Below are positions 1 through 64,000 of a stretch of DNA of 64,000 bases, piece after piece (positions within the stretch are counted from its first letter, which is position 1; the number at the start of each line of letters is the position of its first letter). The stretch is taken from contig JAQISU010000025.1 of the NCBI GenBank assembly GCA_029339505.1, positions 257,001 through 321,000 of the forward strand, given 5' to 3'. The position numbers and the translations under genes were made by a program. The DNA comes from Unio delphinus. Lineage: Eukaryota; Mollusca; Bivalvia; Unionida; Unionidae. Below the pieces are notes generated by a model. That model saw nothing but the letters and a program-made list of their open reading frames with translations, had not been told where the DNA came from and made no database searches.

Positions 1-1649
1 AGGTAATACTTGTACATTAATATAAATGTACCATTCAGAACATTGGAACATGGTACAAGGTTAATTATATCTGTATGTAGAATATTAGTTTTTCACTTGA
101 AAATTCCTGAACTTGTTGGTACCTTTGAATGTTTAAGAAGGATCGGATGTTCATCCTGGTTCTAGTATTGTGTTAAGCCATTCTGTAATGTTGTTCACTT
201 GAAAAAACTATTCATTCTTGCCTTAATATCCGAAGTATCGGCATTTGTATTGTTGTGTTAGTGTTTAATTTAGATATATTTATTTATTCAAATTATCATG
301 TTTGATGTGTAATTACTAGCACTATGTAATATCCTTCGGCAAAACATTAATGTGGAAATACAATACATTCAGAAAATTACATTTTTGATTATAGTGTTTT
401 GATAGTCCTAAAAATTGTTAACACATAGTCACATTTCTGGCCAATTGGCAGCGTTAGCATGTTTTAGACTATCTGTACAGCAGTGCTGGAATGTTTTTGA
501 AATCACACTGGAGTGCAATTAGACTTAGATTTCACTGGACGGATCCTATTTCAAACAAAAAGGGAGGGAAATTATTGGATATTGTTGTTAGATTCTCGCA
601 TGGAACATTACCTTTAGATTTCCAGATTTCACTGGACAGATTCTATTTCAAACTAAAAGATAATTCAAGGATAATTATTGGATATTGTTGTTAAAGTCTA
701 GCTTACAACATTACCTTTGGATTTCCTGTGGAGTCATTGATATATAGCCAATTCGTCTTGTTCGTACGGTAAGATACGTAATAACTCTTTACATACATAA
801 TGCTTAACGGGTTATCCCCTGTATTGTTTCGACCCTGTGTTTGAATTGTTTGGATAAGGCTCAGTTGTTTCAGTTGCACCTATCAAATGAAGATTAAATT
901 ATTAGAATAGCATTGACTTTTAACCAGTTCAATTTTTTATTAAAAGTTAAAGATAAAATGTATCACCTGGATTGCATTTTGGCAACCGAATTTATTACAA
1001 AAGAACAGAACAAAGAACCGATTCATGTGTGTAATTCAGCTGAACCAAGGTCTCAGCAATCTGAGCAGTGGTTTAAGTTGAACCACATTTTTGGTCACAA
1101 ACGCAACAAACTGTTGCTGCTAATATGATCTAAAAAATTGTAGAATGCTTCGGAAACAAAATCAGTTATTAGGAGTTTTTCTTTGACATTTTGTAAAACG
1201 AACAAGGGAAATAGTTGTTGCTTAGTTGTATCATGACCATAACATAGATGATGAATCAGGGCCTGATATAGATGATGTGTCACGGTCTTGACGTAGACGA
1301 TTTATTATCACGGTGACAGAGACGACGTGTCATGTGAGTGGTATGAGTGATGACAGCAATATTTATTAAAATATTTAGCAATCACTGGAGGATTTGCGTA
1401 CCGGTGTTGCACGCGCAGACAGAATATGAGTGTCAAGACACAGGGACAGCATTCATCCAATAATCAGACGATTCTTTATCACTCCGCCCGTCGTCCTTGC
1501 ACATATTTTTGATGATTCTCGTATCTACATTAGTTGTCTGGTTTATTCGTATTTGGTAGATATTTATTGGAGTTGAAGTCAATGCCATACTAGAATAGTC
1601 ACCCTTTTGACTTATCAATACTCTAGTATTAACGCTTTCATCACAAATT

Positions 1650-1901
1650 GGGGCCCCGAGTGGCCGAGTGGTCTAAAGCGCTGTCCGTTACGGACCACTG
1701 CCATCTCACCTCTGTCTGCGTGGGTTCGAGTCTAAGATTCGGCTAATGTAGTTAAGTGAGAAAGCTTGCCAGTAGCTTCTCGTGGGTCGGTGGTTCTTTC
1801 CGGGGTTTTTCCGGTTTCTTCCTCCACCACTAATACTGGCCGCCATGTATAGCCTATATATTGTGCTGAAAAATGGCGTTAAACCATAAAAAAAAACAAA
1901 A
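1650..1901 (+). mobile_element. tRNA-derived SINE with target-site duplication
   Basis: The head resembles a tRNA-Ser/Leu: an A box (TGGCCGAGTGGT) near 1662 and a B box (GGTTCGAGTCT) near 1723. A conserved body follows (GTGAGAAAGCTTGCCAGTAG, then a TTTCCGG-rich part), ending in GGCGTTAAAC and an A-rich tail. A 12-bp direct repeat TCATCACAAATT flanks it at 1638-1649 and 1902-1913. The corresponding site in copy B (about 51890-51905) is empty, so the insertion followed the duplication. Related copies lie at 11765, 35610, 38590 (minus) and 52733. Confidence 0.9.
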
Positions 1902-2835
1902 TCATCACAAATTCTTTCAAATTTACGATTCAACTGTCTTTGAACAAATGACTACATTATTTTAACTATCTTTGATGTGATCTTTTATCTTAACACAGTT
2001 TCTCAGACGTGTCATGGTCATCACACTTTTAGTGATGTTATACGGAGCTATGGCCCTTTATACACTTTATCAAAGACATCCGACTAGATTGAAAACATTT
2101 TAACATTCACATTTTTACTTTCGCTTGAAGCAAATGTGCTAAAAAAAAACTTTAGACGGCTTCACATGAGTTAGATGATGATGAAATTTTGGTCAGTACC
2201 TAGAGAATGTGGTACTTGATCAACTCAAATTGGCATCCTGCAGCCGAAATTGTGATTACTGCAGCAGTTAGAGGATTTGATTTTGGCTTTCTTTTTCTTT
2301 TTTGAGGATCTGGCTGAGTTTGTTTTGTTTTACTGTAAAATTTAATGTTTGGCGATGACTTGGATGCATTTTATGATATCAGATTTTAGAAATATTATAC
2401 AGATCTGCTTCTTGGCTGCCAAAGAATGGTTGCACCATTAACTTGCCAATTTGAATAGCATCCCCACTGGCTTCAGAACACTCTACTAAGAATGACAATC
2501 CCACTTGCCATTGAAGAATATAACACTTCAATTTCATCATGTCTTAATTGCAATTCAATTGGCCGCAAAATGTCGTCTCAAGACGTTCTGGAACATGGTT
2601 GATTATCAGCCAATTATGACTTTTTGACAGAGTTGTGACCCCTTAATTAACTACGACTATCATAATAAGTTTGTGCTCTTGTATGATGTCAAAGTGTACC
2701 GTGCAGCTTCGCATCATCAATATGTTTTTAATAAATATGACTCGTATTTCACAGTATCATGATTGCTTTCTGACAGACTTTTGACACATGACACTCAAGC
2801 CTGTTAACTTCTACATTTATTAATAATTATTATTC

Positions 2836-2926
2836 AGAGCCCCATATGGCAAAGTGGCTTTCGGGCGCACGCCTTTACAAACATCTGACATCTCACCTCT
2901 ATCTGAGTGGGTTCGAGCCACGGGCG
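2836..2926 (+). mobile_element. SINE head, truncated
   Basis: The tRNA-like 5' part of the same SINE family, with box B GGTTCGAGCC near 2910. It is cut at about 2926 by the adjoining LINE 3' fragment. The orthologous SINE in copy B (52733-52955) is full length, so it was present before the duplication and was broken only here. Confidence 0.75.
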
Positions 2927-3345
2927 CCATATAATAGGTTATATGTTTAAAAATAAGAAAGGTTTAATATCGACCAGCGATATAAAAAAACATAATTGTT
3001 AAATATTAAATGGTAAGATGTTGGTAGCAGGAAAATAAGAAAATTCCCAATCAACGGGAGATGTAAATGGTGTATGTTGATGATAAGATGTTGTAAATAA
3101 GAGGCGGTATTTGCATTAGATAAAAATGCTTGTAGGTGATGTCATACAAGTTATAGTTTAAAATAAAGATTTACTTCCTTCAGGAAATCTAAAATACTAG
3201 TGATTTGTACAGTATCAAAAAGTTCCTTCATGTCATGTACATTATAGTATTTATCACGCGTAGGTTGCAGGTCGGAACACTCGGTCATAAAGTGCTTAAC
3301 AGTAAATGGTTCATTGCAAGAAACGCAATCTGGTGGATTTTCACC
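2927..3345 (-). mobile_element. LINE 3'-end fragment
   Basis: On the minus strand this is the end of the LINE found intact at 19314-22650: the last codons (the segment encoding a TYYNVHDMKE-like run), the 3' UTR with its GGGAGATGTAAATGG segment, and the final GGCGC / TATATC part. The tail repeat is missing on the left, where it joins a truncated SINE. It has no coding capacity of its own. Confidence 0.8.
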
Positions 3346-3382
3346 TGCCCGTTCTGCTGGATATTTTATACTAATGAAGACC

Positions 3383-3574
3383 CAATGTTTAAAAATCGGT
3401 TAAACAAATTCATTTAATGAATTTGGTTTATGTTGGAACAGATTCATGAACATAAAATATCCAGCAGAACCTAAAATATCCTGCAAGTTCTGCTGGATAT
3501 CTTATATTCATGAATCTGTTCCAACATAAGCCAAATTCATTAAATGAATTTGTTGAACCGATTTCCAAACATTG
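3383..3574. repeat. Large inverted repeat (88-bp arms)
   Basis: The arms at 3383-3470 and 3487-3574 are near-perfect reverse complements with a 16-bp spacer. The outer ends read CAATGTTT and AAACATTG; the inner ends read CCAGCAGAAC and GTTCTGCTGG. A second copy of GTTCTGCTGGATAT lies just left, at about 3351. It could be a MITE-like palindrome or a local inverted duplication; no gene lies within. Confidence 0.85.
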
Positions 3575-3577
3575 GGG

Positions 3578-3985
3578 GCTACATTAAGGGTGCAGAGGGG
3601 GGATCAGCACATGCGGCACGACAATAATATCTTACTTGCACAGGTGGGCCAATACTTATCTTTAAAGAGTTTTGACATGTGATGTTTCACTGACATTTTA
3701 TCTCTAAGGGATATTGTCAAGCCAGGAAAGAAGTCCTGATGAATGTCATTGAGAGGAATCAGCCAAAAAAAAGGGCAACCTGTGGGGACCGGGTATGAAA
3801 AAGACGGACAATTTGAATCGATTAAATAGATTGTTAGTATTGAACCCTTAACTAGAATATATCGATTTCATCGCCTCTCCGACAATATGTAGCTAGGTAT
3901 TTCTTCCTAATGTAGGGAATGTTTAAAGAAAATTCGTGTAGCCGATTTCTTGGAATCCGTAGATTAATATAATGTAATAAATTTG
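3578..3985 (+). repeat. Dispersed repeat family R1, copy 1
   Basis: A roughly 400-bp sequence recognised by GAAAGAAGTCCTGA, GGGTATGAAAAA, GAACCCTTA, CGCCTCT and TTTAAAGAAAATTCGT in that order. The same order recurs at 12300-12660 on the minus strand and, split, at 4480-4911. No ORF and no obvious terminal repeats were found. It is probably a non-autonomous transposable element of unknown type. Confidence 0.7.
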
Positions 3986-4479
3986 GATTATGCGCATTGG
4001 ATAGCGCCCCGTTTTAAACAATTCTTTGATTTGTGTGATTATTGGGATTCGTCGCCATGGAAATATTTCTAGCCCGAAATAATTAGTCAGTTACTAGGGG
4101 CAAACGTCATGGAGTCGACTGTTAGTAAGTTTGAATCATGCCAGGTTTTGCTAGTAGTGAAGTTAGTTCCGATCCGAATGACTGTCCCTGTTGTAACATA
4201 GTCCATATTAAAATCTAGTGGCGTATAATAGAGGTGTGGCTGAGATGGCAGTATTTATGGTAGGAAACCAGTAAATTACACAATGCAATCAATAAGTAGG
4301 GACTTGGCATATGCCGTTTATGTGTCCATAGTGGAAATTAAGTGTATTTATATAAGAGTAATACGCCGGTAAAAATGAACTTCGACTGGCCGAGGGTGGC
4401 GGAATAAAATAGTTCCCAGTAAGAAAGGGAATACCAGTGTATTTTTTATGGCATAAACGGCTGGCGGAACGGAAATCTG

Positions 4480-4672
4480 ATGATGGTGAACGGTATTAAT
4501 AGTTTGTACTCATGGGAACCTTACTTAGAGAACTTTGATTTCAACGCCTCTTATACTGTTTCGAAACAAGACCCATTTGTAGCAGTAGAGAAATTTTAAA
4601 GAAAATTCGTCGAGCCGATTTCGAGAAACGAGCGACTAAAGAAGGGACCTCGAGCAGATCACATGGCGTAAG

Positions 4673-4676
<4 letters not shown>
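4480..4676 (+). repeat. Dispersed repeat R1, 3' part
   Basis: This matches the 3' half of the R1 family (GAACCTTACTTAGAGAA, CAACGCCTC, TTTTAAAGAAAATTCGTCGA). A (TA)n run at 4677-4747 separates it from an R1 5' part at 4748-4911. The stretch 3986-4479 before it shows nothing else that I recognise. Confidence 0.6.

Positions 4677-4747
<71 letters not shown>
4677..4747. repeat. (TA)n microsatellite
   Basis: An almost pure TA run of about 70 bp with a single TC interruption. Confidence 0.95.
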
Positions 4748-4749
<2 letters not shown>

Positions 4750-4911
4750 TCCATTACGTCCCCTCTATATAGTCTTGACATGATGCCTCCATAGATATTG
4801 TATTTCTAGGAAATAGGGTCCACCTACGAAAGAAGTCCTGACGAATTACGTGGAGACGCAACAACCAAAAAAGGGGCGCCTTAGGGGATACTGGGTATGA
4901 AAAACACGCCA
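4748..4911 (+). repeat. Dispersed repeat R1, 5' part, abutting the polymerase relic
   Basis: It carries the GAAAGAAGTCCTGACGAATT and GGGTATGAAAAACACG signatures of the R1 family. It ends at the broken 3' end of the DNA polymerase relic, so the last residues of that open frame are repeat-derived. This marks the truncation point of the virus-like relic. Confidence 0.65.
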
Positions 4912-7453
4912 AAACGCTGATCGTACTCATGTTCCCACATGTCCACCACCTGGTATCCTTGCTGTTCTAGCTTCAAACGTAGCTGACAAGTTGTCTCGTA
5001 CAAGTCTTCCATGGTTCGTTGTAAAAACTGATTTTTGATGTCACGTTGAGGGTAGCACATGGGACATCCGTGAAATAAGCATCCGTTAAACTTGTTAACG
5101 ATTTGAGGGTTTTCTAAGTCCCAGCCATGCACCGAATACGTTCCGATGGTCTTTTCGCCTCCTCCGTTGCGGGCGTGTTGGATCCATTTGTCTTCTTTGT
5201 CGCACAAGTAATGTAGCAAACGTAGGGCTTTGACAGAGTATTGACGTTTGACAAAGTTCGTCGTTTTAGGACTGATAACAGCTAGGGTATTTTCGGGCAT
5301 GAATCGTTTTTGGTACACTAAGGAACACGCTTTGGCGGTGGCACAAGCTTCTTTCAAAGGATCGATCCCTCCGTGCTCCATGAACAATTCTCGAAATTTT
5401 CCACAACAACGTCGTAAATCGCCTACGTCAGATCGACAATACTTGAACATTTCTTCCTGAAAGTCGAAGGGGTCCTATGCGTGAGTCTGGTACCAAGCGA
5501 AGAAAGCTTCTCGTTGTTTGGTACGCATGTTGTCGGGGTCGTAGTAGTGAGCCTCAGGCAAATGGGGTAGAACGGGATGTTGATTGGCTTCGGTATTGAA
5601 AAAGTGCGGAAATAACCTTTAGCCATTTCTGTCATTCCAAACGTTTTAGGCATGCGATTCAAATACATGGCCAAGTAACTCATTGAATCTTTAAACTGTA
5701 CTTGTCCTACTTGCATAGAAATGGTTTTGGCTCCGTTTAAAGTGACTTTAGAACGTTCGGTACTTTGTTTCGTATAGTATCTGTGCAGAAATTGAAAATC
5801 GTATCCGGAGAAATTGTGAGCCATTACCTTAGCATGACGATGACAATCTCCATAAAGTTTGATGTCTCCTTGACTCCACGTTTCGTCGATTTGGTCTAAG
5901 ATCCATTGGTCAAAATTAGTTAGCGTGTTCGGTCCCCGAATCCTGCTGCAGTGAGGGCAATGACTAAAGGAATCCAGGAATCCTGCTGAAGTGAGGGCAA
6001 TGACTAAAGATGGGTTCTTGGATGCACTGCTCGCACGGACGGTGAGCCACGCAGAAATTGGGAATGCGAATACCGGTCTCTTGCATGCATTCGAAGTCAA
6101 AAAAGATAAAATTCCCTTTCTTCTGGGTAATCTTCTTGTTGGAGTTGGTATTTTTGAATGAAGCATTCGTGTTCCAAGTCCACGATTTGGCGACAAATGT
6201 GACATCGTTTCTTACCTCGGTAAACGTGAAACTTGGTATTACTGGTACGTATGCCTTGTCCACAAGTATGGCATAATCTCAGAAGCTGACAAGTACTTTT
6301 CTGCTGTGAACCTTGTATCTTCAAATGTTGTTGGTAACAGGTTGGACTGACAAAAATGCGCTGAGAAACAGGGCAATGCACTCGTTCTAGTTTTTTGTCC
6401 AGAGAGGGTTGAGAGGCCAAACATCCCTCACATTTCGATCCACAATGCTTGTGTTGTTCTCGATTGTTATAACCATAGTCACATTTCTCACATATGTAAC
6501 CGTTTGGTGATGGTATCAAAATGCCCTTCGTCATGATAGACGAGGATGTATTTTCCGTCTTTGAAATCGTGGCCTCGAAACAAAAGAGGTCCACGCACTT
6601 CTTGAGGGTGTACTTTCAAGGTGTAATGTGGAGCCAAGGCGTCTTACAATTTTTGCATTTCTGGAATTCCGCAAGGGGTGCCTTTGGATATTCTCGCTTG
6701 CTGTAACAGTTTTCCAGACTCTTTTCCATTCTACCGTGTCGTTCTTGTTGGCATACGTTCGTCCCACGACGATGGCGCAGGCTAAACACATCTGGTCTTG
6801 AGGATTGTCAATTTCGACGAGGCTTCGCTTAATGCTGCGAAGGCTGTCGACCAATAACACTTTCTGCGTTGTCCGGTCCCTTGTGGAAGAGACACGTGGG
6901 TTATGAACAGTGTGGCTTTTCCATCGGTGAGGTCAAACTTGTCGTTGGATTGTTACACATGTTGAATTTTATCGATGATTTTGGAAGGTGTCAATTCTGA
7001 TGGGCTGCTAAACTTGATCCAAACGGGAGACTTCAAATTATCGTGATAAATAGAAAGTCTCAAGCGATCGTCTTCTTTAGCTTGGCAGTGCTGTTTCAGT
7101 GAAGTTAACACAGAATTCCACACCTTGGTAATGAACCCATATGTATTCTCTAAAGGTACGTTGGACTTGAAATCTTTAAACTTCACGGCGTACGTGTAAG
7201 CCGTAGTTCTAAATTTTCGAGAGGAACGCTTTCCCGTCTCTCGAATGTGATAGTACTTTTCAGGGTTTACTAAGGGTGGTGAACTTTGCTTGGACGTCAA
7301 TTGTCTGGGCCTGGATTCGGGCTCACTCGTGTCGTCTTCAAAATCACTGGCATGAATTTGAGCCAAGACTTCAGCTACTGTGCGAGGCGATACATCACGT
7401 TTCTGTCTCTTATTATCTTCTCCTTTCTCTACAACATGATACGATCTTTTCAT
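4881..7453 (-). pseudogene. Polinton/adintovirus-type DNA polymerase B, broken and 3'-truncated
   Basis: This minus-strand relic of a protein-primed-type family B DNA polymerase is read in at least five open pieces (7453-6953, 6860-6531, 6594-6097, 6263-5964 with 6205-5423, and 5450-4881). The exonuclease motifs are visible in different frames: FFDFE near 6105, HNFSGYDF near 5815 and KYCRSDVGDL near 5430. Ahead of them is a cysteine-rich region with several CxxC pairs. After them comes the FHGCPMCYP segment typical of Maverick/Polinton polymerases. The palm motifs (DxxSLYP, YxDTDS) are absent because the gene is cut at about 4911 by repeat R1. A 40-bp tandem duplication at 5938-6013 adds damage. 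The start at 7453 lies about 70 bp from a divergent TATA box. It cannot make a working polymerase. Confidence 0.85.
5938..6013. repeat. 40-bp tandem duplication inside the polymerase relic
   Basis: The segment GAATCCTGCTGCAGTGAGGG and the 20 bases after it are repeated once with a single C/A difference. The copy lies between exonuclease motifs I and II of the relic and is absent from normal family members. It is a post-integration lesion. Confidence 0.8.
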
Positions 7454-7523
7454 CTTGTCTGCAAAAAGTCAAATGACTACATTTTTAAGACCATGACCCT
7501 TGTATAGTCATGTCCGATCCGTG

Positions 7524-7557
7524 TATATATAAAAGGCGAGTGTCTAACCTTTCAGTA
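7524..7557 (+). promoter_or_regulatory. TATA box and initiator of the CCHC gene
   Basis: TATATATAAAAG at 7524-7535 is followed, about 28 bp downstream, by a TCAGTA initiator-like element at 7552-7557 and then by the ATG at 7587. The spacing is that of a focused RNA polymerase II core promoter. It lies in the 133-bp gap between the divergent polymerase relic and the CCHC pseudogene. Confidence 0.7.
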
Positions 7558-7586
7558 CTCATTTCACTTTCACATTGACCAGAACG

Positions 7587-8157
7587 ATGGAAGAGCCTGC
7601 AGAAGTTGCACTTCTGAACAGAGCTTTGCGTGTTGTCATACGAAAGTTTTCTTCAGACAAGCCTACGGACTCCTCTCCCTTCTTTGGAGATAAAAGTCAA
7701 GATACTTGCTATATCTGTAAGAAGAAAGGACATTGGGCTACATAATTGTCCAGATCGTGAAAAAGAAATAGGTACCAGAAGAGACAACAGTCATGATATC
7801 TGTTATAATTGTAAAGAGAAAGGACATTAGTCTCCAAACTGTCCTAATAAACAACAGGCGCAGGAGGATGAGGGGGAGAGGAATTCTGAACAGGAGAAGG
7901 AAGAGGTACCCTCCCTAAAGGAAGAAGCTCGACACGTTCACAAAGACAAAAAAAAAAGAAGACGAAACGAAAGTGAGGAAGAAGAAGTAAAAGAAAAACC
8001 TGGGACAGTAAAGAAATTTGAAAAAAACAGAAAGAGTGAACAGAAGTCTATTAACTTTTCAAGTGGTATTGTGTTATGTTATGTTGTGATACTGGATTGT
8101 AACGTTTGTACCAGAATACACCAGACGGGAAAAAACGTAAGTGTCTCTTGGTTTTGA
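7587..8157 (+). pseudogene. CCHC zinc-knuckle protein, broken
   Basis: The frame starts at 7587 (MEEPAEV...) downstream of a TATA/initiator pair and reaches a first knuckle CYICKKKGHW at about 7704-7733. It then hits TAA at once, because one base has shifted. The next frame carries NCPD, a second knuckle CYNCKEKGH near 7801, an in-frame TAG at 7828-7830 where a residue between H and C should be, and a long Glu/Lys-rich tail ending at 8157. The knuckles suggest a nucleic-acid-binding protein. It belongs to the virus-like relic by position and promoter style. Two lesions make it non-functional as read. Confidence 0.65.
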
Positions 8158-8327
8158 ATAAGAACCTACACTCACACACTCATTCGCTCACGTACATAAT
8201 GTGTAGAAAAAAATGAACTTTCGAGTTTTTATCGAATTAGGCAATTGAAATAGTATTTCTTTTCGAAAGATTTCAGTGACACTGTAAAGGACCGTTGGGT
8301 ATTTGTTTGGTTAAAACAAAACAAAAC

Positions 8328-8561
8328 TCAGAAACGGGACGTAACCATCTTTAACTGTCTTAAGCCTTTGCCACGGCCAAGGCCTACTTTGGGACTGGTG
8401 GTTCCTGTCAATGATTTGGTAGAAATCACTAAAGGTGGTATGGCAGACGTACTCACAGTTAGATTGGGTTGTTTAGCTCGAGAAGTTCTTTTTCTCTTCG
8501 GTCGTGATAAAGACGTCAGATACATTTGTTTTAGACTCCTTAATTCTCCTAAAATATCCAA
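8328..8561 (-). CDS. Small basic protein of the relic, unknown
   Basis: A 77-residue open frame starting MDILGELRSL, with a strongly basic stretch RPKRKRTSRAK near residues 20-30 that looks like a nuclear-localisation or DNA-binding segment, and a Gly/Lys/Arg-rich end. It lies 25 bp downstream of, and in the same direction as, the Gln/Glu-rich ORF at 8587-8937. I do not recognise a family. A core or regulatory protein of the virus-like relic is possible; chance is not excluded. Confidence 0.35.
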   Translation of the reverse strand: MDILGELRSLKQMYLTSLSRPKRKRTSRAKQPNLTVSTSAIPPLVISTKSLTGTTSPKVGLGRGKGLRQLKMVTSRF

Positions 8562-8586
8562 AGGTACCGTGACCGTTTGATTTTCA

Positions 8587-8937
8587 CTATTCTGTTTTCT
8601 GTCCTTGGTCTTCCTGCTTCTCTGCTGCTGCTACTGTTTCTTCCTGGTGTTTTGTTCTTGCTTCTTCTTGTTCCCGCTGTTGAAGAAGAAAAGCTTGTTC
8701 TTCTTGTTTTTGTTGTAAAATTCGCTCCAATTGTTCTTTCTGTCTCTGCTTAAAATTATCGAAGTGTAAACAAGAAGCAGAAGGTGACGAAGATTCCGGA
8801 ACATATTCTTGTAAAGTTAGAAAATCCACAATATCACAGTTAAAATCAACTTCTACTGGATGTAGATTTGTATTGACTTTGGTAGTTACTGCTATACCAT
8901 TACTTGCTGTCTCCACTACCGGCTCACCCAAATTCAT
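8587..8937 (-). CDS. Gln/Glu-rich coiled-coil protein of the relic, unknown
   Basis: A 116-residue frame from the Met at 8937 (MNLGEPVVET). The frame is open further up to 9030, but a TATA-like CTATATAG at 9008-9015 would place the transcription start near 8980, favouring the inner Met. The second half is a long predicted coiled coil (repeated LQQ, KQEEQ, REQEEA heptad-like units). No family was recognised. Together with 8328-8561 it forms the minus-strand arm of a divergent promoter at about 9000-9135. Confidence 0.45.
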   Translation of the reverse strand: MNLGEPVVETASNGIAVTTKVNTNLHPVEVDFNCDIVDFLTLQEYVPESSSPSASCLHFDNFKQRQKEQLERILQQKQEEQAFLLQQREQEEARTKHQEETVAAAEKQEDQGQKTE

Positions 8938-9000
8938 TGTCTTCTTAGTTTCCGACACGAGTGACAAGTATGTCGCATGGATTGACTGCACACAGACGCT

Positions 9001-9135
9001 AGTACCTCTATATAGGGAATGTGACGTCACAGACTGCTCTCTTCCGATTGGACGACTGTGACTGACTTTTGTAATGCGTGTTTGGATTGGTGAATAAACT
9101 CAATCCGTTTGGATCCGCTCTTTCCCTATAAATAA
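9001..9135. promoter_or_regulatory. Bidirectional promoter region with CRE palindrome
   Basis: It contains CTATATAG at 9008-9015 (for the minus-strand ORF), the perfect palindrome GTGACGTCAC (CRE/ATF-type) at 9021-9030, two inverted CCAAT boxes (GATTGG near 9046 and 9085), and CTATAAATA at 9126-9134 for the plus-strand ORF at 9176. The same 10-bp CRE palindrome precedes an ORF of the second element at 62121. Confidence 0.6.
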
Positions 9136-9175
9136 CCGCAGTACACGCATTCGCTTCACCTGTTCTCGTCACAAG

Positions 9176-9416
9176 ATGTGGACCAACGTAAATCCTCTAC
9201 CCTTGTTTCATCCATGCTCTTTCACCCGGACTATCCAATGTATGTCAGATCATCATGGGCAATAACTCATATGACTGATACAACCCTTTTTGAAAAGAAG
9301 GATATATGTGGAGAGGCAAGGTTGTTTAAAGAGAGTTCTCCTCTATTGACCAGAAGTGAGGAAAAGTTTAAGGAAGAGAAGAAGATCCATGAGATGTCCT
9401 TTGTGTTAAGAATATA
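9176..9416 (+). pseudogene. Short relic ORF downstream of a TATA box
   Basis: The first ATG (9176, about 45 bp after TATAAATA) opens a 29-codon frame that ends at TAA near 9263. An overlapping frame then stays open to 9416 and is rich in Glu, Lys and Ser. The change of open frame suggests a small frameshift in a formerly longer gene. No family was recognised. Confidence 0.3.
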
Positions 9417-9499
9417 ATGTTAAAAAAAAAGATCCAAAGACATTTTTCAGGGCCACTCATATACCTCGAAAAGATATTTGCTTTCTTTGCCTCCATTTT

Positions 9500-9745
9500 C
9501 ATTGTCGCTAGACAGTCCCAAATAATATCCCCATGTTAAATTTCCCTTAACGCTAGATAGGCCCAAAGAGATCGCATGTTAAATTCCCCTTGTCGCTATA
9601 CAGTCCCACCATGTCAAATTCCCTTTGTCGCTGTATAGTCCCACCATGTTAAATTCCCCTTGTCGCTATATAGTCCCACCATGTTAAATTCCCCTTGTCG
9701 CCATAAGGTCCCAAGCCCTTTTTGACTGGATTTCCCATTGTCGCC
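9500..9745. repeat. 35-bp minisatellite
   Basis: About six to seven imperfect tandem units of 35 bp, recognisable by CACCATGTTAAATTCCCCTT followed by GTCGCTATATAGTCC. The middle units are nearly identical and the edges are diverged. The open frame across it on the minus strand is repeat-derived. It separates the promoter-driven small ORFs of the relic from the decayed gene at 9.8-10.6 kb. Confidence 0.85.
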
Positions 9746-9789
9746 ATATCGTCCCATATTTACTACTCCTATCTCTGGAATTATACTGC

Positions 9790-10614
9790 ATATCAATATC
9801 GATTAAATTATTCCAGTAAGCAAAAACCTTAAGAGCTTTATCGGTAAACATATCTGCAGGTCGTGGTGGTAATCCGAAAGATTTAGGTTGAAGTTCGGGT
9901 TACGATTTTTGTTGTGGAGGTTTTGGATGTTCTTCATATCGCGGTGGAGGAGTTTGCGAACCATATTGTTGCTCAATCTGAATATCTATGCTGAGGTTAT
10001 TTATTTCTCTCATGTATTCTATATATAATGGATCATTATTTAAAATTCGAACATTGTTAAGTTTTATGCCATATATCTAATTATACCATTTCTCTGTACC
10101 TACAGACTTATATTCAGGTTATAAATATCTTTTTTGTGACTAAAACCCATAAACGCAAACGCAGCTAGATCCTTTGAAGTTTCAATTATTTTTTAAATCG
10201 TTTTAATTGCCAAATCGGTAAATTGGTCAGCTATTGCAACTTCTTCAGTTTGTTCTTTAGATGGTTTTTTTTTCTAGTAGGGTCAGCAGCGGCTGCTTGC
10301 GGTTATAGTCGTGTAGCAGCTATATCAGTTGGAAGATCTAGCAAAATAATTTTTGTTTGCTAGGTTATTTCGTATTTTTTCAAGTTCAGGAAGAACACCT
10401 TTTTGTTTACTTCTTCTCCTTTTTTCCATATATAACATCTTTAGAAGTTGTAGTAACAGGTCTTAATAATTGTTCAGCACCAGTTGCGAAGTCAACTTGA
10501 GATTCTTGTCGTTGCTGTATTTTTGTCTGACAGAATCAAGGACGGAAATACATTTTTTAATATCTGATAGTCGCTCTCGAGGAGCTAGTCTAGTTGTCAA
10601 CGATTCTCCATTAT
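9790..10614 (-). pseudogene. Decayed homologue of the ORF at 63564
   Basis: Read on the minus strand from about 10614, the pieces match the N-terminal half of the ORF at the right window end in order: LTTRLA, RERL.DIKK, DSVR.K, then (after a frame change) DFATGAEQLLRPVTT and a K.V segment, then LPELEK. Later pieces are Pro-rich (QTPPPRYEEHPKPPQQ near 9930) and end with an ADMFTDKAL.VFAYWNN-like stretch near 9800. Several stops and frame changes break it. Its function is unknown; homology to a gene of the 54-64 kb element is clear. Confidence 0.75.
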
Positions 10615-10636
10615 TGTTATATGATATGATTTAATT

Positions 10637-10655
10637 CGTAACAGCAGAGAGGGCG
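10637..10655. other. Possible terminal motif of the relic
   Basis: ACAGCAGAGAGGGCGCGAC lies about 25 bp outside the start of the decayed gene. It resembles the CAGCAGAGGGGGCGA motif at the edge of the intact element (54479-54493, with an inverted copy at 54621-54637). It may be a remnant of a terminal inverted repeat. The match is short, so this is tentative. Confidence 0.35.
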
Positions 10656-11764
10656 CGACATCAAATGTGCGTCATGGTTGGTCCGAAGCCTTAGTTCTGT
10701 TTTTTTTTGGGTTGTTGTTGTTGTTGTTGTTGTTGATTTTTTTAGTTTTTGTAGGAGGCTTCTGTTTACCAAATAGACGCATCAATAATTTGGTCTGTTT
10801 ACCCTCTGTGCTATTTCTTTCACGTAGAAATTTTGGTCCATATTCCAGTAGGCTGATGACACATAGATATATAGTTATCATTTATTTATATGCAACTAGC
10901 AAGCACCCGGCATGCGTTGCAGTGCCACTCAAAGAAAGAAAGTGTTTGTGTTTTAATCCTGGCATGCGTATCTAAAGCGCCTACAGTTCACACCGAAGAC
11001 ACGCGAAATTAGATATCGCTACAGACCGTGTTCGATCACGTGACGTATTTAAGGCACCTACTTTAAATTTCAAAATACCACTGAAAGGGTCATGTAGTCT
11101 ATTTTTTTGTCCATCCAGCTTGTAAATTTGACTCGTATTTAACACTATTTTGGGTTCAAAATCATTCACTGATATCTCAAATTAACACATTCCCAGCTCC
11201 AATAATATGATACACTTCATAACTTTAAAAGTTATTGTCTCTTGCTCTGCCAATACTTCCTGTTTGTCACGCAGTGAATAAGCAACTTTAATTTCTGATT
11301 GGTGGTGTTTGTTTAACAGGGACGGGAAAAGCAACAGCCACAAATGAGAACTCAATGTAACAAATTTTATTGTGCAACACACACCTGTTGGTTAGATTTC
11401 AGATCGACCAAAGGAGTCAAGATACAATTCAAAAACTTCACGTGCAAGTGGTTATGAAACAATGAGTAAAGTACTTTAATTATACATGTGGACCATTACT
11501 GGAATGTACAGTATATGCTGAACATACTTCTGGGTTAAGATAATTAGCACGGAAATGGAGTTTGGGTTGGGTAGATTATAAACCATGTCACCCGTGATAA
11601 CTTATAGTCGGCGAGTACGTATTCTCCAATTGCCTTTTTCGTCTTTACTAATAAACATGAGTGTCTGTGACTGCAAAATAATGCTGTTTCATATGGACTT
11701 TAGTTTGACAGAACAAAGTAACTAAAAATAATTATTCATAACTGCTGAAAGCTAAACTAACATG
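10656..11764. other. No gene recognised
   Basis: AT-rich sequence with a (TTG)n run near 10710-10735. I see no conserved frame, RNA gene or mobile-element signature. Confidence 0.6.
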
Positions 11765-12015
11765 GGGTGAGGGGGCAAGTGGCTAAGTGGTCGAATGAAA
11801 GCGCTCACCGTTACTGATCACTGCCATCTCACCTCTGTCTGCGTAGGTTCGAGTCTCTGGTTCGGCCAATGTGGGTATGTGAGAAAGTTTGCCAGTCGCT
11901 TCACGTGTGTCAGTGGTTCTTTCCATGGGTTTTTCCGGTTACTTCCCCCACCATTTATACTTGTCGCTATTTATAGCCTATCTTGTGCTTAAAATTGGCG
12001 TTAAACCTTACAACA
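11765..12015 (+). mobile_element. tRNA-derived SINE
   Basis: Same family as the copy at 1650: tRNA-like head with GGTTCGAGTCT near 11846, a TGTGAGAAAGTTTGCCAGTC body, and a GGCGTTAAACC end with an ACAACAAC tail. The A box carries a small insertion. No clear target-site duplication was seen. Confidence 0.85.
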
Positions 12016-12299
12016 ACATGTATAATGCAAGTATAGTTTTGTATCGATTCTCCGTCTCTTGTATCGATATGTGTGTCGTTTCAGCAAAAATGTATCGATG
12101 CATCGATATATCGATGAATCTTTTCACCACTAGAAAAGACCTTGTTAGTTTCCGCTTGCTTTAAACGAACACTGTCAATAATGCTCGTAGTAGTGAACCA
12201 TATCGCTGCGTAGAAAATATTTAACAATGATCAATATCAAAAGCATTTTAGGGGTGGACAGTATGAACCAGATATGGATTGAAGAGGTAATCTCCTAAC

Positions 12300-12660
12300 T
12301 GACTTTGTTATAAATGTCATATATTGATCTCCGGATTTTAAGAAATCGGGCTGATGATTTTTCATTAAAATTTTCCTACAGTTGGAACACAACCAAAGAG
12401 GCGTGGAAATCAATATCTTCTAAGTAAGGGTTCAGTAATTACAATCCATTTCAACAGATCCAAATGTGCGTGTTTTTCATACCCGGTTGCCCTTCTTTCT
12501 CTGACTCCTCTCAACGAAATTCGTCAGGACTAATGTCCCTTTGAGACAAAATGTCCAAAAAGGTTAAAACTCTTTAAAGAGGCGACGTAATAGTCCACCT
12601 GTATAAGTAATATATAATCTTCTTGAGGCATGAGCTATACTGCACCCCACCCCTTCATGT
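12300..12660 (-). repeat. Dispersed repeat R1, copy 3
   Basis: The reverse complement matches copy 1 at 3578-3985 almost end to end, including CTTTAAAGAGTTTT, AGTCCTGACGAATT, GGGTATGAAAAACACG and GAACCCTTACTTAG. It is the best-aligned partner for defining the family's length. Confidence 0.7.
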
Positions 12661-13448
12661 AGCCAGAATTTCCAGAACTGTTTTTATAACTTTCGCTTCT
12701 GGTGGAGCAGCTCCCTGAATAGAAACTATCCATGAGACGCTGAAATAAAAATTGTCAAGGGACGGGTTTAATTGACAGTGTTGATATAATTGATCGAAAC
12801 TGAAGAACGTGTTTTCAAACCCCTACCCATGTGCTTTCTTTTCCAGTTCCAAGGACTTCAAGACAACAGTCGATATCAGTAAAGGCCTCTTTAACTCAAA
12901 AATACTTCAAATAATTCTCCTCTAAACAAAGAGAAATGTCTAATTTCAGACTTGTATGGTTTTTTTGTGTTTTCACCTTTCCTTGAGTCCTTAGTAAGCT
13001 TTGCGAATTCGAATAGTATTACTTCAACGCGATACAACACAAGACACGACCTAAACACCTAACACAACTAATTAATCCTATCTCAAATTATTAAACATGT
13101 ATAACTACCAACATCATAATCTCCTACACATAGTCCTACACATAGTCCGTGACCTCTCTTTATTAGGCCTAGCTTAATACGGATGTAACCAAACGAACAC
13201 TCCTATTTCTCCAGCTGGGTTAGAATAACAACAAATGCATGCCCGGAAGAGCTTTCGTCGGTAATAACTAAATGAATTACAAACTGAATTGGGAATAAGA
13301 AATACATAGTTCACTAGATGTGAATAAGGAATAGTGTATCAAAATGTATGTAAAATTGGTTGAATCGGGAATAAATAACTGGTTACTTATTCCTTATTGA
13401 TTCGGGAAAAAGAAATAAGGAATACATAACTAACTTGATTTCGCTATT
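12661..13448. other. No gene recognised
   Basis: It contains short scattered GGAATAAG / ATTCCTTATT motifs at 13290-13440 in both orientations, with no coding signal. Confidence 0.55.
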
Positions 13449-14158
13449 TTGTACCTCTGCTTAAAAAGTAACGTCAGCCACTGGCGAACGTTTAAGAGTT
13501 ATAAACCTTATTTTGTTACGCACACTAGCACACATACACAAGCGTTTGTGTACATTTCTTTTGAATACCACGTGATAAGAATCTGATCCAAAGAAAATGA
13601 ATTTTCCTTTTCATAGCAGTCAATATATATTCAGCAGTAAAACAAATCCAGAAAAATAAGAACTATAATGTTCAGAGATTTAGATAATGCAGATTATATC
13701 TTTTAAACAAAGCGTATAGAAATAACGTATTTGAAGAAAAGAAGAGATTAGTGGCATTCAGTAAAGAATTTCAACATAGGGAAATGGCAAGAAGCAGTAT
13801 AAATGTTAGAGTTTATTAGTTTATATTGTAATTGAGTGAATGATTGAAACAAATGGATACCTGTATGAATTCATATTTCGATTGATACTTAGCTGCCCAA
13901 GCACCGATATGGGATCCTTTAACAAATGTAGTATTAATTCTGCCATATTTGGCCGCATGCTGATTATCACATTTCGATGAAGCCGAAAGGTGTTCGTCAG
14001 GCACGCCATATATTCCGCTCACGAGGAAGACGTTACAAACCTGGGAGCCTGAATTTCGAAAAGAAACCGTTTAAGAAATTGTTATTACCTTACGGAGTGT
14101 TGGTATAATAATCCATATTGTAGCGATATTACTAAGCACATACAGGCATACCCCCCAT

Positions 14159-14256
14159 ACATACATACATACATAAATACATACATACATACATACATAC
14201 ATACATACATACATACATACATACATACATACATACATACATACATACATACATAC
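14159..14256. repeat. (CATA)n microsatellite
   Basis: About 24 units of CATA with one AATA interruption. The long open frame across it is an artefact of the repeat. Confidence 0.95.
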
Positions 14257-14550
14257 CCAGTAATTCATTCACTCATCAATTCTTTTATATATTCATTAAT
14301 GCATCAATGTCAAGTTTACATAGGTACCTAACCCAAACCCAAAATGCATGCAAACAAATGGACAAATATATAAGTATTCAAGAAAGAGTTCTAAGTCTCA
14401 ATTAAGTATTTTAAAATTATTTCAGTCTTTAATGTTGTTCTTTTGCTAATTATTCTGTAAATTACAAACATGGTTGATGATGATATAAGTTTCATACACC
14501 ATTGTTCATGTTGGAATAGCAAGTATTGTAGAAAAGAAATTTTAATCACT

Positions 14551-14552
14551 GA

Positions 14553-14627
<75 letters not shown>

Positions 14628-14668
14628 CACACACACACAAATATATATATATATATATATATTAGACT

Positions 14669-14759
<91 letters not shown>
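14551..14759. repeat. Compound (CT)n(CA)n(TA)n(GA)n microsatellite
   Basis: Consecutive CT, CA, TA and GA runs produce long artefactual frames on both strands. The equivalent, shorter array in copy B is at 53678-53840. Confidence 0.95.
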
Positions 14760-14762
<3 letters not shown>

Positions 14763-15507
14763 ACTCCACTCAAATAATTTTCTGGATTCTGCTTCCGTCG
14801 CCGGTGTATAATATAGATTACCATATTCCATGGAATTAATGATATTACAACCTCCCAGTTTAAGTTGATCATGTTCTATAGTAGAAGCTGATGGCATTAC
14901 ATAATAAATTATTAATAAAACTATATTCTATCTCTAGTGTTTTGATAGAATGTAGTGATTTTTTTCTTCTTCACGATGCAAACAATACAGGTTAACCTCG
15001 CAAGCATTTTGTGAGGGGCTGGGCGGTTACCTGTTATAGTTCATATTATCTTTGCTAGCTAAGGGACGTTGATAAACGTAATTCTATGTCGACATTTGGC
15101 ACATAAACTAATCGAAACAGTGTTTTAGAGAAGTACCGTCTTGCTGATAAACGTCACACCCTATACAAGGCGCAAATAATTGACCATTGAGATATTTTGT
15201 GACACACGTGGATTATGAAATTTGATGACTACCGCGATGTCCACGAGCCTTAACTCATTAAAAAGCTAAGATGAAGTTGGAAAATCTCCTGGGTTATACC
15301 TGTCGTTGTCTGCGGAGGCCATGCTCATTATTTCGTTAAACAATTCCAGGTACACACTTAAGCTTAACACTGGATCAGTTTATATTATTTCTGCTAGCTA
15401 TATATGTCAGCGGTCGTCGTGGACCGGATCATATCGACGACCCTTGGCATCCTTCCAGTATCTTACGCCAATAACACATGTTTCTTCTCATCTGGTTGCC
15501 GTTTATA

Positions 15508-16530
15508 AAGTGAAAAAAAGTATCACAAACAGGTTCAGGGAGATGCATAATCGCAAATAACGTAAAAAACTGACAATTAGTTTCATTGATGCGTTGTGTT
15601 TAAATAAACCAATCAGATAAAAATAAAGATAATTTTTAAATAACCAACTTGCTAAACTTCATTAAATGTTTTAAAATCCTGATGGCTAAATTTGTAAATA
15701 TTTGTTGGTCCAAAATAATTGTACGAGACACAATGAATTGTAAAAGGTGTAAACAAATTGACATTTTAAGCAAGAATAATTATTTAACTATGATCATATG
15801 CAATTGGGTAATTATATAATGCGTTTTCAAAATAATTTTGTAGACCTTATAGCGGCTATCACTGTACACTAATTGTATCTATGGAAAACTGGATAATGTA
15901 CTTATCGTACTGTATACATCAATACATTCGTTTCGTCAGTTAGTAGACATCTATGTTCCTTTCAATTAACCAGACCAGATTGATATATGAATAACCCATC
16001 TACAAGTGATGTTTTGCCCTCAAGAACCTTACGAAAACTCTAGCAATTCTTTAAAAAAATTATTCAGATTTGATGATCTACTAATTCTTGGTCTTATCTC
16101 GTTTCAATTTATTTTTCTTCCTTTATTCCTGATTTATAAATTCATACCATATCATTTTCATCGTTCTCTTTGCAAAGTTATATTTATGCTCGTTGGTTCA
16201 TTCTTTATTACTTTTGGAATACATCTTTTCATGTGGTTTCAGGTATTCTTAATTTTCATGAAGAAATTAGATATTGGTCATTCATGTAGTCTTTGTTTAT
16301 ACAGTGCATGGTAGGGCCATTTTGTTCATGGCATGGTATCTTGTACATTCAATACATTACCATAGGCTGACATTATTCCATCTCGCTTCGAAGTCATAAA
16401 CTAAACGTTTTGTATCCCTATCTCAAATTTTGATAGAATGTTCTTAACTTTGATGTCTGAAATACTAGATGCACCATCATTAATGATATGTGTTGATTGT
16501 TTTCTTGTAGCTGCTAAACTTGAAGACAGC
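15508..16530. other. No gene recognised
   Basis: AT-rich DNA. The 102-codon frame at 16006-16314 is rich in Phe/Leu/Ile, as expected from AT-rich sequence, and shows no family motif. Confidence 0.6.
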
Positions 16531-16539
16531 AAAAGAAGA

Positions 16540-18275
16540 TGGGATTGGACACACGTGCACAGAAATAGAGAGCAGTTTGATAAAGAATAAAACAGCAAAA
16601 AGGAATTCCAAATTTGAAAGACCTACACAGACAGAAGCAATCAAGAATCAGTACCATTCAAGACGAAACTGGAAAACGCCTAAAAAACAAGCGACATTGC
16701 AGAAAGATGGACTGAGTATTGTAAAGAACTCTACAGTCATCCGTCCACAGGAGACATGGAGGTGCTTGAAGTTCCAAACTCCACCAATAATGATTTTCCA
16801 TTACTCAAAAGAAGAGGTGGAGTCAGCAAAAAGAGCACTGAAAAATGGGAAGGTAGCCGGAGTAGACAACATCCCAGATGAATTTATCAATACTGGTGGG
16901 GGGATCAGTGATAGAGTTACTAACAAAAATCTGCAACAAGATCTAGCAGATAGCTGAACGGCCAAAACAGTGGACCCAGTCACTGATTTTTACACTCCCC
17001 CAGAGAAGCCATCTCCGGCTGTGCCGAAGGTACATAGCTATCAGTTTGATCAGCCTTGTTAGTAAGGTGCTGTTGAAGATCATCTTGAACGGTCTGAAAC
17101 CACATGCAGAGCAAATAATTGCTCAAGCAAAGGCAGAGTTCCGGAGTGGAACAAGGACAACAGAACAAATATTCAATCCAAGGGTTCTGTCTGAAAGGTA
17201 CTAGCAACATCAACAGAACATATAATCACTTATGAAAAGGCAGAGTTCCGGAGAGGACGAAGCACAACAGAACAAATATCCAATATCAGGGTTCCGTGTA
17301 AAAAGTACTCGCAACACGAACAAGACATCTATCGTGCGTTCATAGATTTCAAAAAGACTTTTGACAGGGTGCGGTATGAGGCATTGTGTGCCGCAATGAA
17401 GACGTACAACATGGGTCAAAAGTTGCCCAATACAAGCAAGCAGGTGTACGCTAGGGCTACTCGTACAGTAATTTCTCAAAGGTCTTTGGGGGACTGTCAA
17501 GACATCAGTCCGAGTACATCAAGTTTGTCTCCTGTCACCCACGCTTTTCAACATCTACTTATAACGCATCATGAGCGAAACCCGGGAAAACCACCCAAGA
17601 TTAAAGTCAGTGGACAGGAACTAGAAACAGTGGGCCAATTTAAATATTTTGGTTCCGTAATCACCTAAGATGGACCAAGAGCAGACACTTTGTCACGTGC
17701 AGCACGAACGACGTTAAGTGTCAAAGCTAAGACACATCTGGAGAGACAAAACTATCTGAAAATTAAAATCAGACGATTGAGACCACTAGTCATCTCAGTC
17801 TTTTTGTATTCATGTGAGTCCTGGACCCTAACATCAGACTTACAATGACGTATACAGGCACATTAAATGAGATGCTACAATGCCGTCCTTGGCATCTAAT
17901 ACATGTACCACATCACAAATGATGAAGTGCGTAGCACCATCATACAGAAAGAAATATATATATTGATATTCATAGATCAATATGAATACATCCACATCAC
18001 TGTCACAAAGAGAAAGCTGAAATGGTATGGCAATGTCACTAGAGCCAACAGTCTATCCACAACATTAATTCAGGGCATCTTTCAGGTTGGCGGAAAGAGA
18101 GATAGACAGAGAAAAAGTGGACCGACAACATCACAGAATGGACCAGGAAAGGTTTTGCGCAGACAAATGCATTATAACATGATCGGGAAAAGTGGATGGA
18201 ACTGGTCAGATGTTCAGTAGCACAGTGCCTCGACGACCACATTGCGTCAAGACACTGATGATGAAGATGATGATG
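16540..18275 (+). mobile_element. LINE relic with reverse transcriptase (RTE/CR1-like style)
   Basis: Broken plus-strand non-LTR retrotransposon. Recognisable pieces in order: the ALKNGKVAGVDNIPDEF reverse-transcriptase N-terminal motif near 16840, an I..VSKVLLKIILNGL piece near 17050, an AKAEFRSGTRTTEQIF piece near 17130, FIDFKKTFDRVRYEAL near 17340, a VSGQELETVGQFKYFGSVIT segment near 17605-17668, and a KLKWYGNVTRANSLSTTLIQG C-terminal segment near 18015. Part of the sequence near 17130-17215 is tandemly duplicated at 17236-17320. Many stops and the loss of the catalytic YADD region make it dead. It ends in an ATGATG-rich tail. The clade was not determined. Confidence 0.8.
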
Positions 18276-18483
18276 AGCTAATAATTACATTACAAAATTT
18301 ATAGAGCTGTTTCGTAAGGCTTCAAATGTATTGATCGAATTTGTTTTATAATTTATGATATTTAGTATTTATCATTACATATTTGCACTGTTGTTCTTAT
18401 TTTCAAATTATCCATCTATTATCCTAATTTGCAAAACAGTTGTGAAGAACAGCTATGTTGTTTTGTGGAAAGTACGACAGTAC

Positions 18484-19313
18484 ATATGTTGATTGATTGA
18501 TTGATCTTAAACGGCGCACCAACACTTTTAGGCTATTTAGCGCCATAAATAGGTTGTATGTATACATTTTTAAAAATTCGAAAATGTGTAATATCGTCCA
18601 GCGATGTCAAAAACTAAATAGTTCAAAGTAAAATGGTAAGATATTGGTAACAGTAAAATATGAAGCTTCCCAATCAACGGGAGATGTAAATGGTGTATGT
18701 TGATGAGTAGAGATGAAAAGATGTTGAAAATAAGGGGCGGTATTTACATTAGATACATATGTTCTAGGTGATGGCATTCAAGTTACAGTTTTTTAAAAAA
18801 AAAGATTTACTTTCATCAGGAAATCTAAAATACAAGTGATATGTATAGTATCAAAACGTTCCTTCATGTCATGTACATTATAATACTTATCACACGTAAG
18901 TTGCAGATCGGAACACTTGGTCATGAAGTGCGTGACAGTCAATAGTTCATTGAAAGTAACGCACTCTGGTGGATCTTCGCCTTTTAGTATGTATGAATGG
19001 GTTATGTATGTATGACCAATTCTGATATTTGCAATGACTACCTCCTCGTTAAAGATGGTTCTGTAGGTCCATTCTCTTAGGATTGTTTTGATGGCGTGAA
19101 GTTTGGTATTCACTTCATCATTCCATGATGCCTGCCACTTATGGCGTAGGTACATTTCGGTATGTGGTTTAAAATCAGTAAACGGTACTTTACAATCAGA
19201 TGGTTCTTGGGATAGAGCCATCTTAGCAGCGCGATCTGCTTCTTCATTACTTTTAACACCAACATGGCTATGTAACCAACTGTATACTATATTCTATGAA
19301 GTACTAAGCTCCG
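18484..19313 (-). mobile_element. LINE, minus strand, 3' portion of an interrupted copy
   Basis: It begins with the (TTGA)n tail (18484-18502) and the 3' UTR, then the coding end (TYITHSYILKGEDPPECV motif) and part of the RNase H domain. It breaks at ACTAAGCTCCG (19303-19313), where a plus-strand copy of the same family is inserted. The remainder continues at 22650. The largest open frame, 18793-19221, is the C-terminal cysteine-containing segment of the retrotransposon polyprotein. Confidence 0.85.
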
Positions 19314-22300
19314 ATGTTGTGAACAACAGAGTCATTCCTTTAAATACAAATTTACAAGCCATTGCTGTAAGCGTCACACTACATCAGTTAATTAATTTTT
19401 GCTCCCTTTACTTACCAGCAAACACTAACCTAGTTCAAAAGTAATTAGACAATCTTTTTCAAAAACTTCCCGCGCCCTTCGTTTAACTCTGGGATTTTAA
19501 TGCCCATAACATGCTATGGGAATCGAATCACATAAACTAAAGAGGCCATAAAGTAGAAGATTTATTTCTGGACATGATCTGTGTCTGTATAACACTAACT
19601 CACCGACATATCTACACCTAGGAACGAATAAATACACATGCATAGATTTGACAATTTGCTCTCCTTCACTGCTTTTGGACTATGAATGGAAGGTCGCATT
19701 TTACTTCAATTCTAATTGCAATTGCAGATGAATCTATTCCTAAGTCCTCACCGAACAGTAAGAAACAGCAAAAACCTTGAGTAACCAAGGAATGCAGAGA
19801 AGCCATTAGACAACTCTGAGAAGCATTCAAACAATTTAATAACCGTTCAACGCCCGAAAATTTAAATACATATCGTATTACCCGGGCTAAACCTCGACGC
19901 ACAATCAAAGAATGTACACGTGCATCCTGGAAGAAATATATTTCTTCTTGAAACACTCGTTCCTCAATCAAATAAGTTTGGGATACTATTCGACAAATAA
20001 ATGGAAAGAGGAAATACAATTATTTTCGACTCCTGAAAACAAACAATAGCAATTATAGTTCGAAACGTGACATAGTAAATATTCTTGCCGATAGTTTTCT
20101 AAAAAACTCATCATCATCTAATTATTCTGGAGCATTTCGAAGATTAAAATCTTAAAAAGAAAAGTCACGTTTAAAATTCACATCCAACAACACTGAAAGT
20201 TATAACCAGCTCTTTTCTTTATTGGAGCTTAGGGAGACTTTAGACAATGCCCAGTATACATCCGCTGGGTTTGACGAAGTACATTACCAGTTCTTGACAC
20301 GCCTCCCAGATTTGTCTCTGACATTACTTCTGGAAATCTTTAATGATTTATGGATTGCTGGTAATGTACCTAAGAGCTGGAAAGAAGCAACAGTAATACC
20401 GATTCCCAAACCAGGCAAAGATATCGAAGATCCTAACAGCTATCGGCCCATTGCACTGACAAAATGTGTGTGCAAAACAATGGAATGAATGATTAATTAT
20501 TGGCTTATATGTTCCTTGGAAAGTAACAATTTAATATCTCCTTTACAAAGTGGCTTCCGTTCTAGTCGTAGTACCAACGATCATCTGGTTAGACTGTAAA
20601 CATTATTAGGGATGCATTTATCAAGAAGGAACATTTAGTAGCAGTCTTCTTTGATTTAGAAAAGGCCTATGACACAGCATGGAAGTACGGGATACTAAAT
20701 GACCTACATGATCTGGGTCTAAAAGGCTGCCCGTCCTCTTTCGTCTCCAGTTTTCTCTCCGTCAGAGAATTCAAAGTACGAGTGGGCTCTACCCTCTCCA
20801 ATATCCACCAGCAAGAGATGGGTGTGCCCCAGGGCAGTATTTTATCTGACATTATTTAATATTAAAATCAATAGCATCACCAAGTATTTAGCTCCGATGA
20901 CCCTAAGCTCACGCTGGATGGAACACATATTCCAGTTGTTAAGGAAACAAAGTGTTAGGGTATTATCTTCGAAAGAAAATTGACTTTTATTCCACACATC
21001 AAGAACTTAAAAGCTAAATGCTTGAGACTTAAAGTAATTGCGCACACTGACTGGGGTGATCATACAAAAGTCATCCTTAATTTGTATGGAACATTTATCC
21101 GCTCCATACTAGACTATGGATGCATTGTTTATGGTTCAGCTAGGAAGTCCTATTTGAAAATGCTTGACCCAATTTATCATCAGGAAAAAAGACATATCCA
21201 CGTGAAAGCCTTCTCGCGGAAGTGAATGAACCATCTTCATCGCATCGCAGAGAACTGCTTTCTGCACAATAAGCTCTCAAATTAAGATCAAACCCTCTGA
21301 ACCAAGCATTTTCGGCTGTTTTTTTAACCAAAATACACACTTTATATAAAAACAAACCAAATACCATACCTTCATTTGGCATCAGAATATCATCCAGCTT
21401 TGACAATATCAAAATTAACTACAGTTCAGAACACGTTTGTCTCGGAAACACCACCTTGGCTCCTTAAGCAGCCCAAAGTGATTTTTACGTTACACAATGG
21501 AAAAATATCTGGGACAAACCCTGCCATCTTCCAGAACTCTTATCATGAACTCCTCCACTATTTTAAAAACTACACTAAAATGTTTACTGATGGATCAAAT
21601 GTTGATGAAAAGGTTGCTATAGCCTTCGTTAGTGGCAAACATAACCAAAGTGCGTTTGCCAAACGATACGTCAATTTTTTCAGAGATAATCAAAGCAATA
21701 GACCTTGTTCTGAAATGTAGCGAACAAAAACACATTTTAAATAGCATTATCTTCTGTGACTCACTATCGGTGCTTTGGTCGCTACACATTAGAAAACTGG
21801 ATAATCCATTATTAGTCTATATTCTCGTAAAAGACTCCGAGCTTAGTACTCCCTACAAGATAGTATACTGTTGGTTACCTAGCCATATTGGTATTAGAGG
21901 TAATGAAGAAGCAAACCGGGCTGCTAAGATGGCTCTATCCAAAGAACCATTGGATTTTGTATTACCGTTTACTGATTTTAAACCTTGTATCAGAAAGTAC
22001 CTGCGACAGAAGTGGCAGGCGTCATGGGATGATGCAGTCAATAACAAACTTCATGCCGTCAAACCAACCCTTGGAGAATAGACTCCTTCCTACAGAACTA
22101 TCCGTAGGGAGGAGGCTGTCATTGCAAGAATCAGAATCGGCCATACGTACATTGTTCACTCCTACATACTAAAAGGTGAAGATCCACCAGAGTGCATTTC
22201 TTGCAATGGACCATTTACTGTTAAACACTGTACGGCCGAGGGTTCCGAACTGCAACCTATGCGTTATACATACTATAATGTACATGACATGAAGGAACTT

Positions 22301-22649
22301 TTTGATACTATACAAATCACTTATAGTTTCGATTTCCTGAAGGAAGTAAATCTTGATTTTAAACTATAAATAGTATGACTTCCCCTAAAAGCGTTTTTAT
22401 CTGATGCAAATACCACCCCTTATTTTCAACGACTTAGCATCAACATACACCATTTACATCTCCTGTTGATTGGGAAGTTTCATATTTTCCTGTTACCAAC
22501 ATCTTACCATTTTATATTTAACTGTTATGTTTTTTTATCGCTTGGCAATATTAAACCTTTCGTATTTTTAACATATATAACCTGTTGTATGGTGTTAAAT
22601 AGCCTAAATGTGCTAGTGCGCATTTAAAATTCAATCAATCAATCAATCA
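19314..22649 (+). mobile_element. LINE with endonuclease, reverse transcriptase and RNase H remnants
   Basis: A 5'-truncated plus-strand copy. It starts inside the AP endonuclease domain (DFNAHNMLWES near 19497). It then has the reverse transcriptase with ADVxP-like WIAGNVPKSWKEATVIPIPK near 20355, LQSGFRS near 20540, FFDLEKAYDTAWKYGIL near 20650 and MGVPQGSILS near 20820. The segment holding the catalytic FADD is missing, through a deletion near 20870-20890. RNase H follows: FTDGSNVDEK near 21580, FCDSLSVLWS near 21753, LPSHIGIRGNEEANRAAK near 21880. The C-terminal HTYIVHSYILKGEDPPECIS segment lies near 22140, and a (CAAT)n tail ends at 22650. Stops and frame changes make it inactive. Flanking 10-11 bp repeats ACTAAGCTCCG at 19303 and 22650 are its target-site duplication. 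Confidence 0.9.
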
Positions 22650-23425
22650 ACTAAGCTCCGTATTGTTAACGAGGAGATCGACTAATAATAGGTTTTCTAA
22701 TGTGTCGTGACTGGAGCACTGATAGTTAGTCACAGAAGATAATGCTATTTAAAATATGTTTCTTTTCGATAAATTTCAGAGCAAGGTCTATTGCTCTGAT
22801 TTCGGGTGAACAAATGGACGCAGCGTTTTGAAAACTAACTTTGGTTATGTTTGCTGCTAACGAAAGCTGCAGCAGCCTTTTCCTCATCCTTTGATCCATC
22901 AGTATAAATTCAAATGTAGTTTCTAAATTCGGTGAGGAGTTCATGATAAGAGTTCTGGAAGATGAAAGGGTTTGTCTCAGATTCTCCCCCATCGTGTAAC
23001 GTAAAGAGCACTTTGGATTGTTTAAGGAGCCAATGTGGTGTTTCCGAGACTAACGTTTTCTGAACTGCATAAAGATTAATTTTGATACTGTCAAGGATGG
23101 ATTATATTCTGATGCCAAATGAAGGTATGACAATTGGTTTATTTTCGTACAGGGGTTTGTATTTGGGTTGAAAAACGGCCGAAAAAAGCAGGGTTCAGAG
23201 GGTTTGAGCTTACTGTGCAGAAGACATTTCTCTGCGATGTGATAAAGGTGGATCATTTTCTTCCAAGATTACGTTTTTACATGGATATGTTATAAATGCT
23301 CCCAGAGCGAGTCTTATTCCCTGATGATGAATTGGGTCAAGCATTTTCAAATATGACTTCCTAGCTGAAGTATAAACAACACATCCATAGTCTGGTTTGG
23401 AGCGGATGAATGTTCTATACAAATT
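22650..23425 (-). mobile_element. LINE, minus strand, 5' portion of the interrupted copy
   Basis: It continues the copy at 18484-19313. On the minus strand it encodes the RT C-terminal segment (FIRSKPDYGCVVYTSARKS, 23400-23340) and RNase H pieces up to the break at ACTAAGCTCCG. The 5' end is truncated near 23425. Two frame-open pieces remain (23422-23210 and 22992-22726). Confidence 0.85.
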
Positions 23426-24833
23426 GTATACATATGTACATAAACAAATTATTCTTATTCATCATCGGACTTGATTGAACCGAACAGTGACTAATAACAA
23501 ACTTGAATCGAAATCAGCATTCCAGTAAACCTTTTCAACAAATAAAACTGGCCGTAAGGTTAGATACTTTTTTGCAGGAATTCAGTGTCCTGCTATCTCT
23601 GCATTTTCTGTTTAATCTAAACCCTTAGTTAAACATTTCAAGGGACTGTCCCATGAAGCGATACATAACTGCATATTTAACTACATCCTTGTTTATACAT
23701 TATCTCTTTTTATTCTAAACGCACTTGTCAACTAAGGAGTCATTAATGCAACAATTGCATTTTGCGGCAGGGATATTATTTTGCATCGTTCTATAGGCAT
23801 AGATGCACCTTTTCGTTTATGACAAACATGAGACAGATCCAATCATTGTGATGCAGGCCCGCAATATTAACTTGATAAATGATAGTGGTCGCAGACCGTC
23901 TGAGGGTTCTTATTGATGTTATGCACTACTATGTGTGCTAATTGTGTCGCCATTCACCTTTCTCCATCTCTAAGAATGTGCTCAAGCAGAACAAATATAC
24001 AAAAGATACATGTACATATACAAACAATGAAACACTTTTGCTTAAGTAGCGCTACTTTACCTTGCTCCGGTATTGTGGAGGAAATATCCTTGAAATTAAA
24101 CGTTTTGATGAATAAGATGCACAAAAAAAAGAAGAATGTCCATTTAAGTCGTAATTCCATTGCAAACTGCATTCAGTTTATATTGATACTAAATCTGCTG
24201 AAAAGTTTTGCTTGTGTGAATTTTTCTGAGTGATTAGTTGTCTTTTTACGTAAGTACGCTAGAATAGTGTTCCTACAGTTATATTTCCTACATCAGTCTC
24301 CTTTCTTTATGACATCTATTTCACGAGTATATACGCTTCAAAATATGTTCAAGGGTAACGAACGTTATCATTTGAAAAGGCTTGTATCTTCGCCACTTCA
24401 CAACGTCCTGGTTTATCTCAGTGTGATACGTAAAAAACAGTTGAAGGATAAGCTATAAATTACAATCATGTATAACACCTTTAAAAAAAAATATTATCAA
24501 GCGTTTCGTAATAATAATAATAATAATAATAATAATGATAATAATAATTATAATAATAATTATAATCATAAATAAATAAATAAATAAATGTCGTAATAAT
24601 ATCTACTTTTTGAGACAAATGTACCAATGCTCCTGACTGCTACTCGTTTAGTCAGAATGAGTTGCGATTGGAGACAATTAATATATCACATGAAACCTGG
24701 GTATACGAGTCAGAAAAAGCTCTGAAATTTTATTTGATTTAGTTCAAACTATTTAAAAGATCTTGTTATATTGCATTATAAGATTATACGACATGCATTA
24801 AATAAATATCAACGAATCTTATGTTTATACACA
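23426..24833. other. No gene recognised; simple repeats near 24510
   Basis: It contains a (TAA)n-type run at 24512-24560 and (AAATA)n at 24570-24590. No conserved reading frame was found; the 106-codon frame at 23913 has no family signature. Confidence 0.55.
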
Positions 24834-25072
24834 TGACCGCACCAGTGGCCTAGTGCTTAGAGCGTCCGCTTCGGATGAAAGAGGTCGCGGGTTCTATCCC
24901 CGGACGTGTCATACTACAGAATTCTGGATAATGGATAATGTGACTGAGTGAGACACCGTGCTACATGTCTGCGGCATGATGCTCCAGAGCTAGACGTAAC
25001 TCTAAACTGCAATACAGCTGACGTCTTAACGATATGACTGAAATATTGTTAAAGCTACGTTAGAAATCCAAA

Positions 25073-25074
<2 letters not shown>
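24834..25074 (+). mobile_element. tRNA-derived SINE, second family
   Basis: The head AGTGGCCTAGTGCTTAGAGC at about 24842 and box B GGTTCTATCCC near 24889 are tRNA-like. The downstream body ends in a GATATGACTGAAATATTGTT / CTACGTTAGAAA-like 3' part. The box B mutation (GGTTCTATCC for GGTTCGATCC) and the long body argue against a real tRNA gene. A truncated relative on the minus strand lies at 44128-44197. Confidence 0.75.

Positions 25075-25119
<45 letters not shown>
25075..25119. repeat. (CA)n microsatellite
   Basis: A pure CA run between a SINE and a LINE 3' end. Confidence 0.95.
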
Positions 25120-25120
<1 letters not shown>

Positions 25121-25235
25121 TTTTATATCGCTGGTCGATGTTAAACCTTTCTTATTTTTAAACGTCTAACCTATTGTATGGTACTAAATAGCCGAAAATT
25201 GCTGGTGCGCCGTTAAAATTCAAACAAACAAATAA
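25120..25235 (+). mobile_element. LINE 3' end, solo fragment
   Basis: The final 3' UTR of the LINE family at 19314-22650 (TATCG..TTAAACCTTTC, ..CTAAATAGCC.., GGTGCGCCGTTAAAATTCAA), with a short (CAAA)n-like tail. No coding part remains. Confidence 0.8.
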
Positions 25236-25842
25236 ACAATCTCCAATCGTTCAATTTATCATTCATGTAACTTATACCTGGAGATATATCAGATAATAAC
25301 AAAGCCATAAGGATCAGCTACTATTTCAAAACAAACAGTTAACATTTCCTAATTTTTTGAAGATTATAACAATGATTTTGTGTCGAATTAAACATTAAAT
25401 CATATCGCATAACATTATCAATCCATTCTATAATTATTTTTCGTTAGTTTCCATCGTTGCTATTTTTATTTTTACCATTTTCCTCAGTTGAGAAATATAC
25501 TTCATTATGAAGTCTTTTTTGTGAACATAACTCCTTGCACTAGAGGAATTCCTAATATTTTCTTATGAGACACAAACAACTATCACAGAGAAATCCAGAC
25601 ATGTTTGAGTGTTTCGTATTTTTTCTTTCAGGATATTCGCAAAATGGTGAGAACAAAATGTTTTGCTGCTAACTTAGTACAAATGATTTTTTTAGAAGGT
25701 TTAATCACTTGAGATGAGTAAGTTAACTTAATATCCTTGAATAATTCCTGTGGCTTAAGAATCGTTATAAGTTCCAATAGATCCAACACTCTGTCTGACA
25801 CTACCTGTCATACCGACGAAATTCATGAGATTATTATATTGA

Positions 25843-25843
<1 letters not shown>

Positions 25844-25927
<84 letters not shown>
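25844..25927. repeat. (TA)n microsatellite
   Basis: A TA run of about 80 bp with one TG interruption. Confidence 0.95.
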
Positions 25928-28559
25928 TTAATGTTGATCCAAAATTATTACCATTACATTGGATAGTAGCATACTATACAAAATTGTCAGATGAATACTT
26001 CATCCTGTGTGTGAACTTCAAACGGTACACGTCCATGGTATTCATTTTCTGGTGACGTCTTTGTTTGCACCACGTTTGGTTTTAGGTAATGGTGGCTCAC
26101 ATAAAATCATCTTAAGAGGTTTTTGGTGGTGGCAGTTAGGGAGAGAGGGTATGGATAGCCCTGATCATGTAACCACTCGAAATATTTTAAGAACGACATT
26201 CGACGTTATGAAAATTTTGTATGATTTATAGAAATTATACCTGATCAGGCATGGCGTTAGCTGCTCTAGTTTAAATTTGTCCAGTTTTTAACTCATCTAA
26301 AAGATATAGCACTGATCTAATCTTATGAGACTGTCACGCGAGGAAAGAAATCCTTGAAGGAAAAATATGTATGTGAATCTCTATTATCTATCCTTGTATA
26401 ACTCATTCTATATGTTTCGAACAAACTGTGTCAAACAAAATAATTAAAACATCCTGGCAGAACACCATCAAATGCAGCCTGAGCCCAGCCAATCCAAATT
26501 GTAGTGTAACTTTGCTGTACACTAATGTTTCTTCTTGCTATGATGCCCGCTGTTAGCCCATTGACCAACATAACTTATAAAACACTCAACACATTTAGAT
26601 TCCATGATTTAAATAATTATAGTTTTACGTTAACACTTAGATGCATTCTGTTTTGTGTCCTTGTGCATTTATTATAAAAATTAGATTTACCGTTATTTTT
26701 CGTTTTTCTTAAAAATAATTTTATTAAACTCTACATACCTTATCTCCCCAAACATTAAGTAATGGTGTTTTTCATGTAAAATGACCTACACATAAAACTA
26801 CTGTCATTGCTATAAATATATGGATTCTACTAAGCGCCTCACATAAAACACGTCTGGCCGTAGACCTTTAAAACAAATCACATAATCCAAGAAACTTAAG
26901 GTTATTAAATTTCTGCGCAGACCAGATTTTTCACCTGTTCATTGTAACTGTATTAAATACCATGCTCATTTACACGTTTTCTGATATTTTTTAGCGCCTC
27001 CTGTACCTTGACTAGATAACATGATTCCATAACTGTTGCACCCGCGTCCCGTTTCATACCAGTGACCGGTTCAAATTTTATATCAAATTAATTTAAACAC
27101 AACATAGAAATTAGTTAAGTAATTGTATCTGGAGAGAATATTTTAATCATTGGAAAGCGTCATGTTGCTGAGTAATGGTAAAGTCTTTTTCCAAAAAATA
27201 CAACTAGGTCAGAGCACCATTGATTGTATTCTTTAAATAGAACAAAAAAACTGAGTTCACAATATCCTATTCTGACAGACCAAATCATTACTTTTAACCA
27301 AGCAACATGATGTTAAAAAAAATTGTTAGGACTGATAGACCCCACGGTAAAAAGATGTAACAAGCATTTCTTTTCTCTGCATTTTGACTACATGCATACA
27401 TTTGCTTTTACATCCATACAGGTAATAATTTACGAGGTGAACCATATCAGGCTCACTTGGGTCTCTTGTTTGAAATCGCAATAAATGTATTTCTCTTAAA
27501 TTTGACACCTTTTAAGAATCATTTCAAGATCAGTAGCAAAAGTCCGTAAACAGAACTATTTAGTGAAATGAACGACCAAATTCATCCTAAAGTGTGGTAT
27601 GCAATGAATTGCCTGCCTTATTTGGGACACCTAGTGCTAATAATATATTGTTCGACAAGCAACACATGCATTGAATATGAATTACAGGACATTTGATTTA
27701 AGATAAGAGAACGAGGTTTCTGTCCTTGTGAATCTTACAAATTATTTTGTCTTGACACTTTTGAAACTGTCATATTTTGATTTTCCTATCTATTTAACAC
27801 GTTCTGTTGTTTCTTGGTACAGACAGATACATGCACATAATAACTATTACCTTAAAAGCTAAAATATTATTTGTATTACGCCTTGGTTAAAACCGTTGTC
27901 TTTTGAGAATCTACGTGTGCATGTAATACACCATTGGGAAACAACTCGTTTTTCCTCTCCAATGTATGAAGTTAACATTAGCGTCTCTCCCGCTCAGATA
28001 TTCCTTCATAATATTATTCAATGAAGACCTGCATATAATTATGACGAATATATATATGCTGGCGGAAGAAAATTGGACAGTTCTGATCTTTTGGGCGATG
28101 ACAGCTTCATACGTTTCCGGATACCATAAGAGGAGTGTTTACCATCACTACTTCAAAAGCTAATTGTTCGTGCCTGATAATGTAAAAGTTCGCTTTTATC
28201 TAATGAAGTACAGAGACTATGAATATTTGGATGAGCCCCAACTTGTTCGGCAAATATAGAGTAAGGATATCGCTGACCCTCGCTCCAGTGTGCTTTCCTT
28301 GTTCATAATTCATAAGCTAGGCGTACACTACTACACGACATAAACATTCAAGTAATCAATATCTATAAAATAATTTGAATGCTACAATATAGCACGAAAA
28401 GATCTAATTAACCCGAGATCAAGGGTAGCTTTTACATTATATAAGAACATAAAAAGTAATTATTGGGAAAACTAAAACATACACGAAACACTGAAAAATA
28501 GGGTATTACATATTTTGTTTAGAAACACAATTAACATATTTGTACCAGGAAATAAATCA
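25928..28559. other. No gene recognised
   Basis: About 2.6 kb of AT-rich sequence. No conserved protein segment, spliced-exon pattern, RNA gene or repeat was identified by eye on either strand. Confidence 0.5.
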
Positions 28560-30340
28560 CATTGACGACATAACTACAAAACCCTACAAGAATATCTTAT
28601 AGATCTCAACTTCGAACACATGTTGATAACTGGGGACTTTACTTGCACTATATCAGACACAAAGGGAGGAATGTCTGACTTTGTTAAGACCCTTGCCCCC
28701 ACCATATCCAACCTGATAAAGGAACACTTACTAACGGATACATACAGATTCATAAATTTAAAAGGGGATTAATTTAATATCACTACACAAACAATGGAGA
28801 CTCGAGGGACAGAATGTACATAAATAAGAAAAACCAGGAAAATATTATATACTCTGAAATCCTACCTTTTAAACTAGCAGGCCATAATGTTATGGCAATA
28901 AAACCCGAAACCCACACAATTGGGGAAGGGGACAATGGATATTAAAAAATCATTTGCTACAGTTGGAAACATATCAGGAAAGGGGACAATGGAAATTAAA
29001 CAATCAGTTACTACAATTGAAAACATATCAGCAGGAAATTGAAAGCTAAAACAGACACTGAAGTAATTCTTCTAATAGATCAAAAAAATGCTTTGGATGG
29101 GGTTGAAAAAATTACATAACTTAAATCCAAAAATATTTTGGTTTTCGACCGATGTATAAACTATGGATAGATATTCTGTACAACAATATATCAGCAGTAG
29201 TACAAACTAATGGCGCGATCAAAAAGAAATTCCCGATAGAGATCGTTGAGCCAGGGATGCCTTTTGCTGAATGTTATGGGTTTCGATTTGCTAAGGTTCA
29301 AACTGATAAGCAATAAAAACATCAGAGTGATCCATATTCCTATCCTAAAAGAGGAAATAAAGATGCTACAGGACGCGCATGACTTTACCAATTTTATCAA
29401 AGAGACAACTTGATGTAAACACCTTATACAAAAATACTATAACTATGGAAATGCATTGGGATCCCAGATAAATGATGGGGAAACCGAAATCTTGCTACTT
29501 GGCAACTGACGTGGAATCCTTCCAGGTCTACCGCCATAGAAAATAAATAAACTTGTTAAAATACTTGGCACTTTTGTGTGAAAAAACACGAAGCACTTAA
29601 ATTGCCGAAATATATTTAACAAACTAAAAACCGATTACAATTGGGCAGTTCGATATATTTCAACCTTATAGACAGCGAACACAGCTAAAATTTAGTGTCA
29701 AAGACTTTAATATGCAGTACATTAGGAAATTCGAGGAGATCATATACAAATTCATATGTAATTGAAACTACACAAACTAAGTAAACAAACATTACAAACG
29801 GTGAACAAGAAAAGAGGGCTAAACTTCCATATTCATGCAATGAAACGGACCGCAAACATCATTAACAGCATTAAAAGATTACAACACCTGGACGAAAGAC
29901 CATGGAGAAAATCATGGTTTATTTGCTTAGATATATCTTAAATAATTTCTCAAACTCAAATCCTCAAACATCGCATACAAAGTAAAAACAACACAATCAT
30001 AGAAAAAAACAGAACTACTAAAGAAATATGGAGGTTATGTGAAGAAAAAACATAAGAATACTTATATAAAATAGAACATCTACCCCCAGACGAAAACCGT
30101 AAACGAGTCTGGAAGAAATGGGAGAAAATAAAGAACACCAACACTCAAACAAGAATATATCTCTATCTACACAATGCATGGTGGACAGGAGTAATAGATT
30201 TAATTTTTAAAAAATCATTCCAGACATATAACCATGTATCTTATGCAACACACAATACGATATCAAACGACATTTAAATTTATTTTGCCCAAATACAATA
30301 AATGGAAAGGGATGCCATAAGACAGAAAATTAAAAACTCA
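28560..30340 (+). mobile_element. L1/Tx1-like LINE relic
   Basis: Plus-strand pieces in changing frames resemble an L1/Tx1-type polyprotein: an endonuclease segment with ITGDFTCTISDTKGG near 28624, ILPFKLAGHNVM near 28860, an LLIDQKNAL.G-like RT segment near 29075, and a C-terminal KRVWKKWEKIKNT..RIYLYLHNAWW segment near 30105-30180. Stops are frequent and the core RT motifs are mostly gone, so it is an old, dead copy. Confidence 0.6.
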
Positions 30341-33189
30341 ACAAGTAAGTGTCTGACAAAACTCTTAATATACACAGACATCATAGATGATAAATAACTA
30401 TATACGTGATGTGATTTATTTAATTATTTATTAATCAATCAACTAAACTCCACCAACAACATATGAAAACAGTCAGCAAAAGGGAGGTAGCGGGCATTAA
30501 CTCTATTATATATAGTTTATTCCAAACGCCCCATCCCCCCTCCCAGCCTGTGACTACAACCCAACTTAATGAAGACTGTCTACCACTATATATAACTATC
30601 TTATCATTGAGCTTGTGTTTAAAGCAGTTATTAGTATAATAGAGTTTATGTCCGATTTTCAGGTGCTTAGATAATAATGTTCTAATTAACTTAAACTCAT
30701 TATTCAATTAATTTATTAGGTGTAGTATAAAGCTTTACTGCATGCGGGAAATCCTTTTTTATACTTCATTTGAATGAACCCTTACGTCGTGTTTGGGTGG
30801 AAAATAATTATGATGGCAAATATTCTACTATTTCTCTTTTCTCATAACAATTCCTAAATATTATCCCAAACAATCATATTATTTTGATGCAGACATAAAT
30901 GCAGATATGTTGTATAGCTTCTGTTTATATTTAAAAACTGTCCACATTCGCGCTGACCAATATTTATAACTGCAAATGTTATATTATATGATAGACATAT
31001 ATTTTGTGTCCCGATATGATTTTCGCATTTTTCCTTTACATTATTTCAGTATTTGTCACTACTTAAAATTTTCAATGAGTCGTTTCAATTCATCTGAAAT
31101 ATCCGATGAGCCTTTTCAGTTTATTTTCAAAGATCTTTATATATGATGCAGATAATTAATGTAGATATAAATCGCTTGTTTAAATTTATGTTGGAAGTGT
31201 AAATTCGGGGATATATAAAAACAAGGACACAAAAGCTAGCCTCTTTTAGGAGTAGCTTAGATTATATTACTTGCATGGCAGTTCCGTGTTGGGTACCAAA
31301 ACATTTATTTAGAATGTGGATAGGTTTGTTTATAGCAATAACTCTCTCCACTTGCTACCTTCACAATCCCACACAACACTTATGAACAGCTAATTTATTT
31401 TAGGAAAAAAGCCAAAATAATATTTTATTTAGCTCAACAACTGTAATTAAATCATTTTGATGATACGGAAAGAAAGTAAATTATAAGTAGGGTACGTGTG
31501 TGTATTCATTATTACTTGGTTATGTTTATCATATGAACATACATGAGAATTATTTGTAAAGAGTATATTTTATAAAATCGGCGATTCGCTCTTTGTAGAT
31601 CTTGATATTTCGCATGCTTTATTGTTTAGTCTTCTGAAATCATACGCTTCAGGATCTGTTAACAAAACTTGTTGATTGCACACGGTTAGAACTGGCAAAT
31701 ATTTTGTGTTTTAGAACTGAATTCTTTATAAATCAAAGAACTCAGTGTTATATTAGCCATATGAAGTTGGAATTTCAATAGAAAAAAATGACAAAAAGAA
31801 TTTGAAATTGAATAATACAATAGAAAAAGGAATATGCTTTATTAATCATTGAAATGATAAATATTTACAGTAATGGTTAAAACTTTGGAAATACATTGCA
31901 TTATTTTGAAATCTAGAGAGTTTGCTAAAGAACATAATTTGCAAGCTGTGAATCTATTTAAGTTTTGTATGCATGCATTTTCGTTTTGTCTGAATGAGAT
32001 ATACTTAAATTAGTTGGAAGAATCTGTGTTATTTTTTGAGGTGATTACATTTACAGTTCGTAACAAGTCTAACGCTACTCGAAAGCAAATATTTAATAAA
32101 TAAGAACTCTAAATATTCTACAATATGTTTTAGTTAACCTAAATGGACATAAAAATGAAAAATTGATTTTAATCTTATGAGCATGTCAACTCTACCGATT
32201 TTTGTCTTTGAAAGTCCAATGATATAGTTAAATGCCGTTCTCCAATAAGACAGAACAATGTAAAGTAAATATTATTTGCTTGGCCGTGAAGCGCATGGAG
32301 ACGCTGGGGAAAAAAACTCAATTCTGAAAATTTTGAGAGTCTATCATCGCAAAAACGTAATTGTGTACTTTATTGTGAAAATGTACTGTCACCCCATAGT
32401 ATCTATAATCTTTTCATTCTAATTAGAGCGAATGACTTCCATTTGTATTAATTGCTACTATAAGAATTGTATCGTCCTCCCTTGCCAGTTATCTGTATGT
32501 TTCAAGAGTTCGTGTAAGTTATATTTTGATGTACCAATAATAGATCCTAAATTATGTGGATGTACTGAATATAAAACAGAAGGTATCATTGTGTGCGAGG
32601 CAATGTTATTGGTGTAGGATAGAGAAATTGTATATCGCAATTAAGATGAGAACAAAATACCGCTTTATGTTCAGATCAATATTCTTGTATATCCAAACAC
32701 TATTGTACTTTATTCGAGTATTGATTTACTATGCTATTCGAGTGATGGCAGGATCCGATAAATGAGAACTATATTGTTCTTACCGGCGATAGTTGTAGTG
32801 GGTCTTCGGACTGATGAACAGTATTTATGAGTTGGTCATGCAAGGGGAAATTAAGTAAATGTCAAGACTGATTCATTCGAGACCTTCTGATGAAATACCC
32901 AATGAGCTGTTGATTTTGCTTACAATTTTGTACATACACCTCTTCAAGAGAGGTTGCTTGCCAGTTTAGCACCCAGATATCTTGTTTACTGGCAGCTGAT
33001 CACTTTTAATGTGTGCTTTTCGATTATGGGTGCTGCATTTTTCTAATTGTTGCAGTAATGTGGTTGATTTCTGCAAAATGTTATGATAATCTGGGAGTGT
33101 CTTCAGAATGAGAATATGCCATTTTTTCAGTTTCTGTTTTTTTATCTTTTTGAAACCAGAGTTGATAATTATGAGCATTCTATTAAAGT
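30341..33189. other. No gene recognised
   Basis: AT-rich. Short open frames at 30435-30707 and 32432-32765 show no family signature. Confidence 0.5.
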
Positions 33190-33620
33190 GATCAGTGTAT
33201 TAAAGGGATTGTTATAGTAAGATAATCAATCAATATAAAGTAGTTATTGATCAATGATTAGCGTATTAAAGGGATTGTTCTAGTAAGATAATCAGTCTAT
33301 ATAAAGTATTGATAATTATGCTATTAAAGTGATCATTAATCAGTGTTTTAAAGGGATTGTTCTAGTCAGATATTCAGTCTATAAAACGTATTGAGCATTG
33401 TTATTAAATTAATCAGTAATCAGTGTTTTAAAGGTATTGTTCTAGAAAGATAATCAGTCTATATAAAGTAGTGATCATTCTCGTATTAAAGTGATCAGCG
33501 TATTAAAGGGATTGTTCTAGTAAGATAATCAGTGTATATAGAGTAGTGATTATTCTGTTAAAGTGATCGGTATTTTAAAGAGATTGTTCTAGTAAGATAA
33601 TCAGTGTATATAAAAGGAAT
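33190..33620. repeat. Tandem repeat of about 65-75 bp
   Basis: About six degenerate units, each with ATTAAAGGGATTGTTCTAGT, AAGATAATCAGT and TATATAAAGTA segments. Unit length varies because of indels. Confidence 0.8.
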
Positions 33621-33957
33621 CATTCTTTTTTCTGACAGAATTATACAAAACTAATGAGTCTGAAAGAGTGCAGTTTTTTGTGCATCTTTTTGTATATACA
33701 GTGGTTGCATATGTCTCATTCATTCTTTCATTGTAAATCAAAATTATTTTTCATATATTTTAGTTTCTTTCTGATCTTTCTTAGAGCTTTCAGAGCATTT
33801 TATTGGGCATGTGGGCATGTGGAAGGTCTGGGGTGATCTAGTATGTACAGGAGGATAATTCATAATAAATAGCAACAATAATAGACACATATGTGTTTCA
33901 CAAACACTAATATAGTTAACATATTTATAACATAAATGTACCGTAAACTTCATATAA
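33621..33957. other. No gene recognised
   Basis: AT-rich DNA with overlapping short frames on both strands and no conserved motif. Confidence 0.5.
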
Positions 33958-34015
33958 GAGAGAAATGACACATAATAAGCATATTTTGATATGCTTATTA
34001 TGTGTCATTTCTCTC
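33958..34015. repeat. Perfect 27-bp hairpin
   Basis: The arms 33958-33984 and 33989-34015 are exact reverse complements (GAGAGAAATGACACATAATA... and its mirror) around a TTTG loop. No T run follows, and no promoter was recognised. It could be a young inverted duplication, a small-RNA hairpin, or a replication or assembly fold-back. Confidence 0.9.
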
Positions 34016-34486
34016 ATTCATTTTTTCATTTATATGTCCATTATGAGGCAAGGCGTATACTATTTGGATGTTGGCCACCACTCTGTTATCAATTTGAGTT
34101 ATTCAAATGTGTTACGTGTTGAGGTTCTAATAAACAGTTACACAAAAAGTGAAAACAACAAGCTTGTAAAATTACACAAGTAATTTATTCCTTGGTAAAA
34201 GATTGTAAAAATGGGCAACAAACTTAGTTTTAAGAATCAAATCTAAAAATAATCTATGAATTAAGTTACAAAAGACCTAGTAATGAAATGTTCTAATAGA
34301 TTAAAGTTGAAATTCTGTTGGAAAATCCAAGATGGAAGACAATGACATATGTTGTTTTGTGTTTATCTAAATTTCCTTGTAGAATCACAAGATATAACAA
34401 ACGGTTTTGGAATAAGATTTTGATAGACTAAGTGTCATAGTTCTGTACGAGCACATCAAATATTTCCAGAGATATGATTTAATCTC
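34016..34486. other. No gene recognised
   Basis: AT-rich sequence to the right of the hairpin. No conserved frame was seen. Confidence 0.5.
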
Positions 34487-34494
34487 TCAATCCC

Positions 34495-34532
<38 letters not shown>

Positions 34533-34663
34533 CGTACATCTCTCTATATCTTTCGTTCTCTAGATATACCTCTAGACCTCTCTCGCACTCTCTCTGTCGA
34601 TATTTCTCTCCCTCTCTCTATCTCCCTCTCTCTATATCTCACTCCCTCCCTCTCTCTCTCTCT

Positions 34664-34727
<64 letters not shown>

Positions 34728-34812
34728 ATCGCTCCCGAGGTCTTTCGCTAGATCTTTCTCTAAAGAGAGAGAGAGAGTTATATATCTCTCTCTCTATCTC
34801 TCTCTCGATCTA
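34487..34812. repeat. CT-rich and (TA)n microsatellite cluster
   Basis: Imperfect CT runs (34490-34665), a TA run (34668-34725), then GA and CT runs up to about 34805. Confidence 0.9.
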
Positions 34813-35609
34813 TATGCAACGTAAATGGAATTGATGTTTGCTACTAATGTTTTCTGTTGCGTGATTTGTTTATTCTTCCAATTAATGTACTCATCTCAAA
34901 TCTCGTGCTTTACAAAGCTAGTAAACATGTATATTAATGGCACTTATTCATTAACGGATTTCTTTTTGTTTTTTACTGATGCAAATGTTCCATCTTATAA
35001 AGAATTGTATGCTAAATATACGACTTATGTCTCCTACAGTTTTTACATTTGATTTAGCATGTGTGCACCTAAAACCAATCGGTGATTTGTGTTTGTGCCT
35101 GCTAACAAAAACAGCGTTTGATCTTATGAAGAAATTATTACTGATGTCATGTGATGAAAGCTTGAAAAGATAAATCCTCAAATTAGGTATTAATTTGGCT
35201 AGAGAGTTTGCATGTGGCGATTATTAAGGTGGATGGAATTTTAAATTCAGCTAATTCGTTAGACAATGTATGGATCAGCATAATATATTATATAGGAACA
35301 ATTAATATGTACATCCAATATATTACACAATAATTTAGGTCTTTTTTCTATGTTAATTTTCATCCGCGTTTAAATGTTTTCATAATTTTGCATCGATATA
35401 CTTTATCTATTTATGTGGTGTGCCTGAATTCTGACCTGTCTATAATTACATATATACCCGTCTGTCACTGAATTAGGCAAAACAAAATTGGTTTTGCCTG
35501 ATAACTATTTGACTATTTATCTACAAATGTTTATCAGTACTGACCTTTCCACTGTGTGACAATCAATACAACTCATATATTGATCTAAAATATCTTCAAA
35601 GAGTACATC
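34813..35609. other. No gene recognised
   Basis: The overlapping short frames on both strands near 34825-35180 have no conserved motif. Confidence 0.5.
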
Positions 35610-35812
35610 TCTTATCTCTGTCTGCTTGGGTTCGAGTCAAAGATTCGGCTAATGTAGTTATGTGAGAAAGCTTGCCAGTAGCTTCTCGTGTGTCGGTGGT
35701 TCCTCCCGGGGTTTTTCCCGGGTTCTTCCTCCACCAAATAATACTGGCCGCCATGCATAGCCTATTGTGTGCTGAAAAATAGCGTTAAACCCGACAACAA
35801 CAACAATCAAAG
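35610..35812 (+). mobile_element. tRNA-derived SINE, 5'-truncated
   Basis: It lacks box A. It keeps GGGTTCGAGTC near 35628, GTGAGAAAGCTTGCCAGTAG, the TCCTCCACC body and AGCGTTAAACCCGACAACAAC. It is very close in sequence to the copy at 1650. Confidence 0.85.
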
Positions 35813-36235
35813 AGTACTTCACGGTGATGTTCTTGTCAAAGGTTCACCTGTATTATTTTGATAGGCTGCACTATATACATAGCAGCACGTAAACAGAACA
35901 CAAATTTCACGTCCGGATCATCACCAAGGTCTTATTGGTCACTGTGTACTGTCGCCGATATACACACAGATAACCACTGTCTGTGGTCATATTCTCAAGA
36001 ATAAATAATTACCTTTAAAGTTATTAAAAATGGATCAATATAACGCTTCTATCACCACCAAATGAGAAAAGAAACAATGTTTTTAAAATATGCTAGAACT
36101 ACATTCTAAGTACTCAACTGTAAATACTAAATGTATGCGATTCCTATGGGTAGAACAGTACAAGGATCGACGTGGATATTACAAAAAACTATGGTCAAAT
36201 TACATCACAGACGATGGAACACGAACCACATAACC

Positions 36236-37660
36236 AACAGGTGTGTGATTTGAAGGACAACCTCAGAGACACTCCTGTTATTGCTCATGAAACTTTGAGG
36301 CGTGCAGGCGGTCGAGCGGTGCGATCATTACAACTGAAGTAACAGGGTTTTGGTTTTGTCTCCAACTGATAAGAACGAAATGATAGATATATGGAGGAGG
36401 GGACGCCCCGCATGTTTCATGCTAACATGTTAAAACTACATTGTGATCGAAATGGTATGTAAAGAGGACTAGGAGCTTTGAATTGCATTGGTCTAGCCGT
36501 TACCGAGGAGTATGATGAAGAACAAGAGTCCATTACTTGATTAACATAAATTCACTGCATTATCGTGAGAGGCTGAAACAGGGGTTGATGAAAGTCTCGA
36601 TTTGATCGAATGCCAAGGACATCAACTCAGGAACTCGATGGGAAATATCCAGGCGTGTTGGCAAACAAGCACAGACAAACGGATGTACTGTAACATCAGA
36701 TAAAACTTACTCTCCACTTTCGGGTCAAGGGTAGCCCTAAACATTGCACATCTAGGGATGTTGTCGAAAATGATTTGAAAGAGACTCGGGGTCAGAGATA
36801 TATCTTTTGTCACCTATATGTAGCCTGTCGTGCTGGCTAGGAAGAATGACGCAACGAATAAGTTCCGCATTGTATTTCGTAAACTAAACAAGCAAGTGGT
36901 AGTTGACGCTGGAGCAATACCATATATAGACAGCACGAAGTTAAATCTTATAAAGGGATACTGGAAGATACCCATATCATCGAAGACAAAAGAACTGACT
37001 GCGTCCGCCACTGAAAGAAGACTACATCAGTTTCGAGGTTGACCATTTGATCCGGTGAACATAGGGGTAGTTATGTTAGGATTGTGCATGAAGTAGCTAA
37101 TGTGTTTCAGCACGTGGAAACTTACATTAATGACATATTTATATTGAGCAATACGTGGGAAGCGCATTTACGAAATGTCACATTGGTTCTAAAGTGACTA
37201 CAAGGGACTAAATTGACTGTTAAGCCTATTTAATTGCAATATGGTGTTATGAAGTTTAGAATGCTTGGGACACATAGGGTGAACAAATTGAAATCAGACC
37301 CAAAGAAACTTGCAGCAGTCAAGAATGCACCACCACCTGAATCGAAGAAACAAGTCAGACCACTCACTGATTTTGCGTGATATTACCGCAAATAAATTCT
37401 TAACGTCACATCCATTGCAAGTCCTCTAACAGATTTCAATAGCAAAGGGACAGCCAAACAGGATTAAGTGGGGAGAAAAGCAGACCAGGCCTGTTAACAC
37501 ATTAAAATACATTAAACTTACTAACATATGTCGCCATACTGAACTACCAGAGTTAAACCAGTTGTTTAGTCTAATAACCGGTGTTTCAGAGATAGGCCTC
37601 GGGACGTTATTGTTGGAGAAAAAATATGGAGTTGTGTTTAGGTTTGGTCTGGGGAATTTA
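36236..37660 (+). mobile_element. Ty3/gypsy-like LTR-retrotransposon pol relic
   Basis: Plus-strand pieces of a pol gene: VARKNDATNKFRIVFRKLN near 36830, KGYWKIPIS near 36950 (the conserved RT segment before the palm aspartates), an LGHIG piece near 37268, an RPLTDF-like piece near 37356, and an RNase-H-like GVSEIGLGTLLLEKKYG piece near 37580. The YVDD equivalent is lost and stops are numerous. No LTRs were identified on either side. Upstream pieces from about 36236 are less certain. Confidence 0.7.
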
Positions 37661-38589
37661 TAAATTCCAAACATATATTCCATCAACCTTTTCTATTCGT
37701 CGGTATGGCTAAAATTACAAATTCGGAGTTGATGAGACGGTTTTGAAACCATAAAAGCGACATAAAATGTAAACACAGAATAGATGAGTAGAACCCAAGC
37801 CATTTTCACATTACTTAGTCTCCTAAATTTGGAAAACATGTACACCATTTTTAGGTGGAGGTGTTTACAGTAATACCTGATATGAAGAGTCTGATAATCG
37901 AAGAGACACATTTGGTACACTGTAGTATCTGATTTCTTAGGTCTGATCTTCTCAAAATGTGCACGTGAAAACAAAGATGATTTAGGGGACTGCGCGGCAC
38001 ATGCGAAGTACAGAAACTTCGAGGCAGACAGAGCAACCACTAGGCCACCGAATCAGTTGGCTACATATTGGGACAGTAAATGTATTGCAACAGACTACAT
38101 GGTATTGTCATTTTACGCGTAGCCGTTAATGTGACTATCGTTACGGTGGATTTTTCATCTAGTTTGAACCAACCAATTGTGTGGGATATATTTCATAATT
38201 TTGATTTGAAAGTGGTGGATAGATCTTGATAATGAAGCAGAACTTTGGTATGCGATGCTATGTTATTCCAAACGATTACTACTGCCATATTTATTAGCTT
38301 AATTCAGACTATGTGTGGTTTATTTAACGTAGTTATGGGCGATATATGGGCGATATATATGGTTCTATTCATCATAAATAAGGATATGCGTACCTATGCA
38401 ATGTACCTGAATATAGCTTGGATTGTAACGTTTTTCGTTGAACCCATTTCGATCTTAAGGGGCTGCTAGATCGGCTTCGCAGCAAGTGGCTGCAAAAATT
38501 ATTATTATAAGACAATGACTGAATCGAACTGGCAAGCAATTCGTGATCCACATTTAAACCAAGATCATGATCCATGTTTATTGTTATTG
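37661..38589. other. No gene recognised
   Basis: The minus-strand 115-codon frame at 37693-38040 has no family motif and looks like chance. Confidence 0.5.
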
Positions 38590-38822
38590 TTGTAGTAGGG
38601 TTTAACGCCATTTTCAGCACTAGATAAACTATACATGGCGGCCAGCATTAATTTGGAGGAAAAATCTGGGAAATCCCCGGGGAAGAAACACCGACCCATG
38701 AGAAGCTACGGGCAAACTTTCTTACATTCCTACAATGGTTGAATCCGAGACTCGAACCCACGCAGACAAGTGTGATGGCATCAATTCGTAACGGAGAGCG
38801 TTTAGACCACTCGACCACTCGT
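38590..38822 (-). mobile_element. tRNA-derived SINE, minus strand
   Basis: The reverse complement gives a full-length family member: an ACTCGTGGT..CTAAACGCTCTC head, GGGTTCGAGTCTCGG, a TAAGAAAGTTTGCCCGTAG body, and a TGGCGTTAAACCC end at about 38600. Confidence 0.85.
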
Positions 38823-40410
38823 TATTATCCATAGTTTAAACAAACGTTTAGATATTATGAGAAACATTAGTACATAATCTTTACCAATGAATTTTTTGTT
38901 TCACTTTAATATAAAACTGAAAATGTACAAGCGAAAACTTTAAATTGATTTTTTGCATCATAACGTGTAGGAAAACATAGACATACACACAGACAGACAT
39001 ATAAACAGACAGGCAGGCAAACGTAAACACATGAAAATAACAAATTAAATAATGGTAAGAATAATAACATTCAGACATACATTCATGCATAACGTAAGAA
39101 CTTTAATAATAATAATAATAATAATAATAATATTAATACTAATAATACTAATACTAATAGTAATTAAACACATTGTCGGGAGATACACTGCCTTGATGTT
39201 GTCCGTAATGTCTAGTTTGTGCTAGTAAGTCTTATGTAATTAGATCATTAATTCAAATCTAATTGAACCCAGTGAAATTGTGAAGTAAGTTAATGTAACG
39301 TTTTCTTGACTAGAACAAAGATAAATAATAAACAAGTTGCATCGTTTCGTAAAATGTACAGTTCTATATTTATACTAATTTATAAAGACACAAAGGTAAA
39401 AAATATGTGCACGTGTAGTCGAATTTACACTTGGAACTAATATTAATTTCGTATCCCTGCTTAATTTGAATTGATTGATTTGGTATTAAAAATATCCAGT
39501 TCAAAAATTGGGATGCATCACGCTAATTCATTTATTGTGATTCAGAACTTTTCTAAACTGAGTTTGCGAAGTCTTTTATCTTCGAAGACCATTCGATTGT
39601 CGAGTTGGCAGCTAATTTAATACCTGAAAAACTCTGAAGGTAAATACACACTTCATAGACAGCTACATCTCTTAAAAGAACACTGAAAATGACAGTTGAC
39701 TTTCTCACTATCTTTCACAGCCTAACAAAGGTTGTTTATAATGAGCAGTCAAGTGTGTATAAGGTGTTATCGTGAAGTTTCCGTCGAAGTAATAAACCTC
39801 TGTCCAAATTAACACATCAAAAGAACAAATAAAATTGTGTAAAGTACTTAATTCACTTGGTTTTTCCTTACATCCTTGCACAAATGGTAATTTTCTCAGA
39901 CGTTGTTACTGTTTTAACGCTAGCGTTATCAATAACGTTGCAACTTTAATTTTATATATTACTTTCCTACACTTTATTTCCATGGTAACATGCTTAATAT
40001 TAAATGATAATATTTTTAAGCATGAAAAGGGACATCGATAAACTTGCTTGACATGTGTAAATAGACTAGTTAGACCGTTTACGAAATACGCTCTGGAAAC
40101 GGAAATGATTCTGGACAGAAGAAAAAAACAAAACAAGCGACAAAGAGATAGCTATATACGTATCGCATCCCACCCTGTGTATAAACGTGTATGTGTGAAG
40201 ACAATATTCTATTCCGTCTTCTCGTGCGGAGAGCTATCACTTTATTATTAGGAACATCGATGTCCTTTTCCGAATAGCGTTTCGATGTTGGAATACGATA
40301 AACTCTTGTATTGAACTATGTACTATTTTCCGCACATAGTACAACATTGTTGGAAGTTTCCTCGTTCTCCCCATTGCCTGTAGTAAAAACAAAAAGCTTA
40401 ATTCGACATT

Positions 40411-40488
<78 letters not shown>

Positions 40489-41192
40489 CACGTACAGGAT
40501 AGAAATAGGTTGAAGATATAATTCTATGAATAATGGAGGCTATAATTATTACAAATAAAAGTATAAGATGCACGGAATTTATAAATACATTTATAATTAT
40601 TACTTTCATGTCATCCTGCAATGACAGATTCCTGGTTTTGGTCAAATGATTCCTAAAGATGTTTTCTTGAAGAGCTCAATAAACGCAGATATTATCATAA
40701 CCACAGCAATAACACAACATCGATAACAATTACGAAAGCTCAATAAACGCAGAGATACTAATAACCACGGGGAAATAAGACAACATCAATAACACTTACG
40801 AAAGCTCATCCATTTAGAACTTACTCATGCAATTATTATTGCAGTGTTGTTTCAAGAAATATACTCGGAGCACATTAGGTAGAGTAGTCCTTATTTTCAA
40901 TAGGTACAGAAGTGTTGTTGTACGCTTAAATTGGAACGATCAAAATGGAAATGTTTTTGTTTATGTCTGATTCTGTCTTGATACCTAATTACTGCAACAC
41001 TGCAAATTTCAAATCATTACACACACACACACTTCTATGTCTATACATGTACATTATGTTTTGCGGAACATCCCCATGATGTCACTCGGCTACAGTTCAC
41101 ACGGGACAAACAGTTGCGCTCTTTCTATGTCTCTTAACTATATTAAATTAAGTGTGTGCAGACTCGTACGATATTAGTTGATATATCATACA
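38823..41192. other. No gene recognised; microsatellites
   Basis: It contains (TAA)n at 39102-39160 and (GA)n at 40414-40487. A direct repeat of GAAAGCTCAATAAACGCAGA-like sequence lies near 40670-40810. It may hold the 3' UTR of the minus-strand receptor gene that ends at 41193; no clear polyadenylation signal was chosen. Confidence 0.55.
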
Positions 41193-50496
<9,304 letters not shown>

Positions 50497-50517
50497 CTGA
50501 AGTCAAAATTATATATA

Positions 50518-50585
50518 TGTGTTTATCTTCTTGAAAAAAAAAAAAATATATATATATATATATATATTTCAAGAAGATAAACACA
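50518..50585. repeat. Hairpin around an A/TA run
   Basis: GTGTTTATCTTCTTGAAA and its exact reverse complement flank an A run and a TA run. It lies 20 bp upstream of the discoidin exon's acceptor. It is probably a small inverted repeat with an expanded TA core. Confidence 0.8.
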
Positions 50586-52732
50586 AATACATATTCTTTG
50601 TATATTTGATTTATTTGTTGGCTTTTCTCAGTGGCTATATGTAATGTATATGTGTATCTTCTACGTGCTTTGTTTCTAAGATATAGTTAATGGTGTACCT
50701 GACAATAAATAGGGAATAATTGTACATGAGTACAGATTTACTATTCAGAACATAAGAACATGTAACAAGGATAATTATATCTTTATGTAGAATATTAGTT
50801 TTTCACTTGGAAATTCTTAAACTTGTTCGCAACTTCGAATGTTTTAAGAAGGAATCGGATGTTCATCCTGGCTCTATTATTGTGTCCTAGCCCTTTTTTA
50901 ATGTTGTTCACTTGAAAAAACTGTTCATTCTAGCCCTAATATCCGAAGTATCGGCATTTGTATAGATGTGTTAGTGTTTAGTTTAGATATATTTATTTAT
51001 TCAAATTATCATGTTTTATGTGTAATTTCTAGCGCTCTGTAATATCCTTCGGCAAAACATTAATATTTAAATATAGTCAATTCAGACAATGACATTTGTT
51101 ATTATAGTTTTTTGATACTCCTAAAAATTGTTAACACATCGCCAAATTCCTGGCCAATTTGCAACGTTATCAATTTTGAGACTACATGAATTGTTTTGGA
51201 ATATCACTCGAGTTCAATTAGACTTAGATTTCACTGAACGGATCTTATTTCAAACTAAAAAGTAATTCGAGGATAATTATTGGATATTGTTGTTAAAGTC
51301 TAGCTTACAACATTATCTTTGGATTTCCTGTGGAGTCATTGATAGATTGCCAAGTCGTTCTGTTCGTACGGTAAGAAACGTAATAACTCTTTACATATTG
51401 GTCGTATAGAGAGTAATCCCCGGTATTGTTACGACCCTGTGTTTGAATTGCTTGGATAAGGCTCAGTTGTTTCAGTTGCACCTGTCAAATGAAGATTAAT
51501 TTATTAGAATTGAATTGACATTTAACCACTTATGCACTATTTCCTATTTACCTTCTGTGTCATAGACGGTGTGTTATGTCCGTGACATGCATGACGACAT
51601 CGATATTTATTAAAATATTTAGCAATCAATGAAGAATTTGCGTACAGGTGTTGCACGCACTGACAGAATACGAGTGGCAAGACACAGGAACAACATTCAT
51701 CAAATAACCCGTCGATTCTTCCTCACCCCACCCTTTGTCCTTGCACATATTTTTGTTGATTCTAGTATCTACATTATTTGTCTCTGATAATTCATATTTT
51801 TGGTTGATATTTCTTGGAGTTGAAGTCCATGTCAAAATAGAATAGCCACCCTTTTGACTCATACACACTCTGGTATTAACACTTTCGTTACTTTCTTCTT
51901 TCAAAGCAAATTCACGATTCAACTTTCTTCTAACACGGTTTTTCAGGCGTGTCATGAGCTTCACACTTTTAGTGATGTTATACGGAGTTATGGCCCTTTA
52001 CCACGTCCTCAAAGACATCCCACAAGCTTGAACACATTTTAACATTCACATGTTTACTTTCATTTGAATCAGATGTGCAATGAAACCTTTAGACTGCTTA
52101 GCATGAGTTAGATGATGATGAAATTTTGGTCAGTACATAGAGAATGTGGTACTTGATCAACTCAGATTGGCATCCTACAGCCGAAATTGTGAATACTGCA
52201 TCAGTCAGAGTATTTGAATTTGGCTTTCGTTTTCGTTTGTGAGGATCTGGCTGAGTTTGCTTTGTTTTGCTGTAAAATTAAATTTTTGGAAATGACTTGG
52301 ATGCATTTTACGAATATCAGATTTTAGTAATATCCAACAGAACGCGCCACTTAGAATAGACTCCCCACTAGCTTTAGAACACTCAACTAAGAATGACAAC
52401 ATAACATGCTACAGAACGCTATAAGACTTCAATTTCTCCTTGCTTTATCTCAATTCAATTTGCCTCAAAATGTCGTCTTAAGAAGGTTTGGAACAAGGTT
52501 GATTATCAGCCGATTATGACTTTTTGACAGAGTTATGACCCCTTAATTAACTGCGACTATCATATTACTTTTGTGTGACTTCAACGTTTACCATGCAGAT
52601 TCGTATTATCAATATGTTTTAAATATTACCCGTATTTCAAAGAATCATGATTGCTTTCTGACAGACTTGTGACACATGACACTCAAGCATTTTAACCGCT
52701 ACATTTATTAATAAATACTATTTAGAGCCCCA

Positions 52733-52955
52733 GGTGGCAAAGTGGCTTCCGGGCTCATGCCTTTGCAAATAACTGACGTTTGATCTATGTATGAGTGGGT
52801 TCGAGCCAAGGGCTCGGCCATCGAGGATACGTGAGAAAACTAGCTAATAGCTTTTCATGTGTCGGTAGTTTGTCCTGGTTTGTTCCTCCACCAAACATTT
52901 GTCCATCATGTGCTGAAAATGGCGTTCAACTCTTATCAACAACAACACCGACAAC
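52733..52955 (+). mobile_element. tRNA-derived SINE
   Basis: Full-length and diverged, with GGGTTCGAGCC near 52798, an ACGTGAGAAAACTAGC body and an ATGGCGTTCAAC end with an AACAACAACA tail. It is orthologous to the truncated SINE at 2836 in copy A. Confidence 0.8.
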
Positions 52956-53677
52956 AACAATATTATTTAATAAATTTTGTATGTTATTGTGACTGACTTT
53001 TAACAATAATGATCATATATCGTTTTGTAAAATTTGAACGTTTGCTGCACATATTTTGTACCACTGCTTAAAAATTAACGTCAGCCACCGGCTAACGTTT
53101 CAGGTTTAGAAACCTTATTTTGTTGCGCACACTCGCGCACACACACACACACACACAAGCGTTTGTGTATGTATGCATTCGTTTCTTTTGAATACCACGT
53201 GACCATTTTCAAATCCAAAGAAAATGAATTTTCCTTTTCATAGCAACCAATATACATTCATCAGCAAAAGAAATCCAGAAATATAAGAACTATAATCTCA
53301 AGAGATTTAAATAAAGCAGTTTTTGTCTTCAAAAATAGCGTTTAAAATCAACGTCTTTGAAGAATAGAAGAGATCAGTGGCATTCAGTCACAAATTTTAA
53401 CATAGGGAAATGACAACAAGCAGTAAAAATGTTAGCGTTTCTATTGTACTTAAGTGTATTGTTGAAACAAAGGGATACCTGTATGAATTCATTTTTCTTT
53501 CCAAACTGAGCTGCCCAAGCACCGTAATGGAAATTATATGCAAATGTAGTATTAATTCGGCCATACTTGGTATTTTCAAAAAAATTCAGTATTTCATGGT
53601 GTTCTTATGCTAATTATTCTGTAAATTACAAAAATGGTTAATAAGGAAGTATTGTAGATAAGAAATTTTTATAACTG

Positions 53678-53756
53678 ACTCTCTCTATCTCTCTCTGTCT
53701 GTTTGTCTGTCTCTCTCTCACACACATACACACACACACAAATACATATATATAAT

Positions 53757-53840
<84 letters not shown>
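53678..53840. repeat. Compound CT/CA/TA/GA microsatellite
   Basis: Shorter counterpart of the array at 14551-14759 in copy A, at the same relative position. Confidence 0.9.
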
Positions 53841-53843
<3 letters not shown>

Positions 53844-54476
53844 TTTACCTCACTCAATTGATGTTTTGTATCCGTCACCGGTATATTTTTAAAATGACGA
53901 CATTCCATAGAATGTAGTGATTTGGTTATCTTCACGATGCAAACTATACGGGTTAAACTCTCAAGCATTTTGTGAGGGGATGGGTGGTTACCCGTTATAG
54001 CACATATTATCTTTGCTGGCTAAGGGACGTCGATAATCTTAATTCTATGTCGACAATTGACACATCAACTGATCGAAACAGTGTTTTAGAGAAGTATTGT
54101 CTTGCCGATAAACTTTACACCCTTTACCAACCAAAATTAATTGACCTTTGAGATATTTAGTGACACGTTGGCCATAAAATGTGATGACTACCGCGATGTC
54201 CATGTGCCTTAACTCATTAAAAAGCTTTGATATGAGCGGATTAAATTTGAAAAGCTCGTGGGTGATACCTGTTGTTGTCTGCAGAGGTCATGCTCATTAT
54301 TTCAAAAATAAATTTCAGGTACACACTAAGCTTAAGACTGGATCATTTTATACTGTTTCTGCTAGCTATATAAGTCAGCTGTCGCCGTGGACCGGATCAT
54401 ATCGACGATCCTTGACATTCTTCCTGTCTCTCACGCCAATAACATAAGTTTCCTCTCATCTGGTTACAGTTTATAA

Positions 54477-54637
54477 AGCAGCAGAGGGGGCGAATCAGAC
54501 AACTTTTTTTTGTTTTTATTTTTGATTATACCCCCTCCAAAATAACACTGGACCCTTCTCGCGAAAAAATAAGTCTCTGACCCTTGTCTGAAAACATTCG
54601 CGTCGCAACGTCGTTGTCACTCACCCCCTCTGCTGCT
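54477..54637. other. Left end of the virus-like element: inverted motif pair
   Basis: AGCAGCAGAGGGGGCGA at 54477-54493 and its inverted copy (one mismatch) at 54621-54637 flank 127 bp of AT-rich DNA. The first motif lies exactly at the point where copy B stops matching copy A. It is probably (part of) a terminal repeat; the matching right end would lie beyond the window. A similar motif occurs at 10637. Confidence 0.55.
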
Positions 54638-54655
54638 AGAACTTTCAGTTCTAGG

Positions 54656-55327
54656 TTACCCGAATATTTGATCAAGTCCGATACGATATCGTGTTCGAGG
54701 GTCATGTAAATTTATTGTTACAAATCCGTGTGGGGTAGACTGAGCATGACTAAAGAAATTTCTAAATTGATTGAAGTCCATATCAGAACACCATGTCTGC
54801 CAAATATTTCGTAGCGTATGTGTATCAACGCCGTTGAATACAGCAAGCATATTACAGTTATCTCTAATCACTTTTGGAATCTGAGTGTAGCGTTGAGTGA
54901 CATAGATCACATCAGTGTTTTTATGCCTGCCTCTGGAAAATATTCTAGCAGGATTTTTTTGATTATCTAACATGACATCGTCGTATACAACTAAATTGTT
55001 GATACTTCCATCGAGGTCATTCACGGATGGCGCCTCGTCAATATCGGTTATAAATTCAATAACATCCTCGGCGGCAATCTCTGAAGCGTTTTCATTAAAA
55101 TCTTTTAGCACTTCATAGCATCGTTGATCATCTACGCTAAGGGCAATTAAATACAACTTATCCCACTTCATCCATCTCATTATTAAATTGAGCAGCAATT
55201 GCGTTTTACCGGATCCAGATGGTCCGATTATAATTGCGCGGATAGAGTTTGGTAGCGCTGCATGATGCTTCACTGGTTCTCTTGTTTTAGTCGCTGAAAA
55301 ATCAATTATATTCATATCTCTATACAT
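54656..55327 (-). CDS. Packaging ATPase, A32/FtsK-HerA type
   Basis: A 223-residue P-loop ATPase. Walker A GPSGSGKT is at residues 35-42; Walker B NNLVVYDDV is at 110-118, followed by a basic SRGRHKN segment at 131-137 and a VTQRYTQIP sensor-like motif at 143-151. Length and motif order fit the genome-packaging ATPases of Polintons, adintoviruses and relatives. The expected role is to drive viral DNA into a capsid, although no capsid gene lies in the window. The start is MYRDMNIID; Met5 is an alternative. The start codon is 5 nt from the divergent start of the next gene, so its 5' leader must overlap that gene. The frame is intact. Confidence 0.85.
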   Translation of the reverse strand: MYRDMNIIDFSATKTREPVKHHAALPNSIRAIIIGPSGSGKTQLLLNLIMRWMKWDKLYLIALSVDDQRCYEVLKDFNENASEIAAEDVIEFITDIDEAPSVNDLDGSINNLVVYDDVMLDNQKNPARIFSRGRHKNTDVIYVTQRYTQIPKVIRDNCNMLAVFNGVDTHTLRNIWQTWCSDMDFNQFRNFFSHAQSTPHGFVTINLHDPRTRYRIGLDQIFG

Positions 55328-55332
55328 AAATT

Positions 55333-55530
55333 ATGGATCTATATTGCGTGAAGTGTAAGGCGCGTACTGGCACAGATGACTTGACGACGATTACAACTAA
55401 AAATAACCGATCAGCGCTTTCTGGTAAATGCGTACAATGTAGTACAAAGAAATTTAGATTTGTTTCTAAACCCAAGGAACTCAAGGAACCTTTAAAAAAA
55501 AAAGAGGAGGTGATATCGCAGCCAAATTAG
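55333..55530 (+). CDS. Small CxxC protein, DUF5679-like
   Basis: 65 residues: YCVKCKART at 4-12, a GKCVQCSTKKFRF segment at 31-43, then a Lys/Pro-rich tail KPKELKEPLKKKEE. Two CxxC pairs (5/8 and 33/36) would bind one zinc. The pattern matches the short zinc-ribbon family DUF5679, which I recall from giant viruses and Polinton-like viruses; its function is unknown. Near the end the frame runs over TTT followed by ten A (55491-55503). The phospholipase frame begins there in the -1 phase, so this protein may be the N-terminal part of a frameshift fusion. Confidence 0.7.
   Translation: MDLYCVKCKARTGTDDLTTITTKNNRSALSGKCVQCSTKKFRFVSKPKELKEPLKKKEEVISQPN
55491..55503 (+). promoter_or_regulatory. 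Slippery T3A10 tract, possible frameshift site
   Basis: In the zinc-protein frame the tract reads as T TTA AAA AAA AAA, containing canonical -1 slippery heptamers (T TTA AAA and A AAA AAA). The frame opened by a -1 shift is the phospholipase frame, which has no ATG of its own. Ribosomal frameshifting, polymerase slippage or a simple indel would all fit. Confidence 0.5.
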
Positions 55531-55862
55531 CAAAACTCCCTGGAACCCCATGGGCAAAATACCCCGGAGAAAAACACCTTCCAGGATATAGCTACTGTGG
55601 ACCGGGAACAAGACTTGATATCAGACTCAATGATCAAAATCAGCCCCGACCCGGTGAGGAACCAATAAACGCTATTGATAAGGCCTGTCACCTTCATGAT
55701 GTATCTTATAAAAGCAGTAATCTGCAGCACAGGCATCTAGCAGATGTGAAATTAATTCATGCGTTAAATGCTATTTCTGATAAATTTTTCAAAGAAAAAT
55801 TGGCTTCCTTTTTGATAAAATCGGCTATGAAAAGTAAATTGATGTTAGGGGCTGGTAATTAA
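55503..55862 (+). CDS. Phospholipase A2 domain (parvovirus VP1-type), no start codon
   Basis: A 119-codon frame ending at TAA 55860-55862. It holds the calcium-loop motif YCGPGT (codons 31-36) and the catalytic KACHLHDVSY (codons 60-69, with the His65-Asp66 dyad), preceded by PGEKHLPG and by PINAID. This is the arrangement of the PLA2 domain of parvovirus VP1 and of PLA2-bearing adinto- and bidna-like viruses, where it opens the endosomal membrane during entry. No in-frame ATG precedes the domain; the last upstream stop is near 55470. It would have to be reached by a -1 shift at the A10 tract, by splicing, or it is a pseudogene by one indel. The integrase ATG follows 7 nt after its stop, suggesting one plus-strand transcript. 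Confidence 0.8.
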   Translation, partial: RGGDIAAKLAKLPGTPWAKYPGEKHLPGYSYCGPGTRLDIRLNDQNQPRPGEEPINAIDKACHLHDVSYKSSNLQHRHLADVKLIHALNAISDKFFKEKLASFLIKSAMKSKLMLGAGN

Positions 55863-55869
55863 TAACAAC

Positions 55870-56823
55870 ATGGAATCTATTTATTATTCCCCAAGAGGAT
55901 ACTGGAGGGGTAAATCAGCAATCCATAAACTCGCTAGCGCTGCGAAAGTGAAAAAAACCACTGCGGCTCATTGGTTATCCAAACAGGCACTATGGCAAAT
56001 TTATCTACCACCGCCTAAACAAATCAATTTCTCGCATTTTGATGTGACCGGACCCAATGAAGTTCATCAGGCTGATCTATTATTTCTGCCACATGATCGT
56101 GGTTACAAATACGCATTAACCGTAGTTGATATTGCAAGTCGATACAAAGAAGCAGAACCGTTAAAAACAAAATCAGCCACTGAAGTGGCTTCTGCATTTG
56201 AAAGGATTTATCGAAGGAGTCCTCTGCACTGGCCAAATCTGTTACAAGTTGACCCGGGCAAGGAATTTCAGGGTGCAGTGTTATCTACAATGAAATATCA
56301 CAATGTCGCTATCAGACGAGGGCATACTGCACTTCATCGTGATCAGGCCATTGTAGAACGATTTAATAAAACCCTTGCTGAGCGGTTATTTGGATATCAA
56401 TACGCAAAAGAATTCATCCAAGAAAAAAGATCCCGTGAATGGGTTAAAAGGTTACCAGCTGTGATTACTGCACTGAATAACGAGATTACTAGAACCATCA
56501 ACATGAAACCTATCAATGCGATTAAAAAGAAGTCAATACCTGAAATGGAAATTCAAAAAGATTTTAACGTTTCCCAACCAATTCTTGGTAGTAATGTCAT
56601 TGTGAGGTACTTATACGAACCAGGAGAGCTTGAGGGTGGCACAAAAAGGGCTACTGATCCTATTTGGAGTGTTACTGCACATAAGATATCTAGTATAACA
56701 CGATCTACGGGTAGACCTCCAATCTATAAACTGGATTCAACTGCCCCTCAACGGGGTTTTACTAGACAACAATTACAAGTGATACCTGAGGATACTCAAT
56801 TACCACCACATGGGCTTAACTAG
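55870..56823 (+). CDS. Retroviral-type (rve) integrase
   Basis: 317 residues. The RNase-H-fold core has Asp69 (in QADLL), Asp128 (in QVDPGKEF) and Glu163 (in QAIVERFNK), with 34 residues between the last two. VVDIASRY at 85-92 and AVITALNNE near 197-205 are typical of the family. The N-terminal part (YYSPRGYWRG...) is helical with no HHCC zinc motif visible. The C-terminal 80 residues form a small beta-rich region before a Gln/Pro-rich end. Polintons and adintoviruses use such an enzyme to insert their DNA. The frame is intact and overlaps the HNH gene's end by 8 nt tail to tail. Confidence 0.9.
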   Translation: MESIYYSPRGYWRGKSAIHKLASAAKVKKTTAAHWLSKQALWQIYLPPPKQINFSHFDVTGPNEVHQADLLFLPHDRGYKYALTVVDIASRYKEAEPLKTKSATEVASAFERIYRRSPLHWPNLLQVDPGKEFQGAVLSTMKYHNVAIRRGHTALHRDQAIVERFNKTLAERLFGYQYAKEFIQEKRSREWVKRLPAVITALNNEITRTINMKPINAIKKKSIPEMEIQKDFNVSQPILGSNVIVRYLYEPGELEGGTKRATDPIWSVTAHKISSITRSTGRPPIYKLDSTAPQRGFTRQQLQVIPEDTQLPPHGLN

Positions 56824-57085
56824 CACCCTTGCGTCTATTGCACTCAAGACAAGTCAACTTCACATTATTTCTGACATGACCGAGATTGTTATTTTTTCTG
56901 TCTACGGTGAATTGGCGAGGATCCTTATCCGAATACTGCCAACGCATTATACAATTGCAACTCGCGCAGTGATTATTCTGTTGTTGCTTCAGAGTAATTA
57001 TTAATTCAGCATCAATATCAAATTCTCGTTGTTTTTTTTTTGTCTTGTTGTTTGTAACCGGAGAGTTTTTTATCAATAATATCAT
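56816..57085 (-). CDS. HNH endonuclease-like protein
   Basis: 89 residues with a CASC pair at 40-43, FTVDRKNNNLGH at 59-70, a VRNNVKLTC segment and a CLECN pair at 79-83. This is the HNH-type beta-beta-alpha zinc layout seen in small HNH nucleases. It overlaps the 3' end of the polymerase-helicase gene by 68 nt in another frame. The overlap contains an A10 run (plus-strand T at 57032-57041), so slippage there could join the two. It may be a separate nuclease that nicks replicating DNA, or a C-terminal domain of the large protein. Confidence 0.7.
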   Translation of the reverse strand: MILLIKNSPVTNNKTKKKQREFDIDAELIITLKQQQNNHCASCNCIMRWQYSDKDPRQFTVDRKNNNLGHVRNNVKLTCLECNRRKGAS

Positions 57086-60000
57086 CTATTGTGGTGTCAT
57101 TATCATTGCTAATGATTTCATCATCGAAGACAATTCTTCGAAGTTGATTTATTTTTCGTACTCTAGACACTGCGAGATAGACTAAATTCGACCATTCTAT
57201 GCGATTATCTACCATCCAAACAGTTGTATCCGATATAGTCAATCCCTGTGAAGAGTGTATAGTTGCTGCATAACCTAGCGTCCATGGGGATTTATTAGCA
57301 CGCAATGCATCTTCAACGACATTGATATCAACCAGCACAATATCATTTAATACGAGAATCTGTCTTTGAAATCCTTCGGATTTTGGTCCTGGAATATCAA
57401 CTTCGATGTTCTGTTTTCGTGTATCCGATGGCCTATAACATAACGGTACTGGAAGTGTTGCAAATTTTTGTTTATGCAATTCAAATAACTTCATCTGAAG
57501 TGTATCCCTGACTATTTTTCTACTTGCAATGATTAAATCATTTGGTCTCCACGCTTCCCAAAACTCATTCATGGGAGTTTCCGAAATTATTTCACGGGCT
57601 ATTTCACACTGGATTTTATCCGGTTGTAATCTAATTAGTTTCTTCAATTCTTTTAATTCATTATCAAGTGATCTATGATCAGTATCAATTTCTTCATAAT
57701 AGTCTACAAAACCCTTTAGCCATTCATGGGGGGATGCACCGACAAATGGTGGAGGTTGGCCGTGATCCCCGCACATGACGACTTTTGTATTCTTCAATAA
57801 CAACCACTCAAGAAATATTTTTAAGACATCTTCTGACACTGTGTCTATTTCATCCCACATGATAATTTCAGGAATAAATTTCTCTCCCATGCGCTCAGGA
57901 GTCCATTTATCTCCCTTCCATCTAAAGAAACTATGATAAGTGCAGGCATTCACCCCTCGTTGTTTCATCTCTCTGGCGAGTCTGTGAGTCGGTGTTAGCA
58001 CAATCATGTTTGGATTGGAAACACGATATAACTCAATTGCCCGGGTTGTTTTTCCTGACCCACCACAGCCGTTTAAATAAACTGTTTTATATCTACAGAT
58101 TGGATCAGAAATCGGTGGTGCACTAGAAAATTCTGAACACTGATTGCTTTCTAAGTAATTATTTTCAATGGTAACATCTGCTGATGGAATATAATCATGA
58201 AGCATTTCCTTCTTAATTCTCCATGACCCCCAATTCTCGTTGCCAGTAGCCTTAAAATCAGCCATTTTGCTATTTATGTAAAATGAGTCAGTAGCAACTC
58301 TAACTGCGGTGGTAGGAAATCTATTGATCATTGAAAACAGATTGATAGAAGCATAACCAAGCATAGAAGCTCTCAAATATGTGTACTGCTGATGGTATCC
58401 ATCAGTGTAAGTAACAATTGTACCCAATTTGGTTCCATCTGACATAAATGCGTCCTTACGATTGACATATAAGCCCCTATTCGTTAAATCTTTGATTACA
58501 AAATCGTATTCAGCATTGTCTATAATCAATCGTGAAGAATATCTCGTATTATCATCTTTGCCACCTTGGGTAAATTTACCGATTATTCTTTGTCCAAGAT
58601 CTTTTGCTTCATTGTTTCTGATTTCAAATAACTGTCTGGACCAATCCATGATTTGTTGTTCATTAAAATCAGGAAACAGTTTTCGCTCTTCGCTAATTAT
58701 TTTTTCTAGATCAGGTTGTGGTAACCAGACTGATTTCTGTGCTTGATAGGATATAATTGCTTCACTGACAATTAATGATTTTAACATCTTACAATCAAGC
58801 ATATACCGTAATAACACTATTGGCATCCAGTGTTTTTCAGACATGTGTTTACCAATCCAAAGATAACTACACGGATGAAGTCCTTCAGCCATTTCAAATG
58901 ATACTACACAAGCGAATCCGGTTAAATCGAAATGTGGCAGTGGTCCATTAATAGCAACACGGGTCATTTCGTGTGTAGGGTGTCCAAATCGTTTGAAATA
59001 TTTCTCACACTCTCCATACCCAAGAAAACTTCCTGGATAACATGCAATCATATCAACTGAAATAACGGTATCAGCGGTGTATTTTGTGTTCCATAATCCT
59101 CCATGGCTGTATTCAAGACAGGACAATTTGACATCTGATAAGAACTCACTTCGGGTTGGTTTCCACGCGTTTTTCTTCCTAGCAAAATGTGCTACAACTG
59201 ATGGAAGTGTAAAACAGTTTGCTAATAATTGATCGTTGTCTTCCCCCCCAGAACTCTGGGGAGAAAATTCACTAGCTAGTTGTTTCATTTGATTATGCAG
59301 CTCTTCAGTACGGTACAATTCTCCGTTGGGCCTTACAAACTGATCAAATCTACATTCTTCGTCTGAAGTACTATGAAATAGCCACACTGACACAGAATCG
59401 TTTTTACTCAAATGGTAAATAGCATCAAATAATTTCTGCTCTGAAAAAAACTCTTCGGTTCCAAACAGATATTTTACGGTTCTATCCCGTGGGAATATTG
59501 TTACTGCAGATGACCACGCGTGTGCGTTATGATCAATAATTTCAATGGGAGCTCCCTGTGATTTATATTTCGATTCGTATAATACTTCTCCGGTGATTGT
59601 CCTTACCGATATTGGAAATCTCAATGATGTTTCTAATTTAGCTATATCTTGAATTGTTGCCCCATGCTGTTTCACTGTCAGTTCCCATTCGGTTATTTTT
59701 TTTCGTCTTAGATCAGTTAGTTTATTTTCCCGGGACGCATTTGTGAAGTGTTCTATTATTCGTGTTGCTACACAATTGAGCCCTGTCGAATATTTCATGG
59801 GTGCTAGTTTTGAAATATCAGGTTTTTCATTGAGCGGATATATCCCGTAAACAACTACTGTGACAGGATAAGATCTTTCATAGTAGGGTTTATCAAGTCC
59901 AGTCAAAATTCCTGGTTTTGAATCCTGAGTCACAGTGACAGTTTTTTTGTCCTTAAGAATAGGCTCGTATTTGTCCCTAATGATCCATTTTCCATTATCA

Positions 60001-60284
60001 CGGATAAGGAATTTTATTCGAAAAAAATTTCTTTCTTCCCCAAGACGTGAGATTATCACTGCTGCTTTTTCATCATTCATGGTAGCGTCAACAACACCAT
60101 CAATTCGAAATGTTGACCAACAATGAGCTGCCCCATCACGCTTGAATTCATTAAAACAGTCTCTGATTTTACTAATCAAGGTTCTATCAAGAATTTTATT
60201 CTTTGGTGTATCAGAAACTCTATCAAGATTGAATTGAACACTTTTCCAGGGCTTAATTTTAGATAATCTCTCGAACTCCTCCAT
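57018..60284 (-). CDS. PolB-like polymerase fused to SF1 (Pif1/RecD-type) helicase
   Basis: An intact 1088-residue frame. Residues 1-400 are of unknown fold; no exonuclease motifs were recognised. A PolB-type palm follows: motif A VDMIACYPGSF at about 410-420, a possible motif B equivalent near GQRIIGKFTQGG (564-575), and motif C VRVATDSFY at 661-669, in which TDS stands for DTDS. The C-terminal 370 residues form an SF1 helicase: Walker A GCGGSGKTT at 739-747, motif Ia near TPTHRLA 764-770, Walker B IIMWDE at 807-812, motif III CGDHGQPPPF at 838-847, motif V HSSQGLT at 1010-1016 and motif VI YLAVSRV at 1036-1042. The expected role is replication of the element by one multifunctional protein. 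The start is 24 nt from a divergent gene. I know PolB and SF1 helicases as separate genes in most related viruses, so the fusion stands out. The palm assignment rests on two motifs only. Confidence 0.75.
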   Translation of the reverse strand: MEEFERLSKIKPWKSVQFNLDRVSDTPKNKILDRTLISKIRDCFNEFKRDGAAHCWSTFRIDGVVDATMNDEKAAVIISRLGEERNFFRIKFLIRDNGKWIIRDKYEPILKDKKTVTVTQDSKPGILTGLDKPYYERSYPVTVVVYGIYPLNEKPDISKLAPMKYSTGLNCVATRIIEHFTNASRENKLTDLRRKKITEWELTVKQHGATIQDIAKLETSLRFPISVRTITGEVLYESKYKSQGAPIEIIDHNAHAWSSAVTIFPRDRTVKYLFGTEEFFSEQKLFDAIYHLSKNDSVSVWLFHSTSDEECRFDQFVRPNGELYRTEELHNQMKQLASEFSPQSSGGEDNDQLLANCFTLPSVVAHFARKKNAWKPTRSEFLSDVKLSCLEYSHGGLWNTKYTADTVISVDMIACYPGSFLGYGECEKYFKRFGHPTHEMTRVAINGPLPHFDLTGFACVVSFEMAEGLHPCSYLWIGKHMSEKHWMPIVLLRYMLDCKMLKSLIVSEAIISYQAQKSVWLPQPDLEKIISEERKLFPDFNEQQIMDWSRQLFEIRNNEAKDLGQRIIGKFTQGGKDDNTRYSSRLIIDNAEYDFVIKDLTNRGLYVNRKDAFMSDGTKLGTIVTYTDGYHQQYTYLRASMLGYASINLFSMINRFPTTAVRVATDSFYINSKMADFKATGNENWGSWRIKKEMLHDYIPSADVTIENNYLESNQCSEFSSAPPISDPICRYKTVYLNGCGGSGKTTRAIELYRVSNPNMIVLTPTHRLAREMKQRGVNACTYHSFFRWKGDKWTPERMGEKFIPEIIMWDEIDTVSEDVLKIFLEWLLLKNTKVVMCGDHGQPPPFVGASPHEWLKGFVDYYEEIDTDHRSLDNELKELKKLIRLQPDKIQCEIAREIISETPMNEFWEAWRPNDLIIASRKIVRDTLQMKLFELHKQKFATLPVPLCYRPSDTRKQNIEVDIPGPKSEGFQRQILVLNDIVLVDINVVEDALRANKSPWTLGYAATIHSSQGLTISDTTVWMVDNRIEWSNLVYLAVSRVRKINQLRRIVFDDEIISNDNDTTIDDIIDKKLSGYKQQDKKKTTRI

Positions 60285-60308
60285 ACTATAATTAAAACAA
60301 GTATTTAA

Positions 60309-60650
60309 ATGAAAGATTTAAGTATAATGAATCATTGCAAATGGCTTATGATTGGATCAGTGACACCGTGTAACAAATCATGCAGAAATGAATTCTGTTG
60401 GTATCATATGCAAAGCTTTCGCCGTGGAAGCCGAGGTCCGTTACCCTGTATTCAATGTGGGGTTGGGGTCAGGGGGAGGTCGCAATTATGCATTATGTGC
60501 GGCGGAAAACGATACAGGGAGCTAAAACGCTATTATGATAAAAAAATAAAAAATACTGCCATTGACCCCAACGATGACAAAATAATAAAGACTGCTCAAG
60601 ATTATATACAGAGACTTATAATTAAACCAAACAATGAATTAGAAAAATAG
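60309..60650 (+). CDS. Cysteine-rich zinc protein, unknown
   Basis: 113 residues. A first cluster has C10, C21, C25, C30 and H33; a second has CIQC at 47-50 and CIMC at 61-64 with a GVGVRGRSQL spacer. A basic, helical C-terminus follows (KRYRELKRYYDKKIKN...). The two zinc sites suggest nucleic-acid or protein binding. It starts 24 nt from the divergent polymerase-helicase gene, and a 48-codon ORF follows 13 nt later. I do not recognise a named family. A second Met at residue 7 is possible. Confidence 0.6.
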   Translation: MKDLSIMNHCKWLMIGSVTPCNKSCRNEFCWYHMQSFRRGSRGPLPCIQCGVGVRGRSQLCIMCGGKRYRELKRYYDKKIKNTAIDPNDDKIIKTAQDYIQRLIIKPNNELEK

Positions 60651-60663
60651 TGTTATTATACAA

Positions 60664-60810
60664 ATGAACCAAGAATTCAGACCTCACCCCTCCGTGCTTG
60701 TTAATTATGAAGCATTCCGTAATAGTATTATCAGAAAATTCTATTTTCGTATGTCAAAATACAGTACACGCGTACCGTCTATAACACCAAGGGAGACTAC
60801 TCTTAAATGA
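60664..60810 (+). CDS. Small ORF, 48 codons, unknown
   Basis: The open frame MNQEFRPHPSVLVNYEAFRN... ends at TGA 60808-60810, 13 nt after the preceding gene. It is rich in Arg, Ser, Tyr and Phe with no known motif. Position and strand suggest the same transcript. It could be a short real protein or chance. Confidence 0.3.
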   Translation: MNQEFRPHPSVLVNYEAFRNSIIRKFYFRMSKYSTRVPSITPRETTLK

Positions 60811-60835
60811 TAATAACCAAGGGAGTTATCATTGT

Positions 60836-61690
60836 GATTTAGCGGCTTAGTATTTCTTTTTAGGAAAAGATATATTTTCTTTTTTTTTAGTGTTTAAGTC
60901 AAATATTCTGTGTCACGTGCGATTAATGCGTATTTCATAACATAGGATGTGATCCAGAGATACAGGCATTACAGGATAACACACGTGTATACTTTCTCCC
61001 TTAGATTGTGTTAACTTGTTTAATGGGTATTGTGATTCAGCGCTGGGCATTGTTTTGTAAGAAAAGACATGTTTTCAAACAATTATATTCTTTGTTCTAG
61101 TGTTTAAGTCAAATATGCTGTCTCATTTAAATACTGTGAAACACCATTAATAAGTAATTCAAGAAAATAAAATAGCATACTTGCGGATTGATGTATTAAT
61201 TCCCTTTATATACTCTCTCACTTAGATGGTGTCGAGATGATAAGGGAGGGAATAACAACCCCTCCCACCTACTCTTATATGTTTCTACTATTATGTGTAA
61301 ATATAAGTGTTTTTAAATGTCTGTATGTAGACTATCATTTGTATAATTTAATATGTAAATATTGAATAAAGATTTTAAAAAAAAGAGGATGCCGACATGG
61401 CACCTATAAAAGATGTACAAATGCTACATCTATAAAAATTACATTACAGTATGGCGTGGGTTATTTGCCCTTAAATTGTGATTCAGCGGCTTGGGATATA
61501 ATTAATTAGAAAAGAAATCAAATATAAAATGTTTTCAAACGATTATATTCTTTTTTTTTAGTGCTTTATGCAAATATTCTGTCTCATTTAAATACTGTGA
61601 AGCACCATTAACAAGTAATTCAAGAAAATAAAATAACACACTCTGTGGATTGACGCTGCTGTATTAGTCGCCTTATATACTAAATGAAAG
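60836..61690 (+). repeat. Three copies of a ~200-bp repeat
   Basis: Copies at about 60836-60990, 61027-61230 and 61475-61690 share GTGATTCAGCGGCTTGG, AAGAAAAGA.AT.TTTTC, an AAACGATTATATTCTTTTT run before TTAGTG, TCAAATATTCTGTCTCATTT and GTAATTCAAGAAAATAAAAT segments. Between the second and third lies a 3'-UTR-like piece with AATAAA at 61364 followed by an A run at about 61378-61384. There is no ORF. Function is unknown; they may be regulatory or terminal repeats of the element, or an unrelated insertion. Confidence 0.7.
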
Positions 61691-61856
61691 GTTTAAAGCT
61701 GGGGCTTTCAAAGGCCAATCCGACCAGTCAAAAAATAACCCACGCCATTGAAACGTTTGCGTGGTTGACTTTTACTCAATCATGCAACCGGGTTTAATTT
61801 CATGGGTTGCTTTGATTGGTCGGATTGGCCTTTGAAAATCAGCCCCGTCGTTTCAT
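61684..61856. repeat. Inverted repeat (MITE-like)
   Basis: The left arm 61684-61729 and right arm 61814-61856 share CAAAGGCCAATCCGACCA / TGGTCGGATTGGCCTTTG and outer ATGAAA / TTTCAT ends. The 84-bp spacer holds CCCACGCCATTGAAACG. The size and form suggest a miniature inverted-repeat element. Confidence 0.7.
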
Positions 61857-61960
61857 GTTTGTGATGTCTGTGCCGTCCCATCATCATTACATCATCATAA
61901 TCCATATTACATCATCATTGAATTATAATCCATATTACATCATCATTGAATTATAATCCA

Positions 61961-62118
61961 TCCTTAATTAAGTTAATTAAGTATATGTATACCTACAATC
62001 TGAATGGAGATATATACGGTATTTGTGCTGTCCTTAATTAAGTTAATTAAGTATATGTATACCTACAATCTGAATGGAGATATATACGGTATTTGTGCTG
62101 TCCTTAATTAAGTATATG
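61961..62118. repeat. 70-bp tandem duplication
   Basis: Units 61961-62030 and 62031-62100 are identical; a third copy is broken off after TCCTTAATTAAGTATATG. Each unit holds TTAATTAAGTTAATTAAG and ends ATATACGGTATTTGTGCTG. Exact identity implies a recent duplication. It lies just upstream of the CRE palindrome and the ORF at 62159. A smaller ATCC/ATTACATCATCATTG repeat precedes it at 61880-61955. Confidence 0.95.
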
Positions 62119-62120
62119 TT

Positions 62121-62130
62121 GTGACGTCAC
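62121..62130. promoter_or_regulatory. CRE/ATF palindrome
   Basis: GTGACGTCAC, a perfect palindrome 29 bp upstream of the ATG at 62159. The same ten bases occur in the promoter region of the older relic at 9021. It is a likely binding site for host CREB/ATF-type factors. Confidence 0.55.
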
Positions 62131-62158
62131 CCCAAGCATATCTTCTGGGCGGTCTAAG

Positions 62159-62386
62159 ATGGCGTTTGCCACGTTAGGCCTCCCTTCCGGAGATGTATGT
62201 TTCGGGTTTCCCTTGGGCTTACTTGGATGTGAAGGCAACCAAGGAGTTCCAAAGATGTGTTGTCGTATATATGTAACCTCTAGGTCATTTCACGTAAACA
62301 TACCCTCTTGTGATTATAACCCGTTATTTGACGAGTTAGATTCACTCTTAGGGGAATATGTTTCCGGTGAATGTAAATATAAATGA
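62159..62386 (+). CDS. Small protein, 75 residues, unknown
   Basis: The start context AAGATGG is good. The protein is MAFATLGLPSGDV..., with a Gly/Leu/Phe-rich first half (FGFPLGLLGCEG), a Cys pair (MCCR) and an acidic second half (LFDELDSLLGEY). AATAAA follows the stop within 10 bp (near 62391), which fits a short independent transcript with a polyadenylation signal. No family was recognised. Confidence 0.45.
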   Translation: MAFATLGLPSGDVCFGFPLGLLGCEGNQGVPKMCCRIYVTSRSFHVNIPSCDYNPLFDELDSLLGEYVSGECKYK

Positions 62387-62727
62387 CCTAAAATAAATAC
62401 CATCCATGGATGTAATTAGCTCTCCATCACATTTGGGTTACCCCGTATGGTGTTCAAAAATGAATTACCGGCCAAAACGTGGATGCACATTGGGTAACCC
62501 CAGAATGAATTATAGGCTAATAGAAACGGTCATAGGGTCATATCTCAAAGAGCAAAAACAAAAAAAAAAAACATTCTGATATAAAACAGAAACAGAAAAA
62601 TGCTCTAACAAAGGACCCTATGAAAGACACAAAGGCCTAATAAGGGACCCAATGAATGCAAATAGAACCACAACGGCCTATATCAAGGGGGCCAAATGAC
62701 TGATAATCGCTCATCATGGTTGATATT
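62387..62727. other. No gene recognised
   Basis: It contains a loose repetition of GGGTTACCCC/GGGTAACCCC segments near 62447 and 62504 and AAGGACCCTATGA/AAGGGACCCAATGA segments near 62613 and 62643. Otherwise nothing. Confidence 0.5.
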
Positions 62728-62950
62728 TATTTTTGTCTGCATTTATATTTATATATACAGACTGAATTTTAAAAAATATATTTATATATACAGAATTAAT
62801 TTTAAAAAATATATTTATATATACAGAATTAATTTTAAAAAATATATTTATATATACAGAATTAATTTTAAAAAAGATATTTATATATACAGACTGAATT
62901 TTTAAAAAAGATAGTTATATATACAGACTGAATTTTTAAAATATTAACGG
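62728..62950. repeat. 33-bp AT-rich tandem array
   Basis: About six to seven units of TTTATATATACAGAATTAAT followed by TTTAAAAAATATA; the outer units have ACTGAATTTT variants. Because 33 is a multiple of three, a frame stays open across it (62696-62905), but the product is only the repeat. It lies just upstream of the ORF at 62996, so it may be a replication origin or promoter region, or just a satellite. Confidence 0.9.
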
Positions 62951-62995
62951 CTCATTTATTTTTGAAAAATGAATTAGAAATATGTATTATCATAT

Positions 62996-63352
62996 ATGAA
63001 TTCTGAAATTATGAATAGCATCATAGTTGAAATTGCAAAATTGAAAAATCAGAATATTAGATTGTCAGATGGGTTAAATCCTGATCAAATCAAGTCGGAT
63101 TTTCAGGATATAGAATACGGAGTTAGCACTAACAAGTATATGTTGCCAAAGAAATATGCACTCATCAAAAAAATTCAAAATTCTATTCGAGACTCTCTTG
63201 CATTTTCCAGTGAAGTAGATGTGTTTGTTCCGTTATATACTATCGTGGAAGGAATACGAAAAGAATTGGGTAACGAATATGAATTGAAAAAGGAAGTTAA
63301 TTCTAAAATTAGAAACTTACGAGCGTTAATTCAAGAAAATGAACTATTTTGA
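62996..63352 (+). CDS. Helical protein, 118 residues, unknown
   Basis: MNSEIMNSII..., Lys/Glu/Ile-rich and probably alpha-helical or coiled throughout, with DGLNPDQIKSDFQDIEYGV near 25-43. No known motif. A second Met at residue 6 is possible. It precedes the last ORF of the window in the same direction, with about 210 bp between that hold T-rich runs and an AAAATATTTCAC direct repeat near 63443 and 63466. Confidence 0.55.
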   Translation: MNSEIMNSIIVEIAKLKNQNIRLSDGLNPDQIKSDFQDIEYGVSTNKYMLPKKYALIKKIQNSIRDSLAFSSEVDVFVPLYTIVEGIRKELGNEYELKKEVNSKIRNLRALIQENELF

Positions 63353-63563
63353 TTGACCAGCCCCTCAATATATTTTGTCAGACAGTAAAATCTCCTTGAG
63401 ATTTTCATTTTTTTTTTTGTCATTTTTTTATTGAATCAGTGAAAATATTTCACACTGCGAAAATAAAAATATTTCACAGCAATAAAAAATTGGACCGTTA
63501 AGGATGGAATCATCGATGGGAAAAATTGTTTTACAATTGAAAAATGGTTTCTGATTTCAAATA

Positions 63564-64000
63564 ATGGTCAATGAAGCATTAACGACCCGATTAGCTCGTG
63601 AGCGACTAGATGCAATTAAGAAATTTATACCAATTCGCGACTCTGTCAGGAATAAACTGCAAGAACGACAGAGTTTACAAACTGATTTTGCTCTGGGGTC
63701 TGAAGAGTTGTTTAAACCAGTAACCACAGCAACGAAAGGAGTAGAGCGTGCTTTACTGGGAGATGGTCCCGAGACGGGAAAATTTGTTATTGGTGAGCTT
63801 GAAAAACTAGCAGCGAAAACTGAACAAACTGAAAAAACTGATCCGAAAAAAACGACTGTTTCTCTGCTGAATAAATTTACTGATCATGCTAAAATATTAA
63901 TAAAAAAACCTAGTTTATTGAAATCAAAGGATTATCAAGCCTTTGGTAATTTTGCTGCTCAAAGCTATAATTCAAAAAAAGATTTTTTAAAGGACGAGTA
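63564..64000 (+). CDS. Unknown element protein, C-terminus cut by window end
   Basis: Open from ATG 63564 to the window edge (145 codons). The N-terminus MVNEALTTRLARERLDAIKK is followed by DFALGSEELFKPVTT and a Lys/Thr/Glu-rich middle (EQTEKTDPKKTT), with no stop. It is probably helical. A decayed homologue at 9790-10614 (minus) keeps the LTTRLA, DSVR and PVTT blocks and suggests the full protein continues with a Pro-rich PPPRYEEHP-like part. It is therefore a conserved gene of this element family; function is unknown (structural or minor virion protein is a guess). Confidence 0.7.
   Translation, partial: MVNEALTTRLARERLDAIKKFIPIRDSVRNKLQERQSLQTDFALGSEELFKPVTTATKGVERALLGDGPETGKFVIGELEKLAAKTEQTEKTDPKKTTVSLLNKFTDHAKILIKKPSLLKSKDYQAFGNFAAQSYNSKKDFLKDE

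What the first reader, a model, noticed from the sequence alone, without database searches (positions are those of the whole stretch)
54477..64000. Compact, mostly intact virus-like integrating element with an unusual gene set
Seen: an A32-type ATPase, DUF5679-like protein, PLA2 frame, rve integrase, HNH protein, PolB-helicase, zinc protein and several unknown ORFs, all open, with gaps of a few bases between 54656 and 60810. Known: an rve integrase plus packaging ATPase plus PolB is the hallmark of Polintons/adintoviruses. Inference: this is a recent endogenous member of a related but distinct lineage. No hexon, penton or maturation protease is visible, so either these lie to the right or the element lacks them.
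Basis: partly seen in the sequence, partly recalled or inferred. Interest (0 to 1): 0.9.

Follow-up and report, generated by a model that had tools for sequence, protein, structure and literature searches.

The report
Integrated animal virus with swapped replicase
A genome, likely of an animal, holds at least 150 near-identical copies of the packaging-motor gene of a 16-kilobase integrated virus-like element that also carries an integrase gene, a capsid gene and a predicted polymerase-helicase; the copy in this window has lost its right end.

Summary
54477 is the true left terminus: 12 of 12 copies read (own included) start there with different flanks. The missing genes lie just right of the window: a double-jelly-roll capsid protein and a pS273R/adenain-type protease. 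Six full copies are about 15.6-16.4 kb, with 162-215-bp terminal repeats and 5-bp target duplications in 6 of 6. The window copy stops matching at window-equivalent 68997 and lacks the right repeat. The ATPase gene occurs at least 150 times in the 2.5-Gb genome. The replicase is a Pif1-type helicase behind a vOTU- and PolB-like half known by motif only; in 7 of 11 other copies it is fused to HNH, the Tlr1-type pPolB-S1H layout. One misbinned contig keeps the same integrase and zinc gene around a different PolB, as replicase exchange would leave. Capsid genes are mosaic (71-72% in two copies whose left ends are 96-99% alike). One copy is an 11.8-kb snap-back palindrome with its own 5-bp duplication. 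PLA2 is never in frame with DUF5679 (0 of 12), beside a U UUA AAA heptamer: predicted -1 frameshifting, untested. New variant of a known kind.

The parts
54477..54691 (.). left terminal inverted repeat (162-215 bp in other copies)
   Evidence: left and right repeats of one copy 98.1-99.5% alike in 6 of 6 copies; start at AGCAGCAGAGGGGGCGA (up to 3 substitutions) in 12 of 12 copies, flanks all different
54477..54637 (.). terminal hairpin: 17-nt stem (arms 54477-54493 and 54621-54637)
   Evidence: I15; single-strand DNA z = -5.55, 0 of 200 shuffles as stable; arms (up to 3 substitutions) in 12 of 12 left ends; in 6 of 7 right ends
54656..55327 (-). A32-type packaging ATPase
   Evidence: Pox_A32 6.9e-11; 150 of 150 scored copies full length with no stop
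55333..55527 (+). DUF5679 protein
   Evidence: 1.2e-13
55491..55497 (+). U UUA AAA heptamer in the DUF5679 frame, predicted -1 frameshift site
   Evidence: sequence kept in 12 of 12 copies; no stable downstream stem (z 0.02); untested
55470..55862 (+). parvovirus-type phospholipase A2 domain, -1 frame, no ATG before the domain
   Evidence: PF08398 2.7e-11
55870..56823 (+). rve integrase (D69, D128, E163)
   Evidence: 58% identical to the integrase of L001
56816..57085 (-). HNH endonuclease, split from the helicase in this copy at an A-run
   Evidence: in one open frame with the helicase in 7 of 11 other copies
57018..60284 (-). replicase: vOTU-like (C171, H252/H255) and PolB-like motifs (D411, D666), then Pif1-type SF1 helicase (aa 731-1058)
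   Evidence: the part before the helicase by motif only
60309..60650 (+). Cys-rich zinc-type protein
   Evidence: 36% identical over 73 aa to a gene of L001, E 1.7e-13
62996..63352 (+). 118-aa protein, unknown
   Evidence: membership in the element by position only
63564..64000 (+). start of a 253-aa protein (continues to C27:321316); the capsid genes follow outside the window
   Evidence: found in 7 of 9 other copies' stretches, in part in two

Best explanation
The feature is the left part of one right-truncated copy of a roughly 16-kb endogenous virus-like element of the Polinton-like kind, which likely copies itself as linear DNA with a predicted protein-primed polymerase-helicase and is likely inserted by its own rve integrase. 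Shown: the termini, terminal repeats, 5-bp target duplications, gene order, at least 150 ATPase copies, more complete relatives, pN/pS well below 1 in replicase and capsid genes, mosaic capsid genes, and one snap-back copy. Inferred: the polymerase part and protein priming (motifs and family precedent), the integrase as the inserting enzyme (5-bp duplications plus its gene), virion formation (capsid, protease and ATPase genes; capsid-gene exchange), and PLA2 made by -1 ribosomal frameshifting from DUF5679. Likely cycle: linear DNA is replicated by strand displacement from the hairpin-bearing ends, packaged by the A32-type ATPase into double-jelly-roll capsids matured by the protease; PLA2 would assist entry as in parvoviruses (precedent); the integrase would join the ends to staggered host cuts. 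A strand switch during replication would give palindromic molecules with two left ends, which are inserted too.
For: Left ends 12 of 12; right repeats 7 of 7; 5-bp duplications 6 of 6 full copies (82) plus the palindrome, 0 of 42 cross-pairings. DJR 5.3e-18; protease pS273R 9.3e-6. ATPase copies 150 of 150 scored. Replicase pN/pS 0.29 over all pairs of 11 frames; capsid 0.23-0.51, window copy against 7 others. Capsid island of 73-88% in L038/L039 with 94-98% before and 90-99% after it. Palindrome C80, arms 5788 bp with 11 mismatches and 2 gap columns, 22-nt loop. L001 keeps integrase and zinc gene around another PolB (63-65). HNH fused in 7 of 11, the Tlr1-like layout of PMC11071308 (passages).
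Against: No profile or structure match supports the polymerase part, and both models failed; the motif ATDSFY was not found in 1 of 11 other copies (L029). The frameshift region has no stable downstream stem. The ATPase pN/pS (98) is biased, since copies were picked by ATPase score. C61, the second rearranged copy, has no target duplication. Hairpin stems of L010 and L012 have mismatches. The exchange rests on one contig. No expression or particle data; transposition in trans could also amplify the copies.
Confidence: 0.8

Rival explanations
1. A Polinton-type transposon that amplifies inside the nucleus and no longer uses its capsid genes.
For: At least 150 chromosomal ATPase copies; no particle evidence; the capsid gene is broken in L040 and was not found in the L042 stretch.
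Against: Capsid pN/pS 0.23-0.51 and open frames over 470 aa in 6 of 8 copies examined, and capsid-gene exchange between lineages point to use.
Confidence: 0.25
2. Unrelated neighbouring insertions that only look like one element.
For: A 2.1-kb repeat-rich gap without long frames at 60811-62960.
Against: The same genes recur between matching terminal repeats and target duplications in other copies, and the C61 copy carries the same gap region.
Confidence: 0.02
3. The DUF5679/PLA2 frame change is an assembly error or shared decay, not programmed frameshifting.
For: It sits at an A-run; no downstream stem; L012 has a further frame change beside it and L003 a shortened PLA2 frame.
Against: Same register in 11 of 12 copies and never one frame in 12; in L004 the run is interrupted and the register is still kept; no start codon before the domain in 12 of 12.
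Confidence: 0.35
4. The snap-back copy C80 arose by host-level inverted duplication after integration.
For: Its arms differ by 11 substitutions, so it is not brand new; C61 has no target duplication.
Against: C80 is bounded by ATAAT on both sides, as expected if the palindrome was inserted as such; the palindrome reaches at most 2 bases into the flanks.
Confidence: 0.3

Closest known systems
Tlr1-type polinton-like viruses / pPolB-S1H elements (Tetrahymena Tlr1, transpovirons)
   Same: SF1 helicase at the C-terminus of a large replicase, C-terminal HNH in most copies; in Tlr1 also rve integrase, ATPase and capsid proteins (PMC11071308 passages; PMC4642659 passages)
   Different: host is likely an animal; carries parvovirus-type PLA2 and DUF5679; the polymerase palm is motif-only here
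Animal Mavericks/Polintons (e.g. Sf Maverick 1 and 2)
   Same: ATPase, integrase, PLA2 protein, adenain-like protease (PMC5803895 passages)
   Different: those use a B2 polymerase with endonuclease VII; here the replicase is helicase-fused; their integrases have a chromodomain, here none was found
L001 = JANQFH010000027.1 (contig in an Oligoflexia MAG, likely misbinned)
   Same: integrase 58% and zinc gene 36% identical, on either side of the replicase
   Different: replicase is DNA_pol_B_2 (2.2e-15) with a sub-threshold endonuclease VII match; the zinc gene runs in the replicase's direction, in the window against it
OmPLV of Oxyrrhis marina
   Same: SF1 helicase fused to pPolB (PMC12721341 abstract and passages)
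   Different: reverse order, tyrosine recombinase, no rve integrase detected

Membership tests
Tlr1-type PLV (pPolB-S1H) | SF1 helicase at the C-terminus of a large replicase | tested here: met
Tlr1-type PLV (pPolB-S1H) | protein-primed PolB palm with TPR1/TPR2 | tested here: inconclusive
   motifs by eye; no Pfam or PDB hit (56, 57); model pLDDT 32 (97)
Tlr1-type PLV (pPolB-S1H) | vOTU domain before the palm | tested here: inconclusive
   Cys/His motifs only; no Pfam hit (56); model pLDDT 52 (96)
Tlr1-type PLV (pPolB-S1H) | C-terminal HNH or GIY-YIG | tested here: met
   one frame in 7 of 11 other copies; split in 4 of 11 and in the window copy
Tlr1-type PLV (pPolB-S1H) | rve integrase, packaging ATPase and DJR capsid protein | tested here: met
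Polinton/Maverick sensu stricto | stand-alone pPolB with exonuclease | tested here: not met
   no PolB profile match in the replicase; helicase-fused instead
Polinton/Maverick sensu stricto | 6-bp target duplication (PMC12220804 passages, give 6 bp as typical of rve-INT, 5-6 for PLVs) | tested here: not met
   5 bp, not 6, in 6 of 6 full copies
Polinton/Maverick sensu stricto | terminal inverted repeats and adenain-type protease | tested here: met
   C5 0.0035, under its cut-off; pS273R 9.3e-6
Adintovirus | integrase with C-terminal chromodomain (PMC11071296 section 16) | tested here: not met
   no chromodomain match up to E 1
Adintovirus | hexon recognisable by BLASTp to adintovirus hexons | not testable with these tools
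Bidnaviridae | parvovirus NS1 and jelly-roll VP with PolB | tested here: not met
   no NS1 match in the ORFs scanned; DJR capsid and SF1 helicase instead

The most novel reading that the evidence does not exclude
A recently infectious animal virus of the Polinton-like kind, with parvovirus-like terminal hairpins and frameshift-made PLA2, has filled a genome with copies while exchanging its replicase and capsid genes as cassettes, and its integrase has archived snap-back replication products, so that the genome is a record of how such linear viruses replicate.
Probability: 0.4. Interest if true: 0.85.

Novelty: new variant of a known kind. Interest (0 to 1): 0.68.

Why it matters
It puts the Tlr1-type helicase-fused replicase, which the passages I read place in protists and transpovirons, into a likely animal genome, between an integrase and a zinc gene whose relatives flank a conventional PolB in another contig. 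That would make replicase exchange in this virus group directly visible. Many near-identical copies with 5-bp duplications, a mosaic capsid gene and an integrated snap-back molecule make virion use and replication mode of Polinton-like viruses testable from genome data.

Tried and rejected
Rejected: unrelated insertions; a homopolymer assembly error as the cause of the DUF5679/PLA2 split (L004); head-to-tail concatemers for the C136 array, whose 21.88-kb unit includes about 6 kb between one right end and the next left end. Led nowhere: viral-contig scans (no relatives), phage tblastn (46), structure models of the palm and vOTU regions (96, 97: too poor to search with), RNA fold of the frameshift region (104), Pfam and PHROGs on the right-end 456-aa gene (118, 120: nothing usable), copy counting beyond 150 (genome search stayed busy). 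Rows dropped: L023 (longest frame 663 aa) from the replicase selection count (11 of 12 used); L040 (no frame over 300 aa) from the capsid count, which was given 8 of the 9 capsid stretches fetched: L042, without a capsid match, was not given.
Full report
Observation. The frames are all present, and Pfam and PHROGs name most of them: A32-type ATPase, DUF5679, PLA2, rve integrase just under its cut-off, HNH (by PHROGs), and an SF1 helicase in the C-terminal third of the 1088-aa frame. The longest of 200 Markov simulations of the region gives a 223-aa frame, against 1099 observed stop to stop. The part before the helicase matches no Pfam profile (three pieces) and its presumed palm no solved structure. 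By eye it shows a vOTU-like Cys/His pair and PolB-like motifs A and C. Single-sequence models were too poor to use.

Ends. One search placed the window at G000:C27:257001-321000 in a 2.5-Gb assembly and found 150 full-length ATPase matches among the 150 candidates scored, none with a stop; 150 is therefore a lower bound. Twelve of these loci, the window's own included, were read. All 12 start at the 54477 motif (up to 3 substitutions) and have different flanks. A flanking repeat shared with 15312-15510 also stops at 54478. In seven other copies the right end carries the inverted motif. Six of them were read at both ends: the lengths are about 15.6-16.4 kb and each has a 5-bp direct duplication, CCAAG, GTATT, TCTCA, ATATG, GTTTG, AAAGA. 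With the palindrome below, none of 42 mismatched pairings of the seven duplications agrees. The two terminal repeats of one copy are 98.1-99.5% alike over 162-215 bp.

Terminal hairpin. The outermost 161 nt are bounded by a 17-nt inverted pair and fold as single-stranded DNA with z = -5.55, no shuffle of 200 being as stable. The pair (up to 3 substitutions an arm) is found in 12 of 12 left ends, 142-144 or 238-240 nt apart, and in 6 of 7 right ends. In L011 two changes keep one pair; L010 and L012 have mismatches in the stem. This recalls parvovirus ends, but function is untested.

The missing genes. The 10 kb stretch that begins 1 kb inside the window's right edge (L014 = C27:320001-330000) encodes, on the + strand, a capsid protein with a double-jelly-roll domain (5.3e-18), a protease that matches the African swine fever virus pS273R structure (9.3e-6) and adenain weakly (0.45; Pfam C5 0.0035, under its cut-off), and several proteins without a family. 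Seven of seven other copies match this stretch no further than L014:5997 and go on for about 1.8 kb of their own to the right repeat. In the two whose frames I listed there, L016 and L017, this part holds a 456-470-aa frame without a family. No right repeat lies in C27:320001-340000 nor in the window. The window copy is thus right-truncated or interrupted.

Replicase. In 8 of 11 other copies the replicase matches from its start in one open frame; L023, L026 and L032 are broken. In 7 of 11 helicase and HNH share one open frame (933-1192 aa, two of them cut at the N-side); in 4, and in the window, they are split at an A-run. A helicase-fused replicase with C-terminal HNH is what PMC11071308 (passages) describes for Tlr1-like elements; Tlr1 also has an rve integrase. 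That paper notes the loss of the first Asp of motif C; here the motif reads ATDS, though ATDSFY was not found in L029. The frame has pN/pS 0.29 over all pairs of 11 frames of more than 900 aa (1 of 12 dropped), which speaks for purifying selection. The ATPase value of 0.016 is biased, because copies were chosen by ATPase score.

Replicase exchange. One scan of genome contigs with an integrase motif gave one contig, L001, filed under an Oligoflexia MAG and probably misbinned. Its integrase is 58% identical and its small Cys-rich protein 36% identical over 73 aa to the window's zinc gene; they flank a DNA_pol_B_2 polymerase (2.2e-15) with a sub-threshold endonuclease VII match (1.2e-4) that shows no significant similarity to the window's replicase (best E 5.2). 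Its polymerase is spread over three overlapping frames, so it is broken or unpolished, and its zinc gene points the other way relative to the replicase. One contig is thin evidence, but shared flanks around a different replicase are what an exchange would leave.

PLA2. DUF5679 and PLA2 are in the same -1 register in 11 of 12 copies, in a further register in L012 (a small deletion beside the site), and never in one frame. The PLA2 frame has no ATG before its domain in 12 of 12. The heptamer U UUA AAA is present in 12 of 12, also in L004 where the A-run is interrupted. I predict -1 ribosomal frameshifting. Against it: no stable stem downstream (the folded stretch begins inside the run). PLA2 itself is known from animal Mavericks (PMC5803895 passages) and Polintons (PMC4642659 passages).

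Age and mosaics. Over 2183 columns from the ATPase inward nine copies are 98.3-99.8% alike; three form a second group at 95.3-96.7% to the first. No date is given, for lack of a rate. The capsid gene departs from this. Of eight other copies with a capsid match, two are 71-72% identical in protein and one 81%, the two with pS 0.42-0.43, where their left ends are 96-99% identical to the window's. The drop covers about L014:2100-4200 at 73-88%, with 94-98% before it and 90-99% after it; L041 has a separate divergent stretch further left. Three close copies also dip to 95-97% inside the capsid gene. Capsid pN/pS is 0.23-0.51 against seven copies.

Snap-back copy. C80:5868013-5879786 is an 11,774-bp palindrome with two left ends; arms of 5788 bp differ by 11 substitutions and 2 gap columns, the loop is 22 nt, and ATAAT stands on both sides. 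It was therefore likely inserted as a palindrome made during replication. C61 has an inverted left end of about 1.7 kb, 100% identical, in place of its right end, but no target duplication, so a host rearrangement is as likely there. These two were seen by eye among the 150 places as inverted neighbours within 20 kb.

Host. A MAM-domain frame at 44987-45385 (6.9e-15) and a reverse transcriptase remnant fit an animal; that MAM is animal-typical is recalled.

Literature. The listed titles of searches (lists cut at 10 to 25 titles) include none on a helicase-fused Polinton-like element in an animal genome; DUF5679 is in no held paper. I saw passages of PMC3671162, PMC10120064, PMC4642659, PMC12220804, PMC5803895 and PMC11071308, passages and one section of PMC11071296, and abstract, outline and passages of PMC12721341. 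The library is open-access only and the adintovirus paper itself was not held, so novelty in print is not proven.

Noticed in passing
window 4881-7468 (-): Broken remains of what looks like a second, different Polinton-type PolB (PF03175 3.4e-4, under its cut-off, in one of four frames), without a match to L001's polymerase.
   Followed up: partly
window 54281-54478 and 15312-15510: An 88% repeat whose similarity ends exactly at the element's left terminus.
   Followed up: partly
G000:C136:5391867-5436296: Three ATPase copies 21,880 and 21,881 bases apart: likely a tandem duplication of the element plus about 6 kb.
   Followed up: partly
window 62744-62944: 33-bp tandem repeat in the element's non-coding part; the C61 copy seems to hold more units.
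   Followed up: no
window 61706-61837: Inverted repeat with 27-nt arms, 96% complementary, inside the non-coding part.
   Followed up: no
L013 (window orientation) 668 and 1321: Two terminal motifs 653 nt apart at one left end, perhaps an insertion next to an older end.
   Followed up: no
L001: A likely eukaryotic virus-like contig filed in a bacterial MAG.
   Followed up: partly
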